Part shown: piece by piece, positions 1 through 64,000 of the stretch
Layout of the letters: every line of letters starts with the position of its first letter
Position numbering within the stretch: position 1 is the first letter of the stretch
Source: Pseudeuparius sepicola
Lineage: Eukaryota; Arthropoda; Insecta; Coleoptera; Anthribidae
Direction: 5' to 3'
Length of the DNA stretch: 64,000 nt
NCBI GenBank assembly: GCA_963920635.1
Contig: OY987303.1
Coordinates: 43,709,223-43,773,222 of the forward strand
Translations under genes and position numbers: made by a program
The notes under the pieces: generated by a model
The model's input: the letters and a program-made list of their open reading frames with translations, nothing else
Told to the model about the DNA's origin: nothing
The model's database searches: none

Positions 1-460
1 GACTACTCCCCTGTGGAGACCAAGGCATCGGCGTGTTCGCCACCGGGGTCGAAACAGGTGGAGTTCCCCCTAGTTAGCTGCAAGGGCATCGGCGATTTCG
101 TCCCCCTTGGAGCGCTGGGGTAGTTGAGGGTCGAAATGTGTTCCGAGAAGTCCGGTACCCCGGATCCGCGGCCCGCTCGCCGTAGGTCCGAACGGTCGCG
201 AAAAGCCTGCCTCCCTCGCCCGTCCGAGTCGCCGCCCTGATCGCCAGGATGCGTGTCCTAAGAGTCATACTGTGAGTCGTCTCAATAAAACCCAGTTTTT
301 TATAATTACCTAGTGTCGTTAGTAACGTGTGTGTTCTCCTGGGCCTGGGATTACCTACGTTCAGCATCCACTGCCAGTCGTCCCCCTCAAAGATCCCCGG
401 CAAGTCGCGAGGGACAACAGGGTTCTCTCGCGGCACACACAGGGCATTCCCAGCCCGGTG
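1..460. other. GC-rich block, unidentified (possible LTR or element end)
   Basis: This block is far more GC- and CpG-rich than the AT-rich DNA that follows. A 120-codon open frame runs on the minus strand (74-436), but its composition looks like a by-product of GC richness and I recognise no domain. Read on the minus strand, the right edge begins TGTCACACC, which would suit the start of an LTR. The left part is cut by the window edge, so no partner can be tested. Confidence 0.3.
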
Positions 461-678
461 TGACAGTATATTTTTCGAAGTTGTTTTCTCATTTTCAATT
501 AATTGTTGTTCATGTTTATAGTTTTACCTTTTCGCAATCTTATTTCGATTTCTACCCACTTTTGATAACAGTTCATATGCGAAACACTGTGTTCATGATA
601 TTTTGTAGCTTCGTTACGGAATCAGAACTGAAAAAAAGTTTTTTCGTAATATATATTTTTTTAAAACCAACTTAACTG

Positions 679-940
679 CTGTAGTCAAGATAAAATTCGC
701 GTGGGTGCACGTCATCAATGTATTGTAATTTAAACCATAAAATTTTAATATTTCTAGGTACGCAATCCTTAAAGCGTAAAGCTATTATTATACAAAACAA
801 GAGAAATCATAGGGAAATACAGAAATTAACGGTACCATCATACAAATTTAAGTTGGTAACAAGCACAATCTGTTTAACAATTTTGACGGCGAGTGTATAA
901 GGTGTGGACGTGCACCCACATGATTTTATCTTGATTATAG
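679..940. mobile_element. 262-bp MITE with ~33-bp imperfect terminal inverted repeats
   Basis: The left end (CTGTAGTCAAGATAAAAT, then GTGGGTGCACGT) is repeated in inverted orientation at the right end (CTATAATCAAGATAAAAT, then GTGGGTGCACGT on the minus strand). The interior has no coding potential. I see no clear target-site duplication, so the superfamily is not assigned. Confidence 0.6.
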
Positions 941-1989
941 GTAGATATAACTTTTTATTTCATGCTCAATTATTTTTTTTAAATGGAGTGAAAAATTTGT
1001 GGAAAATTATAATAATATAGTATAGGCAAATTTTTTGGGTCAAAAACTAAGAAACGAAGGGGTGTGCTTTTGGATGACTTATCCGTATTTTCAAAAACTA
1101 AACAAACAATAGTATCTTGCTTTCATCAAAGAAAATTATAGCATAATTTTCTTTTATTTTGTATCTACAGGGTAATTCAAATTTCTCGCCACCCCCTCTT
1201 AACTTCTTTATTCTTCAAGTTAAAAAAAAGTAGAGATAAAAGTTTTATGATTTTATGTGAGCTTTTCCACGGTCTTGTTGAAATTGATACAGGGTGTAAA
1301 AGCTGGACAAACCAAACTTATGTTTTTTTAGCAGAACACCCTGTATATTTTAAATTTTCGGAATCTACGCTTCGTCATGATTCCGACGATATTATCATTT
1401 ATTTGCTCCAGCCGTTTTTACAATACTTCATTTTTTCATGTTTCACATCCAGTATCTTGGCAACCAATATAGAGAAATAAAGGTAGTGGAATAGCATACT
1501 AGTGTGGATTTATATGGTCTCTTTCAACATTTGCTGGCAAAAAAAATTATTCGCCTCCTTGCTAGTACTTGGAATTAAGTACTTTGATGCACTTCTTTTA
1601 TTTTTCAATTTCTTGTTCTTTTCCTAGCTTTCGCTTTCTATATTCATATTCTGACGGCTTCTTTCCCAAATTTATATTTTTTTTTTCCGACATTTTAAGG
1701 ACGATATGCATACACCAAATACTGGAAGTAAAAATAGGTAGAAATAAAAAACACTGCTGTATAAATAAATATAGACGTGTCTCTGTCGAGCCTTATGGTT
1801 CTGGGGAGGAACAAAAATAAAGCTCTCTGTTAGTATTTATTGAAATTTATAATGACAACCGACACGGGCGGAACATTGCGCCACTCGCCTGACACGCCAC
1901 ACGGTATGCGAATTGGGAATTGAGATACAAATAATTTGTCACTGGTAGCAACCCTATCAAGCATTAAGCATGAGAAGTAGCTGCGGAAC
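941..1989. other. Non-coding AT-rich stretch with ACAGGGTGT/ACACCCTGT motifs
   Basis: No credible gene is visible; the open frames are short and low in complexity. At about 1,288-1,347 an ACAGGGTGT motif is followed by its inverse complement within 60 bases. The same motif marks element ends elsewhere in the window. Confidence 0.4.
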
Positions 1990-1997
1990 ATAGATAT

Positions 1998-2653
1998 TAG
2001 GGTTTCATCAAGTCAAGTAGCTTGACATTTTAACAAATTACTTGACTTGACTTGAAAATCAAGCTTTTGACAAATTAAATACTTGACTTGACTTTACATT
2101 GGAAAATTACTACTTGACTTGAACTTGACTTGATTTCAAGTCAAGTCAAGTCAAGTAGCTTGAATATCAAGTCAAGCCATGAATCCCTATTCTTGTCAAC
2201 TCCAGCGTCTTCAGCTCCTATTGAAAGACAGTTTTCCAGGGCTGCTTTGACAGTTACAAAAACGCGAAATCGGTTAAGCGCCAAATCCACTAGATGCCTA
2301 ATGTGCCTAAAGTCGTGGATGGAAAATGATAACATTAAAAAGTGGACTTGAAATAGTTTATTTTTGTTCTTTCCTAGTTTTTGTTCTTTCCTAGTCCTTT
2401 CCTAATTTTGCAAAAAAGTGTACAATGCAAAGGTTTATTATTATTATTTACTTGTAACTGCCCTAACTGATAATAAAATTTTAAATTGATAAAAAATCAA
2501 ATAATCAAGTAGCTTCAAGAAAAACTTGATTTTTCAAGTACTTGAAAAATAAATACTTGACTTGATATTGGAAAATTACTATTTGACTTGAACTTGACTT
2601 GATTTCAAGTCAAGTCAAGTAGCTTGAATATCAAGTAAAGCCGTGAATCTCTA
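1998..2653. mobile_element. hAT-superfamily element, 656 bp, 8-bp TSD
   Basis: The element begins TAGGGTTTCATC and ends GTGAATCTCTA. The 8-bp direct repeat ATAGATAT lies immediately on both sides (1,990-1,997 and 2,654-2,661), as expected for hAT insertion. Dense direct and inverted CTTGACTTG-type subterminal repeats fill about 2,010-2,175 and 2,500-2,640. A remnant of a hAT transposase C-terminus lies between them. The copy is non-autonomous. Confidence 0.85.
2186..2351 (+). pseudogene. hAT transposase C-terminal dimerisation remnant
   Basis: This plus-strand frame encodes about 54 residues with the pattern of the hAT C-terminal dimerisation region: SSAPIERQFSRAALT, then a basic RNRLS block and LKSW, ending at a stop at 2,349-2,351. 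In intact hAT transposases this region closes the protein and mediates multimerisation. The catalytic domain is absent. The remnant lies between the two subterminal repeat arrays of the element with the ATAGATAT TSD, so it is what survived internal deletion of an autonomous parent. Confidence 0.75.
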
Positions 2654-2661
2654 ATAGATAT

Positions 2662-3260
2662 TATGTACCTACCTACTAAACAAGCATTAACTTCCGTTTC
2701 ACCTGTTCTAGTACACAAAACTTTTCCGGCCTGGCATTCAAGTAAATGGCAGGTAAACAAAACGCATTGCTAGTGTGCACTGATCCCGTCTATCGTCGAG
2801 CGCTGACCCGCCGACACGTGTTTTGTTTTGACGTTTACGCGATGTTGCCGACTCGGTTACTCGGTTCGGCGGCGCCCTCTGGCGTTCAGCGCCCTCGGAC
2901 GGTGCCCCGGTTTGCCGCCTCCCTAAGGCCGGCCCTGTCGTTCGGTTATATCATTGAATAAGGATTCGGAAAGAAACACAAGTAAACAGCCGTTATGCGT
3001 AGCTTAATAATTACACTTGTCTGTTAGGGGGCAAATAGGTAGGCCATCTGTCACTGTATATTGGAATTAGCCGACCTGTTTGAAATTGTGGCGACAGGAG
3101 CGCCACCTACTATTCGTGGGAAAAACTATTAATGTCGGCCACCGCATTTATCTAAAGCGGGGAACACCTGGAACACGCCAGCGAGGCCACGTTTCGTTAA
3201 CACATCGACAGATGGCCGCTCTGTCGCATCTCCTTGAGAACTCGCTGTAAACTGGCATAT
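2662..3260. other. Non-coding DNA with a GC-rich repeat fragment ending in GGCCGGCCCTG
   Basis: Bases ~2,780-2,940 are GC-rich and end CCCTAAGGCCGGCCCTG. Read on the minus strand this begins CAGGGCCGGCC, which resembles a common terminus of hAT-like or other cut-and-paste elements. No partner end or duplication was found and no gene is supported. Confidence 0.35.
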
Positions 3261-5277
3261 TGTTCTGTTCTGGTTACTTGGTTCGGCCGATATTCCTTAA
3301 TAATTTCGTTATTGTTTTTGATGTTTGGGAAAATGGCCGCTGTGACGTCATCGATATTTTTTTCCCAGAAACATACCATTTTTCTCTATACAGGGTTAAC
3401 TATCACTTAGTACAAAAATTTTTATGCCAAAATAAATTTTCAAAAATTTGTCTTAAGTCTAAATTTTTTTTTTTTTCAAATTATGTAAAACCCCTCAAAA
3501 ACGCCGCCTATGGACGCCCGCCTGACGTGTCTTAAAATTTCCCGTATGTCAATGGTAGTGACAGGTACTGAAATAGCGCAGCATTGCCACGTCCATAAAT
3601 TTATCCGAGGATTCACCACAAAATTTCGATTTCCTGTTGGAAACGATTACTTTCTAAGGAACATGTAGAATGCCTATGAAACACCTACCTTACTGACATT
3701 TCCAGGATTGAATATTGCACCATTTTCTGTTTTCTTGCTTTTTTACATTAAAAGTCACACAACACTAACAACATTCATCACATTTTCTAAATCTGTTGGG
3801 GACCTCTTGTTTCCCTCCGCCATTCCTTTTGTTTGAAGCAAGGTACTCAGCCTGACGACCACGGAGGAGGATCCCCTCCGCCAAGAAAACCCCGAAGGGT
3901 AACCAAAAAACACAACTACACTAGCACACATTACACATGCAAAGCACTACAGTACTACAGTAGCTGTTCAAAGAGGCCGCCGTTAACCTCGATGCACAAA
4001 TTCACTCGGTTAATTAAATTAAAAATTTTTGCATTTTTCACTTCAGTATCTTCTCTTCTACTTATCCTGGGCCAGGCCAAATAAGTGGGCCAATCTGCTG
4101 GCAGTATACCGTACAGGGTACTGCATCTAAAACTATATAATCCCTCAGTGGAAAAATGTTGGTCGCGCGCCTAAAAACATGTTTCACTATTTCACATACC
4201 TACTTTCAAAACTAAATTAATTTTAGCCCTTCTAACCTGTAATGTCGCGGTCCGAGTGCACTAGAAAAAAGCCTGGCGTTCAATTAATTGCAAAATAGCT
4301 TTAAAACACACCAAAATACACAAATACAGGAAAATATCGCCTAAAATTCAGAGGGACACAGGGAAACGTCGAGTAAACATCGGCCGAAATAGGATGATTC
4401 ACCCGCGCGTTATCTGGAATTGTCTTGCGGGCAACCAGACCAGCGCAAAAACTAGTGTGAAGCGTGACGCAAAACTATGCATCGATTCGATACACATCGA
4501 CGTTCAGTCTTTGTATTGCAACGCGTTCAGTCCAATAACGCCGGCATTAAGAAATCACAGAATTATTTTTGTATAGTTTAGATAGATTTCAATAAGCTTT
4601 CTTATGAAAATTATTTTTTTAAGACGCAATCAACTAATCTAACATTGACATCTATATCGATAATTATTACGCACCACTCCAACCTCTACTGTTTTGTGCC
4701 CAGTCAAATGTCGGTAACCTAGGATAGCGCGGTATGTCGAATGAATTTGGTTCTACCGATCCCGAAATCGTGGTTTCGCGAGCAGTGTATGTATTTTTGT
4801 AGTTACTTGGTACTGCTATGTGAAAAAGCAAAAAGAAAAAACTCGTAGGGATTCAGGATTACCTACCTAGCCTCGGGACCGAGCTCTAGACGAGCCTCGG
4901 GACTCGGGATTCATATCCTGTTTTCTGTTTTCAAATTTCAAACTAAGGTAAGGTGAATCCAGGCTAACCTCGGTTAAATCTAGCAGCGCTGTAGCTGTAC
5001 AGATTCAAATCGATTGTTATTTATGTATTTTTTTCATTTGTTTGAATAAAAAGGTATTTTCATCCTTCCTAAAACAACGACAACAACGCGAAAAATCACT
5101 TCCAGCTGACAGTATATTCCGAGGCCATATTGGATGACGTAATTATAGGCGAAGATTTACAGGGAAAATTGGGGTTTTTACCCTTTTTTAAAGATCGTGA
5201 AAAAAATTTAAAAATATTTTTCTGTTTTCTCAAGCCACCCTGCGCACGTGGTAAAATTATTTGTACTAAGCGATAGT
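3261..5277. other. Non-coding stretch, partly inverted copy of sequence at 5.2-5.95 kb
   Basis: Bases ~3,290-3,420 match, inverted, both ~5,840-5,930 and ~5,250-5,290. They are therefore part of the same fold-back repeat family. The remainder (about 3,540-5,100) shows no recognisable gene; the open frames are short and lack domains. Confidence 0.45.
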
Positions 5278-5845
5278 TAACCATGTATATTGAAAGTTCT
5301 TATTATTCTCAACAACTTTTGTAAGAAAAGATTTTCTGTATCTGTTATTGTTCAAAATCTACAGGGTCAAATATGTAAAAAAAACATCTATACACCAGGG
5401 TCGGTTTTCCGAAATTTAGCTGGCCATGGAAACAATTATTGATAGTCAGAAATTATTTAAGAGTATGTTAAGGTGCCTTGTGCACCTTTAAATTTATTAA
5501 AATGGAATATTTTTTAAATTTTTGAATATTGCTTCTTTCTAACTTCTTATTATTTATTTATATTAATATTTATTGTTTGTTGAAATTTTTTTAAGAAAAT
5601 TTAAAAAATAATCTAGTTGGATAAATTTAAAGGTGCACAGGACACCCTAACATACTCTTATAATTTCTGACTATCAGTTATTGTTTCCATGGCTTAGCTA
5701 GATTTCGGAAAACCGACCCTGGTATATCCATGTTTTTTTACATATTTGACCCTGTAGATTTTGAACAATGACAGTTACAGAAAATCTTTTCCTACAAAAG
5801 TAGTTGATAATCATAAGGACTTTCAATATATAGAGAAAAAATGGT
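5278..5845. repeat. Fold-back repeat, arms ~210-230 bp
   Basis: The left arm (about 5,285-5,505) is repeated in inverted orientation at about 5,612-5,835, around an AT-rich centre of roughly 105 bases. Shared segments include the CTACAGGGTC motif, the AAAACCGACCCTGG block and the AAGGTGCAC block nearest the centre. No coding capacity is seen. It would fold into a long hairpin as single-stranded DNA or RNA. Confidence 0.75.
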
Positions 5846-6201
5846 ATGTTTCTGGCAGAATAATATCGATGATGTCACAGCGGCCATTTTCCCAAACATC
5901 AAAAAAGCTAATATTCGGTCATTTAAGAACCCTTTTTCGAAATTTTATTTCGAGTTTCCGTGTTCCCGCTGTAGGCCTGGGACGTCGAGTTTCGCTCACC
6001 CTGTACAATGCAAACGGATGACTCCAACTTATGACCCCTATAAAAAAGTTCTCAGCAGTCCATTTTAAATTATTTGTTTTATCTTACTGTGATCTAACAG
6101 TGGACCACACAATAAATGCATTTTTCTACTCCTATGCTAGTAACATACCTATTAAGTGACGGTTTAGGTTATAAGTAAGTTCATTGTTACGAACACTGAT
6201 A

Positions 6202-6250
6202 CGTAATGACTGACACGTAATGACTGACACGTAATGACTGACACGTAATA
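6202..6250. repeat. 14-bp tandem repeat
   Basis: Just over three copies of a 14-base unit (CGTAATGACTGACA) run head to tail and end at ACGTAATAAAAG. It is a short minisatellite with no neighbouring gene. Confidence 0.7.
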
Positions 6251-7640
6251 AAAGAAATTACGTATCTGTTCTTAATTAAAACGCAATTATCACGGGTGCC
6301 TTTTTAGCGAGGCATCCGCGTCACCATAGCAACTAACCAACATACTAATTGTTGCCTGACAGATAATCAGAAGTATAGTTTATCTATTATAATAGTTTTT
6401 CTTTCGTCGAAGAAAAATTATAATACAAAACTCGTATTAAGCTTAGGTACATACTCGTGGTATTACAGCACTCGCCGCTGCGCGGCTCGTGCGCAACTTT
6501 TCCACTCATACGTAATAAGCTGTTTACAACTCTCGCTATGTAATATACTATTAAAAATGACTAGTCCATTTGACAGCTGTCGTTAAGGAGCTTTCTGCTG
6601 CGTATACGACCACGCCTGCCCCTGCAGTAGGCTATCTTTTTCGAAAATAACCAACGGATCAAAGTTCAAATAACGCACATTGAAAGATGTTTGTTATGTA
6701 TTTATATCAAAATTTCTTACGAAGGGTGTTCGCATTTTTTTGGCAATTTGAGAACTATCTTGAGGTTTTTATATCAGTTGAGACTTCGGCGCTAAATTTG
6801 GTGGGTTTTAAGAGGACTAGAAAGCGCATTTTTTGTCACCCGATTAAAAATTTTATGTTAATCAGTGGCGTGCATAGGGGTAATGGCCTCGATATTTTTA
6901 AGAAAATAAATGATACGCCACTGAGATCATTTAAAATAAAAATTATTTTTAAAATCCTCGTTTAATTAGTGACAAAAAAGCTCTTTTGCCTTTTTTTCAC
7001 AGGGGCCGCCATTTTTATGCAAAAAATAAAACAACATAACGCGTATTTTTAATTTCTATTACAACAATATCAAAAACCTATCCTATACAGCAAAAGGTCA
7101 AAAATGAAAATAGCCGTAGACTTTAGAAATTTTGTAAACGTACTAATTTTTTCATTCTGCACAAGTTTCCTTTATATTATTTTGTCGTAAAACCTACAAA
7201 AAAGGTATGCAAACTAAGCAGGGCTGAACCACGAAAGGTCAAATTTGAACTCGATTTTTTTTTGTCATTTACAAGAGTCGTCCAAATAATCCCTACACAC
7301 AATGTATAAGCGGTTAAAATTAAATGATAAACAGACAACGCTCTAAGCTTTAAATGGAGAGATACAAGGAATAGAAAAACAATCGAAATTGGAGCTCTGA
7401 AATTTTAACGCCCTATATCTAAAAACGAAAAGTTTGTGGACCTCTATTGATGTGATCTTATCGTTTTTTTTCTATTCAGTGTCCTAAATTCATTCAAAAG
7501 AGATATATTTTCTTTTTCCACTTGAAAAGAAATAATCATACTATCATAATCTAGACTTAATTTATTTTAAATATAAGCACACCATCACGAACATCTTTCT
7601 ATAGTGCATTTTTAGTTCAGGAAGGATTTTTGTAAAATGT
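6251..7640. other. Non-coding AT-rich DNA with a 61-bp CAGTGGCGT mini-element
   Basis: No supported gene. Bases 6,863-6,923 begin CAGTGGCGT and end ACGCCACTG, a perfect 9-bp inverted terminus of the kind seen in very small deleted DNA transposons. No target duplication is evident. The rest is low-complexity AT-rich sequence. Confidence 0.4.
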
Positions 7641-7654
7641 AGTTCCCGTTTTAG

Positions 7655-7938
7655 GTAACAAAGAAGATTTTATTGAATCATTTCTAGAAGATTATGTGCA
7701 AAATATACCTGGAAAACATACTAGTCCGTTCTCACTGCCGCAAATGAACGAGATGAATACGGGAGACCGATTTTATTTAAACATTCTGATTGAAGCACCA
7801 AGTCCTGAACCTGTTAAACAACGAATCAAAGAACCTAAGCTCCATAAAGTAAAAGCTATTGTAGCCCGTCTCCAAAGAGCCCTCAATCGTAAAAAAATCC
7901 AAATATTACAGATTGTTGAAAAAGTACTCAAATCTTAA
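7655..7938 (+). CDS. Possible terminal exon of an unidentified protein
   Basis: An open frame of about 94 codons follows a pyrimidine-rich run ending in TTTTAG, a plausible 3' splice site, and ends with a stop at 7,936-7,938. The first ATG falls at 7,696 inside this frame, so the upstream codons suggest an exon rather than a gene start. The C-terminal third is strongly basic (Lys/Arg-rich). I recognise no family. No matching upstream exon could be picked out, and it could be a relic of a mobile-element gene. Confidence 0.3.
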
Positions 7939-8058
7939 TGCTTCTAGAGCCAAAGATATTTTCCATAAACTGTTACAAAACAAATCAAAATTTTTAAAGA
8001 TATTTGTGTACATGCAAAGTTTTCATAGAAAAGGCACTCCTTCCTCCATTTATCCTAG

Positions 8059-8225
8059 TTATGAACACGGTTAAATGAAGGTCGTCGCGAGGTGATGACG
8101 TTTTCATTCCGTTCTTAGACCGGAAAAATGTGATGCAATACGTGGCCTTGTTAAATTAAATTGCATACAAATTAAATTATCTTGAAAACGTTTGTTTTAT
8201 CGTACCTCGAGTACCTTTTCTTTAG
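8059..8225. repeat. Dispersed duplication, copy A, leftmost segment
   Basis: This segment is closely similar in direct orientation to 31,610-31,785, sharing the block GGTCGTCGCGAGGTGATGACG. In copy B the sequence runs straight on into AAATGTCCGAAT. In copy A that continuation resumes only at 11,083, so about 2.86 kb was inserted here in copy A or lost from copy B. Confidence 0.75.
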
Positions 8226-9333
8226 ACTATTTCCTTGGTCTTAATTTCCACCAATCACAAACGCTCAATTTTGAATTACAAATGGTTTCTAGATGGAAAA
8301 ACTGTATGACAGCACCTGTCAGCAGTTTTTTCGAGCAATACTTGACAGCTGTTGTATAATAGCTAGTATGTTTTGTAAGCTATGTGTATGCAGAATAATC
8401 TAATACTCATGAAATAGTCTTGTCAAATACAATTCGGGCATCTAATTTTTCCTGTGAAAAAAATAAAAAAAAACACAATGATAAGTAATATATTTTTTTA
8501 ACACCAGCACTCATGCTTCTTGTTAACAAGCGCCTACCGGCCCTGCCGGACCATAGGCCTTGTTGTGGCTCCCGCTCCTGTGTAGTAATACGTGTACCTA
8601 TGCTCTCGACTACAGGACGCAGTTTTCGATATTTCCAGCCCAAATTTGGCGTACGGCGGTCCGAGCTGAAGGGGAACAACCTTATTGAAGGGCGTCCGAA
8701 TCGCGAGAGCCGTTCGGCCCCGGAATTATTTTTTTTCGGGTTTTTTTCGGGAATAATGGCTAGCGATAGGAAGGAGGAGCGCCGGTCGAGTTCAATTTTC
8801 GCGTGGGGCCGCCGAAGGATACGGGCCTCTCGCCTGCCAGAGGACACCCCGATCGAAAAAGCCGTTCGGCCGTTTGGGCCGCCTTTTTTCGCGATTTGGC
8901 GAGGTCCCCGGGATCACACTGTATACATCGTAGCCGACGCGCAAGCCCCGCCCCCCGATACGTATTCGTAAACATCGACTGACATTTGGTATTGTTTTGT
9001 TGTGGAGAATTTCCAAATTTCCTACCGATTTTGGACTTTGGGGGCTCAGAGGCCCATCTGTTATTCCATGTGCGACATTTTTTTAGGTACGGGCGCGCTG
9101 TATTTTTATGTAAAATCTTTTTAGAAAACCCCACGGGACACCAACTATGCCTTATACGGCTGTATCTTTTGAATCGTAATAGGTAGGCACTTGCAATTTT
9201 CACAGAGTGTGTATGGCCGCTTTAACAACAAATAATAAAAGTAAAATAAAGGTAATGTAATAGTTGTTTTGTTTTTTTAATTGTTTTTTGTTAACAATGA
9301 TGGTACGGCTAACTAACTAATATTTCTCAACAA

Positions 9334-9407
9334 GCGAAGTAGCTCAGTGGAAGCGCGCTGGGCTCATAATCCGGAGGTCCGGCGTTCGAAACCACGCTCT
9401 GGGGCAA
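9334..9407 (+). other. tRNA-like sequence (CAT anticodon position), probably SINE head or tRNA relic
   Basis: The sequence has a D-arm/A-box block (TAGCTCAGTGG), an anticodon-like loop CTCATAA, and a T-arm/B-box block (GTTCGAAACC), ending GGGGCA. That layout points to a methionine-type tRNA origin. The acceptor 5' strand does not pair with the 3' strand and the T-stem has mismatches, so I read it as a tRNA-derived relic or SINE head, not a working tRNA. It is followed by a T-rich run that could serve as a polymerase III terminator. Confidence 0.5.
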
Positions 9408-9485
9408 ACTTTTTTTATTTCTTTTCCTTTTTTATTTTTGTCTAAAATATTTTTAAAAAATATGTAGTGTCAGATATTGTACGGT

Positions 9486-9530
9486 AGTACGGAACCCTTC
9501 GTGTGCGAGTTCGACTCGCACTTGGCGGAT
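9486..9530 (+). repeat. tRNA-like T-arm tail repeat (short retroposon end)
   Basis: The stretch ACGGAACCCTTCG followed by GTGCGAGTTCGACTCGCAC and TTGGCGG contains a perfect hairpin around a B-box-like GAGTTCGACTC. From memory, very similar tails end short retroposons in several insect groups. It lies about 80 bases after the tRNA-like head. Confidence 0.4.
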
Positions 9531-9544
9531 TTTTAACTTTATAC

Positions 9545-9792
9545 CTACTTACTTGTGTATTGTTATAGATAGTTGCATTGTATTTGGCATTGCAGGAGCA
9601 TGCCGCAGAGACGAGTTACAGAACTTACCATTAAATGATATTAACGACATGGATTCTATCATAACTGTGAAAATGCCCGATAGCAAGACAAACAAACCTC
9701 GATCATTATTTGTAATAAGAGTTTTGTTGAAATGTATCGCAAAAATACATCCCTTCGTACCCAGTCTACCAGTCACACTAGATTCTTTATAA
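9545..9792 (+). pseudogene. Crypton-like tyrosine recombinase fragment
   Basis: The frame encodes about 80 residues with the pattern of the catalytic half of a tyrosine recombinase: a hydrophobic lead, then GACRRDELQNLPLNDI, then a beta-strand-rich segment with DSKTNKPRSL. In this superfamily the arginine after the small-residue pair (here within ACRRDEL) is the first catalytic Arg, and this exact neighbourhood is typical of Crypton-type elements in animals. The later catalytic His-x-x-Arg and Tyr blocks are not readable downstream, where the frame breaks up after 9,792. It is therefore a truncated relic. Confidence 0.6.
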
Positions 9793-10189
9793 GATATTAT
9801 AACGGAAAATGCTCCTGTTGGTATAAATACTTTTAGTAAATATTCAATTTCTAAAAAAAATGAAATAGGTAGCTGCTCAAATTCTGGAAGGTGAACCAAG
9901 TACCTGTACCGGAAACTTCACAACAATTCGAAAAAGAGTTTTAAGTGAAGAACCTGAGACCTTCACATTCACAGGCAATGAATAAAACAAAATTCAGAAA
10001 AAATACTGGAAATAAAGTTTGTCCATCAGTTACCTCGACTGCCTCTCGAGCTGCACTTTTTGCACTATTTACACAAATAACTATTTTTCTAAGTATAATA
10101 GAATTGTGTTTTCGCATAGCAAAAGATAAACTTTTTCAGGGTATATTAGGTGCCTCAAATAAAGTCCCATTATATCCTTAGTTTTTTAA

Positions 10190-11075
10190 ATGAAAAGACC
10201 AGCTTAAAACCAGGATGATGCAGTTTTCTCTAGCTTCAGAATTTATATACAGGGTGTTCTCGAAAAGTTAAGGACAAAAATACAGGGTGTCTATTTAAGA
10301 AGGGCCACTCTAGAAAATCTTGACAAATAATATGCATTTTTCTGAAAACTTTATTGTGTAAAAACACAATTGAGATAAATGGCCTACTTTCCGAGATATT
10401 TTTCAAAATTCCGAAAATCGCCGAAATTTTTTCAGCATGTAACTTTTTTGTTTCAAGAGTTACTGAAAAAAATTCTTAATGAAATATGTGGACAAAACTG
10501 ATTGCTTTAAACCTAGTTTATGAGAATTTGAAAAAAGCCATGGTTTGTTGTGTGCTCTCTTAACACTTAATTTTTTTTTATTTATAGCTGTCATGCATAC
10601 TAGAAAATTTTAAAAATGTGAAAAATGTGTAAGATACCGATACCTCTCAAGAAATTTCCAAGATTTACAATGTAGTATGTTGGGAAAAAATACCTAAAAC
10701 ATGAAGGTACAGGATTCGAGGCCACGGCTCGCTACATTAAAATGGGCACATTTTTCGGTGGGTACTAAGAGAACATCCATTAAACCGTGGCATTGTTTTA
10801 AATTATGATAAAGTAGAAATTAGTTTTGCCCACAAATGACGCAACAATAAATGGAAAGATTTGTTGGACGAAAATTATTGTTATTTGTAAAACAGGCTTT
10901 AATAAATGGAGTATTGTGTATAGGCGCTTGTAAGCCTGCCGTGGTTTCAGCACGGCCACAACTTGGCATTCCTCAAGTTGGTGGCGCTCCGAGGTCTGTA
11001 CTTCTTAAAATATTACTTAGCAACGTGTTTTTTCGATTTTTTTCGGAAAAATTAGATGCCCTTAAGATATTACTT
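10190..11075. other. Non-coding repeat-derived stretch
   Basis: Two TACAGGGTGT motifs occur 30 bases apart (about 10,251 and 10,282). The remainder is AT-rich with a GC-richer block at 10,925-11,000. Short open frames here carry no recognisable domain. Confidence 0.35.
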
Positions 11076-11082
11076 ACGATAA

Positions 11083-12063
11083 ATGTCCGAATCATTACAG
11101 GCTCGGTAGGATGACACATGCCCCTTAAATAGTGGAGCCAGTCCGCCTCTGGCTTCTCTGACAAAGTAACATTATTGTTTGTCCCTGCACAAAATTTTAT
11201 TTCATTATACGTCGTAGTTTGTCAGTTACAGCCGAAAAAGCAAATCGCAGGTTGCCATTTTGTGATCCCATATCTCCGTTAATGGGCATCTTAGGAAAAA
11301 TATTTATAAGAAACACCCTGTATGTTTTGACGTCCCCTACCTATACCCTCGACATTGCCCCATACTTACCGGATACCCAGTATATATCACTTAAAAAGCT
11401 GTCTGTTCCAAACCTAATTTGTGTGTTATCCGCGCGTTATGAACGGAAACGCGTCAAGGGCGATAAGGGCACAAAGGAAATAACGCCATACGTTCATCGG
11501 CCGTTATCCACTTTGACGATTGATTTCAAATCGATAATCGAAATTCAGCCATCCCGTTATCTTTATGAATGCCGAATGGGCCTGGGAATATTTCCATTAA
11601 GTTAGCGGGTGGGTTAACGCGTGTCGCAGCTTCGATCACACGTCGTTACAGCACTATCTTCTCGCTTCTCAGCGCGGCACAACGTTAGATTCGAATAATG
11701 TTAGAGGATGAGGCAGGATGATAGGCTATACGGCGGTATAAAGAAGTTATGAAGACTAAGCGCTATTAATATGCTTATATTGAGAAACGCTTTTACACCT
11801 AGAGGGGCACATTTTTTATAGAGGCATCTTGATATATTTAACTAATAGTATAGACTTCCTGAATTGGGAAAGGATAATAATGTAATTTTTTCACAGAAAA
11901 AAATTATTTTCCAAAAATCAGATCCATTTTTTTATGAAAAATAATTTAGGATAGGTTCCATGGGCGTAAGAAGATTGTCAAATAGGAATAATATTTTAAT
12001 TTATCCTATATAAGGTAAAACTTGTGACACATGCATGCATGATACGTTGTTTTCGTAAAATAG
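11083..12063. repeat. Dispersed duplication, copy A, left flank of MULE
   Basis: This segment is nearly identical in direct orientation to 31,786-32,836. It has an ACACCCTGTATG motif near 11,310 and a 128-codon frame (11,219-11,605) that is also partly open in copy B. The frame has no recognisable domain and I do not treat it as a gene. The segment ends AAAATAG immediately before the MULE terminus, matching the left flank in copy B. Confidence 0.85.
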
Positions 12064-12180
12064 AGGTCGCGGAAAAATGATCGAAAACATTTGATCGAAA
12101 AATTTTGATCGAACAACATTTGATCGAAAAACAACTGATCGGAAAAACACATGATCGAAAAACAATTGATCGAATTTTAT
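12064..12180. repeat. MULE left terminal repeat with iterated GATCGAAAA units
   Basis: About seven or eight degenerate copies of a 12-14-base unit containing TGATCGAAAA follow the terminal GGTCGCGG. The same iterated structure lies at 32,837-32,925 and, inverted, at 52,135-52,222. Iterated terminal motifs of this kind commonly act as transposase binding sites; that role is inferred here. Confidence 0.75.
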
Positions 12181-12258
12181 CTTTCAGGATGGATAAGGTT
12201 TTGCGGTGTAACAGGCAGTGATAAATCTGAAAAAATAAACATTGCAGGCACAAACCCA

Positions 12259-12456
12259 TGTGGTGGACACTTGGCTTAGGTCGAGGAATCAGCAGACGAT
12301 GTTCTTAGTTTGGAGTTCTTTATTCAATTACCTATTGTCCGTATTGCAAAGAGTAAATGCATATGTAGAAATCTGCCGAGGCAAGGTGTATTACTCAATT
12401 GACCTACTAGACTGCTTGCATGGGTATATTTGCATAGTGGGCATTTTGGCAGTACA
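12259..12456 (-). repeat. Gypsy-1 3' LTR
   Basis: 198 bp, beginning TGTGG and ending GTACA on the plus strand, so TGTAC...CCACA in element orientation. It matches 17,689-17,886 over its whole length with about 14 substitutions and no indels. Confidence 0.9.
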
Positions 12457-12470
12457 CCTTCCCCCTCAGA
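12457..12470 (-). promoter_or_regulatory. Gypsy-1 polypurine tract
   Basis: On the minus strand a purine run (GAGGGGGAAGG) abuts the TGTAC start of the 3' LTR. This is the expected priming site for plus-strand DNA synthesis. Confidence 0.75.
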
Positions 12471-12796
12471 GAAGTTTCATAAAAATAAAAAATAAAAAGA
12501 TGCTTACACTATTAACAGTTCATATTAAAGAATTAAAGTTATATTATATTCTAAATATGTTGTGTAAGGAATAAGCGCTGTTCTAATTAATTGCATAATT
12601 TATCAAATAGATTGCTTACTTACTAAAATGGTAATGATATAATATAGGTAGGTATATATATAATATTAATATGAATATTGTTTTTGTTTTGAGAAAGCAA
12701 ATTTTTATTTAGTGTTTCTGATATAGTGTTACCTAATCTGTTGTTATGAACAGTTTGGAGTTTATTATCTACTAGTATTGTTGAATTCATATTTTT

Positions 12797-13800
12797 TTAA
12801 AGAATGACTCTATATAGACCTATGTATGGACTGTCTAGTTTATACTGAAATCCTCTTTTCAGAATCACTAAATCATTTGTATGAAATTGGGATGGGTTTG
12901 CTTTCTTGTCATAGTGTAATTTTCGTTTATGTTTTGATGAATTAAGTATATCTTTTACTCGAGAATGGGCTTCTTTTAGTTTGATTTTTAATTCATTGGC
13001 ATAATTATCTATGCCATAAATAGGGTCTGATTTGTTGTATATGTCATTAGGTAGATTTGCGATTTTGCCAAAAACAAGTTCATATGGTGAGTAAGTCATG
13101 TCTGTATGTGGAGTTGTGTTCTTGCAAATGTGTAGTATGGAAAATATACATCCCAATCTGATGAATTAGAGTTTGCAATTAGATATTCATTGAGAACTCT
13201 ATGATTTCTTTCTATTGAACCTAAAGTTTGATGATGAAATGCTGTCGATTTGACATGATTTTTTTGTAATGCGGTGTTAATGGAACTTTGGAGTTCATTT
13301 ATATATTCTGTTCCTAAGTCAGTTTTTAAGTTTCTTGGTATTCCGAAGGTTAACATAAAATTTTCGAATAGAGTTTTAGCTTCAGATTTAGATCCTTTGC
13401 TCTCTAAAGGTAATGCTTGTATAAATTTCGTTAAATCGCATTGGATAGTTAAAACGTAACGATTGTTATTTTCTGTAATCCTTGAGGGACCTACTGTGTC
13501 TATCGAGATGTTTTCGAAACTCGTTGAAGGTGTTTCTGTTATTACTAATGGTTCTAGTGTGTGTGTCTGACAATTTTATTTCTATGACATGCTTCACAAT
13601 TTGAAATGAACTTTTTCATCATTTTAGACATATTTTTCCAAACGTGTTTTTGTTTCAGTTTGTTAATTGTTCGTTTTACTCCTGTGTGACCTCCTAGTAA
13701 AGAATCATGATGTTTTATGAGCTCATGTTGTTCTTGTTTTGATTCGATTTTTGTGGGTGGGTCATATAGTAAAATTTTTAAAAATGTCAAATTTGGGAAA
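12797..13800 (-). pseudogene. Gypsy-1 integrase
   Basis: The integrase is spread over three broken minus-strand frames. An N-terminal zinc-binding region (13,554-13,790) has the His-x3-His and Cys-x2-Cys pattern (HTGVKR upstream, CEACH downstream). The catalytic core (about 13,096-13,560) keeps the first Asp in an ISIDTVG context, the second Asp in KTDLGTEY and the Glu in SIERNHR. The C-terminal part (12,797-13,156) contains YDKKAN and a PYIGLYRVI-type ending. It would insert the retroelement DNA into chromosomes. Frameshifts between the pieces make it non-functional. Confidence 0.85.
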
Positions 13801-14004
13801 TTACTTTTATTACTCTTATAAATGTCATTACGAGTATATATTTTTTTTTAATTCTTCAATACTTATATACGAAAATAAATTATCTTTCTTTGAGAGAGAT
13901 AGGTTCTTGTATTTATGTTCCATCATAAGTTCCTCCAAGACAAAACCTAAGTTATATATTAGATTATCGCTATCGCTTTTATGTTATTTTTTAAGATTTT
14001 TATT

Positions 14005-15450
14005 TCATTTACATTTCTTTCGCGCGCTTGTTTTATTGTCAATTATAGAAAAAATGAGATTATTTAGTTTAGAAATTTCAGTTAATGACGTTACCTGCCA
14101 AGTCCCCAGGTGATCAGGCTGTTGGCTTGGTATGTTAGGTATGCTATTATTGTCTACTTTGGCTTTTTTTGCCATTGAACGTATTGTGACTGAAATTTTT
14201 GGGATCATTGATATTCGTATGCGGGACAAAGCATCTGCATTTGTATTGGCCTTACCTGGTTTGTATCGTATTTCGTATTCGTAATCTTGTAACAAACTAT
14301 CTAAACTAAACAATCCTACCAGTGGTTTGTGGTCTGTGACTACTATGAATTTTTTCCAAATAAGTATGGTCGAAAGTAAGTTATACTCCAATAAATGGCT
14401 AAAATTTCTTTTTCAATTACTGGTTTATTTATTTCTTGTTTTGTTAGAGATCTGCTTGCATAGGCGATGGGCCTGTCTTTTCCTATTTCGCCTTGTGACA
14501 AGACACATCCCAGTGCAAAATCAGAAGCATCCGTTGTTACAATAAAAGTTTGTGAAAAATCATGGTATATTAAAATGGGCGGAGTCATAAGTTTTTGTTT
14601 TAATTTTAAAAAGGAATTTTCGCAATCCTCTGGCCAAATAAATGTTTTTTTTAAATAGTTGATTCAATGGATATGTAATTGTTGCAAAATTCTCGATAAA
14701 TCTGCGCTAGTAGTTCATAAATGCTCTGAAACGTCTTACCTCGTCAGCGTTTTGTGGCGTAGGGTATTGGTATTTTTTTTTGGGGTCGGGTTGAACACCT
14801 TTGTCAGAAATCGTATGTCCTAGATAAGTCACTTCTTTTTGTAGAAAATTACATTTTGATGGATTTAACTTTAATTTGTATTGTCTACATCTTTCAAAAA
14901 CTTTAATTAAATTGGTGTTGTGATGTTTTAAACTGCAACCAAAAACTATTATCATCGATGTACAAAAAGGCGTCTGCATCTAAACCAGACATAGATATAC
15001 CTACTAATCATTCGCGAGAAACTATTTGTCGATATGTTTAGTCCAAAGGGTAATCTTGTGAATTGTTAATGTCCAGAATTAGTGGAAAAAGCAGTTATTG
15101 GTCTAGATTGTTCTTCCAGTTCTATTTGATGGAAATCGCTTGCCAAATCTAGCGTACTAAAATATTTTGCACGTCCTAGTTGATCTAGAATTTCATCGAT
15201 TCTCGGTAAAGGAAATTTGTCAGTTATAATTTTTTTGTTTAACTGTCTATAGTCTTCAACAAGTCTAAATTTGTGTTCGTCGTTGTTTGATTTTTTTTAC
15301 CACCAAAAGGGGGGAGTTATATGGGCTCACCGATGGTTCAATTATTTTATTATCTAGCAATTTGGATACTTGGTTATTTATTTCTTGTTTTTGAATTTTT
15401 TTACGTAAACTGGGTTTTCGTCCAGCAGTGAAATTTTTTGTCTATAAAAA
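14005..15450 (-). pseudogene. Gypsy-1 reverse transcriptase and RNase H
   Basis: Reverse transcriptase motifs read down the minus strand from about 15,450: VEDYRQLN, LPRIDEILD, FSTLDLASDFHQI and the catalytic YIDD near 14,955. The thumb-proximal YLGHTISDKGVQPDP follows (14,707-14,979). RNase H begins at 14,588 with FIVTTDASDFALG, carrying its first catalytic Asp, then EKEILAIYW and VTDHKPL, and ends with the ADALSR motif near 14,220. These enzymes copy element RNA into DNA. Several frameshifts separate the segments. Confidence 0.88.
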
Positions 15451-15839
15451 TTGCGGTATGCAGTTTTTTTAAACTATTGCGTTACTTATAAAAATACCTT
15501 GTGCAATTTCTTGGTTTGAAATTAGTGTATCTTCCTCAAATTTATCGTTAATTAGACTTATTATTTGGGTTCTCGCTGGTATTGTTATTATGCTGATATG
15601 TGGCAATTTTATTTTTATGGGAATTGTAATTTGATCGTCGTTCAAGTTTATGCTTAGAATCCATGATATTTTTTTAGAAAATCTTTATCTAGAATTCCAT
15701 CTGTTGCAATGGGAAAGTCGTTATTAACTAAATGAAAAATCTGTTCGAAAATTTTGTTTTCACTAAGTTTGTTGTGGTAGTGCCCATATTTTATGTTGCG
15801 TAATTCCTCCTACTTGACATTTTTCTTCGGGGAAACACA

Positions 15840-15990
15840 ATTTGTGTTTTTAGGGCTGATCCCACTTTACACAAACTTATGTCGGCGGCTGTGTCGACTA
15901 AAAAAGTAGAAGTTCTACCTATCATCTCACAATGTAACTCTATGAAGTCGGTGTTGTCATCATTAACTAGTATTAATTTTGGACCAACTC
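15840..15990 (-). pseudogene. Gypsy-1 aspartic protease remnant
   Basis: The minus strand encodes FLVDTAADISL, the active-site loop of a retroviral-type aspartic protease in the Asp-Thr-Ala form. It is followed by a short segment before the frame is lost. In family members this enzyme matures the Gag-Pol polyprotein. It lies between the RG-rich Gag tail and the reverse transcriptase, the normal gypsy order. Confidence 0.65.
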
Positions 15991-17450
15991 TCCCACTGAA
16001 ATTGGTTGATTGTGTGAGAGTTGGTTGTTGCCGTTTTCCGAAATTGACATTTTGAAAATTACCTCTAGATCCGTAGCCACGTTGTCTACTATTGCAATTA
16101 TAATGTCCTCTGAAATTTCTCCTACCTCTGAAGGTCTGACTTCTAAAATATGTTGGATTTTGTCCAAAAGTGTTATTAGAACGACTGTTTGGGGTGTTTG
16201 TGGAATAATTTAAAGGGGTACCGTTGTAACCACGCGTTCTGTTATTTCCGCGATAGATTCCTCTAAATGAATTTCCGCGATGCCTATTATTTCTAGTTCT
16301 TGCATAATAAGTGTTTTGGTTTAAATTAAAAATATTTTGTGCCTGTGGCGCTAATAAAATCTCGGCATCTAGTGCAATTTCTATCGCCTGAGAAAAATTT
16401 TCGGGTCCTCCAGCTAATACTACTGATTTAATGTCTTTGCTGAGAACGGCTTTAAAAGCGTTTAATGTTTGCTGATCGTTTAGTTTGTCGGCGTTTAATG
16501 TTTGCTGATCGTTTAGTTTGTCGGCATTGTCGTTTTGCGGGGTTAAACATATGGCATTTAGGTCATTTGCTAAACATTCTATTTCTGATGCAAAATTAGT
16601 AATTGATTTTCCTATGATTGTTTACAGTTGCCCAACGCAAATTGAACAGAAGCTAATGTCTTGCGAGTTCTAAAACGATCATTAAGAGTGGTTTCAGGAG
16701 CTGAAAAAAATTGAAATTTTAGCTTTTCTCTTGAGTTTTGCTTTCAGTACGAATTTGAGCAGAGCAATTTTATTGGTCTGATCCTTTAAATTCATTCATT
16801 CATTCATTCATTAAATTGTAATTCATTGTAATATTCAACACTGTCCAAAAAATCAACAATGTTATCAGATTCCCCATGAAATTCAGGGATTACATTACAT
16901 GCAACTTTAAAATCAAACTCCATGTTTTTGTCGTTTTCAGAACAGATACTAGAAGATGAGCTACTTAAAGATGTTTGGTGTCGTCTATTTGAATTGGGGT
17001 ATCTAATCTTTCCTTCAAATTTTTTTTTGTTACCTACTTCAAATATTTATTAATGCAACTTATATATTTTTTAGCCTGTTTCTTTAACTTATCATCAAAA
17101 TTCCCTAAATTAAATCTATCTCTTAATTCTACTAAATTATCTTCAAATTTTGCTACCTTTTTGTATTTTCTTCTTGTTGATTCGATGTCTTGCCTGGAGA
17201 TGGGGTCCTTGTTGAGGTTCCTGTGGAATACTTTGACTTCTTCCAGCAGGTATCGGAGTTCATATGTGGGCCATAGAGTTGTTCGTTGCGGTTTAGCGGC
17301 ATTGCGCCACACTGGAAACCGTTCCCACGATGCTGACTGCTGGAGAGTGGACCAGCCAGTTGGCGTTTTTTGTAGCGACGTTGCTAGACTACCTCTCTGC
17401 TGTGGGAGATTTCTCTCCGTATTTTTTGTTCTAGTAGCTTCTTAAATGTT
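15973..17450 (-). pseudogene. Gypsy-1 gag
   Basis: Minus-strand segments from about 17,450 to 15,973 encode a capsid-like region rich in helices (17,034-17,312, and about 16,360-16,700). An Arg/Gly/Asn-rich tail follows (about 16,020-16,310) with repeated RG and RNNR patterns. There is no CCHC zinc knuckle, so the basic tail probably takes over nucleic-acid binding, as in some insect gypsy Gags. A 33-bp in-frame tandem duplication lies at 16,458-16,523. The frame is broken in several places. Confidence 0.65.
16458..16523 (-). repeat. 33-bp in-frame tandem duplication in Gypsy-1 gag
   Basis: Two head-to-tail identical copies (16,458-16,490 and 16,491-16,523) each encode the 11-residue unit NADKLNDQQTL on the minus strand. 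The length is a multiple of three, so the frame is preserved. A short (ATTC)n microsatellite lies nearby at about 16,792-16,813. Confidence 0.85.
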
Positions 17451-17672
17451 CTCACAAAGTAGATTATTATTACTGCGACGGCCAGGAGCAAAACAAGTAG
17501 CGTTAGTATGTCTTTGAAGTTCCAAGCAGCTGAAGTCGAGGTAGTGGTCGATATACGCCTCCACTATTCCCAGCTTGGATAATAATTATCTCTTCTTTCT
17601 CTTCCTTTGTTTGAGTTGTACCCATGTCGGCGTTCTTCCTTTGTAGATATTTATGCTGGAATGGAGACCTTT

Positions 17673-17688
17673 GATGGCAGGGTCGCCA
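17673..17688 (-). promoter_or_regulatory. Gypsy-1 primer-binding site
   Basis: Directly after the 5' LTR on the minus strand is TGGCGACCCTGCCATC. The TGGCGAC start is typical of gypsy-class primer-binding sites, which pair with a host tRNA 3' end. The exact tRNA is not assigned. Confidence 0.65.
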
Positions 17689-17886
17689 TGTGGTTGACAC
17701 TTGGCTTAGGTCGAGGAATCAGCAGACGATGTTCATAGTTTGGAGTTCTTTATTCGTTTACCTATTGTCCGTATTACAAAGAGTACTTGCATATGTAGAA
17801 ATCGGCTGAGGCAAGGTGTATTACTCAATTTATTTACTAGACTGATTGCATGGGTATATTTGCATAGTGGGCATTTTGGCACTACA
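17689..17886 (-). repeat. Gypsy-1 5' LTR
   Basis: 198-bp partner of 12,259-12,456. It is followed on the plus strand by CCCA, the target-site duplication. Confidence 0.9.
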
Positions 17887-18601
17887 CCCACTTTTTTATT
17901 TTTAATACCAGCGTACATTAGGCTAAATTACTTTCTGTCCCAACAAATGCCCCAACAAATGCCAAATCCTTATTACTAATACAATACAATTATTCTTAGG
18001 GCCGATTTCAGAATTAAATTAAAGCAGCTTTTAAATTAATTGACTTTTGCAACAATATTTAAACAATAGGTACTTTTAAATGTTGTTAAATTTCCTTTTA
18101 CTAGAAAGCGCCTTTAATTTGATTATTAAATCGGCACTTATTTCTTAAAAAAGCTGAGTGAACCAGGCCTGTATCTGACTAATTATAATAGGCGCTTTCG
18201 AAAACTAATCTCGAGTTAATTAACCAGATCCTTCAAAATTGAATCTACCCGTGTTCAATAAATAATCTGGTCATCAAACTCTGCTATCAAATCTGATGGA
18301 TCCTAAATCTGGCAATCGGCTGATTGGGTTAGATCAGATTTTTGGGGTTACTTTTCGTAAGTGCCTAGTATATTATTGATTTGCAAGTAACACAACAGCG
18401 ATAATTAATAACAGATGGCACTAACTTAGAATATTCAAATACAGTGTGGTTTGGAAGAGGGTTTTCTAGCACTTTTAACATCGAATGTCTTGCAAACCAC
18501 AATTTATTGGACCTTACACCAATGAGGACATTATTTATGACGCCGAGAACTACAATATTCCAAAGTTTGACCCTCCAGGTGTAAAAAGTGGTTTTTCGTC
18601 A

Positions 18602-18795
18602 TTATATGATTCTGACGTCGACTTTTCGTTTAAAGTGAAACTTCAGAAAGCAATTGCCTTTGTCCCCCTTGCCTACGTAGAAAGGGCCTTTAATATCATT
18701 TTAGAACAAAACTTATTGCCAGCGGACTTTCACAGTTTCACTGATTATTTCGAAGACACCTGGAAAGGCAAATTTGAACACAGGCAAATAAATAA
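18602..18795 (+). pseudogene. MULE transposase C-terminal fragment (copy A)
   Basis: An open frame from 18,485 to 18,817 ends with about 65 residues homologous to the MULE transposase segment at 51,520-51,680 (YDSDVDFSFKVK, then FTDYFEDTW). The first ~39 codons (PQFIGPYTNEDI region) have no counterpart in the transposase and may be non-coding. Catalytic residues are absent. After 18,795 homology to copy B stops abruptly. Confidence 0.6.
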
Positions 18796-18799
18796 ACCC

Positions 18800-20178
18800 T
18801 GTTACGTTCAGAATTGACTTTTAAGCCCAAATATTAAATATTATTGTCATTCTCTTATTAGTTAAATCGTGCTTAAAGGCTCCTTAAAAATAAGTAGTAG
18901 GCCAATGGTAGTGAGAAAGTGACCTTTATTAGAAATTATTCATATAATTTTTGTCGTAACAGTATTGGGTTGGTTTTCCCTCGCTTGTAGAGTGGGATGG
19001 GTGACACTGCCTTGGCAAACGACGTTTGGGACACCTTTGAACATAACTACTGCACTCTATCGAGACGTAGTGAGCCTACAAAGTGGTAGACGATTAATTG
19101 CGATATTTGCACGTAAATAACTGGGATACCTCTTTTACTGGGGTCGTATTGTCGTCCCTGTTCACTTTGGAGAGTTGCCCTGGTTCGTTTGTTGATTGTG
19201 GAAGCCTATTTTGTCGTGTTTTGTTGCGTTATGTGGGTGATTGTTTTGGAATTTTGTTTTGTTTCCAGTGACTAATGTTATGGTCTGAATTGTGTCCTAT
19301 TTCGTGGCCGGTTGTCTTGTGTTCATTTCTGCCTCCAGTTTAGCCATTTGTACTGCGAGATTGTGGGTTTTCGGCCTTATTTCGCCCATTGTTGACACTA
19401 TAGAAAACACTCAGATGTAGACAATACTGACACTCGCGAGTCGCGCATTTTTGCGAGAAATACTTACGTGTCCGACCCGGCGTAGGTTTCGCCTTGACTT
19501 TAGGCGCTCAGATACTCGATAGTCGTGTGTGGCATGGTGTTTCGACGGAATTTCTTCGGCATACGATCATGACTGGCAATGCTTGCCCGCCATGCTGCCC
19601 CTTTAGCGGTGACGTCGGTAACTGTCGGCCGTCAGAGGGCTGTCGAGAGACCTGCACGGCCGGTACGCACAGTGGCGTGCGCTTTTCAATGATCTACGCG
19701 TGGGTACGTTTGTTTTCGGCTGTGATTTTTGTTATTGCATTAGGATAGGTTGTCGGGTGAAGGGCTGATGATCCGTCATCTTGTGCAGGATGTTTATTTG
19801 AGAGTTTTGTTACTCTTGAGTGGGTTTTAGGCAATAAGTTGGAGCGCGAGAATGCGTGATGAAGTCGGCGCTACTGGAAATTGTATGGGGTACTAATGTG
19901 TTTTGTTGTTTTGTGGGTTGGCAACACGATTTGCTTTTTTTATGTAAAAATTGGAGGGAATCTCGCTTTCTTTTCCGATTGAAGGGTCGTCCTTGCAGTA
20001 CACGTTTTTGGGAAATCGCAGTTTTTGAGTTTCTGCCGTGAAATAATTTATCCGAAGTTTCGGGATTTAATGTGCAGTAAATATTGCCGTCTAGCGTTCG
20101 TTGTAGAGTTTTTGCGTACGTTTTTGGAGTTTGCGTTCGTCGGTTATTGCGAGTTTTTCGGATTCGTTAGCGATTTTT
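18800..20178. other. Unidentified stretch; possible short LTR at its start
   Basis: Bases 18,800-18,961 start TGTTACG and end CGTAACA, a 7-bp perfect inverted terminus like a 162-bp solo LTR, at the exact point where homology to copy B ends. I see no target duplication and no partner. The rest (to 20,178) is GT-rich on the plus strand with several CpG-rich patches. It may be upstream sequence of the Penelope-like element. Confidence 0.3.
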
Positions 20179-21554
20179 CCCATAAATAAAAGTTATTTAA
20201 AATTGGTGTGTACTAATGGGTGTCTTGTCTTTATCAGGGAATGTTTAATAATAATTTGGAACCTTTCTGCGGCGAGTCTGGGCAGCTCAATAGTTTTTTT
20301 AACACGTATTTAGTTTTTTGGTAGAATTCGATATATTTTATGTTGTTTGATATAAAAGGTAGATGGGTAACTGCCTGTCTCCAATATGTTCCGATATAGT
20401 TATGTACAGGTTGGAAACAGTATGTATGTCCAAACTTCCATTTTCACTGCCTTTTTTTAAACGTTACGTGGATGTCATTGTTACATGTGTACCAAAAGAT
20501 CAAGTACAAACTATACTTAATATTTTTAATAACTTTTATTCTAAGCTACAATTCACGGTTGAAGTTGAAGTCAATAATAAGATTGCATTTTTGGATATTG
20601 AATTAATCAGAACTAACAATAATACTATAATAACAGACTGGTACCACAAACCGACCTTTTCAGAATGGCTTTTAAATTACAACTCATTATCTAGATTATC
20701 TCACAAAAAATTCCATAATAAAAATTTACTATATGTTAAAGACATACTTTTAAAAAATAATTATCCCCATAAATTAATCAAAAAAATACTGTGGTCAAAA
20801 AGAAGTTATAACACTAACAGAAACAACGAACCCAAGAATACATCAACTTCAACTCCTTATTTTAAAATTCCTTATGTCAAACACCTCTCAGAAAAAATAT
20901 CAAAGACTTTAAAAAGTGCTAATATCAATGTAGCTTACAAGAACGAAAATACTTTGAAAAAATATTTCACAAACATAAAAACAAAAACTCCAAACAACTT
21001 GTGTAACAGTGTTGTCTACAAAATTCCGTGTAGAGATTGTTCTCAAGTTTATATAGGTCAAACTGGTAGATCTTTGGATGTAAGACTGACTGAACAAAAA
21101 AGATCTGTTAAACCTTTGAATTTAATTAGTAACATTCCAAACAGAACTGCTCTGGCTGAACATAGCATTAAAAAACTACACAACTTTGACTTTGAAAATA
21201 CTGAAATTTTGGGAATGCAAAGTAATTACAAAAAAAGACTTATTAAAGAAATGGTTAATATTAAGACATGCAAGAATAGTGTAAACAAGAAACAAGACAT
21301 TGAACAATTAAGCACTTCGTATTTTAATATAAGTAATAAATTAAGATCACAGCGATGAAAGCATCTATTCTACCTCTTATATCAAACAACATAAAATATA
21401 TCGAATTCTACCAAAAAACTAAATATGTGTTAAAAAAAACTATTGGGCTGCCCAGACTCGCCGCAGAAAGGTTCCAAATTATTATTAAACATTCCCTGAT
21501 AAAGACAAGACACCCATTAGTACACACCAATTTTAAATAACTTTTATTTATGGG
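20179..21554 (+). mobile_element. Penelope-like retroelement with inverted flanking arms
   Basis: A reverse transcriptase/GIY-YIG reading frame sits between two inverted arms of about 184 bp (20,179-20,362 and 21,371-21,554). The arms match almost base for base from CCCATAAATAAAAG at the outside to the ATAAAAGGTAG/CTACCTCTTAT junction inside. Penelope-like elements are known for terminal-repeat-like segments in direct or inverted arrangement. The element is 5'-truncated, and a hammerhead-like motif lies 280 bp downstream. Confidence 0.85.
20363..21358 (+). pseudogene. Penelope-like reverse transcriptase with GIY-YIG endonuclease
   Basis: This 331-residue frame begins inside the reverse transcriptase domain: residues 2-15 (GNCLSPICSDIVMY) match the motif following the palm's active strand. 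Residues 34-39 (RYVDVI) are the catalytic YVDD box with the second Asp replaced by Val. Around residue 220 the GIY-YIG nuclease starts (VVYKIPCRDCSQVYIGQTGR), with the paired VYKI and VYIG strands and the downstream Arg. A GIY-YIG tail is the hallmark of canonical Penelope polymerases. The 5' half, including the first catalytic Asp, is missing, so the copy is inactive although this part is uninterrupted. Confidence 0.88.
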
Positions 21555-21837
21555 TCCCTACAAACAAATGTTTTATTACATAACAAAGAAAAATTCGTTA
21601 GACATGTAAGTACCTGTTGCCTCATAATTATATTTTTTTATATTGAAAGAAAAAGAAAACTTATATTTAGAATATCAGATAGTGAATTAATTATATCTTA
21701 AGAACTGTTTAAACCTATGTACTTTTGTGTCTGTGTGTTTTTATGCTTCTTAACTAACTTATTTTAATGTAAAAACAAAAATTTATCGTACCTGTTGTTA
21801 ACACCATGTATTAATTTTTTTTTATTATTGTAGTGTC

Positions 21838-21867
21838 CTGAAGAAGACTGAATAAAGCAGTCGAAAC
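21838..21867 (+). ncRNA. Hammerhead-ribozyme-like core
   Basis: The conserved hammerhead boxes CTGAAGA (21,838-21,844) and GAAA (21,863-21,866) flank a 5-bp perfect helix, GACTG (21,846-21,850) with CAGTC (21,858-21,862), around the loop AATAAAG. This matches the CUGANGA - stem II - GAAA layout. Hammerheads are known in Penelope-like elements, and this lies just downstream of one. I could not pair convincing stems I and III or identify a cleavage triplet, so activity is doubtful. Confidence 0.5.
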
Positions 21868-22179
21868 GTAGACAAATCGTAAAAAAAATAGTTTTTCTGC
21901 AATCAGGCGTAGAAACCAACCAACACAACTAATATAAAAATAGTAAACTCTCTTGATCCCACAACAATTGTTGGGTACCCAAATACCCGGCGCCTCCACC
22001 ATATCTCACGAATGGAATCGTGACTGGGGGTTATTAGATGATAGAGCGAATTGAAATATAACCAGGTAGATCATTTAAATCGAGACTGATAATTTAAATA
22101 GAAGGCTTTTAGAAAAATAGATATTTATTAACCTAAATAAATGGTAGTAAAAAATACATAATAAAAATAGAATTTACTT

Positions 22180-22535
22180 ACATTAAAAATGCTCTCTTGG
22201 AGACCAACATCTCTGCAGCCAGGGAGAGTCATTGTGGCGTCAACCAGGATTCATGGTTACGCCTTATTGTTGAGCCGTCCAGACGTGAGTCGTGACACCT
22301 GGAACCCATTGATCGATGACTGTCCCCCGAAGTGCCGACTGTCGGTTTTTAGTCCCTTGGTGAAAACCGAGTCAGCACTTCCCGAGCAATCGCCCGATAT
22401 TGTTCGATTCGCCGTTGACATAAAGGATTGATTTGCAATTTAGCAATTTGGCAATCGTTTTTGAGGTTTCTGAACCTTCTAATAATTAATAAATGAAACT
22501 ATACATTTTCCTGGTTGATATATTCCCCCTGCCAC
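22180..22535. repeat. Repeat sharing a terminus with 25,013-25,125 (possible LTR)
   Basis: The last ~145 bases (22,385-22,533, ending TTTTCCTGGTTGATA) match 25,013-25,125 in direct orientation with one ~22-base indel. On the minus strand both copies begin T(A/G)TCAACCAGG. The left copy is preceded on that strand by the purine run GCAGGGGGAATA, as expected for a polypurine tract and 3' LTR. The upstream parts of the two copies differ, so full LTR status is unproven. Confidence 0.4.
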
Positions 22536-23235
22536 GGAGAGCTGAACCCCAGCGAAAAAAAAAAAGAAAATAAAATTATTAAATTATAAAAATATACAAA
22601 TAGCAATCAAAATAATAAAAATGACAACAATAATACAATAATAATAGTAATAAAGTATCCGTAAAAGAATAATTTAAAAGAATATAATTGAAAATTAAAA
22701 AAACATACTCGCTCCCACTGCACTAGCACTTAACCTGTTTGTTATTTTTGTAATATATCAGTTTATGGTCACTTTGGCTCCTCCTGCTAGTCGGTAGGGG
22801 AATTGCCGAACATGAGTACCTTGGGACAGTACTCATGTTCTGCATTCGTGGCTCCCAAGGCTGGTACACATGCTTCCGATGTCGGCCGACAATCAACAGG
22901 ACTGAGCAATTCAACATGAAAAGAGACAATAGGATCCTAAAATTGCCAAATGTATTGAAGGTAGATAGACTTTATTGGGAGAACGAAGATGGGAAACTTC
23001 CACATAAGGAAACACACGCAAATTATGATGCAAACAACTGCAGGAAAATGGCAGAAAGATTCCTAATAAAAAATCATGAAAGCATTGATGACCTAGCAAA
23101 AAGACCATAGAGCACATAATGCATACAAATGCTGACTTATTAACTAAGGGACGACAAACTCTAGATATAACCACTGATAATAGTGTAACAGCAGCCAGAG
23201 CATACGAGAACATGTACAATTTTTTTTAAAGAGAA
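22536..23235. other. Unidentified, mostly non-coding; short open frame 22,835-23,110
   Basis: AT-rich spacer (22,550-22,720) followed by a 91-codon plus-strand frame with no recognisable domain. It is enclosed by the two possible LTR copies. Confidence 0.25.
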
Positions 23236-23251
23236 CACAGGTTCCATTGTA

Positions 23252-23722
23252 ATGACAGGGGCCGAATGGATCCAAAACTTCATAAGAATGCATTCGATGA
23301 CCAGAATTTCAACAAAAATAAGACACACCAAAACCATACAAAGAAGAAAATATAATAAAACACTTAAAATATTTCAACAAAAATTCATAAATAAATCCTA
23401 CATGAAAAAAGAAGAAATAACAGGAGTCGATGAAGTACGAAAATATCTTATGAAAGTGGCAGAAAGATTTGCATCCTACTTAAATCATAAGGAAAGAGGA
23501 AAACTAAACCGAAGAGCAATCGCCTCTGCCAACATGTATCTCAGAATGCTCTTGTATGTAGTAGAGCACTTCCATTTAGCATTAGGGAAAGGGATTGAAG
23601 GATCCACTATTTCAATAGGAGGTGAAGACAAGAAAAAGAAAATAACAACGGCATTGAGTTCTATAGGTATAAGCAAAATGGTTATCTTTGAGCGCCAGAA
23701 GCTTGAACTATTTGTTGGTTAA
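23252..23722 (+). CDS. Unidentified 156-codon open frame in repeat-bounded insertion
   Basis: The frame starts at ATG 23,252 and ends at 23,722. The product would be basic in its N-terminal half (many Lys/Arg) with an alpha-helical middle and no Cys/His cluster or catalytic motif I recognise. It lies between the two direct repeats at 22.4 and 25.1 kb, so it may belong to a non-canonical element. Conservation in other copies would be needed to call it a gene. Confidence 0.25.
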   Translation: MTGAEWIQNFIRMHSMTRISTKIRHTKTIQRRKYNKTLKIFQQKFINKSYMKKEEITGVDEVRKYLMKVAERFASYLNHKERGKLNRRAIASANMYLRMLLYVVEHFHLALGKGIEGSTISIGGEDKKKKITTALSSIGISKMVIFERQKLELFVG

Positions 23723-25012
23723 ATAAACTAACGCATTTTTCTATTTACAATGCATTTACAAGTTGAAATCGTACATAAAAATGTTTACAGTAATGTGACG
23801 TTGGTAAACTGAGTAGTTAAATTTTATTGGTTACAATTTAGAATTTGTTACTGTTGAAAAGTAACGAAAACACTATAAAAAATGTTCAATCTTAAAGATA
23901 CCAAATCAAAGATGTTCGTAAGATTAATATGACAACACTACAGGCACAAAAAGTTCACGTGAGAATTTAAAGTTTCGTTTACGAGCACTTCGAAAATTTT
24001 GACGACTGAGTTCTACAGAGTACCTTAAAACTTCCGGGTCGTTGATACCGGTGAATCGCCACTGTTGCTCCAAGCTTCTTATACGTAGCAGTTGTAGCTA
24101 TGACCTCGGCTAGACTCGAAACTCAAGGTTGGGTCGTGGACGTATCAAGCTGGGGCTAGACGATGTGCGACCACTGTCAGACCTGTATCGTAGGATGGTG
24201 TGTGTCCGTATTCCGATGGTGCTTCGCTCACGTACCAGAGTAAAACAACACAACAGTCTCCGAAAACACTGCAGTCGAAAAATCGACGCGTTTACAATAG
24301 TTAAATTTCTTTAACGTAAAAAGATTAGATGTATGAAAGCATAACACTTTGACTATGAAACAGATTAAAAATTAATAACCAAAACGATCAATTATCTTGA
24401 CTAAACCTGCCTTATAAGTTTACTGTACAATATTTACAAGATAAAAGGTAACATTAAAAAAATACAAAAATGTTTGGCGACTTCCCCGTTCGATCTCGAA
24501 ACACAAGACGAAAAAATATAACAGCCCGCAAGCTAGATAGCAAAAAAAGGAACCGTGGTAAAGTTCACATCAAACTCGGGCAACTTAAGGGTTCGTTTCG
24601 ATAAGTCTGTGCTAATAAAACAAATTTATGACCAAAATATGTGGCCACAGCTCGCTGCGTGTAGCCCACAGAGAAAAGGGGTGAACAGGCCTAGGTGAGA
24701 GTAGCTCAAGAAGTCGTCAAAATGACGTTATTAATAAGAAACTATTAAAAATTCAGCAGCTAACTCACCCAGACTGTGTTCCCGTGATCCTCTCCATGGT
24801 ACACCTGCAGCAGTTCCCTGGTGGAACTCGAAAAATGCGGGGAAATCGTCCACTCCCACAGCTTAATGCCACGTGCTCCCAAGACACATGTAAAAGACAG
24901 AAAAACCAAATTATCACTTGGATATCAAAACTAGGAGTCCTAGAGATGTCAAATCCGTTTTGAAAAAAACTTCGTCCCATATTTTTGGGTTTACCCCCGT
25001 GGCTGCCGGACT
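23723..25012. other. Non-coding stretch, nothing recognised
   Basis: Both strands carry only short frames. Composition is close to the window average with a few CpG-richer patches at 24,000-24,250. Confidence 0.3.
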
Positions 25013-25126
25013 ACAATTGCCCGATATGGTTCGATTCTCCGTTGACGTAAAGGATTGATTTGCAATTTAGCAATTTGGTAATCGTTTTTGAGGTTTCATT
25101 TCACATTTTCCTGGTTGACAATATTA

Positions 25127-25865
25127 AAGAAAGAAGTCTTTAATGAAAATCAAATCTATATCGATAGGAACAATCATGGACTCAACAAACAATTGAGAGG
25201 GGACTGAAAATTAAGTTCATGTGCCGATCTTCCCGTTATAATTATTTATGAAGTCAAAATTTTCCCTTACCATCGACCAGAACTCTCACCAGAAAAATAA
25301 ACCACATTAAGTTTCGACCAGGGATATCATATGAAATTTTTTACTATTTATCTCTCACAATTTTTAGCTTAAGGCTATAGTTGGTTGGTTTTTGATAAAT
25401 GAAGAAATTCTTAGAAGATATCAAGCTATTCAAGCCATTTGAGTTAAAATTATTGCATATTCTGTAAGCGGGAGATGAAGAAAGAAGAATGTATTTTTGT
25501 TTGTGGTGAAGTAGGGAGAATAATTTGGGTAGTATAAACCCTTTTAAGACAGTTAAATAGTTTCTAATCTGTTGCATATTCTTAGATTAATATTATGCCG
25601 TACTTTCGACGAAATTTTGGTAGGTACGCACGTGGTTTTGGGAATGCTGAATATGTATACCTAGTTTTAAGTTTTAACTTAGATAACCGTTAACACGATT
25701 ACTCAAATTTTCGTTAAAATCAATTATAGTAGGCCTTGGTTTTTGTAGTGTACTTGATAGGAAATGCAATTTGACAAGGGCTACAATAAAAAAAGACTCG
25801 TCAAAATCGGGCATAAATTACCCTTTTATGAACGTGTCCTAATTTGAAATGGGCCACTATATATA
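25127..25865. repeat. Dispersed duplication, copy A, right flank
   Basis: About 740 bp match 52,780-53,560 in direct orientation, from AAAGAAAGAAGTCTTTAATG to AAATGGGCCACTATA, with scattered substitutions and small indels. In copy B this segment lies outside the right MULE terminus, which shows that the duplicated unit is larger than the MULE. Confidence 0.8.
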
Positions 25866-26044
25866 ATAATTTATCGTATAAACTACCTAAAATATATACA
25901 AATTAATTTCTTGAAATTGGGTATACAACCTAAAGCAAGTAGAATAAATCCAGTAAATCCACGTTACGTTTGTTTGTTCAATAGTACCTAACAGTAATGC
26001 TGATACTAACAGTAAGAGTAAGCGTAAGTGTAATAGTTGTAGTG

Positions 26045-26061
26045 CTAGTGGTAGTAGTAGT

Positions 26062-26093
<32 letters not shown>

Positions 26094-26107
26094 CAGTAGT
26101 AGTAGTG
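26045..26107. repeat. GTA/GCA trinucleotide microsatellite
   Basis: An almost uninterrupted run of GTA and GCA triplets lies just upstream of the Gypsy-2 gag region. Confidence 0.85.
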
Positions 26108-26159
26108 TCTTGCAGAGTTTATTAACCTCGGTTTTAAATATTTGGGGGTCCCTTTGACC

Positions 26160-27108
26160 TACAGTTTTTCTGCATCTTGGTACTCGTACTTTGAAGAAGT
26201 CGTTGAAGGAGAAATAACCCAAATAGAGACAGAAATTAAGATGGAAGTACAAACCGAACTGGACAAAATAAAAACGAGATTTGACAACAGTGAAGGAAGA
26301 ATAGAAGAGCTGGAGGCGAGGATGAATCGGCTATCGCTACAAAGTGTATCAAAATTAGAATCAGGCATGACTACATCCTCTATGAAAATGAAGCCTCCCA
26401 AGTTTGATGGAAAAGTGGCATGGAGCACTTACCTTACCCAGTTTGAGGCTGCTGCAGAAGGAAACTTCTGGACAGGAGAAGAGAAAGCCCGGAATTTGCA
26501 ATTATGCCTAGGTGGTGAGGCCACCGAAGTGTTGCGAACGATACCGGCCGACGCCGAGAACGATTATAGTTCTCTGGTTGGAAATGCGAAATGGGGAAGC
26601 CCATCTGCAACAGGTAAACAAGGCGCAACTGAAAGGTAGACGGCAATGCACCGATGAAACCTTGCAACAATTTGAAGCCGACATTGCCCGCCTGGTAAAG
26701 GCCTATCCATCGGACCCAGTCGAATTCTGGGAACAAATTTCGGTAAGCGGCTTCATAGATGGCGTGCGTGACAGCCAGACTAGCCAAGCACTTCGGCTAG
26801 CCCGCCACTATAATATCTCAGAGCCCTTGGCCGATGCTTTGGAATTTGAAGCTGCCACGCAGGCAGCACGTAGACAAGTGGGGTTAAGACAGGTGCGACC
26901 ACAAAATAGAGGCAGTACTAGTAATACCAACGTAGAACAAATGGTATGGGATATCCAGAACATCCTTTCACGTGCTACGACCTCCAAAGAAGGGATGGGT
27001 GTTCGAAAAAGTACACCACTGCGCTGTTGGAACTGTGGAGTTGAGGGGCATTTGAAAAGCCAGTGCCCCAATCCCGTTGATGGTGGGAAGCAGGAAAACT
27101 CCGAGTAG
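26160..27108 (+). pseudogene. Gypsy-2 gag with CCHC zinc knuckle
   Basis: Two overlapping frames (26,142-26,639 and 26,512-27,108) make one gag split by a frameshift near 26,600. The N-terminal part has an acidic coiled-coil-like helix and a capsid-type region (KPPKFDGK..W..YLTQFEAAA pattern). The C-terminal part carries CWNCGVEGHLKSQCP, a CCHC zinc knuckle that binds genomic RNA. Residue spacing C-x2-C-x4-H-x4-C is intact. Gag would form the particle around the RNA. Confidence 0.85.
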
Positions 27109-27129
27109 CCAGCTTTGAGGGGCGAAAGC

Positions 27130-27480
27130 TGGCTGGGTGCTAACAAGCACCGCCTATTAGGATAAAAGTTAACCGGCTGTCGAATCCAGGAGACAGCTTG
27201 GTAGTACCAGGAAAGATCTGCGGCCGAGAATGTGACATTTTGGTGGACACTGGTTCTAATCATACCATCGTGAGGAAGAACATCATAGCCCACCGCAGGA
27301 TTGCACCACCACCAAACTACATCGTGGAATTGGCAAATGGTGAAGAAATTACAGTTACATGAGAGCACGACGCCTTTATAACCATAGGCTCTAATAAGTT
27401 CAAGCACAGAGTCCTTGTGGCTGAAGTTACCGACGATGTCATATTAGGCGTGTAATATTTGTGCGGATTGCTAACTTGAA
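27130..27480 (+). pseudogene. Gypsy-2 aspartic protease
   Basis: The frame contains ILVDTGSNHTIV with the catalytic Asp-Thr-Gly. A flap-like region follows, then DDVILGV, the second conserved hydrophobic-Gly element of retroviral proteases. An in-frame TGA interrupts it at 27,360-27,362. It sits between gag and reverse transcriptase. Confidence 0.75.
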
Positions 27481-27699
27481 GAATTATGACCAAACTTTGA
27501 GCAAAGGCGAAAAGATTGGGTTATGCCACGAAGTTTAGGCAATTATGAGAAACCATATTGCACCACAGCAGGTTCCACAGCCCCTACCAGAGAGTCTGAA
27601 GAAGATGGTTGAAGATGCCGCTGCTTACTTAACAATGGAGCAGCAGTACCAACTGCCGAAACTGATCGTGATGTGTTTGCTACGTCCGAATGCGATTTC

Positions 27700-28372
27700 G
27701 GAAGGACAGGTTTGGTTCATCACAGTATAAATACTGGTAATAACCCTCCAATCAAACAGGCTCCTCGAAGGATACTCCTTGCTAAGCAACAAGAGGTCTC
27801 AGCTGTGTTGAAAGAAATGGAACAACAGAGAGTCATTGAACCGACACAGAGCCCATGGACTGAAGAAGGATGGTTCTGTGAGGTTTTGGGTAGACTATCG
27901 ACGGTTAAATGATGTCACTAAGAAGGACTGCTACCCTCTACAAAGAATATATGACATTTTAGACACTCTATCTGGCTCTAAATGGTTTTCCACGTTGGAC
28001 GTGAAGAGTGGGTACTGGCAAGTCGAAATACACACTGAAGATAAAGAGAAAACTGCATTTCCTACTGGTACAGGTTTATGGCAATTTAATATTATGCCAT
28101 TTGGCCTCTGTAATGCGCCAGCAACCTTTGAGAGGCTCATGGAGTCTGTGCTAAAAGGAATGACATGTAAAACCTGTCTAGTATATCTGGATGATGTCAT
28201 TATTTTGGGAAGAACATTTGAAGATCCCTTGAAGAATGTCCGAGAGGTATTCCAGAAGTTAAGAGAAGCTAACCTAAAACTAAGCTCAAAGAAATTCTGT
28301 TTCTTCAAGTTGGGGCATGGAATTTCAGAGCAAGGAGTTAAAACAGACCCAGAAAAAATTAACATGAACTAA
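27700..28372 (+). pseudogene. Gypsy-2 reverse transcriptase
   Basis: Motifs in order are IEPTQSPW, VDYRRLND, YPLQRIYDILDTLSG, FSTLDVKSGYWQVEI, LPFGL-type MPFGLCNAPATFERLM and the catalytic box VYLDDVII near 28,180. A frameshift near 27,870 divides the start from the rest, and a stop falls at 28,370. The enzyme copies the element RNA into DNA. Confidence 0.9.
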
Positions 28373-28870
28373 GGAGCTTCCTGGGCCTGTGCACTTATTA
28401 CAGGAGATTCGTCCTAAACTTTGCACACATAGCCAGGCCGCTGCATAAGCTCACAGAGGATGGGCTCTACTCTATCTGGAACTCAGATTGTGAAGAAGCA
28501 TTTCAGGCCTTGAAGAAAGCTTTATGTTCTTCACCGATTTTGACGTTTCCCGTTCCTGGAGAGACATTCATCGTGGATACAGATGCAAGAAAAAGTTATT
28601 GCCTACTTCAGTAAAACTCTGTCAAAGCCAGAGAGAAACTACTGCGTGGCAAGGGAACTGCTAGCAGTGGTCAAGGCCGTTGAAAAAATTGAAAAGTATT
28701 TATATGGCCAATCTTTCATATTAAGAGCAGATCACGCATCACTAAAATGGCTATTCCAGTTCAAGAATCCAGCAGAACAAGTGGCAAGGTGTCTTCAAAG
28801 GCTGCAGGAATATGACTTCAAAGTAGAACACCGCAAAAACCATGAGAATGCGGATGCATTGTCAAGAACC
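28373..28870 (+). pseudogene. Gypsy-2 RNase H
   Basis: The connection domain (FLGLCTYYRRFV pattern at about 28,378-28,415) leads into RNase H. The frame at 28,583-28,993 has VIAYFSKTLSKPERNY, REL-LAVV, LRADHASLKWL and ADALSR. The segment with the first catalytic Asp (FIVDTDAR near 28,569) is present, but a frameshift right after it deletes part of the usual beta strand. RNase H removes the RNA strand during reverse transcription. Confidence 0.8.
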
Positions 28871-29059
28871 TCTAATGAAGACTGTCATTACTGTAGTCGA
28901 CAGGAATTAAGAGAAAACCCAGACCTAAGTTTATGTAAACGAACTACTGTCCGCGGACCTGAAAATTGGGATTCGAAAGTCATCGCCAGATAGCAACGCG
29001 AAGATCCCATAATCGGTAGAATATTTGACCTAAAATTAAGACATATACCCAAAAATAAA

Positions 29060-30168
29060 TGGAAAGATGTTTCGGACAAATTATCAGAGTTGAAGGCATA
29101 CTGGGCACAATGGGACTCGTTTGTAAAAAATGGTGTACTAAAGAGACTTTGGGAAAGTCCAAATGGAAAAGAACAGCTATTTCTGACAGTACTTCCCAAG
29201 AAGAGAGCGTCGGAGGTCCTGAAAGCCGTGCACGAAGGCGTTGGAGGTGGACACTTTGGCGTTAGTAAGACCTTGAATAAAGTTAGAGAGAGGTTTTACT
29301 GGGTAAACTCTCGAGAATATGTCAAAGAGTGGTGCCGAAGGTGTGAAGAATGTGCTTCGGCGAAAGGACCAAAATCTAGGAACAGGGGTAAAATGATGCA
29401 ATACCCGGTCGGAGCTCCTTTTGAAAGGATCGCCATCGACATAGCGGGACCGTTCCCAAATCAGAGAATTTGGCAGCCGTTATGTGTTAGTTGTCATGGA
29501 CTACTTCAGCAAATGGTCAGTTAAGTTTATCCCCAAGCAAGAGGCCACCACAGTCGCAGAGGTATTCCAAAATGTCTGCCGCCTGCTAGGGATTTCCAAG
29601 ACAAGAATAACACCTCTGCACCCCCAGTCTGATGGTATGGTGGAACGGTTCAATAAGACTTTAGAAACTTACCTGAAGATGGTAGTGAACCAGAAACAAA
29701 GTAATTGGGACACATGCATGCCATCTTTTCTATTGTCCTACCGTTCCGCTGTGCATGAAGCGACAGGAAAGTCTCCAGCTAAGATTATTTTCGGAGACAA
29801 TCTAAGGCTCCCTATCGACATCATAAACGGCCGACCACAAAATCCAGAATCTACTGATCACTACATGAGTCACCTGAGAGCGTCTCCAGTTGGTTCATGA
29901 AGACGTTCGCCAGAAGTTGCATCAAGAAAGTGACAATATGAAGATCCGCTATGATCTAAAAGCAACCAGTGTTGAATTTAATGTGGGTGACAAAGTGTGG
30001 TTATACAATCCCAAGCGAACAAAAGGTCGGTCTCCGAAACTCGATAGAAGTTGGGAAGGACCATACATCGTGGTGAACAAGATTAATGATGTCGTTTATC
30101 GTATAAGACGTAGCCCAACAGCAAAGACGAAGATAGTAAATATCGTCAGATTGTCTCCATACCATTAG
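29060..30168 (+). pseudogene. Gypsy-2 integrase with internal deletion
   Basis: An HHCC zinc-binding module (HEGVGGGHFGVSKT, then CRRCEECASAKG) is followed by a core with the first Asp in IAIDIAGPFP, a frame change at about 29,480, and MDYFSKW. The Glu is kept in GMVERFNKTLE. The stretch that normally holds the second catalytic Asp is missing: NVCRL runs directly into LGISKTR. The C-terminal part (29,890-30,168) ends with a chromodomain-less basic region. It would insert element DNA, but with the second Asp lost it cannot be catalytic. Confidence 0.85.
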
Positions 30169-30225
30169 AAGATAGATGAAGGTGATATGACTTGATCGGG
30201 ATGATCAAATGTTAGAGGGGGGCAG

Positions 30226-30667
30226 TGTAACGAAAAATGCCTCTAAAGTTGTTATAGGTATCAGCTTTCAATGAACATATCTGCACTGTTTTCTAACCTA
30301 CTCAAAGATTTAGCAGATAAATTTTAAGTTTGGGTATTCTACTTACAGTTTTATAATTTTTATGATTAATTTAGAGGCATTTGCCGTCGCATCTTTGTTG
30401 GCCTGAGGCCCTCAGGGCCCCATTTCCTTTTAGTTTCCATTGTTGTCTCTGTAGAGCTTCCATCAGTTTCTAGAAATTTGCTAGAACTTTGATTTGTGCA
30501 TCTGTCATTGGCCAGGAATATTCTAGGGTAGTCTCCAGGCTTCCATTTGAATATATAAGCCCTGAGAATTGGGCCTGAGAGAAGTTAAAGGTTATAAGGC
30601 GATTTAAGTGCGATTTTTGGAGCTGATAGAGTATTCTTGGTCAGTGACAGTATCTGACAATCAAACA
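30226..30667 (+). repeat. Gypsy-2 putative 3' LTR
   Basis: It starts TGTAACG directly after a polypurine tract (GAGGGGGGCAG) and probably ends at CAAACA (30,667), giving the TG...CA form at about 442 bp. A TATATAAGCC box near 30,549 would suit a promoter. The 3' boundary is inferred, since no second copy is present for comparison. Confidence 0.6.
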
Positions 30668-31609
30668 ATATAATGTTAAAAAAAACAATCGAACGTCAAA
30701 CAAAAAGTTATAGGCAAAAATCTTTTTTGAAAAAGTGAAGATGGTGCAAAATTTAATTTTTCATTAACGGATAATAACAGAACAGTGTACTCCAAAATGT
30801 TCGCATCATGGGGGAACTATATGTTGGTGATTTAATTTGAAATCAAACTTTGGGGTAATCTTTTGCTAAAATTACATTTAAAAATAGCATTTAAAAAATA
30901 AGGTCGCTAAAAGTTGGTTTACTTAGGCTTGTTGATACAATTTCAAAAAGTTTTAAATGAAAAGTTGTTTCTATTTTAATGTTACATTAGCGTACAGCAT
31001 TTTAACGCTCTCTTATTTGATTTATTTTTTGTCATTTGTAATATATAGTGGGGCTGAATAGTGTCTATATATATTTTTTTAACAAATTTGTATTTACTAT
31101 ACCAACTTCGGAGAATTAGCTAATTGTAATATATTACTGAATAAATCGCTCACACATTCTAATTCAAATTCACACATAAATAACAAATTATCATAAAATC
31201 ATAAACATAAACATCAATAATCGTTAAATATCGTAAAAATCAATCAATCATAAATAATATAAAAATATCATAAAATCTTGAAATAGCAAAATGTAAGATC
31301 AAAATTCAAAATGGGCTAAAGTCCTACCGACGGCGTGCTTTAAAAAACAAAACGATTTCATTCTTATACTCGTCAACTTACAGCAATTATAAGGATAATT
31401 ACCTACAGTATCTATTGTCTCTATGCGTATAACTAGTTTGTCGCGCCACTGGAAAAATGGAAATGGCATCCGGCATCTGTGCTATCCACGTCGCGCGTGA
31501 TCTCAAACATGGTTCTTTCCTGGCATTCTTTATTCTAAGTCCTAACCCATAGACCTTTACTTCCGACCACTGACCAATGTCTGCTTTCCAACTTGCCAGT
31601 ACACAATTT
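30668..31609. other. Non-coding AT-rich stretch, nothing recognised
   Basis: No open frame over 60 codons and no repeat partner noticed within the window. Confidence 0.4.
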
Positions 31610-32836
31610 ATGAATACGGTTAAATAAAGGTCGTCGCGAGGTGATGACGTTTTAATTCCGTCCTTTAACTGGAAAAATGCGAGACAACACGTGGCTTTGT
31701 TAAAAAATTAAATTGCATGCAAATTGAATTATCTTGAAAACGTTTGTTTTATCGAATCAAATCTAGATTACCTACCTTTGCTTTAGAGAAATGTCCGAAT
31801 TATCGAATATCAACATTAAAGGGTCGGTAGGATGACATAATCCCCTTGAATGGTAGAGCCAGTCAGTCTCCGACTTCTCTGACAAAGTAACATTACTTTT
31901 TTGTCCTTACACTGTCCTTCAACTCATGTACACAATTTTTAGTTTATTATACGGGGTAGTTTGAAAGTTACAGCCGAAAAGGCAAATCGCAGGTTGCCAT
32001 TTTGGGATCCCATATCTCCTTAATGGACATCTAAGGAAAAATATTTATAAGAAACACCCTGTATGTTTTGACGTCCTCTACCTATACCCTCGACATTGCC
32101 CCATACTTACCCGATACCCACTATATATCACTTGTAAAGCTGTCTGTTCCAAACCTAATTTGTGTGTTATCCACGCGTTATGAACGGAAACGCGTCAAGG
32201 GCGATAAGGGCACAAAGGAAATAACGCCACACGTTCATCGGCCGTTATCCACTTTGACGATTGATTTCAAATCGATAATCGAAATTCAGCCATCCCGTTA
32301 TCTTTATGAATGCGGAATGGGCCCGGAAATATTTCTATTAAGTTAGCGGGTGGGTTAACGCGTGTCGCAGCTTCGATCACACGTCGATACAGCGCTATCT
32401 TCTCGCTTCTCAGCACGGCACGTCGTTAGATTCGAATAATGTTAGAGGATGAGGCAGGATGATAGGCTATACGGCGGTATAAAGAAGTTATGAAGACTAA
32501 GCGCTATTAATATGCTTATATTGAGAAACGCTTTTACACCTAGAGGGGCACATTTTTTATAGAGGCATCTTGACATTTAACGAATAGTAGACTTCCGGAA
32601 TTGGGAAAGGATAATAATGTCATTTTTTCACAGAAAAAAATATTCTCCAAAAGTCAGATTTTTTTGATGAAAAATAATTTAGGATAGGTTCCATGGGCGT
32701 AAGAAGGTTGGTACTACAGGCCAAATAGGAATAATATTTTAATTTATCCTATATAAGGTAAAACATGTGACACATGCATGCATGATACTTTGTTTACGTG
32801 AAAAAAGTAAAAAAAAATTCAATTTTCATAAAATAG
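31610..32836. repeat. Dispersed duplication, copy B, left flank of MULE
   Basis: It matches copy A in two pieces (8,059-8,225 and 11,083-12,063). It is uninterrupted here, so copy B shows the sequence without the 2.86-kb insertion. It ends in the 9-bp ATAAAATAG that is repeated after the MULE right end. Confidence 0.85.
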
Positions 32837-33741
32837 GGGTCGCGGAGAAATGATCGAAAACATTTGATTGAACAACATTTGATCGAAAATGCAATTGATC
32901 GGAAAACAATTAATCGAAATTTATCTTTCAGGGTATATAAGGTTTTGCGGTGTAACAGGAAGAGATAAATCTAAAAAATAAACACTCCAGGCACAAACTA
33001 CTTTCTGTCCCAACAAATGCCAAATCCTTATTACTAATACAATACTATTCTTAGAGCCGATTTCACAATTAAATTAAAGGAGCTTTTAAAATAAATTGAC
33101 TTTTGCAACAATATTTAAACAATAGGTAGTTTTCATTGTTGTTAAAGTTCCTTTTACTAAAAGGCACCTTTAATTTGGTTATGAAATAGACACTTATTTC
33201 TTAAAAAAGCTGAGTGAACCAGGCCTGTATCTGACTAATTATAATAGGCGCTTTCGAAAACTAATCACGAGTTAATTAACCAGATCCTTCAATCCGTGTT
33301 CGATAAATAATCTGATCATCAAACTCTGCTATCAAATCTGATGGATCCTAAATCTGGCAATCGGCTGATTGGGTTAGATCAACTTTTGGGGTTACTTTTC
33401 GTAAGTGCCTAGTATATTATTGATTTGCAAGTAACACAACAGCGATAATTAATAAAAGATGGCACTAACTTAGAATATTCAAATACAGTGTGAGTAGTTA
33501 AGCAAAGCGGGCATCAGGACAGTGACGTCACGGCCTCGGCCGCTACGTGGCAGATGTTTATTTCCGACAGGTGAGGACTTGCATTTTGACCTGGCGTGAC
33601 CCCCGGGAGGTTATTAACCTTTTCCGACAGGTGCGGACTTGCATTTTGACCTGACGTAACCCCGGACGGGACTTGACCTCGATAGGTTATTAAGAATTGT
33701 TATGACATGTTCAGCTCCCCCTCTCTACCACTAGGTTAGGA

Positions 33742-33775
33742 TATAAGGTGGTCCGTTCTAGCTGGAGAACTCAGT
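33742..33775 (+). promoter_or_regulatory. Core promoter of TIR gene (left copy)
   Basis: TATAAGG at 33,742 is followed by the arthropod initiator-like TCAGTT at 33,771, placing the presumed start at 33,773, about 31 bases after the first T of the TATA box. The ATG follows at 33,796. The right TIR has the same TATA and initiator in mirror image. Confidence 0.65.
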
Positions 33776-33795
33776 TTAGTTTGAAAGCAGACAAC

Positions 33796-34107
33796 ATGGA
33801 TCTACAAGCAATCAACAAGTTGACGTGCCTCAATCGGAAATCCAGCATCAAGTTGGCGGAATTACCGCAAGATTTTCCATTGAAAATATATTGAGGCAAG
33901 CTGGTGAAGACAAAATTCGAGGAATGCGTCTTACTGGAATTGGAGGAGAATGTTGTATTCCTACCGCAGAGAGTCACGGTAGCATTCAAGCCACACTTGG
34001 AGGATTTCTCATCTGAAAGATATTTCCTCGTGTTTAAGGGACAACTCAACACAGGAAAGCATTATCCAGCGAATCAGTTTGAGATTGTAGAAAATAAAAA
34101 TATTTAA
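33796..34107 (+). pseudogene. TIR-encoded small protein, left copy (stop-interrupted)
   Basis: This is the left-TIR counterpart of the intact 103-residue frame at 49,096-49,407. A single C-to-G change makes codon 33 a TGA stop (33,892-33,894), where the right copy has TCA. The rest stays open to the same stop codon at 34,105-34,107. It would encode the same conserved core (TKFEECVLLELEE, then FLPQRVTVAF). Function is unknown; see the right copy. Confidence 0.75.
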
Positions 34108-34150
34108 ATGGAAATATTTTTTTATTTATTAAACCTAAATCTGTTACTAG

Positions 34151-34600
34151 CGTCGATGAAACGTTAACGAAGGCGTCAACGAAACGTCAACGAAACGTCG
34201 ACGAAACGTGGACGAAACGTCGACGAACGTCGACGAAACGTCGACGAAACGTCGACGCTTGGACGAAACGTCAACGAAACGTCGACGAACGTCAACGAAA
34301 CGTCGACGAAACGTCGACTAACGTCGACGAAACGTTGACGGACGTCGACGAAACGTCGAGGAAACGTTAACGAAACGTCGACGAAATGTTGACGGACGTC
34401 GACGAAACGTTAACGAAACGTCAACGAAACGTTGACGAACGTCGACGAAACGTCAACGAAACGTCGACGAAACGTTGACGGACGTCGACGAAACGTCGAC
34501 GAAACGTCGACGAAGCGTCCACGAAACGTTAACGAAACGTTAACGAACGTCGACGGAACGTCAACGAAACGTTGACGAAAAGTCAACGAAACTTCAGAAA
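34151..34600. repeat. 11-bp minisatellite (ACGAAACGTCG) inside left end
   Basis: About 450 bp consist of roughly 40 head-to-tail copies of ACGAAACGTCG with variants (ACGAACGTCG, ACGAAACGTTA, ACGGACGTCG). The dense GTCGAC, AACGTT and GTTAAC blocks are short palindromes. It begins about 45 bp inside the left TIR and has no counterpart inside the right TIR. No coding capacity is seen. Confidence 0.9.
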
Positions 34601-34643
34601 AGTGAATGTTGAAAATAAAACAATATATTTACGTTAATAATAT

Positions 34644-35351
34644 TTATTTATCTGTGAGAGTTGATAAGAACAAAATTGTCTTCTTATAATCCTTCACTTT
34701 GGTAGATGGCCAGTGACCGGAGTCTGGTCCACAATCCCATCCTAAAAGAGCTTTTGGGTTTGCCTTATATTTTCTTACGTTTTCTTCCAACCAATTCAAG
34801 ATTCTTAAATGATTTTTGTTTTTAGATGGTTGAAACTTATATGATAATTTCATAGCAGTTAAAGCTTCAACAAATATTTTTAAATTTTTATGTTTCGCTA
34901 AGTAGGCAGCTTGACATATAAAAGCATCACAGCAATCTTCCAATCCCTTGTAGTTTTTTATTATGTTTTTCACTGGATAAGAGTCCTCCAAATAGTATAG
35001 ATTAAAATTTGATATTAAGCTAAAAACGTGTACTTTATATGCAATGCTATCTTCCAGGCAATGATCCTTCATAAGCTTTTCGACTGTGGTAAAATTCATT
35101 TCTTCAATATTTTCTTGATCACAAATATTGATTATGATCTTAATATAATTAACAATTTTTCGCTTCTTTTCCAACATTAGGCAACACTCCGCAACACTAC
35201 ATGCTCCTTCAGCAACTTCTGTGAAGCTTTCATTCGGTATTATAAAATCTGGTTTACCAAGCAAATATATTAATTTTTCACCACTACAGGAACGGTTGTA
35301 CACTTTTTGAGAAGCAACGTATGCATCTACTTCGATTTTAATGAAATCCAT
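34644..35351 (-). CDS. Polinton hypothetical protein, 235 aa
   Basis: A single intact minus-strand frame begins with ATG at 35,351 and is the first gene inside the left TIR and minisatellite. The product is mixed charged and aromatic, mostly helical by appearance, with a Cys-rich middle (ACSVAECC; DCCDAFIC) and a C-terminal WDCGPDSGHWPS segment. I recognise no domain. It faces away from the ATPase gene, and the ~180-bp gap between them probably holds divergent promoters. It is one of the few uninterrupted genes of the element, so its product may be accessory rather than structural. Confidence 0.7.
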   Translation of the reverse strand: MDFIKIEVDAYVASQKVYNRSCSGEKLIYLLGKPDFIIPNESFTEVAEGACSVAECCLMLEKKRKIVNYIKIIINICDQENIEEMNFTTVEKLMKDHCLEDSIAYKVHVFSLISNFNLYYLEDSYPVKNIIKNYKGLEDCCDAFICQAAYLAKHKNLKIFVEALTAMKLSYKFQPSKNKNHLRILNWLEENVRKYKANPKALLGWDCGPDSGHWPSTKVKDYKKTILFLSTLTDK

Positions 35352-35519
35352 TATTACTTTACTATTGTATTAAATTTGTCTACCGTATATATAGATCTAT
35401 GCGGCTGCTCCCTCCAATCTTGCCCCCACTAGTTAGTATAATATTTGCTTACGTAAGTATGAACTTCACAGTTTGATTATTAAAGAGCGGTAAGTTAAAC
35501 CCCCACCATAAAAAGATAG

Positions 35520-35555
35520 TATAAATAGGTACGTATGTATACAGTGACTTCAAAC
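35520..35555 (+). promoter_or_regulatory. Probable core promoter of the ATPase gene
   Basis: TATAAATA at 35,520 is followed 23-32 bases later by ACAGT and TTCAAA initiator-like sequences. A start of transcription there would exclude the ATG at 35,535 and favour the ATG at 35,565. Confidence 0.45.
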
Positions 35556-35564
35556 ATCATTAAA

Positions 35565-36257
35565 ATGCGATTTCAACAACAGCAAAGGACTTTACCCATT
35601 GAAAATTTGGATATTGCAGATGCAGGACATCACCAAAAATCTAAACATGGTGAACTACTTCCAAATTCTATTAGAGCAATTTTTTGCGGACCGAGTAACT
35701 GTGGTAAAACCAATGCCCTTCTCAGTCTTATATTCAGTGAAAATGGTCTTAAATTTGAGAATATATATGTATACAGTAAATCGCTATTCCAACCAAAATA
35801 TCAACTATTACAAAATGTCTTAGAAAAGGTTGGTGATAAAATTAAATATTTTCCATTCAAAGCTAACGATGATGTTATTGATCCATCGGAGGCTCTGGAA
35901 AATTCTGTTTTTATTTTTGACGATGTAGCTTGCGACAAGCAAGATAAAATACGAGAATTCTATTCAATGGGTCGTCACAAAAGTATTGATGTAACATATC
36001 TTTGTCAAACCTATTCAAAGATACCTAAACAGTTGATACGAGATAACTGCAACATGATTGTGCTTTTTAAGCAAGATGATATCAATTTAAGGCATGTATA
36101 TGACGAGCATGTAACTCCAGATTTAACTTATGAACAATTTAAGGATTTGTGTCATCGATGTTGGAGTGATTCTTACGGAACATTAGTAATCGTTAAGGAT
36201 TTTAGGTTGAATACCGGACGGTATAGAAGTGGTTTCGATAAGTATATAAAGCTGTAA
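35565..36257 (+). CDS. Polinton packaging ATPase (FtsK/HerA superfamily)
   Basis: The 230-residue product (from ATG 35,565) has a Walker A loop, CGPSNCGKT, at about residues 41-49 and a Walker B strand, VFIFDDVA, at about 115-122. A sensor-like CQTYSKIPKQLIRDNCN segment follows. In Polintons and related viruses this ATPase pumps DNA into the capsid. The frame is intact, unlike most other core genes here. An upstream in-frame ATG at 35,535 would add 10 residues, but the TATA box and initiator spacing favour 35,565. It is followed 27 bp later by the DUF8207-like gene on the same strand. Confidence 0.93.
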   Translation: MRFQQQQRTLPIENLDIADAGHHQKSKHGELLPNSIRAIFCGPSNCGKTNALLSLIFSENGLKFENIYVYSKSLFQPKYQLLQNVLEKVGDKIKYFPFKANDDVIDPSEALENSVFIFDDVACDKQDKIREFYSMGRHKSIDVTYLCQTYSKIPKQLIRDNCNMIVLFKQDDINLRHVYDEHVTPDLTYEQFKDLCHRCWSDSYGTLVIVKDFRLNTGRYRSGFDKYIKL

Positions 36258-36284
36258 GTTAGTGTCATAAGTTAATTTGGAAAG

Positions 36285-37344
36285 ATGCCGCTAACATCGC
36301 AAGATCAAATTGCAAATGCGCAACGCGCGAAGAAAATTAGAGAACTCACACGCTCGATTAGAAAAAAATATACTGCGTTAAAATTAGGGAGACTTGAAGA
36401 AGATGAGTCGCTCGAGAAAGTTTTTAAGCCAGTAACAAAATCTTTAGAAAAAATGATAAAATCCAAGAATGAAAATGATATCAAACTAGAACCTAAAGAA
36501 GAAGAAGATGAGGATGATAATATTGATTTAGATAAACAAACAAAATTAATACAAGATGGAATTGAAGATAGAATCAACAAAAAGCTTGATGCGCTGAAGT
36601 TGGGCATTAATAAATTACAGGGATCGTTTACACTACCCGAGAGTCATTGGGAAAATTCTAATGAACCCAATCCGGAAAACGTTTTTGAAGAAGATGATGA
36701 TAATGATATGTCGAACTACCCTCAGGATGTTATAGACGAATTACCTAGAATCTTATCCGGAAATACTAAGACCATATATCCGTGAACATGGGGACAAGTC
36801 ATCTAAAATTGATAAGGTATACGGACCTGTTTACGATGCTTCTAAATCAAAATGGATACTGGGAAGAAAATTTATTGACTTTGATAAGCCTACAGGAGAC
36901 ATACTCGTTGATGGGTTGTATCGGTTTCCGGGTACAGAAGGACTTTACAATTTAATTTTTTATGATGATCCACAGTGCAACCTTGAAGACAGAAAAAATT
37001 ATAAAAAATTTTTAACTTTAACTAGTGTCCACCTCAACTCAGCGGGTAAATTAAAAGGTTCAAATCGATTTAAATATAGTGATATTATCAAGCCTCTAGA
37101 TAGAGGTGAACAAGAAACTGAAATACCTAAACCTAAAACACGTTCACAATCGACGGCATGTGGTACCGGCATGAACCTTACCTACAATAAAAAGCCTATA
37201 GAATTCGTTTATTGGGATGATGTAAATGAGTTGATAGATAGATTAAGGCTCCTCGTAGCCTCTAAACAAGCTGGAAACACCTCTCACGATAATGAAATTG
37301 TTGCTATTATCAATGAGTTAACAGAAGCTAACATTATTCGCTAA
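36285..37344 (+). pseudogene. Polinton conserved protein (DUF8207-like), one frameshift
   Basis: Two frames form one gene of about 350 codons. The 5' part (36,285-36,785) is a highly charged, coiled-coil-like region with an acidic stretch (EEEDEDD) near residue 70. The 3' part (to 37,344) carries the conserved block with GLYRFPGTEGLYNLIF and LTSVHLNS, widespread in insect Polinton-type elements. A one-base indel near 36,735-36,750 puts them out of frame, and the first frame then ends at 36,785. Its role is unknown; from its constant presence a virion or replication accessory protein is possible. Confidence 0.75.
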
Positions 37345-37385
37345 TATAAATATAAGGGCGAGCCAAAATTATCATCATATCCACT

Positions 37386-37841
37386 ATGAGTGTCAATAAG
37401 TTTGGACAATATTCTAATTCTAAAATTTATTCATCACATTTATCTTCATCGATCCATACAAGTAACACTATTTTCGAGTTTACTCCGAATGGTAATATAG
37501 ATGTAAAGAATTTGAAGATTAGTAATCTTCAAACTCCAAACGAAAATAGTGACGCAACAAACAAGCGATATGTTGATCAAACTGTTAATGAAATAAGAAC
37601 CAAAATTTTCGATTATATTCACAGACAGTTACATAAAATAACTACTGCTACGGTACATGAAAATACACTCATCAAAAATTTCAAGGAAGAATTGCATAGT
37701 GAAGTAAATAGACTACAATTGTGTATCGAAGAGAAAGATAAAAAGATAGTGGAACTATCGAATAAAATTGATAATCTAAAACCATTTTACAAATATAATA
37801 ATGAAAACACAGCACAGCAAAGAAAAAATTTAGTTGGTTAA
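37386..37841 (+). CDS. Fiber-like coiled-coil protein
   Basis: This is an intact 151-residue frame starting at ATG 37,386, with TATAAATAT upstream at about 37,346. Residues ~36-67 have the pattern of phage tail-fiber repeats (GNIDVKNLKISNL, then DATNKRYVDQTVNEI). A long heptad-rich helix follows (about residues 60-135), consistent with a trimeric coiled coil. A short fiber or spike on the capsid is my inference from this resemblance. It ends directly before the integrase region and is on the same strand as the ATPase. Confidence 0.6.
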   Translation: MSVNKFGQYSNSKIYSSHLSSSIHTSNTIFEFTPNGNIDVKNLKISNLQTPNENSDATNKRYVDQTVNEIRTKIFDYIHRQLHKITTATVHENTLIKNFKEELHSEVNRLQLCIEEKDKKIVELSNKIDNLKPFYKYNNENTAQQRKNLVG

Positions 37842-38684
37842 GGAACTACATACACCGGCTAGAAAAAATTATTCTCGCCGGCGAACTATTATCAAAGGAT
37901 TAGACGATCTCTGGCAAGCTGATCTTGCGCAAATGGATCAGTATGCGACAGTTAATTCATATTGGTAGTAATTGATTGTTTTTCAAAATACGTTTGGTGC
38001 GAACCGCTGAAATCAAAGTCTGGGGAAGAGGTTACGAAAGCTTTTACAAATATTCTGAAAAGATCTCAGAAACGACAAACTCGAAATCTACAAACTGACC
38101 TAGGAAAGGAATTTTACAATACGCATTTTAAGAAACTCATGAAACAATTTAATATAAATCATTATAGTTCATTTAGTATTAAAAAAGCTGCAATTGTGGA
38201 GACGGTTATACGCACCCTGAAAGAGCAAATGTTTAAATATTTTAGTTTGAATGGTAAATATAAATGGATTGATATGTTACTTTCAATAGTCGACGAATAT
38301 AATAATAGGAGACATCGTACTATACATATGAAGCCTAAGGATGTAAATAAGAGTACCGAAAGTCATTTACTTAAAAGTGTTTATAGTCACTCAAAGATTT
38401 TTAACAAACCAAAATTTAATGTGGGTGATATGGTGAGAATTAGTAAAGCTAAACATATTTTTGAAAAGGGTTATATTCCTAACTGGACGACAGAAGTCTT
38501 TAAAATTATTAAAATACAAATAACTAATCCGGTAACGTATGTACTTTTAGATGTAAGAGGAAATATTATAAAAGGAGGATTCTATACAGAGGAATTACAA
38601 AAAACGGCAGATCCAGATATTTACTTAGTAGAGAGGGTACTACGTAGGAGGGGGGGAAAGTGTTGGTGCGCTGGCTTGGTCTAG
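37840..38684 (+). pseudogene. Polinton retroviral-type integrase, frameshifted
   Basis: The catalytic core is divided by a one-base frameshift near 37,963. Upstream, KGLDDLWQADL holds the first catalytic Asp. Downstream, VIDCFSKYVW leads to the second Asp (LQTDLGKEF) and the Glu in AIVETVIRTLK, followed by YNNRRHRTIHMKP. A chromodomain-like C-terminal part ends about 38,620. The DDE triad is therefore still encoded, but in two frames, and the N-terminal zinc region is degraded. It would insert the element and make the 6-bp TSD. The usual Arg-Phe-Asn after the Glu is changed to Thr-Val-Ile. Confidence 0.9.
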
Positions 38685-38758
38685 ATAAAACACACGACTC
38701 ATGGATAAGTGCCACAAACGTTCTGTGAGTTGTTGGTTGTGTAAATCAAAATTCGAAG

Positions 38759-39442
38759 ATGAGTGACTCTGGATACAGCACAAGAAGTGAAGAAAACAAT
38801 GAAATTAATCGAATCCTAGAGCTTTATGAAGAGGCTATTCGAAATGAAAAGCACATGCTCTTAAGTACACGATTTGTGATAAAACCAGAGAATTTGTTTA
38901 CGGTTCATTGTGGGTTGAGTCCCGTACGCTTCTTCCGACCAGCAGTCAAAATTGTACATGAACTAACACAAGGTATGATTTCTATGGACCGCTTTGAATG
39001 GAATGAGTTTATACTACAATTAAATAAACTCGCAGAACAATATCTCTTTAATCCTGATATTGCACAGTCATCAATGAAGTTCGGCTCCAACCTGGAATTG
39101 AGAACAATGCTGGGTTTTAACAACCTCAAGATGGTTATACTCTGTAAGAATGATGACTGTCATTATTTCACCGAAAACGAAGTATTGGAGCTACTCACCA
39201 TTGACGAGAGTATTAGTTTAAAGATCAACTTATTGCTAAAATGTAACTATCTTGAACATTATCATAATATTTTAGATCAAGTTAATGAGTTGCTAAGAAA
39301 ATGTAATTATGTTATGGATCCTGTAGATATTATAATGTCTGTATGTAACTTATCGTTTAGTATTGAAACATATTGTATATTCGAGCTTCTCTCTTTTGAT
39401 AAAGAATTTGTTTTAACGGATTTGTATAGAAGAAGGGTTTAA
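38759..39442 (+). CDS. Polinton hypothetical protein, 227 aa
   Basis: An intact frame starts at ATG 38,759, preceded by the integrase and followed, tail to tail, by the polymerase gene on the other strand with an 88-bp gap. The sequence is leucine-rich and predominantly helical, with a Ser/Glu-rich N-terminus (MSDSGYSTRSEE) and paired Cys residues (CKNDDCHYF, CNYLEHYH). I recognise no domain. An unbroken frame beside a broken integrase suggests it was under selection until recently or decayed only by substitutions. Confidence 0.65.
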   Translation: MSDSGYSTRSEENNEINRILELYEEAIRNEKHMLLSTRFVIKPENLFTVHCGLSPVRFFRPAVKIVHELTQGMISMDRFEWNEFILQLNKLAEQYLFNPDIAQSSMKFGSNLELRTMLGFNNLKMVILCKNDDCHYFTENEVLELLTIDESISLKINLLLKCNYLEHYHNILDQVNELLRKCNYVMDPVDIIMSVCNLSFSIETYCIFELLSFDKEFVLTDLYRRRV

Positions 39443-39529
39443 GAAATAAAACAATATTAAAGATAATATGACTTTTATTTATTCTTACCTAAATAAATAC
39501 ATTACATATATCATAAGTACATGTGAAAT

Positions 39530-42500
39530 CTATACTGGTACAGCATCCATTATATCTTTATGACCCCAAGGTAGAGTGACAACATTATTTACCAAATATC
39601 GTTTATCGTCAAAAGGGCTGAGAGCAATCTTAGTTTGTTTTATGCTAAACACGTGAGCAAACGAACGGATAGAGCATTGGGTGGCAGTCTTTTCCTTCTT
39701 CTTAAATAAACAATTCACATAATCATCAAATGTTATATGATTTTTAATAACACTATGTTTAATTCCTTTTGATTTTTTAACACATTTTTTCTCCCCCTCA
39801 ATCAAATACGTATACATTTTAGATCTGAGACCAACGAAATGAGTCATAACAGTACCATTAAGTTCGTCTTTCATCAAGCCTGGCACTTTCTTATTTGTTA
39901 GTGGAATATTATATCTATTGTCAATTGGGTAGTCGCTGGTATCAAAACGATGTAAATCACTTTTGATAGTCTCACCATAGACATCGTTACATTTTACTTC
40001 GTAAATCAAACTATCCGTATCTGTATAAAGTAGTTTACAACTTTCCGATGAAAATTTTGGAAGCATATAATCATAATGAAATTCGTATACACAAGTTTTA
40101 GAAATATCGAGAATTGCCATACCTATATACAAAGGCTTATTAAATACTATTTCAGTTTTATTTAGTTCAATAGCTACTAAGTCTTCATCAAATATTAATC
40201 TGCTTTTAAAAACTGGGCTAGCAATTAGATTCTTTGCTCCGTACCTCCCATTCCATTTCCTAACTAATTTAACGATTCTATGCTTTCGAATATTTTCCAT
40301 AGTCTTTCCGTAAACTGCGTTATTCATCAGTTTAATTATAGTTTTTTCAAAATCAAATGTTGCCTTTGCTCTTAACTGTGTATTAAATTTAATATAAGGT
40401 GCTAACCATGCAGCCTGTTCAAATTTCAAAACCCTATAAATTTCATTTAAGATTAAACCATTTCGCAGAGCTTGTTTAAGTGCTCTATAATGTATGACAT
40501 ATTTTTCTTTCGGATATAGGGTTGTCATCAGTTTAGATAATTTTGAATTTGGAGGTACACCATGTTCGGCACAAAAAGGTAAATCTCTATGCAAATCATG
40601 TAAGTATTCAGGGTAGTCTAAATCAACCTCTAAAATATATCCCTCAAGTGCATCATCTGGAATAGTGGTAACGTCAATAGCTGTATCTACCCATTGAAAC
40701 CCACCGTAAGGAAGGTGTTCACACATCGCCCAACCGTACAAGTTGTTAACATCTAGGTATAATAAGTACTTGGAAGGTTCACTAGGATCATAGTTATTCA
40801 TATATTTATTATTTGCTTGTGAAAATCGATTGCAGCACTGACTTATACCACCCCGTATACCCTTTTCGAAAAACATTAAAATATCGATATCTTGAAAGGT
40901 TTCTAACTTACAACCTGTACATTTAAGCATGCAATCCCAGGTAAAACCTGGGAGAGTATAGTACCAAGCTGGATCTAAACCATAATTTTTTAGACAGGTA
41001 TTTCTGAAATTTTAAAAAATATCTGTAAGTAACATAATGTCAGTCTTTAGGTACAAGTCTGAGTATTCACCTAAATTTTGTATTTCAAATGTGTCCCAAA
41101 CTAATTGAGCATGTCTATAAGCATCTTCATCGATCCCAATATCATTTAATTTATTATAAAACTGTTCTATGGAAGGTAAAGAATTTTCAGTCAATTTATC
41201 TAAGTTATCGATGTAATCATAGCAAAATACACCTTTCTTGGTTAGCAGTTTAAATCTATCTTGAGATATACCACAAAATTCTTTACGAGTATTAACAAAG
41301 TCTTCACTATTGAGAGACGAGGCTAGGGTGTCTAGGGAGAAACCTAAGAATCTAAACGAGTCAATGAATCGAAATTTGACGTTTGTGTTATTATTAAAAA
41401 TAGTAAAACTAATGTATTTTTCCTTATTAATTGGAAGCAAAGTTGTGTTGTGTCTTTTAGATAGATCTCTAATAATAAAATGACTGTCGTACCCACTGAG
41501 ATTTGAAATACAATCGGTACTACAAATGAATTTCTATAATTTAAATTACATGATTGGTGCGCATAACCTCTGAAATGAGATGTTAGATGACAATGATCAC
41601 GTACAATTATATCATTAGGGTTAAATTCTCTTTCACAAATATGACATGTCGGTGTTGAGTCTTTTAGATTGACAGCTTCTTTCATCGGTTCGATGTTTTT
41701 TAATTTCGATGAAACTAAATTTGCAATTTCATCTAGCTGATCTGCAAACCAAGTCATACAATCAGCTCCGCGGTAACTTTTGTAAAAAGATAATGTGTTA
41801 TCGTAACTACATTTAAAATAATATCCAGCACTAAAAGCTTCATGTTTTTGATATCTAGCTGTTTTAGTCATTATTTGCGGGTCATTGTTGGGTTTCAGAA
41901 TGGATTCAAAATCCGCTAAAATAACAAAGGGTACTTTTTCTCTATGAACATAATTTTTGAACTCGATATATTTATCTTTAGGGAAGGATATTTTACAATT
42001 ATTTATATCTTAACAGTAGCTTATATGTTCGTCGAGCTTTTCTTGAGAAGAATAATAATTAAGACACCTGTCACATATAAATATTTTACCTTTATGTTTA
42101 TTTGTTTGCCTTGAAATCAACCTAGATAAATCTTTAATCCAACAATAATGGTAGTGAATGTCTACTATTGACTCATCGATAGGAACAGCTTCATGATCAT
42201 TAATTTTTGGAAAATATTTATCTTGAATTAAAAGGAGATTTACATGTTTTTGCATTTTACTTTTTGTAATTCGCCCAGGTGAAGTAATAAACGTTGCAAA
42301 CTGATCGTGTTTTAGTAGATCTAATATGTACACATTTACAGATATATTATTTAATTTTTCAAATTTTGGAATTTGATTTAAAGTTAAGGGAAATTTCAAG
42401 CCCCTTAAATTTAATACCGTCGAAGGGTGTGGATATGAAGAAGTGCGGGACGGTACCTTTTTTCCATGAGGGGTGTATAGAGCGGAAACTACAGCCCATA

Positions 42501-43258
42501 AGAAACAAAGATCATCATTATTTTTAACATTTACGCACGCTCGCTTAGCTGCTATGGATTCCGGAAGCTTAATATAAGACTTACCGCCGTTTCCTACTTC
42601 AATTTTGTTGATATTGATTTCCAAGCTCAAAATTTTATGTAAAGCCCAACCGGAATCTCTTTCCTGAAAAGATTCTAGTTTGTTTAAGATTTTATCTATA
42701 ACACAGTTTTGAACCCATTTTTTAAGCTCTGTACTTTGATCAATTATTTCGTTTTTCGTATTAAAATATTTATTTTCTAACACTTCATCTTCTCCTATTT
42801 TTTTAATAAATTCACCACAAAACACTGTTAACTTTAATAATTCTAAGAGTTTTTAGGATTCTGCTGATACGGTTTTTGAATAAGAAAAAAGCATCATTAA
42901 AAAATTGTAGGATATCTTTGTGTTTTAAGTTTACCATAATGGCTGAGCGAATGCGACTTTGAAACACCGATTTTGTATCCTCCCATTTTACCCGGTCATT
43001 TCTATTTTCTATCCTACCTTTACCTGCCCCCTCGTGTCTATATGCTTTCAAATAAGTTCTGAACCTAATTAGATGTCCTAAATTTGTCTCCAATTTTATT
43101 AAGGTACCATGATTGTAAATTTTCTTCTTTAATGCCCTACGAATTAACTTAATGTTTGCGTTTATTATCTTTTTCCAATACTCTATAGTTCGTTGATTTG
43201 TATTTCTTCGAAAAAGTCTAAACCCTTTTTCACAAACGTTGATAATGTTGTCACTCAC
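39530..43258 (-). pseudogene. Protein-primed family B DNA polymerase, four breaks
   Basis: This is the largest Polinton gene, about 1,240 codons on the minus strand. The N-terminal part (43,258-42,010) carries the conserved FQERDSGWAL and a Cys-His cluster (CDRCLNYYSS). The exonuclease region follows (FADQLDEIANL; CHICEREF; HCHLTSHFRGYAH). The polymerase part has YLLYLDVNNLYGWAM (motif A), KLMNNAVYGKTMEN (motif B) and YTDTDSLIYEV (motif C). It would replicate the element from a protein primer at the TIR ends. Breaks are a frameshift near 42,820, in-frame TAA at 42,010-42,012, a frameshift near 41,500, and in-frame TAA at 41,012-41,014. Confidence 0.93.
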
Positions 43259-43450
43259 GTCATTTCTAAGTTGATCTATACCGTGATGTATATCTCTCGG
43301 AAATGTAAACGCATATGAAAACCTTACACCAGTTTAAATGTTGTATAACTGTTCTTCCCCCCACCTATTTGCGGTACTATAAATTCAGTGACGGTGTTTC
43401 TGAAATTTATTAGTATTCCACTATTGTTGAACACTATACTTATTAAAAAC

Positions 43451-43762
43451 ATGAACTCATTCCTAAGTTATTTAAACAAGAATTTATTAGTGAAGAAGTT
43501 CGTAAGTGTGCGAGATATGGAAATTGGAGAAAAGTATAGAATATCATCTTTTAGTAAAATCCATACAAGGTTTGGAGAGAAAGTGTTAGTAGAATTTTTG
43601 GAGTTCCGTACTTTGTTACCACGTAGATTTACTGAAGAATTTACCCCCCAACGTATCGCAGAAATAAACAAGAAGATGGAAAGTGGAGAAACATTTTTTT
43701 TTGCAAGTCTTGGACCAGCACCAGGTAGAACAACCAACATAGAATTTTCGTCTTACGAATGA
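43451..43762 (+). CDS. Small Polinton protein, internal paralogue of the TIR gene
   Basis: The frame from ATG 43,451 encodes 103 residues. The frame is open further upstream only from a GTG, while CTATAAATTCAGTG at about 43,375 marks a promoter ahead of 43,451. The core KIHTRFGEKVLVEF, then LLPRRFTEEF, aligns with the TIR-encoded core (VKTKFGECVLLEL, then FLPQRVTVAF), and both proteins are 103 residues long. The strand-rich pattern suggests a small OB-like nucleic-acid-binding fold, which is a guess. It lies between the polymerase start and the membrane-protein gene. Confidence 0.7.
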   Translation: MNSFLSYLNKNLLVKKFVSVRDMEIGEKYRISSFSKIHTRFGEKVLVEFLEFRTLLPRRFTEEFTPQRIAEINKKMESGETFFFASLGPAPGRTTNIEFSSYE

Positions 43763-44566
43763 CTCTAACGGAATCCAAAAGGAGGTCGAATAGACTCTAC
43801 TATAGAAGAAAATTAGAAATGTATATAAAATCTTTACAAGAATTAAAATTTGAAATTATATTATATGAATGAAATAAGAAAGTTGATAATATTTAATTAG
43901 ATTAAGGATTATTGTTAATGCAAAAAATGTAATAAAAATTATAATAAAAAAATAAATGAAAGTACCTATTTTAATTTACCTTATCATCTAAAAAATATAC
44001 AATGAATTTGAAATGAGAATTTTAATCAACTGCACATTACCTCTTTTTGCTTTAGAATAGGCTTTGACTTGACTTAACGTAACTTGACTAACGTAACTTG
44101 ACTTAACATGACTTCTTAACATTTGTATATAGTTAGTTTATATTTTTATTTTATTTTTATTTTAATCTGTATTCCTATTTGTAGTGTTACTTTTATGTTA
44201 ACTCTTGTTTTAATTTTTATTTTAATATACATGTATCATCAAATTTATGTTATTAATTTTTATTTTTCTCTCAATTTACCTACTACAAAAAGTTGCAACA
44301 TAAAAATGTTGAGAAGTGCTAAGTATAAAGATAGTCTTAAAACAATCATGAAAGATAACTTTACAGGTAAGTATACTACTTTTTAGCATTTAATACTCTA
44401 AAACCACCGTCAATAAATATCATCATACTTTGCTCTTCTAACTTGAATAAGATAAAAATGTTGCTCTGCAACAGATTATAGAAATTATAGATAGGGTGTA
44501 AATGAAATACTTGATATATTTTTAACTTTTTATTTAATACGTACGATACAATGACAGATTTTGATT
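43763..44566. other. AT-rich spacer within Polinton
   Basis: No gene is supported between the small paralogue and the membrane protein. Short TAACTTGACT-type repeats lie at 44,065-44,115, followed by a T-rich stretch of repeated ATTTTTATTTTA. An 87-codon frame at 44,123-44,386 is low-complexity hydrophobic and not convincing. Confidence 0.45.
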
Positions 44567-45031
44567 TTAGTTTTTTCTTAATATTGTTGTATACCATTTT
44601 CGTTCACTAAGTACTCTCTGAATAAGTTTAATAAGCAATTTCACGACTAATAACGATGAACATGTTGTTATAAAGTAGATCATGTACAGCAGGTTCACTT
44701 CTCCCATACACCGTTGAGATCCTTGCTGAGTTCCTTGTGTATTATTAGATGTTAGATTAGTTTTGTTATAGATTTTTGAGCAATGGATTAACCATTCCGT
44801 ATCAGCAATTGTTCGATTTTTAAATGTCATTCTAATTTTGTAGTATGCAAAACTTCTAGGTAGATTTACCATTACAATATCCTTAGTATCAGGTACAGGT
44901 ATAAAAGGAATCCATTTTATAGGATGTTTATCCACACAAATTGCAAATTCGTCTACATAGGTTGGTTTATAAATATAGAACACGTTGTTAATTATAGCAT
45001 GCAAAAAAATGTATTCTGCTTTTAACAACAT
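44567..45031 (-). CDS. Polinton hypothetical membrane protein, 154 aa
   Basis: An intact minus-strand frame from ATG 45,031. The N-terminal 75 residues are strand-rich and aromatic. An Asn/Thr/Gln-rich linker follows (SNNTQGTQQG), and residues ~112-135 form one strong transmembrane segment (LLYMIYFITTCSSLLVV) before a basic tail (KLIQRVLSERK). One-span membrane proteins are known in Polintons and their viral relatives, but I cannot assign this to a family. The neighbours are the RNase H-like gene and the capsid block on the same strand. Confidence 0.55.
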   Translation of the reverse strand: MLLKAEYIFLHAIINNVFYIYKPTYVDEFAICVDKHPIKWIPFIPVPDTKDIVMVNLPRSFAYYKIRMTFKNRTIADTEWLIHCSKIYNKTNLTSNNTQGTQQGSQRCMGEVNLLYMIYFITTCSSLLVVKLLIKLIQRVLSERKWYTTILRKN

Positions 45032-45176
45032 CTTGAATAAAACTGTAGGATATTTGTTAAGATTTTGTAATTTATACCTATATGTATTTGGAGGGGGTAA
45101 TTAAAATAAACAACTAAGTATTATTAAAAATTTAATTATTTTTATACTACATTACAGATTAAACTAACATAATATA

Positions 45177-45653
45177 TTATGGTAAAAATGTTTGTAGCCA
45201 ACTATATAGTTTTTCACAATTACTTAAACTGCATAACCATTTCTTATGTTCTGTGTGACACAAGCATGATGGTATCTCCTTCTCAAACTTTGGTACTTGA
45301 ATCCAATTGTTCTGAAGATCTCCAACATCAACTATTTTCTTGTCGATAACATTACGTAAAAATCTTACCTTTTGATCACCTTTAACGTAGACTGAATTGA
45401 CGTTGAACAAAATATTTTCTACTATTTTGGGTAATTCACTATAGTCCACATATCCACTGGAATATTTAATTCCTAAACGATTTTTTTCAAGATTTCTAAC
45501 ATGTCTTTTATCGAATTTACTAAGTGAATTAAAATCTCTGAACGGTTTTAATAATACGTGTAATATTTGTTCGTTAATTTTAATTGTCAGCTCTTTAGGA
45601 TGGAATTCATTTTCCACCATGAAGCCATGAATGTCAATAACTGCAATTTTCAT
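45177..45653 (-). CDS. RNase H-fold-like protein, 158 aa
   Basis: An intact minus-strand frame from ATG 45,653. The start, IAVIDIHGF, and the following KELTI strand resemble the first strands of an RNase H-type exonuclease fold. Later VYVKGDQKVRFL and DVGDL supply the pattern of the second acidic strand, and a C-terminal Cys/His group (CLCH, then C and C within KKWLCSLSNC) could bind zinc. Proteins of this plan are common in insect mobile elements. Nuclease activity is an inference, and the catalytic acids are not fully matched. The gene is downstream of the capsid gene on the same strand. Confidence 0.5.
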   Translation of the reverse strand: MKIAVIDIHGFMVENEFHPKELTIKINEQILHVLLKPFRDFNSLSKFDKRHVRNLEKNRLGIKYSSGYVDYSELPKIVENILFNVNSVYVKGDQKVRFLRNVIDKKIVDVGDLQNNWIQVPKFEKEIPSCLCHTEHKKWLCSLSNCEKLYSWLQTFLP

Positions 45654-45755
45654 GGTTACGTTTTATCTATACTTTTACAGAGAATGGTTTTCTTCACTAA
45701 CCGATACGTTTTTATATCCAATTGATAGTTAAGCAAAGGAGAGGGGGTTTGTTAT

Positions 45756-47076
45756 TTAAATCATTATATTTCCAACAGTTTCGCTCAACGGTAAATATTC
45801 TAGTATACAATCATGAATAATAATACAATAAACTCTAGTTTTAGCTGGAAATCCTTTGGTGCTCTCGATATCTAACTTTACGTCAACCGTGCTGGTTTTT
45901 ACGGACTCGTTTCTTTTGGAACAATCGATAACAAAAAGCGTTGCATGTTCTTTAAAGTCTTTGTAACTGAGAATAGGACGCTTATCTCGAGTATTCATAA
46001 AACTTGGATGAAAATCGGTATAATTATTGTATGATTCTACATAATCCTTATTGAAATCTTGCCTTAGCCGTTCAAATGGATAATAATCAATGTTTAAGAT
46101 TAACCTAACGTCCGAGATATCTATATGATCGAACTGTGTAGGATCTTCTTTTGAGTTCTCTTTACGATCTGTCTGAAATCCAACTATAACAAATCTCGGA
46201 CTCTCGACTGCTGTAGATGTTTTCACCGACCATATTTCTCTAGTGGCATTTTCGGTGAGATTTGGTAATTCGTGTAATTCCCATTTACGAAACGGAATTA
46301 AAATAGGTTTATTGCTTTTGATTGCTTTCAACAGATCCAGTCTAATCATGTCATTGGGTTGAATATGCTTTACCTTCAGCTCGATACTGCTAATGGTTAG
46401 TTCTGCAGTTAATTCTGGGATTATTCCTAGAGTTTCTTTTAATTGCAAACAATTGGCATCATTTCGGGATCTTATGAGTCTTATGGTTTGCTTACCGCAA
46501 ATAGCATATTGATAGTCATTAAAAATACCAATAAGCTGAACGAACCATCCTTATTCAAAACAGAAAATTTTTCTGGATAGGTCCAACTCGAAGTCATCAT
46601 ATGTTTATGATCATTAGGAGTGTAACACAAATATGCTCTAGTTGAACTCATGATACCAGGATCTCTAACAGCATCCATTTCTTTACCATTCAGTTCATAA
46701 GATATAGATTCAAAGAAAAAAGCAGCACCATTATTGACAAGGCTGAAAGTACCTGCTCCGCCTGTTTTCTCTATTTTTCCTTTAATAAATATCGCGGCAT
46801 CGTACATTAATAGCCAGGCATCACCTTGATTGATAGTTATTTCCACTATATCGTTATTCATAAAAGACTTAACAAATGGGTAATAGGTACGTGTCTCCAA
46901 TCGTTGAATTAAGGTGTTAACGACATCGTACCCAAAAGATTTTAAAAACTTTAGATTTTCAGGTGTATGTATAAGATTCTTCTCACGAGGTTCACACTTA
47001 TGAGACCTTTGAGGGAGTGATTTTTGAGAATATTGTTATACGGTTGATATCTAGCGTCATCAAAAACTAGACCCAT
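45756..47076 (-). pseudogene. Polinton major capsid protein (double jelly roll), two frameshifts
   Basis: About 438 codons on the minus strand, from ATG 47,076 to the stop at 45,756. Conserved features are a TRTYYPFV start to the first barrel, DIVEITINQGDAWLL, FESISYELNGKEMD and RDPGIMSS. In the second half are WELHELPNL and the paired strands before DYYPFERL. The protein would build the icosahedral shell; double-jelly-roll capsid proteins are what ties Polintons to viruses. One frameshift lies near 47,015 and another near 46,540. The gene follows the minor capsid gene almost without a gap. Confidence 0.85.
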
Positions 47077-47077
47077 T

Positions 47078-47785
47078 TTATAACAACTTTTTTAATTCTA
47101 ATCTTACAATTATTTCTTCACCTCTGAAATTTACCAACTGGGAATTTTGATCAAAAATTGATAATGATAAATTATTAATTTCACGCTTGGTAACGGGTAC
47201 GTATAGCAAATTTCTTGGAGTTTCGTCTATCGCGTAACCGGGGTCGGTCCCCACAGCAAATTCGTAAATAGTATTCGATGGTTTATTATTATAGTATGCT
47301 CCAGCCGTTATATTACTATCTATATGAATCGTTCTAACTTTAACAATGCTTACAGGTAAATCTGATATGTGAAGTTTCTTTGATTGTAGTAAGCGGTTAG
47401 AGAAACCTAACAATTTTCCTATTGAATCCTGCTGAAAATCAATGCTGTATTGATCACTATAAATTTCACACTGAAGCGTACTATTGTTAGCTTTCAATGA
47501 AAATATATTTGGATTGTTATCTAACTTTTTCAAAGATTTCAATATTTGTCTTTCTATAGCACTAATTTCATATGACCCAGTAGGAATTTCTATAATTTTT
47601 CGTTCATTGTTTTCATTGACAACATAAAATTTGTTATTAGGCGCCTCAATATTCGGAATAGTATTGTATGAATGAAATCCTAACAATGCTAGACCATACT
47701 GAACATCAGATTCTAAATATATTGTATTATTAAAGTCAATACTTAGCCTTGAAGTAAAACCATGTAGGGTGAATATCAGTGACAT
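47078..47785 (-). CDS. Polinton minor capsid (penton) protein
   Basis: From ATG 47,785 the frame encodes 235 residues and is intact. Typical features are YGLALLGFHSYNTIPNIEAP near the start, IPTGSYEI, a central DSIGKLLGFS, the strand pattern VKVRTIHIDSNITAG, and a C-terminal FDQNSQLVNFRGE. This matches the single-jelly-roll minor capsid protein that forms the vertices in Polinton-type particles. The frame stays open 21 codons upstream, but that extension overlaps the protease gene and looks unlike the family. It ends 2 bp before the major capsid ATG. Confidence 0.88.
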   Translation of the reverse strand: MSLIFTLHGFTSRLSIDFNNTIYLESDVQYGLALLGFHSYNTIPNIEAPNNKFYVVNENNERKIIEIPTGSYEISAIERQILKSLKKLDNNPNIFSLKANNSTLQCEIYSDQYSIDFQQDSIGKLLGFSNRLLQSKKLHISDLPVSIVKVRTIHIDSNITAGAYYNNKPSNTIYEFAVGTDPGYAIDETPRNLLYVPVTKREINNLSLSIFDQNSQLVNFRGEEIIVRLELKKLL

Positions 47786-47804
47786 GACTGAGTTGACTCT
47801 AAGC

Positions 47805-48978
47805 TTACCTCTGCTTTTTATAGAGAAATGCGAGGCACAGGTGACCACAATTTATTTCATTAAATTTTTGATAGGACTCGTTGTTGTATAAAATCTTAAC
47901 CCCCTTACCTAAGTAACGAATAAGTTCTATAGGTGGTTTTAAGTTACCAAAACTATCAAAATACTGTACAAAATTATTCTTTTTTATATATGCTACCCAG
48001 TGTGTTCCCTTATTGCTTTGAATATCTAAATTTATAATTGCAGACTCATTTGCATTTGGTTTTGTTTTTGGAAGCGTGTCTCTCATAAATATACCTTTAA
48101 AATGCGGCACTTTTATTTTTCTAGCAAATTTATTTAGGTCAACATCAGTTAATTGTCTATTAGGAAGCTTTAAAGGAAGTTTTTGAACTAAGTTTTTTTT
48201 TGAAAAAAACAAACCAAATCCACCACGATTATTTTTTCGCATATAAAGACCTGATCCTTTTTTTCCAATAGCTTCTATTGCTCGATTATGTGGTTTTTCT
48301 TCAACCATCTTTTTTTGAGCATTTTTGGCATCGATTGTAGTTTTAGCAACAGCACTAGCACCTCCAGCTACCGATCCAAGAGCTCCCAATGCAGCTAGGA
48401 TTGGAATCAACGGTAGAAACCCACCGGTTTTGTGCTGAAATGGGATAATTCTTGGTATTCGCACCTTTCTTTTTCCTCCCACTCTTTTAACAGCTAGTCG
48501 TGCAGCTTTGATGGCAGCTAATGTTGTATTTTTAATATTGTTAACGTTATTCAGCTGATTGTTGTTAAATGATTTTTTCAACGATTTTTCAACTTTTCGT
48601 ACTATATCTCGCCTGAATGAATTGGGACGCTTTTTTAAACCCATACCTAACTTCCGTTTAGCTTTCATTGCCGTTGTTACAAACCAAGCAGCAGCTTTTT
48701 CACTTAATTTTGCGTTTTTGCTTTTAACTCTTTCCCAAGCTTGATTTTCCAATTCCAAGTCAGCTTTATGTCGATCTTCCAGCAACCCGGTTTTTGAGTA
48801 GAATATATCGTGTTTTTTTACATAAAGTATCTAATCTATTAATTCCACTGTCACCCCTTGCTAATCTTTTTTCTAGTCTAGTACCAGGTCCACAATATTG
48901 ATATCCGGGAATGTGGAACTCAATTGGTAATTTATTTATTAACGAGTTAAATAACCCTTCTCCAGTGAATGATAACAT
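47805..48978 (-). pseudogene. Phospholipase A2-like / core-peptide-like / Ulp1-type protease fusion, one frameshift
   Basis: From ATG 48,978 the N-terminus shows HIPGYQYCGPGTRLEKRL, the calcium-loop motif of the parvovirus-like phospholipase A2 group. In the middle are a basic region and a hydrophobic Gly/Ala segment (LIPILAALGALGSVAGG) resembling adenovirus core or lytic peptides. The C-terminal part is an adenovirus-type cysteine protease: His in GTHWVAYI, Asp in QYFDSFG, Cys in NCGHLCLAFL. It would mature capsid proteins and perhaps help entry. A seven-T run (48,813-48,819) holds a one-base frameshift just before the phospholipase His-Asp dyad. Confidence 0.88.
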
Positions 48979-49094
48979 TAGACTGAAGTCGATTCTCTCT
49001 AAATATCATGTATTTATATTTTTCAGTAGTTCCTATTATTAATATTTATCATATTAGTTGGTTTAGGTTGGATAATTAAAAAAAAAATTTTTCG

Positions 49095-49650
49095 TTTAAA
49101 TATTTTTATTTTCTACAATCTCAAACTGATTTGCCGGGTGAAGTTTTCCAGTGTTGAGTTGCCCCTTAAACACGAGGTAATATCTTTCAGATGAGAAATC
49201 CTCCAAGTGTGGCTTGAATGCTACCGTGACTCTCTGCGGTAGGAATACAACATTCTCCTCCAATTCCAGTAAGACGCATTCCCCGAATTTTGTCTTCACC
49301 AGCTTGCCTGAATATATTTTCAATGGCAAATCTTGCGGTAATTCCGCCAACTTGATGCTGGATTTCCGATTGAGGCACGTCAACTTGTTGATTGCTTGTA
49401 GATCCATGTTGTCTGCTTTCAAACTAAACTGAGTTCTCCAGCTAGAACGGACCACCTTATATTCTAACCTAGTGGTAGAGAGGGGGAGCTGAACATGTCA
49501 TAACAATTCTTAATAACCTATCGAGGTCAAGTCCCGTCCGGGGTTACGTCAGGTCAAAATGCAAGTCCTCACCTGTCGGAAATAAACATCTGCCACGTAG
49601 CGGCCGAGGCCGTGACGTCACTGTCCTGATGCCCGCTTTGCTTAACTACT
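49095..49650 (-). repeat. Polinton right terminal inverted repeat (556 bp)
   Basis: Mirror of 33,493-34,108, lacking the 60-bp duplication of the left copy. It holds the intact copy of the TIR gene and its promoter. Confidence 0.93.
49096..49407 (-). CDS. TIR-encoded small protein, intact right copy
   Basis: ATG at 49,407 opens a 103-residue frame ending at the inner border of the TIR. The frame is open 16 codons further upstream, but the TATA and TCAGTT promoter elements place transcription just ahead of 49,407. The core TKFGECVLLELEE and FLPQRVTVAF is shared with the internal gene at 43,451. The predicted strand-rich core and basic residues suggest nucleic-acid binding, perhaps at the replicating ends; that is inference. 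Being inside the TIR, it is present twice per element; the left copy has a stop. Confidence 0.75.
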   Translation of the reverse strand: MDLQAINKLTCLNRKSSIKLAELPQDLPLKIYSGKLVKTKFGECVLLELEENVVFLPQRVTVAFKPHLEDFSSERYYLVFKGQLNTGKLHPANQFEIVENKNI

Positions 49651-49656
49651 AGTGTG

Positions 49657-50153
49657 GTTTGGAAGAGGGTTTTCTAGCACTTTTAACATCGAATGTTTTG
49701 CAAACCACAATCTATTGGACCTTACACCAATGAGGACATTGTTTATGATGCCGAGAACTACAATATTCCAAAGTTTGACCCTCCAGGTGTGAAAAATGGT
49801 TTTTCGTCATAATATGATTCTGACGTCGACTTTTCGTTTAAAGTGAAACTTATGAAAGCAATTGCCTTTGTCTCCCTTGCCTACGTAGAAAACGCCTTTA
49901 ATAACATTTTAGAACAAAACTTATTGCCAGCGGACTTGCAAAGTTTCACTGATTATTTCGAAGACACCTGGATAGGCAAATTTGAACGCAGGCAAAGAAA
50001 TAACAATGACCACTCTATGTGGAACGAATACGAGTGCATTGTAAATAACTCTCCCATCACTAATAATATAGTCGAAGGATGGCATAATTTTTAAATAGGT
50101 CAGTATGACAGGGAAAGGTTGTGGGCACTCCTACTATAACATACGAGTATGTA
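49657..50153 (+). pseudogene. MULE internal segment with transposase C-terminal fragment
   Basis: This continues the MULE after the Polinton, collinear with 18,449-18,795 of copy A. The frame at 49,843-50,094 (KAIAFVSLAYVENAF, then FTDYFEDTW, MWNEYE, IVEGWH) is a second, partial version of the transposase segment at 51,520-51,830. The MULE therefore carries an internal duplication of its C-terminal coding region upstream of the FLYWCH part. Confidence 0.7.
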
Positions 50154-50161
50154 GGTACATG

Positions 50162-50659
50162 CAAGGTTAGTTTATAGGAAGGTTAGGACATTCGACGACG
50201 TGGAAGGGAAGCGGGGGATGAGAGAGGCAAAGGGGAGAAATTCCGCAATTTAAGTTGGTAGCATTTACACGTGAATTGTCGATTTAGTAACTCCTTAAAT
50301 AGATAACGCTTCCAGCCATATAGGCGCCCACAGTCGTTTTTGGCATGTACTTTGTTTATGGTGTATATTTATGTTGTTTTGGCTGTTTTCGGTTATTTGT
50401 TCATTTTAACGTTTGTGCAATGAAATAACGGAACTTTGTAGAGTATGTTGGTGCATGGCATTTTTGTTTTAAGTTTGTGTTTTTACTTTGTTTTCCGTTT
50501 TCAATACCCGTGTTGTCCCTTTTGATACGCCATGGGCATCAAACTGAAGGCCAGCTGGTGAGAGCGGCACCATCGCGAGATGTTGCCGGTGCAAAGGGAC
50601 TGCCTTTGGTTTTGTTTAAGAGTGGGGGAATGTCCTAACCTTCCTATAAACTAACCTTG
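50162..50659. mobile_element. 498-bp hAT MITE with 8-bp TSD
   Basis: The ends are a perfect inverted repeat of about 32 bp, starting CAAGGTTAG and ending CTAACCTTG. The 8-bp direct repeat GGTACATG lies on both sides (50,154-50,161 and 50,660-50,667). An 8-bp duplication and CA(A/G)GG ends are typical of hAT. The interior is non-coding with a GT-rich part. It is nested inside the MULE. Confidence 0.93.
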
Positions 50660-50799
50660 GGTACATGTAACTTGTTCCCGCAACAAATATATCTACAAAC
50701 TTGTGCTTGTCATTTTGTGTGAAAGTATTCAAAACTAAAAACTGGTGTACTGAACATTATTAATGAGCAGCGAGTCTAAAGTAAAGGCAGTTTCCGTGG

Positions 50800-50950
50800 A
50801 ATCGCAAGGGGGGAAGAAAATGCTCTATTGGAAGGGGTATTTTTACGTGAAAGACAAAGAAAATGCGACAAATATTTATTGGAAGTGCTAAGGTTACAAG
50901 AAAAGCTGCAAGGCGCGACTAAAAACAGAAAATGAAAGGGTCCAGATCTA
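50800..50950 (+). pseudogene. FLYWCH zinc finger of the MULE
   Basis: The frame encodes a FLYWCH-type finger: a basic lead (GGKKMLYWKGYFYVKDK), the central IYWKC with the first Cys, and KSCKARL with the second. The terminal His lies in QIYH. A TAA codon directly after the first Cys interrupts it. FLYWCH fingers precede the catalytic domain in many insect MULE transposases and bind DNA. Confidence 0.75.
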
Positions 50951-51059
50951 CCATTGATACCCCTCAAAAAATTATTTCCGGTGCTACTTCCACGGCAACT
51001 TATTTAACTCTGAGCCATTTGCCTAAACTACCATCAATGAAGCGGGCAATACGCAATAA

Positions 51060-51925
51060 CCGATCAAAAGAAAATAAATACCCGGCCTTGCCCACTTAAC
51101 GAGAAATGTTAATATTGCCAGCTAATTTTAAATTAACCGAAAGAGGAGATCAATTTGTCTTTTTGGACTCTGGAAGTGAAGACGTGGATCGATTTTTGGA
51201 ACTAATAGAAATGTACGTTTTCTGTTGCAATCCAAAAAGTCGTATATGGATGGAACTTTTAAAACCGTTCCGGATTTTTTTTTCAACTTTATACCATTCA
51301 CATCATTGTGGAAAGTATTGTAGTCCCACTATTGTATATTTTGATGGAGGTAATACAACTGTCCCCACTAAAAGTAAATGCCATTTATACTGATTTTGAG
51401 ACATCATTGATCAAGTGTATTCGTAACGTTTTTCCAAACATTAAGCATTTCGGATGTTACTTTCATTTTAGCCAGACACTTTACAGAAAAATACAGAATT
51501 TAGGTTTAAAGTCAAAATATGATTCTGACGTCGACTTTTCGTTTAAAGTGAAACTTCTGAAAGCAATTGCCTTTGTCCCCCTTCCCTACGTAGAAAGCGC
51601 CTTTAATACCATTTTAGAACAAAACTTATTGCCAGCGGACTTGCAAAGTTTCACTGATTATTTCGAAGACACCTGGGGATAGGCAAATTTGAACGCAGGC
51701 AAAGAAATAAACCTATGTTTGACCACTTTATGTGGAACGAATACGAGATCATTGTAAATAACGCTCTCAACACTAATATTATAGTCGAAGGATGGCATAG
51801 AGGCTTTCTTTCGCAAATAAATGCGAAAAAACCAATTTGGGCCTTTCTTCGTTCCATAAAAAAGAACAGAATATAACAGAACTCAAAATTCAAGAAGCTA
51901 TGACAGGAAAATTTGCTCAAAAAAA
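51060..51925 (+). pseudogene. MULE transposase, frameshifted
   Basis: Frames at 51,106-51,393, 51,308-51,682 and beyond give the MULE (DDE) domain. The first catalytic Asp is in YMDGTFKTVP at about 51,245. The second is in YTDFETSLIKCI, followed by GCYFHFSQTLYRKIQ. The third region is downstream of FTDYFEDTW, with MWNEYE and EGWHRGFL up to about 51,830. The enzyme would cut the element out and insert it elsewhere with a 9-bp duplication. At least two frameshifts (near 51,300 and 51,680) break it. Confidence 0.85.
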
Positions 51926-52134
51926 GATTTAAGCAGCTGGGTTAGGGAAATATGTCACTCTTTTGATTCTACCGGGTTATAAGAGTACATTTTTAGAATT
52001 ACACATGTTATTTAAATTAAGTTTTTTTTTTCAAATTTGTTATAATATTTAGTATCGTAGTATTTTGCTTGGATGACAAATTAAATTAAAATTACTTTCG
52101 ATATTTTGTAATTTACAAGTGGTTATTAATTCTT

Positions 52135-52222
52135 TTCTCGATAAAATGGTTTTCGATCAAATGGCTTTCGATCAATTGTTTTTCAATCAAATGTTGTTCG
52201 ATCAAATGTTTTTCGGCGACCC
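52135..52222. repeat. MULE right terminal repeat with iterated units
   Basis: Five or six units containing TCGATCAAATG or its variants end at TTTTCGGCGACCC. This is the inverse of the left end at 32,837-32,925. The TSD ATAAAATAG follows directly. Confidence 0.85.
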
Positions 52223-52231
52223 ATAAAATAG

Positions 52232-53560
52232 ATATTTCATTAATCTAAATAATGTTAATATAGTTCAGAAGTCTTGTGGTGTTTTCAATCCCCAGAAAAC
52301 AAGTGAAGAATATAAGTTATTTTCACTGGCTGTCAAAGATGAGGAATAATAAAAAATAGAAAGACGCAATGAAATTCACAAGCAGGAAGTTTTTACAAAG
52401 AAAGTAAAATATGCCAGGTAAGTCATTATTTTATTTACATAGCTTTTATGTGCAAAAAAATGTATTGGCGATTTTACAAAAATATATAAATCATGTTCTG
52501 TTAAAATATTTAAGCTTGTTGATAAATATATTAAAAGATTATTATTTGGGAATGAATTTAGTATTATTTATGCAGGTATGCAGGTTCACTTGCCGGAGTG
52601 AAACGAAACTTACCCCAAAGAAAAATGTTGTACCTACTTTTTTCAGACCAGAAGAATTATACTAAAACATTCCTACAGAGAAAATAAAAATTTCCATTTG
52701 AAAACTGCAAATTTTGAGGGAAAAACAATTTATAGAAAGTGAATTAGAAAAACAGAAACTCCAATTGCCTAAAATATTGAAGAAAGAAGTCTTTAATGAA
52801 AATCAAATCTATATCGTAAGAAAAAATCATGGACCCAACAAACAATTGAGAGAGAGGGACTGAAAATTAAGTTCATGTGCGGATCTTCCCGTTACAATTA
52901 TTTATGAAATCAAAATTTCCCCTTACCATCGACCAGAACTCTCACCAGAAAAATAAAATACATTAAGTTTCGACCATATCATATGAATTTTTTTACTATT
53001 TATCTCTCACAATTTTTAGCTTAAGTTGTTGCTTAATAGTTGTTTGGTTTTGATAAATGAAGAAATTCTTAGAAGATATCAAGCTATTCAAGCCATTTGA
53101 GTTAAAATTATTGCATATTCTGTAAGCGGGAGATGAAGAAAGAAGAATGGTTTTTTGTTTGTGGCGAAGTAGGGAGAATATTTGGATAGTATAAACCTTT
53201 TTAAGACAAATTTATTTAGGGACAAATGCATTCAGTTAAATAGTTTCTATTCTGTGGCATATTCTTAGATTAATATTATGCCGTACTTTCGACGAAATTT
53301 GGTAGGTACGGACGTGGTTTTGGGAATGCTGAATATGTATACCTAGTTTTAGGTTTTAACAAAGATAACTGTTAACAGGATTTCTCGAATTTTCGATAAA
53401 ATAAATTGTAGTAGGCCTTGGTTTTTGTGGTAAGAATCTGTCAACTTGATACAAAATGCAATTTGACAAGGGCTACAATAAAAATGGACCCGTCAAAATC
53501 GGGCAAAAAAATAACCCTTATATGAACGTGTCCTAATTTTAAATGGGCCACTATACATTA
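52232..53560. repeat. Dispersed duplication, copy B, right flank of MULE
   Basis: Bases 52,780-53,560 match 25,127-25,865 (copy A). The first ~550 bp (52,232-52,780) have no counterpart in copy A within this window. An 84-codon frame at 52,411-52,665 has no recognised domain. Confidence 0.7.
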
Positions 53561-55535
53561 ATAATGGCACATAGTGCAACCGCATATATTTTAGGCCAAA
53601 ATATTACGATTGAGGCTAATATGCCTTATAGAAATGTTTGTTCAAGAGATACAGGGCTTTGAAGTTTGTTTTTTGAAATTGCATTTCTCCCAACATAATC
53701 AAGCTGCTGAACTGAAATTTGGCACTTTGTTTTTGGGGATGAAGAATTAGCTGAAGATGTACATTTCGACGTATCTCGCAGAGGGCCCCACTTGCGCTGT
53801 TTTTGGATCGTGCTTTTACTAGTAACTTTTTGAGGTTACCTTTTTGGTCCTGCAGGTCCATAATTCGAGTGCATCTTTTCATTCTGCAGAGGTACTCTTA
53901 ATGAGTGCATAATATAGTGGCTTAAATGGTTTTCATCAAGGTATTCTCGAAGCCATCTAAGTCTGCACAGAAGGCAACTCAATTTTTGTACTAACTTTAG
54001 TTAATATTATTGACAAATCTAATTCATATATCTGAAAAACTAAATATCGCCGCATATTAATCTGGAAATGTTAGATACAAAAACAAACCACTTGAAACAC
54101 GAATTGTTTACATTATGCTATCAATTTCAGGGCAAATTTTAATTAAAATGAAGAAGCCACATTATATGCGGATAAAAGATCCGAGTCGCCATTTTTCAGC
54201 AGTTGGTTTCTTAGAATAAGTATACATTTTTGGGTTCTGTTAAGAAGAAGACTTTAAAATTAATAACTACATTCAGAATAAATACGATAATTTAAGATAC
54301 GAAAATGATTCGATGGAGAGATAAATAATGTTTTGTTTTACCTTCAGGATTGGGTATTAAACTCCTGCCATATGATATCCCGTATGACATATATTTTAAA
54401 TGACCGAGAGTTCAATCTCAGACAATTATTAATCGTCCACCAACCCTCCAAAGACTTCATCACAAAAAATATCCGTTGAAGTTGTTTTCCGAGATTTATA
54501 AAGCATTATAGCCCAAACTACGCTCTTGGGATTTCTCTGATGACCATCCACCACATCGACGTAGGATACTCTCGGAAATTGTACTAGATTGCAGGGTAGA
54601 AAAAAAAACTCGTAAATGCGTTTTGGGGGAACTACCCGATTACTTTTCTCTTTTGTTTTTATACAATTTTATAAAATTTCCTGGGCGGTACATACCTTCT
54701 GCGGAGAGTCCGCCATTGTAGGCTAGTAAAATCTCCATGCTAAGATGTTATTTACAATATGAGTAACGGACAAATAAAAACTTCCAAGCAGGTAAGTACG
54801 ACAGAAAAAGGCGAAGAAACACGTGTCCATTCAGAATTGGAAAGTCAGAAAACATTGAATCACCTAAATAACCTTTTGAAAAAAAAAATCTAATTCGAAA
54901 AAAATTGTACGTGTGGCACACATTTTAAACAATTTTCGAATTAAATAATAGGATGATTTAATTGTTAATGGATTTTTTAATGTCATTTTCTACAATATGA
55001 AGTATTAGGTGCAAAGGGTGCCGAAACATGACGTGCAAACTAAAATTTAAAATGAATTTTTCTAAAGGTGCATTTATCGAAAGGAAGTCAAGAAAACTTT
55101 TTTCTTAGAACTGATTGGGAAATTTAGTGAGGGTAAAAGAGAAGACTTTTCCAGTGGCGTATCATTTTTTATTAAAAATATGATGATTGACTCCGCCTCT
55201 CCGACCCTGGTGGAAGTATACCAGGCCGAATTATTTTTCATTTATTGCATTTAATATGTGCCTAAACTGTACTAAATATGTTTGCCTTAAATGTCTTTCT
55301 TTAAAAAATAAAAGAGAAAAAATGACAGCAAGGATTTAGAAACATGTTTAAATGAAAAAATCTACTTATTTTGACGTTTTCTATAGACTCTACAAGTTTT
55401 GTCCATAAAAGTTGGACCACTCTGTGTAAAGTGTGCATGCAAATGTTTCATTTTCCAAATATGATCGTTAAAAAATGCAAAATTGAACAGTTGAAGGTAG
55501 CATAATTTCCCAACGACTGCAGCAAATAAAGTATG
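53561..55535. other. Unidentified AT-rich stretch
   Basis: No open frame over 90 codons, no domain and no repeat partner noticed. It may hold old, unrecognisable element remains. Confidence 0.35.
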
Positions 55536-55537
55536 TA

Positions 55538-56776
55538 TACAGGGTGTAACTAAACTGATGGTCAAAAATGAAACCACGTATTCTTGGAGTCAAAATAAGG
55601 GCACTTCTTCATATATTTTTTTCTCCTACGGGCCATAGTTTTTTTTTTATACAGAGCGTAGAAATTTAGAGAAAAATACACATATTTCTTAGTATCTCTA
55701 GAAGTATAAGAGATATTTTCTTCAAACTTGGCGTGTCACATGAGCGGATGAGTTGTCAAATTTAAGGTTAATATGAAGCTTGTGAGGCCCCCAGTTGCGG
55801 AGATACAGGGTGTTATTAAAATTAATTAGTTCAGAAAAATATGAATACCCTGTATAATCGCATTTTTTAAATTTGTTTTGAATGGTAAATTCAATGGTTA
55901 ACAAAAAGTATCTCTTAGTATTTTTTCATATTCCCTGCCGTTTTTTAATTATTGTCAAAGAACGGCAATGCTGCAATAAACAAGTCATTTTAAGAATAAA
56001 TCTAACAATCTGTGGATGTCAATTAAACTTGGCATTATTTGAATCATTTGGCTGCCAACTTTGCACTTTAGTATCAATATTTTGAAAAATTATATTTTCA
56101 TTTGAAGAATTGACTGATATGCACTTTTGCTATGGACTTGCCAATGGCAATAATAAACATGCGGAAACGCGTAGTTGCGTGTATTGAAAGAGACGGCGGT
56201 CATTTCGAACATTTAATAATTTAATTTTCTAATAGCAATACGTTTCTGTTATTATCGTTTTTGCTTTTGTATTTTGTTAAATAAAGTTTAATTGACAACC
56301 ACAGATTGCTAGATTTATTCTTAAAGTGACTATTGATCATTGCAGCGTTTCCGTTCTTTAAAAATAATTAAGAAACGGCTGTGAATATGAAAAAATACTA
56401 AGATATACTTTTTGTTAACCATTCTATTCACCACTCAAAACAAATTAAAAAAATGCGATTATACAGGGTATTCTTATTTTTCTGAACTAATTAATTTTAG
56501 TAACACCCTGTATCTCCGCAACTGGGAGCCTCAGAATCTTCATGTCAACCTTAAGTTTGACGGCTCATCTGCACATGTGACACGCGAAGTTTGAAGAAAA
56601 TATCTCGTATACTTCTAGAAATACTAAGAAATGTGTGTATTTTTCTCCAAACTTCTACGCTCTGTATAAAAAAAACTATGGCCCGTAGGAGAAAAAAATA
56701 TGTGAAGAAGTGCCCTTATTTTGACTCCAAGAATACGTGGTTTCATTTTTGACCATCAGTTTAGTTACACCCTGTA
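55538..56776. mobile_element. Long-arm palindromic element, 1,239 bp
   Basis: The left arm (about 55,538-56,035) is repeated in inverted orientation at about 56,283-56,776, arms of nearly 500 bp around a centre of ~250 bp. The ends are TACAGGGTGTAAC and its inverse, with TA on both outer sides. The arms carry mirror-image short frames, which are a by-product of symmetry. No transposase is present. Confidence 0.85.
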
Positions 56777-56779
56777 TAT

Positions 56780-57840
56780 CGGGAGAATCGGGATAAAGGG
56801 TAGAATCCCAAAATAGGATAATATACAGTGTGTTTTTAGAAACCGAAGGTTTTTCTATATCTCTGAAAGGCGACACGCAATTGTTCGTCTGAAAAGTGCG
56901 CTGATATCACAGGAAAATTTCCTCGAACATGTTTAGAAATTTAGAAGATTTAGAAAATCACGTAAATATCGCTATCTATCAGTCGGCATCGTCTATGGTG
57001 GTCTTTATTTTAAATATAATTCTTTCTAAACCGTTGGAATTTCTTATTATCTCAGATATTCCATAAATATATTTTGTTTTTAATTTTAGTCTTCTAGAGA
57101 ATCTCATTATTCATTTAGAGAGTGTATAGAGGGCAATGCGAAATCTCGTAAACTGTAATGTAAAGGTAGGTGAAAAATAAATAGATTAATAGTAAACAGT
57201 AGACTGGTCAGCGCTGCCAGCGGCCAGTAAGCAATCGTGATCTATTAATCTATTTATTTTTTAATCGTCAGGCTCTTTTATTGCCTAGACCGAAAAGGTG
57301 CCAAACGGAGCGCGCTGAAGGAATACTCTCGCCACAGACTAACGAGTATATTTATTCTGTGCTCTCGCGTAATGGAAAAAAATGTGATTAATTTTTCTGC
57401 AAAAATAATTCGCAAAAAAGTCCTCAAGCCAACACTGGCAATTGTATATAAATACATTTTCTCAACGAGTTTCAAGTGTTATAACGCTTGCCATTTGTAC
57501 AATGAGAGATAAGTATTTCTTAGTTCTTCATAATCTTCAATCGAACCGTCAACAATAACATAAGCTTTTAACTTCAACCATGAGTTACTAAAGTTGACTT
57601 GTCCCACGTGTCAAACTTCGGCAAGAAAATATTCTTCGGTTATTTTTTTCACATCGTGACTGACTTTCCCTGTATATGTCGAATATTGGTAGTCGTGAAA
57701 ACAAAGCATTCATCGCGACGATCGTTTTCGTCGTTTGCGCAGTCAATGTCACACGTTCTATAATATTAACATATAACGGCTCGGAGACCGAAACCTATCA
57801 TCGATACAACGTAAGTTCGAAAAGAGGTGTCCAGTAAGCA
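56780..57840. other. Non-coding DNA with a small hairpin at 57.2 kb
   Basis: Bases 57,174-57,262 have outer arms of about 20 bp (AATAAATAGATTAATAG and its inverse) around a GC-rich inner imperfect palindrome (CTGGTCAGCGCTGCCAGCGG). No gene is recognised in the stretch. Confidence 0.45.
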
Positions 57841-58100
57841 ATCAATCACGTGAACCGGGATGACCGTCGAGCCACAAGACTCCAGCGGCTCAGATTTATA
57901 AGAGGCCGAATTAATGCCTCCCCTGACGCTACCTGTGTCGGCTGAGCGTCGGTGGGGCCCCTGTGACCGGCACTGCCACCATGATGCATGCGGGGCTCAG
58001 CCCTAATGGGACGCTTACGCGCGGCCACCGGCCAACCCAGTGATTTATGTGGGTTCGGATGTAAGGGGGATTTGTGGGTGTGTATGTCCGGAAAGTTTAA
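57841..58100. other. GC-rich block of unknown origin
   Basis: A GC-rich block, out of keeping with its surroundings, with open frames on the minus strand as an expected side effect of composition. It may be the 5' part of a non-LTR element or an LTR; no domain is found. Confidence 0.3.
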
Positions 58101-58470
58101 AACGAGCCACCGAAAATAGGAAAACAACGATAATATTGTGAAAGTCTGTTTGTGAAAATTGTCGCAGTTGCTGGATACTATGAGAATACCATAAAAATAC
58201 AGTAACGCCTCTGACAGATAGGTGTAATATATAACACAACACATCTACACAGGATAAGTCCCAGTTCTCTAAACATTTACATTCACTTACTGCGCAACTT
58301 AGTTCTTCGAGAATTTTCTTTTTACACTGGCTATTTAAAATAAACAGTCTACCTTTATTAGATACTCTAAAGCGTAAGAGGTTAGAGACTCAACAAAGCA
58401 GATAAACAGTTAGCGTGAATTAAGTGGAAGTGGAACAAGCGACGGAGAAAGAAAGTATACTCGGAAGACA

Positions 58471-58686
58471 ATGGTTCTCGACATGCTTGCACTGGAAGAA
58501 GCTAGCCTCATGGAAAATTCTGAATGGTCCGGATCTCCGTGGAAACCAGAGGTACCATATGGAGTTCTTTCTCAAATAAGCAAAATCGACAAATGGTTGG
58601 ACAAACAAGAGAAAATTAATATAGATAGCGACAAAAACTTGCAGTTCCTAATACATAGAGAAAGACAAATCCAGGGGCTGAAATAA
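58471..58686 (+). CDS. Possible short gene or exon, 71 codons, unidentified
   Basis: ATG 58,471 opens a frame with an acidic N-terminal helix and a helical C-terminus (SQISKIDKWLDKQEK) ending at 58,686. Amino-acid use looks protein-like, with no low-complexity bias. No domain is recognised, and neither splice sites nor a promoter decide whether it is real. Confidence 0.25.
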   Translation: MVLDMLALEEASLMENSEWSGSPWKPEVPYGVLSQISKIDKWLDKQEKINIDSDKNLQFLIHRERQIQGLK

Positions 58687-58689
58687 ATA

Positions 58690-59990
58690 TACGGTGTGTC
58701 TGGTTCTTCTTGTTAACCCCACCAAAAATCTAAGTAGACTGCGGGAATTGAACGGACAAATTTTTATAAATCTGTCCCTGAAAAGTCATAAATTCCGAAA
58801 TATTTGGTTTGGAATTGACACGAAAGCCTATACGTTCTGCGAATTATTAATGGGGTGAGTTTTTCGACAAAATCCATTATGCATTTTTTTAGTCGAAAAA
58901 TAACACCGTAATTCTGGTGAGAAAATATCGATTCGTCATTTTTCTGCGTTGCGCCAAACTTTGAGAAAGTGAATAATAATTTCAAATTTACTGTATGACT
59001 CTGGAGTGAAATTAAAACAAATGTCACTAACAGCATCAACAAATATGCCAAAAAGAATTTATGTTTAGACGTAGGTAGAAATTTTCCTTGTATTTCATAG
59101 TTTGGAGACTATCTACCACTTTTTATGGAGTTTAAACAGATATTTATTATATTGTTGTAAACATCAATATTAGGGCATATTACGTTTTTTTGCGTACATA
59201 GCACAGGACATCAAGTTTGGAGTACTCTGTAAGTCCACCAGTAATATAAAATAATGCCATTTTTGACATTTGTCAAATCCGCCGAAAATTATTGCAATTA
59301 TTATTAAAAATTCTCAGAATAAATTCTTATAAAGAATCCTTGAAATAAGATATTCATTTTCTTAAAAATCCTTTCAGACTTTTAGAGTTTCCAGCATATT
59401 ATGTTTATAACCGTAGCTGATAAAATGCTAAATAATATCTCTCTCCATTTTTATTAAAATTGTTCTTCTTTTACAGTTCTGGAACTCGTTTCAGTAGAAA
59501 CCCGAAATAGAAAAATTTTCAAATTTGGATCAAATTGTCACAAATAAGATAAAGTAGATGTCCGCAAAACGAAAAAATTACTCCTGTCAGCCTAAGAAAA
59601 ACAAAGTTTCCTATAAGTTCTTACATCCTATATTTAAACCAAGTTTAGCAATCTCGCTTTGATGGCGCTGATGGTTAACTATACTCGAGTTCAGATTTAA
59701 TAGACAGTAGCTAAAGAGAAAGAAAGCTTCCATAGGCGGCCCTGAATTATTAATCAGGATTCAAATACAAACAATAATATGAATGTGCAAATAATTTTGC
59801 TTATTTTGTATATAATATCTTTGGTCAGCAGATAAATATACGGATTTATTTATTTGCATATCTAATTAATTATTGGTCTTATTTGATGCGCCTATGGACC
59901 AGGTGATGTAGTAAGAAGACGTTATTGACGATAACCAAACACGCTACATTTGAGGACGTGTTTAGGTTGCCGCATCATTAAAATAACAGT
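58690..59990. other. Non-coding AT-rich DNA, nothing recognised
   Basis: Only short frames on both strands; no repeat or element end identified. Confidence 0.4.
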
Positions 59991-60959
59991 TCAGAAATCA
60001 CTGGTTGTTCTCTTTCTATAAAGAATGAGAGACGTCGTTTTCTCTTGGACAGCGGCTCTGATTTGACTGTCTACCTCCATAGAGTGCAAACTATGACCTG
60101 GCAGCAGCCAACAAAACTACGATTGTGATCTACAGTATCATGCTTCTCAATCTCGATTTTGGACTTAGCCGGGGCTTCCACTAGCGCTTTATCATCGTGG
60201 ATGTTGCAGAACCTATTCTGGTCTCTCTGTTACAGGGAGACATGCCTACTGTGGCCAGTTCAGCATAAATACCACCTCAGACAACTCACCATTTCGTGAC
60301 CTTCTAGATGAGTTCCGAAACATCACTCGCCCGCCCGGTGTAACCAGGCAAGTACGCCATATCACGCTACACCACACCCCAGAATCACCCCAGGTCCACC
60401 AGTCTTCTGTCGAGCTCGCCGACTAGCACCGGAGTGCCTCTGCATCGCTAAGACCAAGTTTGAAGTTATGGTTCGCTAGGAGACAGCTCGTCGTTCTGAG
60501 AGCCCATGGGCGTCTCCTCTCTACCTGGTACCTAAAGAAGACAACAGAAAGAAATTTATCTCCTCGCTAGTTTAATCATTTAGATTTTATTTCACAGTTT
60601 ACCACCGACAGCCAACGTATCTCCGGAAAAGACAACGTGGTCCTCTAGACTTCTCTGCTTTCGTCCGCTCTTGGGACGAGGATGAGGAACTTCAAGGTCT
60701 CTTGGATCACGGCTCCTCCCTCCAGCTCGAGAAGGTTCCCATCCCTGGTAGCGACTCATTTCTCTTCTGCAATGACAGCGGTACCCGACCTCGTCCCTAC
60801 CTTACACCATCATTTCGGCGTCAAGCTTTCGAGAGCCTGCAGCAACTTAATAAACCAACGCTTCGCACCGCCTTGTGCCTCAGCGCTTTCATCAGACACT
60901 CCCTGAACAAGAACTGTCGCGATTGGGCTCTTTCCTACCTCCAGTGCCAGCAAAATATC

Positions 60960-61460
60960 CCGTCATGTGTCGACGCCACTAGGTGGCTATGCTTTTCCTC
61001 CGATCCGTTTCGCCCATCTGCACATTGACCTGGTAGACTCACTTCCTTCTTCAAATGGTTTTCGGTACTGTTTGACAGCCGTATATCATTGTACAAGCTG
61101 GCCAGAGGCCATACCTTTGCAAGAAATCTCCTCCGAGGCCGTCGTTAAAGCTCTCTTGGCTACCTGAATTTCCCGCTTCGGTTCTCCACCTTGTATCAAT
61201 TCTGACAGAGCCAACAGTTCGAGTCTCAACTTTTCATTTCAGTTGTTAATCTGTGTGGAACACCGAGTTATTACTCCCAAAGCAATGGTATATTGAAACG
61301 TTGGCATCGCAGTTTGAAGCCATCATGATGGTCTTACGCCCTGCAGCTGGTATCAAAGACCTGTGCACCCATGACGCGTCTACGGTATTACAACGTGTTG
61401 ATGACACCATCTTCGCAGGCAAAGATGAACCCTTCGGTCTCCAACTTGAGACTACTTGAC
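60960..61460 (+). pseudogene. Gypsy-3 integrase core
   Basis: The first catalytic Asp is in the FAHLHIDLVDSLPSS segment, followed by GFRYCLTAVYHCTSWPEAIPL, where the usual Asp-Arg is replaced by Tyr-His. The second Asp and the Glu region are obscured by frameshifts from 61,167 onward. Motif spacing is that of chromodomain-free gypsy integrases. Confidence 0.75.
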
Positions 61461-61639
61461 CTTAAAAAGGCGAAGGTCAGTTCCACGAACAAGCCCCTAT
61501 CTTCTACGGACTTAAAGAAGATGCCGTGTAATTGATTATTATTATTTTGACTTATTCGCACTCCCTCTACAGAAAACATTCACTCAGATCCCGGGTATCC
61601 CGGATACCATAAGGATCTGGCTCGGACGAGACCCTTGCC

Positions 61640-62215
61640 TTGTTATCGGGCTTTAGCTGACGTTGATGTTGTTGGATGTTCCGGCATTCCTCATGAATTT
61701 CTTGACGGTTCGGGCCATGGCAAGTAGTACCGCTTTCTGCATGGACCTGTAAAGATTATCAGTTAGATGATGTTTCTCAGCAAAGTTTTTGGTATAACAT
61801 CAGTTGTTGGCACGATAATTGGAACCGTCTGAACGTTCTCCATTTCCCATTGCCTTCTAATTCGTTCTTTTAAGTCTCAGTACTTCGCGATCTTCTAGGC
61901 CTGCTTCACACGCAGGTGGTTGTTGTTTGGGATGGCCACATCAATCAGAGTTGTCTTTCCAGAAGTTTTATAAACTATTATAAGGTCCGGTCTGGTATGG
62001 GCAACTCGTTGATCTGTCAGAACTGTACGATCCCAGTAGATCTTATAGTTGCTATTTTCAAGAGCAGGCTTCCGTGTGTAGCTGTAATATGGGACCCTCT
62101 CTGCCTGCACAAGCAGCAGTTTTTCCGCCAGTTCCTGGTGCAAGATCTTATCAATTTCATTATCATTATTACGTGCCACGAAGACCAGTCTTAAGCCTTG
62201 GTTCTTCTGGGGCTG
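61640..62215 (-). pseudogene. LINE-like polymerase C-terminal fragment (possible restriction-like endonuclease)
   Basis: On the minus strand the frame 62,179-61,895 encodes YKIYWDRTVLTDQRV, then RPDLIIVYKTSGKTTLIDVAIPN. The pair PD-x(n)-D with a hydrophobic strand resembles the restriction-like endonuclease at the end of some LINE polymerases. Broken frames then continue with matches to the segment that usually follows (IIVPTTDVIPKTL). Its orientation is opposite to the Gypsy-3 pieces on both sides, so it was inserted into that element. Confidence 0.6.
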
Positions 62216-62759
62216 CGCTCCCCTTGGAAGGAGGATATTAGATCATCTGTAGCCGAGCTGGTATATGGTGAGCCACTCCGCGTTCCTAGCGAGTTTCTCT
62301 ATCGCCCACATCCATAGATCCTTCAGACTTCGTGGAACACCTGAGCGGCCTTATGTATAGGATCCGCCCCACCCCAGTTTCACCTGGCGTCTTTATCTAT
62401 CGTGACCTGGCTACCTGCATCCACCTAGTCCTGTCCCGAGCCGACAAAACCTTTAACAGTCTTAGCCCGCTTACTACTTAGCCGACCAAAATAAGTCTCC
62501 TCTGTCCAAGGACAAGAACCCATCATTGTTGACTCCATTTTTTCTTTGCCTTGCACATACCTCCAAATGGTTGCACCAGGTCTTCTTCTCCATGTACTCC
62601 AACGAACAATTCTCGCTCTACAGTTGTCACAGGTTCAGGCCGACGCGTCAGTTTCACCGAGTTCTACAAGGCGTAGAAACACACTACGCAGACAACCCCC
62701 ACAACAATGAAGATGTTACCGGTTATAAAATAACAAAATATTTTGTAACTAAGTAAACA

Positions 62760-63106
62760 GTTAGTTCAGTAAATTTATCAAATCGGCAACAGAGATTTTA
62801 TGTTAAGTGGATTTCGTGTGTATCATCATCCAACGCCAACCAACTCCAAACACTGTTTATTTTCTCATTACAATAAATCTTACTTACCTATAAACTTTTA
62901 GTCGGCCGTGGAACAGGGAAAACTATTGAAATGCCCTCGTGTCAATCAGGTCAAGTGTCATAGTTTTGATCGTTTTAATAAAGGAAATTTACCAAAAATG
63001 AACAGAAATGAGGAATGATTATGATGGGGCACACTTCCGGAGATAATAGCAGTAAATTTGGTTAGGTTCAACTAATGCTAACATATCTGTATTTAGTACT
63101 TGTAAA
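62760..63106. other. Non-coding, nothing recognised
   Basis: A short AT-rich interval between Gypsy-3 and the palindromic element. Confidence 0.4.
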
Positions 63107-63222
63107 TGAAGGACATTTACATGGTGTATTGGGCGACTGGTCCGTGAGCGTCCGCAAAAGTACTTTTGCGGACGCTCACCGCTCACCGACCAATCACAAG
63201 ACGCCATATAAATGTCCTTCTT
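63107..63222. repeat. Palindromic mini-element with perfect 36-bp core
   Basis: The core 63,144-63,179 is a perfect palindrome (GTGAGCGTCCGCAAAAGT and its complement). It lies inside imperfect arms from GAAGGACATTTA at 63,108 to TAAATGTCCTTC at 63,221. The whole could fold as a cruciform. Confidence 0.85.
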
Positions 63223-64000
63223 TTCGATCATAAGTTCCGTCGGAAAAATATCAATATTTGAAACATAAGAACAAAAAAATTATATTCAAAATAGTAAATT
63301 AAAAAATTAAATCGGCCTATTACGTCAAAATATTATATATTTGCAAAATGTATAACAATATTTTCTTATTTTCGACCACTTTGCAGTTTCCGTTGTGAGT
63401 CAAATTTAGTGTCCTTCAATGTTTTCACAAAATCTATTGACTAAGTCGCTTTCTGATATCACTATGGCGGACAAGTTTGTTATAATATTTTTGATCAACA
63501 TTTTGATAATTCTGGTAGTGATGGGGAATACCGTCACTTAGAAAAGCCAGCAAACGAAGGAAGGACGATAAGGAAAGGAATATTGTTTTGTTGGCCTAAA
63601 ATGTCTTAAAGTTCATACCTTGTGTAGAAAAAACTATACCAGGGCGAATAAATATTCAGGCTTGTAATCTACAAAAGGCAAAGATTCTGTTTGAAATCTT
63701 CGCATATTTTTGATTCGAGACCAAGTGCTTTGTATATACTATAGTGTATTTCGTACTCAACATCATTTTCTGCGTTTAGTGAAGGCTCTTTTTTATTTTC
63801 TTCTTTTGAAGTCATCGCTATCTGTATTGCACACAGAAAGTAGTTTGTCGTGAAACCAAAAGTATGCCAAGATCTCTCAAACTTACAGTTACAGTATCGT
63901 CTCCTTCTGTAGGTCGTGATGTACAAGACTGATGCCTAATTCTTCAAATGAGACTCGATACTGTTATTGGCCCTGGTGTGGTTTTTCCTACACAAGGTAT
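63223..64000. other. Unidentified; short minus-strand open frame at 63,669-63,926
   Basis: The minus-strand frame holds an internal ATG near 63,815 that starts a 48-codon acidic segment (MTSKEENKKEPSLNAEN). It could be a first exon of a gene beyond the window, but nothing confirms it. The rest has no feature. Confidence 0.25.

Follow-up and report, generated by a model that had tools for sequence, protein, structure and literature searches.

A small gene family resident in the terminal inverted repeats of Polintons in Pseudeuparius sepicola

Polintons are placed close to the origin of many groups of eukaryotic DNA viruses and, to our knowledge, little is known about their replication beyond PolB. 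Poxvirus terminal repeats carry genes that are present in two copies per genome. These and other viral terminal-repeat genes resemble the gene described here in that the repeat gives two copies per genome, a likeness of layout. The core set of Polinton/Maverick elements and adintoviruses comprises PolB, integrase, ATPase, protease and capsid genes; the carrier element reported here has integrase, ATPase and capsid matches, while the gene within its terminal inverted repeats (TIRs) matches none of these core families. In the available portion of PMC10328495, the list of core features names no TIR gene of this sort. No description of a gene in Polinton TIRs, or of non-autonomous Polintons, was found in the literature searched, although this is a weak absence as the sources were accessible in part.

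The closest known parallels are the SSBs of protein-primed phages, which possess a divergent OB-like fold according to the accessible part of PMC8276246. Bam35 B35SSB, phi29 SSB and PRD1 P12/P19 are, like the TIR gene (TIR1), small proteins of linear protein-primed replicons (PMC8276246). Unlike TIR1, they are given no terminal-repeat location in that part of the source, and no convincing sequence similarity links them to the TIR1 family.

The carrier element and its terminal gene

TIR1 was examined within a 64,000-nucleotide stretch of DNA (the window), where it is carried by an element with TIRs and a 6-bp target duplication (Table 1). Pfam searches of this element returned an integrase (rve PF00665, 37.8 bits against a cut-off of 32.6), a packaging ATPase (Pox_A32 PF04665, 34.3 bits against 22.8) and a double jelly-roll major capsid protein (PF21738, above cut-off on two fragments), together with an adenovirus-like protease below the Pfam cut-off (Peptidase_C5, E 0.066). 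With integrase core, ATPase and capsid fragments all above their Pfam cut-offs, the element is rightly called a Polinton. Its left TIR exceeds the right by approximately 60 bp ahead of the gene (33493-33795), where there is one extra copy of a subterminal repeat, and a tandem array with the 11-bp unit CGTCGACGAAA lies just inside it at 34151-34592. A comparison of the ORFs at 34644-35351 and 38759-39442 found no relation between them.

Table 1. Coordinates of the carrier element and its features in the window
Feature	Position	Strand	Basis or remark
Polinton carrying the TIR gene	33493-49650		inverted repeats and identical flanks
Target-site duplication AGTGTG, left	33487..33492	.	6 bp
Left TIR	33493..34123	+	~630 bp; terminus AGTAGTTAAGC
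TATA + TCAGTT initiator, left copy	33742..33776	+	pattern match; module at sibling ends
Left copy of the TIR gene, interrupted by TGA at codon 33	33796..34107	+	twin in left TIR
PolB-like gene, broken into several frames	39533..43333	-	PolB-like motifs read by eye
Internal paralogue (INT1), 103 aa	43451..43762	+	divergent from PolB-like gene; protein homology to TIR1
37-codon micro-ORF overlapping INT1 stop (ATGA)	43759..43872	+	homologous 40-codon ORF, same place in family 2
TATA + TCAGTC module	47786-47822	-	just ahead of ORF ending 47785
TATA + TCAGTC module	48981-49018	-	just ahead of ORF ending 48978
Right TIR	49080..49650	-	~570 bp
Right copy of the TIR gene (TIR1), open ORF of 103 aa with ATG start	49096..49407	-	homologue of internal gene
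Codons 86-92, patch separating the right from the left version (7 nt, 2 aa)	49132..49152	-	sequence comparison
TATA + TCAGTT initiator, right copy	49427..49461	-	pattern match; module at sibling ends
Target-site duplication AGTGTG, right	49651..49656	.	6 bp

The initial annotation had placed a gene wholly within each TIR, giving two copies per element. The right copy is indeed open, whereas its left twin is broken and is also altered at the conserved core glycine, such that one open copy exists in this element. Each TIR read contains one recognisable gene, and in this family (family 1) the inner edge of the TIR lies approximately 16 bp beyond the gene's stop codon. ORF length is weak evidence for a gene, since a frame this long also arises in 63 of 2000 shuffled versions of the TIR; we count TIR1 as a real gene because of its protein-level homology to other members of the family described below.

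A TATA box and initiator had also been annotated ahead of the gene, and these were recovered in both TIRs, where TATAAG precedes the A of TCAGTT by 31 bp and the ATG is found at +24. The module is kept at 60/60 of the sibling ends sampled (see below). The pattern TATAWR-N23-28-TCAGTY occurs five times in the window against an expectation of 0.87, two of these matches being the twin TIR copies, and none of 100 shuffles reached five; a looser TATA/initiator pattern showed no excess across the whole window (24 against 21.4 expected). Promoter activity of the TIR modules is putative. Two others of the five matches, the TATA + TCAGTC modules elsewhere in the element, share the same layout, perhaps reflecting an element-wide promoter type.

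Sibling elements and the internal paralogue

Sibling copies of TIR1 were sought in the host genome (769 Mb) and the best 150 of 2594 candidates were scored, 146 of which contained no stop. Roughly 50 inverted pairs were chosen by eye from this similarity-ranked list, in which open copies are over-represented, and 30 pairs were analysed. Identical 6-bp flanks were present in 25 pairs and differing flanks in three, with the terminus not found in the remaining two. Among siblings the annotated two-copy arrangement fared better than in the window's element, with 59 of the 60 end copies open in a list that favours open ones. The distance from ATG to terminus was 303 bp at 49 of these 60 ends and 301-308 bp at 54.

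Right and left versions of the gene are distinguished by a short patch near its 3' end (Table 1). This patch alters two of seven residues, and 487 of 20000 random sets of seven changes were equally conservative without introducing a stop. All 31 ends with a right inner flank carried the right version. Among 29 ends with a left inner flank, 25 carried the left version (two with one further change) and four the right version (one with one further change), the inner flank still being of the left type in all four. These four exceptional ends look like the product of right-to-left conversion, a reading that we prefer over a sub-lineage of common ancestry. Two ends lying 18 kb apart (L063 and L064) each possess part of the right inner flank.

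Three more pairs with a diverged interior each had one end of each version. The TIR genes of these elements differ at 0-4 of 312 bases from the same version in the main group, and their internal gene stands at a dS of about 0.12. Subfamilies with internal genes this far apart thus have TIR genes in common, and TIRs and interiors seem to have had different histories, from which we infer exchange of TIRs. It had been proposed that TIR genes are homogenised by the process that keeps the TIRs alike. The right patch in 4/29 left ends and the TIR genes common to subfamilies lend this proposal direct if limited support. A strong form of it is disfavoured by codons 1-85, where differences within and between elements show no separation (1.0 vs 0.99). 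Twelve of the 30 sibling pairs are identical across these codons.

The annotated diverged internal gene, of the same length and sharing the cores of TIR1, proved to be a true paralogue, which we term INT1. BLASTP of the two proteins gave an E value of 1e-7 (single comparison) and 0/5000 shuffles reached their score. At the DNA level their score of 14 lies below the maximum of 16 reached among 300 shuffles, for which the mean was 10.8. INT1 is head-to-head with a frame that we take to be PolB-like from motifs read by eye, at a distance of approximately 120 bp in the window; four fragments of this PolB-like gene returned no polymerase match in Pfam. A stretch inside it (41347-42009, minus strand) has an Endonuclease_7 match above the Pfam cut-off.

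INT1 and the PolB-like gene adjoin in 17/19 of the siblings sampled, the other two stretches containing neither. Within the 17, INT1 is open in 13, has a stop in one and is split across two frames in three. INT1 lay outside the first 20/20 sibling stretches taken because siblings possess other sequence inward of approximately 44026. Similarity to the window breaks off exactly at 44026 in 10/20 of these stretches, with several kb of other sequence beyond, which suggests a deletion at this point in the element of the window.

A comparison of dN/dS between TIR and internal versions had been suggested and was informative for the internal gene. Between subfamilies, INT1 gave a dN/dS of 0.31-0.39 in six of eight copies compared; the other two gave 0.73 and 1.36 and both look frame-shifted. 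Nine of 16 changes in INT1 are nonsynonymous, against 0.79 taken as the expected proportion (binomial P 0.034). For TIR1, the comparisons contain too few changes to show selection.

A second family and further candidate classes

The initial annotation hinged on homologues in other Polintons, and one was found in a second family of the same genome, with the gene in both TIRs. When the genome was searched with the INT1 protein and the best 150 of 3108 candidates were scored, at least 68 copies shared 59-60% identity with INT1, none with a stop. Of these 68, 42 form 21 inward-facing pairs, which are confined to contigs C1 and C2; the spacing is 12-18 kb in 20 pairs and 2.5 kb in the other. The one pair that was read has the terminus AGTAGTAATAC, GTGCAA flanks on both sides and TIRs of more than 2 kb, which extend well beyond the gene; each end carries the same open gene of 102 aa (TIR2).

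TIR2 is closer to INT1 (57% identical over 102 codons) than to TIR1 (33% over 94, 0/5000 shuffles reaching the score). Between TIR2 and INT1, pN is 0.265 and pS 0.941 (saturated), showing at the sequence level that this pair is under constraint. The two also share the micro-ORF at the stop (ATGA; 0/5000 shuffles; the family-2 copy being L108). Ahead of the TIR2 ATG are TATA-like boxes at 77 and 45 bp and ACAGTC at 24 bp, a less canonical spacing. Comparisons of three family-2 copies contain too few changes to be informative, giving dN/dS values of 1.02, 0.08 and, in one case, no synonymous change.

A genome search with TIR2 found 110 of the best 150 (of 3110) to be 100% identical over 102 residues, with a stop in three. 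TIR2 copies are on this evidence the result of a very recent burst, and their openness therefore says little about selection. Interior pieces of three family-2 elements, in which open frames reach 170 codons, did not match the ORFs of the window's element, and no PolB-like match was found inside the 21 family-2 pairs (best 150 of 1536 candidates). Because of these two results, the former covering parts of elements only, family 2 looks non-autonomous. The same genome contains a further PolB-like family on several contigs (57-59% identity, 56 among the best 150 of 1536 candidates), none of which was located 20 kb or less from any of the 68 listed copies of the family-2 gene.

By significant protein homology and a common core, TIR1, INT1 and TIR2 are a family, and residence of its members in TIRs recurs in at least two Polinton families. 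A position in the TIR is not peculiar to a single element. In the genome the core pattern T-x-[FY]-G-E-K-V (third base T in the F/Y codon) was matched 776 times, compared with 6 for the reversed control. Among 100 matches listed, all on contig C1, 87 represent three new sequence classes (A, B and C) and 41 inward-facing pairs occur. Pairs of this kind spanning less than 40 kb include 66/69, 12/14 and 4/4 of the listed matches of the three classes, which we regard as candidate members on the strength of a 20-base core and this pairing.

Beyond this genome, no relative was found in viral contigs searched with TIR1, INT1, a PolB-like fragment, a capsid fragment and a two-sequence profile, in prokaryote genome contigs searched with the two-sequence profile, or in phages searched with TIR1.

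Possible functions of the gene family

For the gene family, Pfam gave no match above the curated cut-off and PHROGs none of note, and searches of Pfam, PHROGs and PDB sequences linked it to no established family of SSBs. AlphaFold models built from two-row alignments were both too poor to judge a fold by (pLDDT 35.7 and 42.3); combining them gives the strand order b-b-b-a-b-b, which at this quality may hint at an OB-like arrangement. Foldseek with the better model found nothing at E<=0.001 in BFVD or the PDB. The best PDB sequence match of INT1, ribosomal protein L24 (E 0.016), is not convincing, and since L24 is an SH3-like rather than an OB barrel it does not point to an OB fold. A three-sequence profile gave best PDB matches at noise level (E 0.46-0.68), including exotoxin-like chains whose matched part we take to be an OB fold.

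In the explanation that we tentatively favour, the gene belongs to a family of Polinton genes that code for proteins of approximately 103 residues with the core T-x-F/Y-G-E ... LP-x-R. Its members reside in TIRs, reading inward from a putative terminus-proximal promoter, with a second diverged member beside the PolB-like gene in the carrier family; INT1 may be a specialised or a parental form of the TIR member. Placement in the TIR gives a two-copy gene that is open to exchange both end-to-end and between elements. The protein itself would most likely be an early factor, small, OB-like and nucleic-acid-binding, that assists protein-primed replication, for instance by coating the displaced single strand. 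Placement at both ends, beside the PolB-like gene and at both ends of a second family hints at a common role in copying element DNA. The roles suggested initially, in terminal DNA binding, replication priming or dosage control, are conjectural. Telling against the replication reading, family 2 apparently has no replication genes, and TIR2 need not act in the replication of its own element. We consider the putative OB-like replication accessory plausible, at somewhat short of an even chance.

Retention of the gene in a numerous, apparently non-autonomous family, a promoter module close to the terminus and the lack of a Pfam family above cut-off would also suit a host-directed factor, acting for instance against small-RNA or innate silencing and located at the ends so as to be expressed early and at double dose, as are genes in the terminal repeats of poxviruses. 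Such a factor would not be expected to have a diverged member head-to-head with a PolB-like gene, an arrangement more in keeping with a replication gene, and the 57% identity and strong constraint between INT1 and TIR2 are untypical of arms-race genes; we judge this reading somewhat unlikely. The near-constant position of the ATG (301-308 bp from the terminus at 54/60 sampled ends) might instead reflect a protein that binds double-stranded TIR DNA so as to fire the origins, protect the ends or regulate its own promoter, and the apparent exchange between TIR copies would keep such a protein and its site matched. No DNA-binding motif was recognised in it, however, and by eye the termini of families 1 and 2 are alike only in their first bases, such that a single conserved site is not evident. 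We hold this putative TIR binder to be unlikely.

The location may also be an accident whereby repeats grew inward over a subterminal gene, the second copy being without value. The TIR edge just beyond the gene in family 1, the continuation of the TIR well past the gene in family 2 and the broken left copy in the window's element are all compatible with this. Set against it are the presence of differently related members at this location in two families, the fit of three further classes to the same layout and the conservative nature of the right/left patch at the protein level, and we consider an accidental origin unlikely.

The replication-accessory reading can be extended to the host's Polintons as a whole, in a version that we regard as doubtful. 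These Polintons would share a TIR-resident replication accessory gene family whose location at both origins is conserved, either retained or gained anew across about five families. Conversion between the ends would match the copies while left and right tails specialise. The numerous non-autonomous family, carrying the gene as its sole recognisable one, might employ it as a toll to, or a lever on, the replication of autonomous elements.

A small constrained gene at both termini and beside a PolB-like gene is a candidate for the missing replication partner of Polintons. The many copies of the gene make its expression and binding directly testable, and a numerous, seemingly non-autonomous family that keeps the gene constitutes a natural experiment on the gene's purpose.
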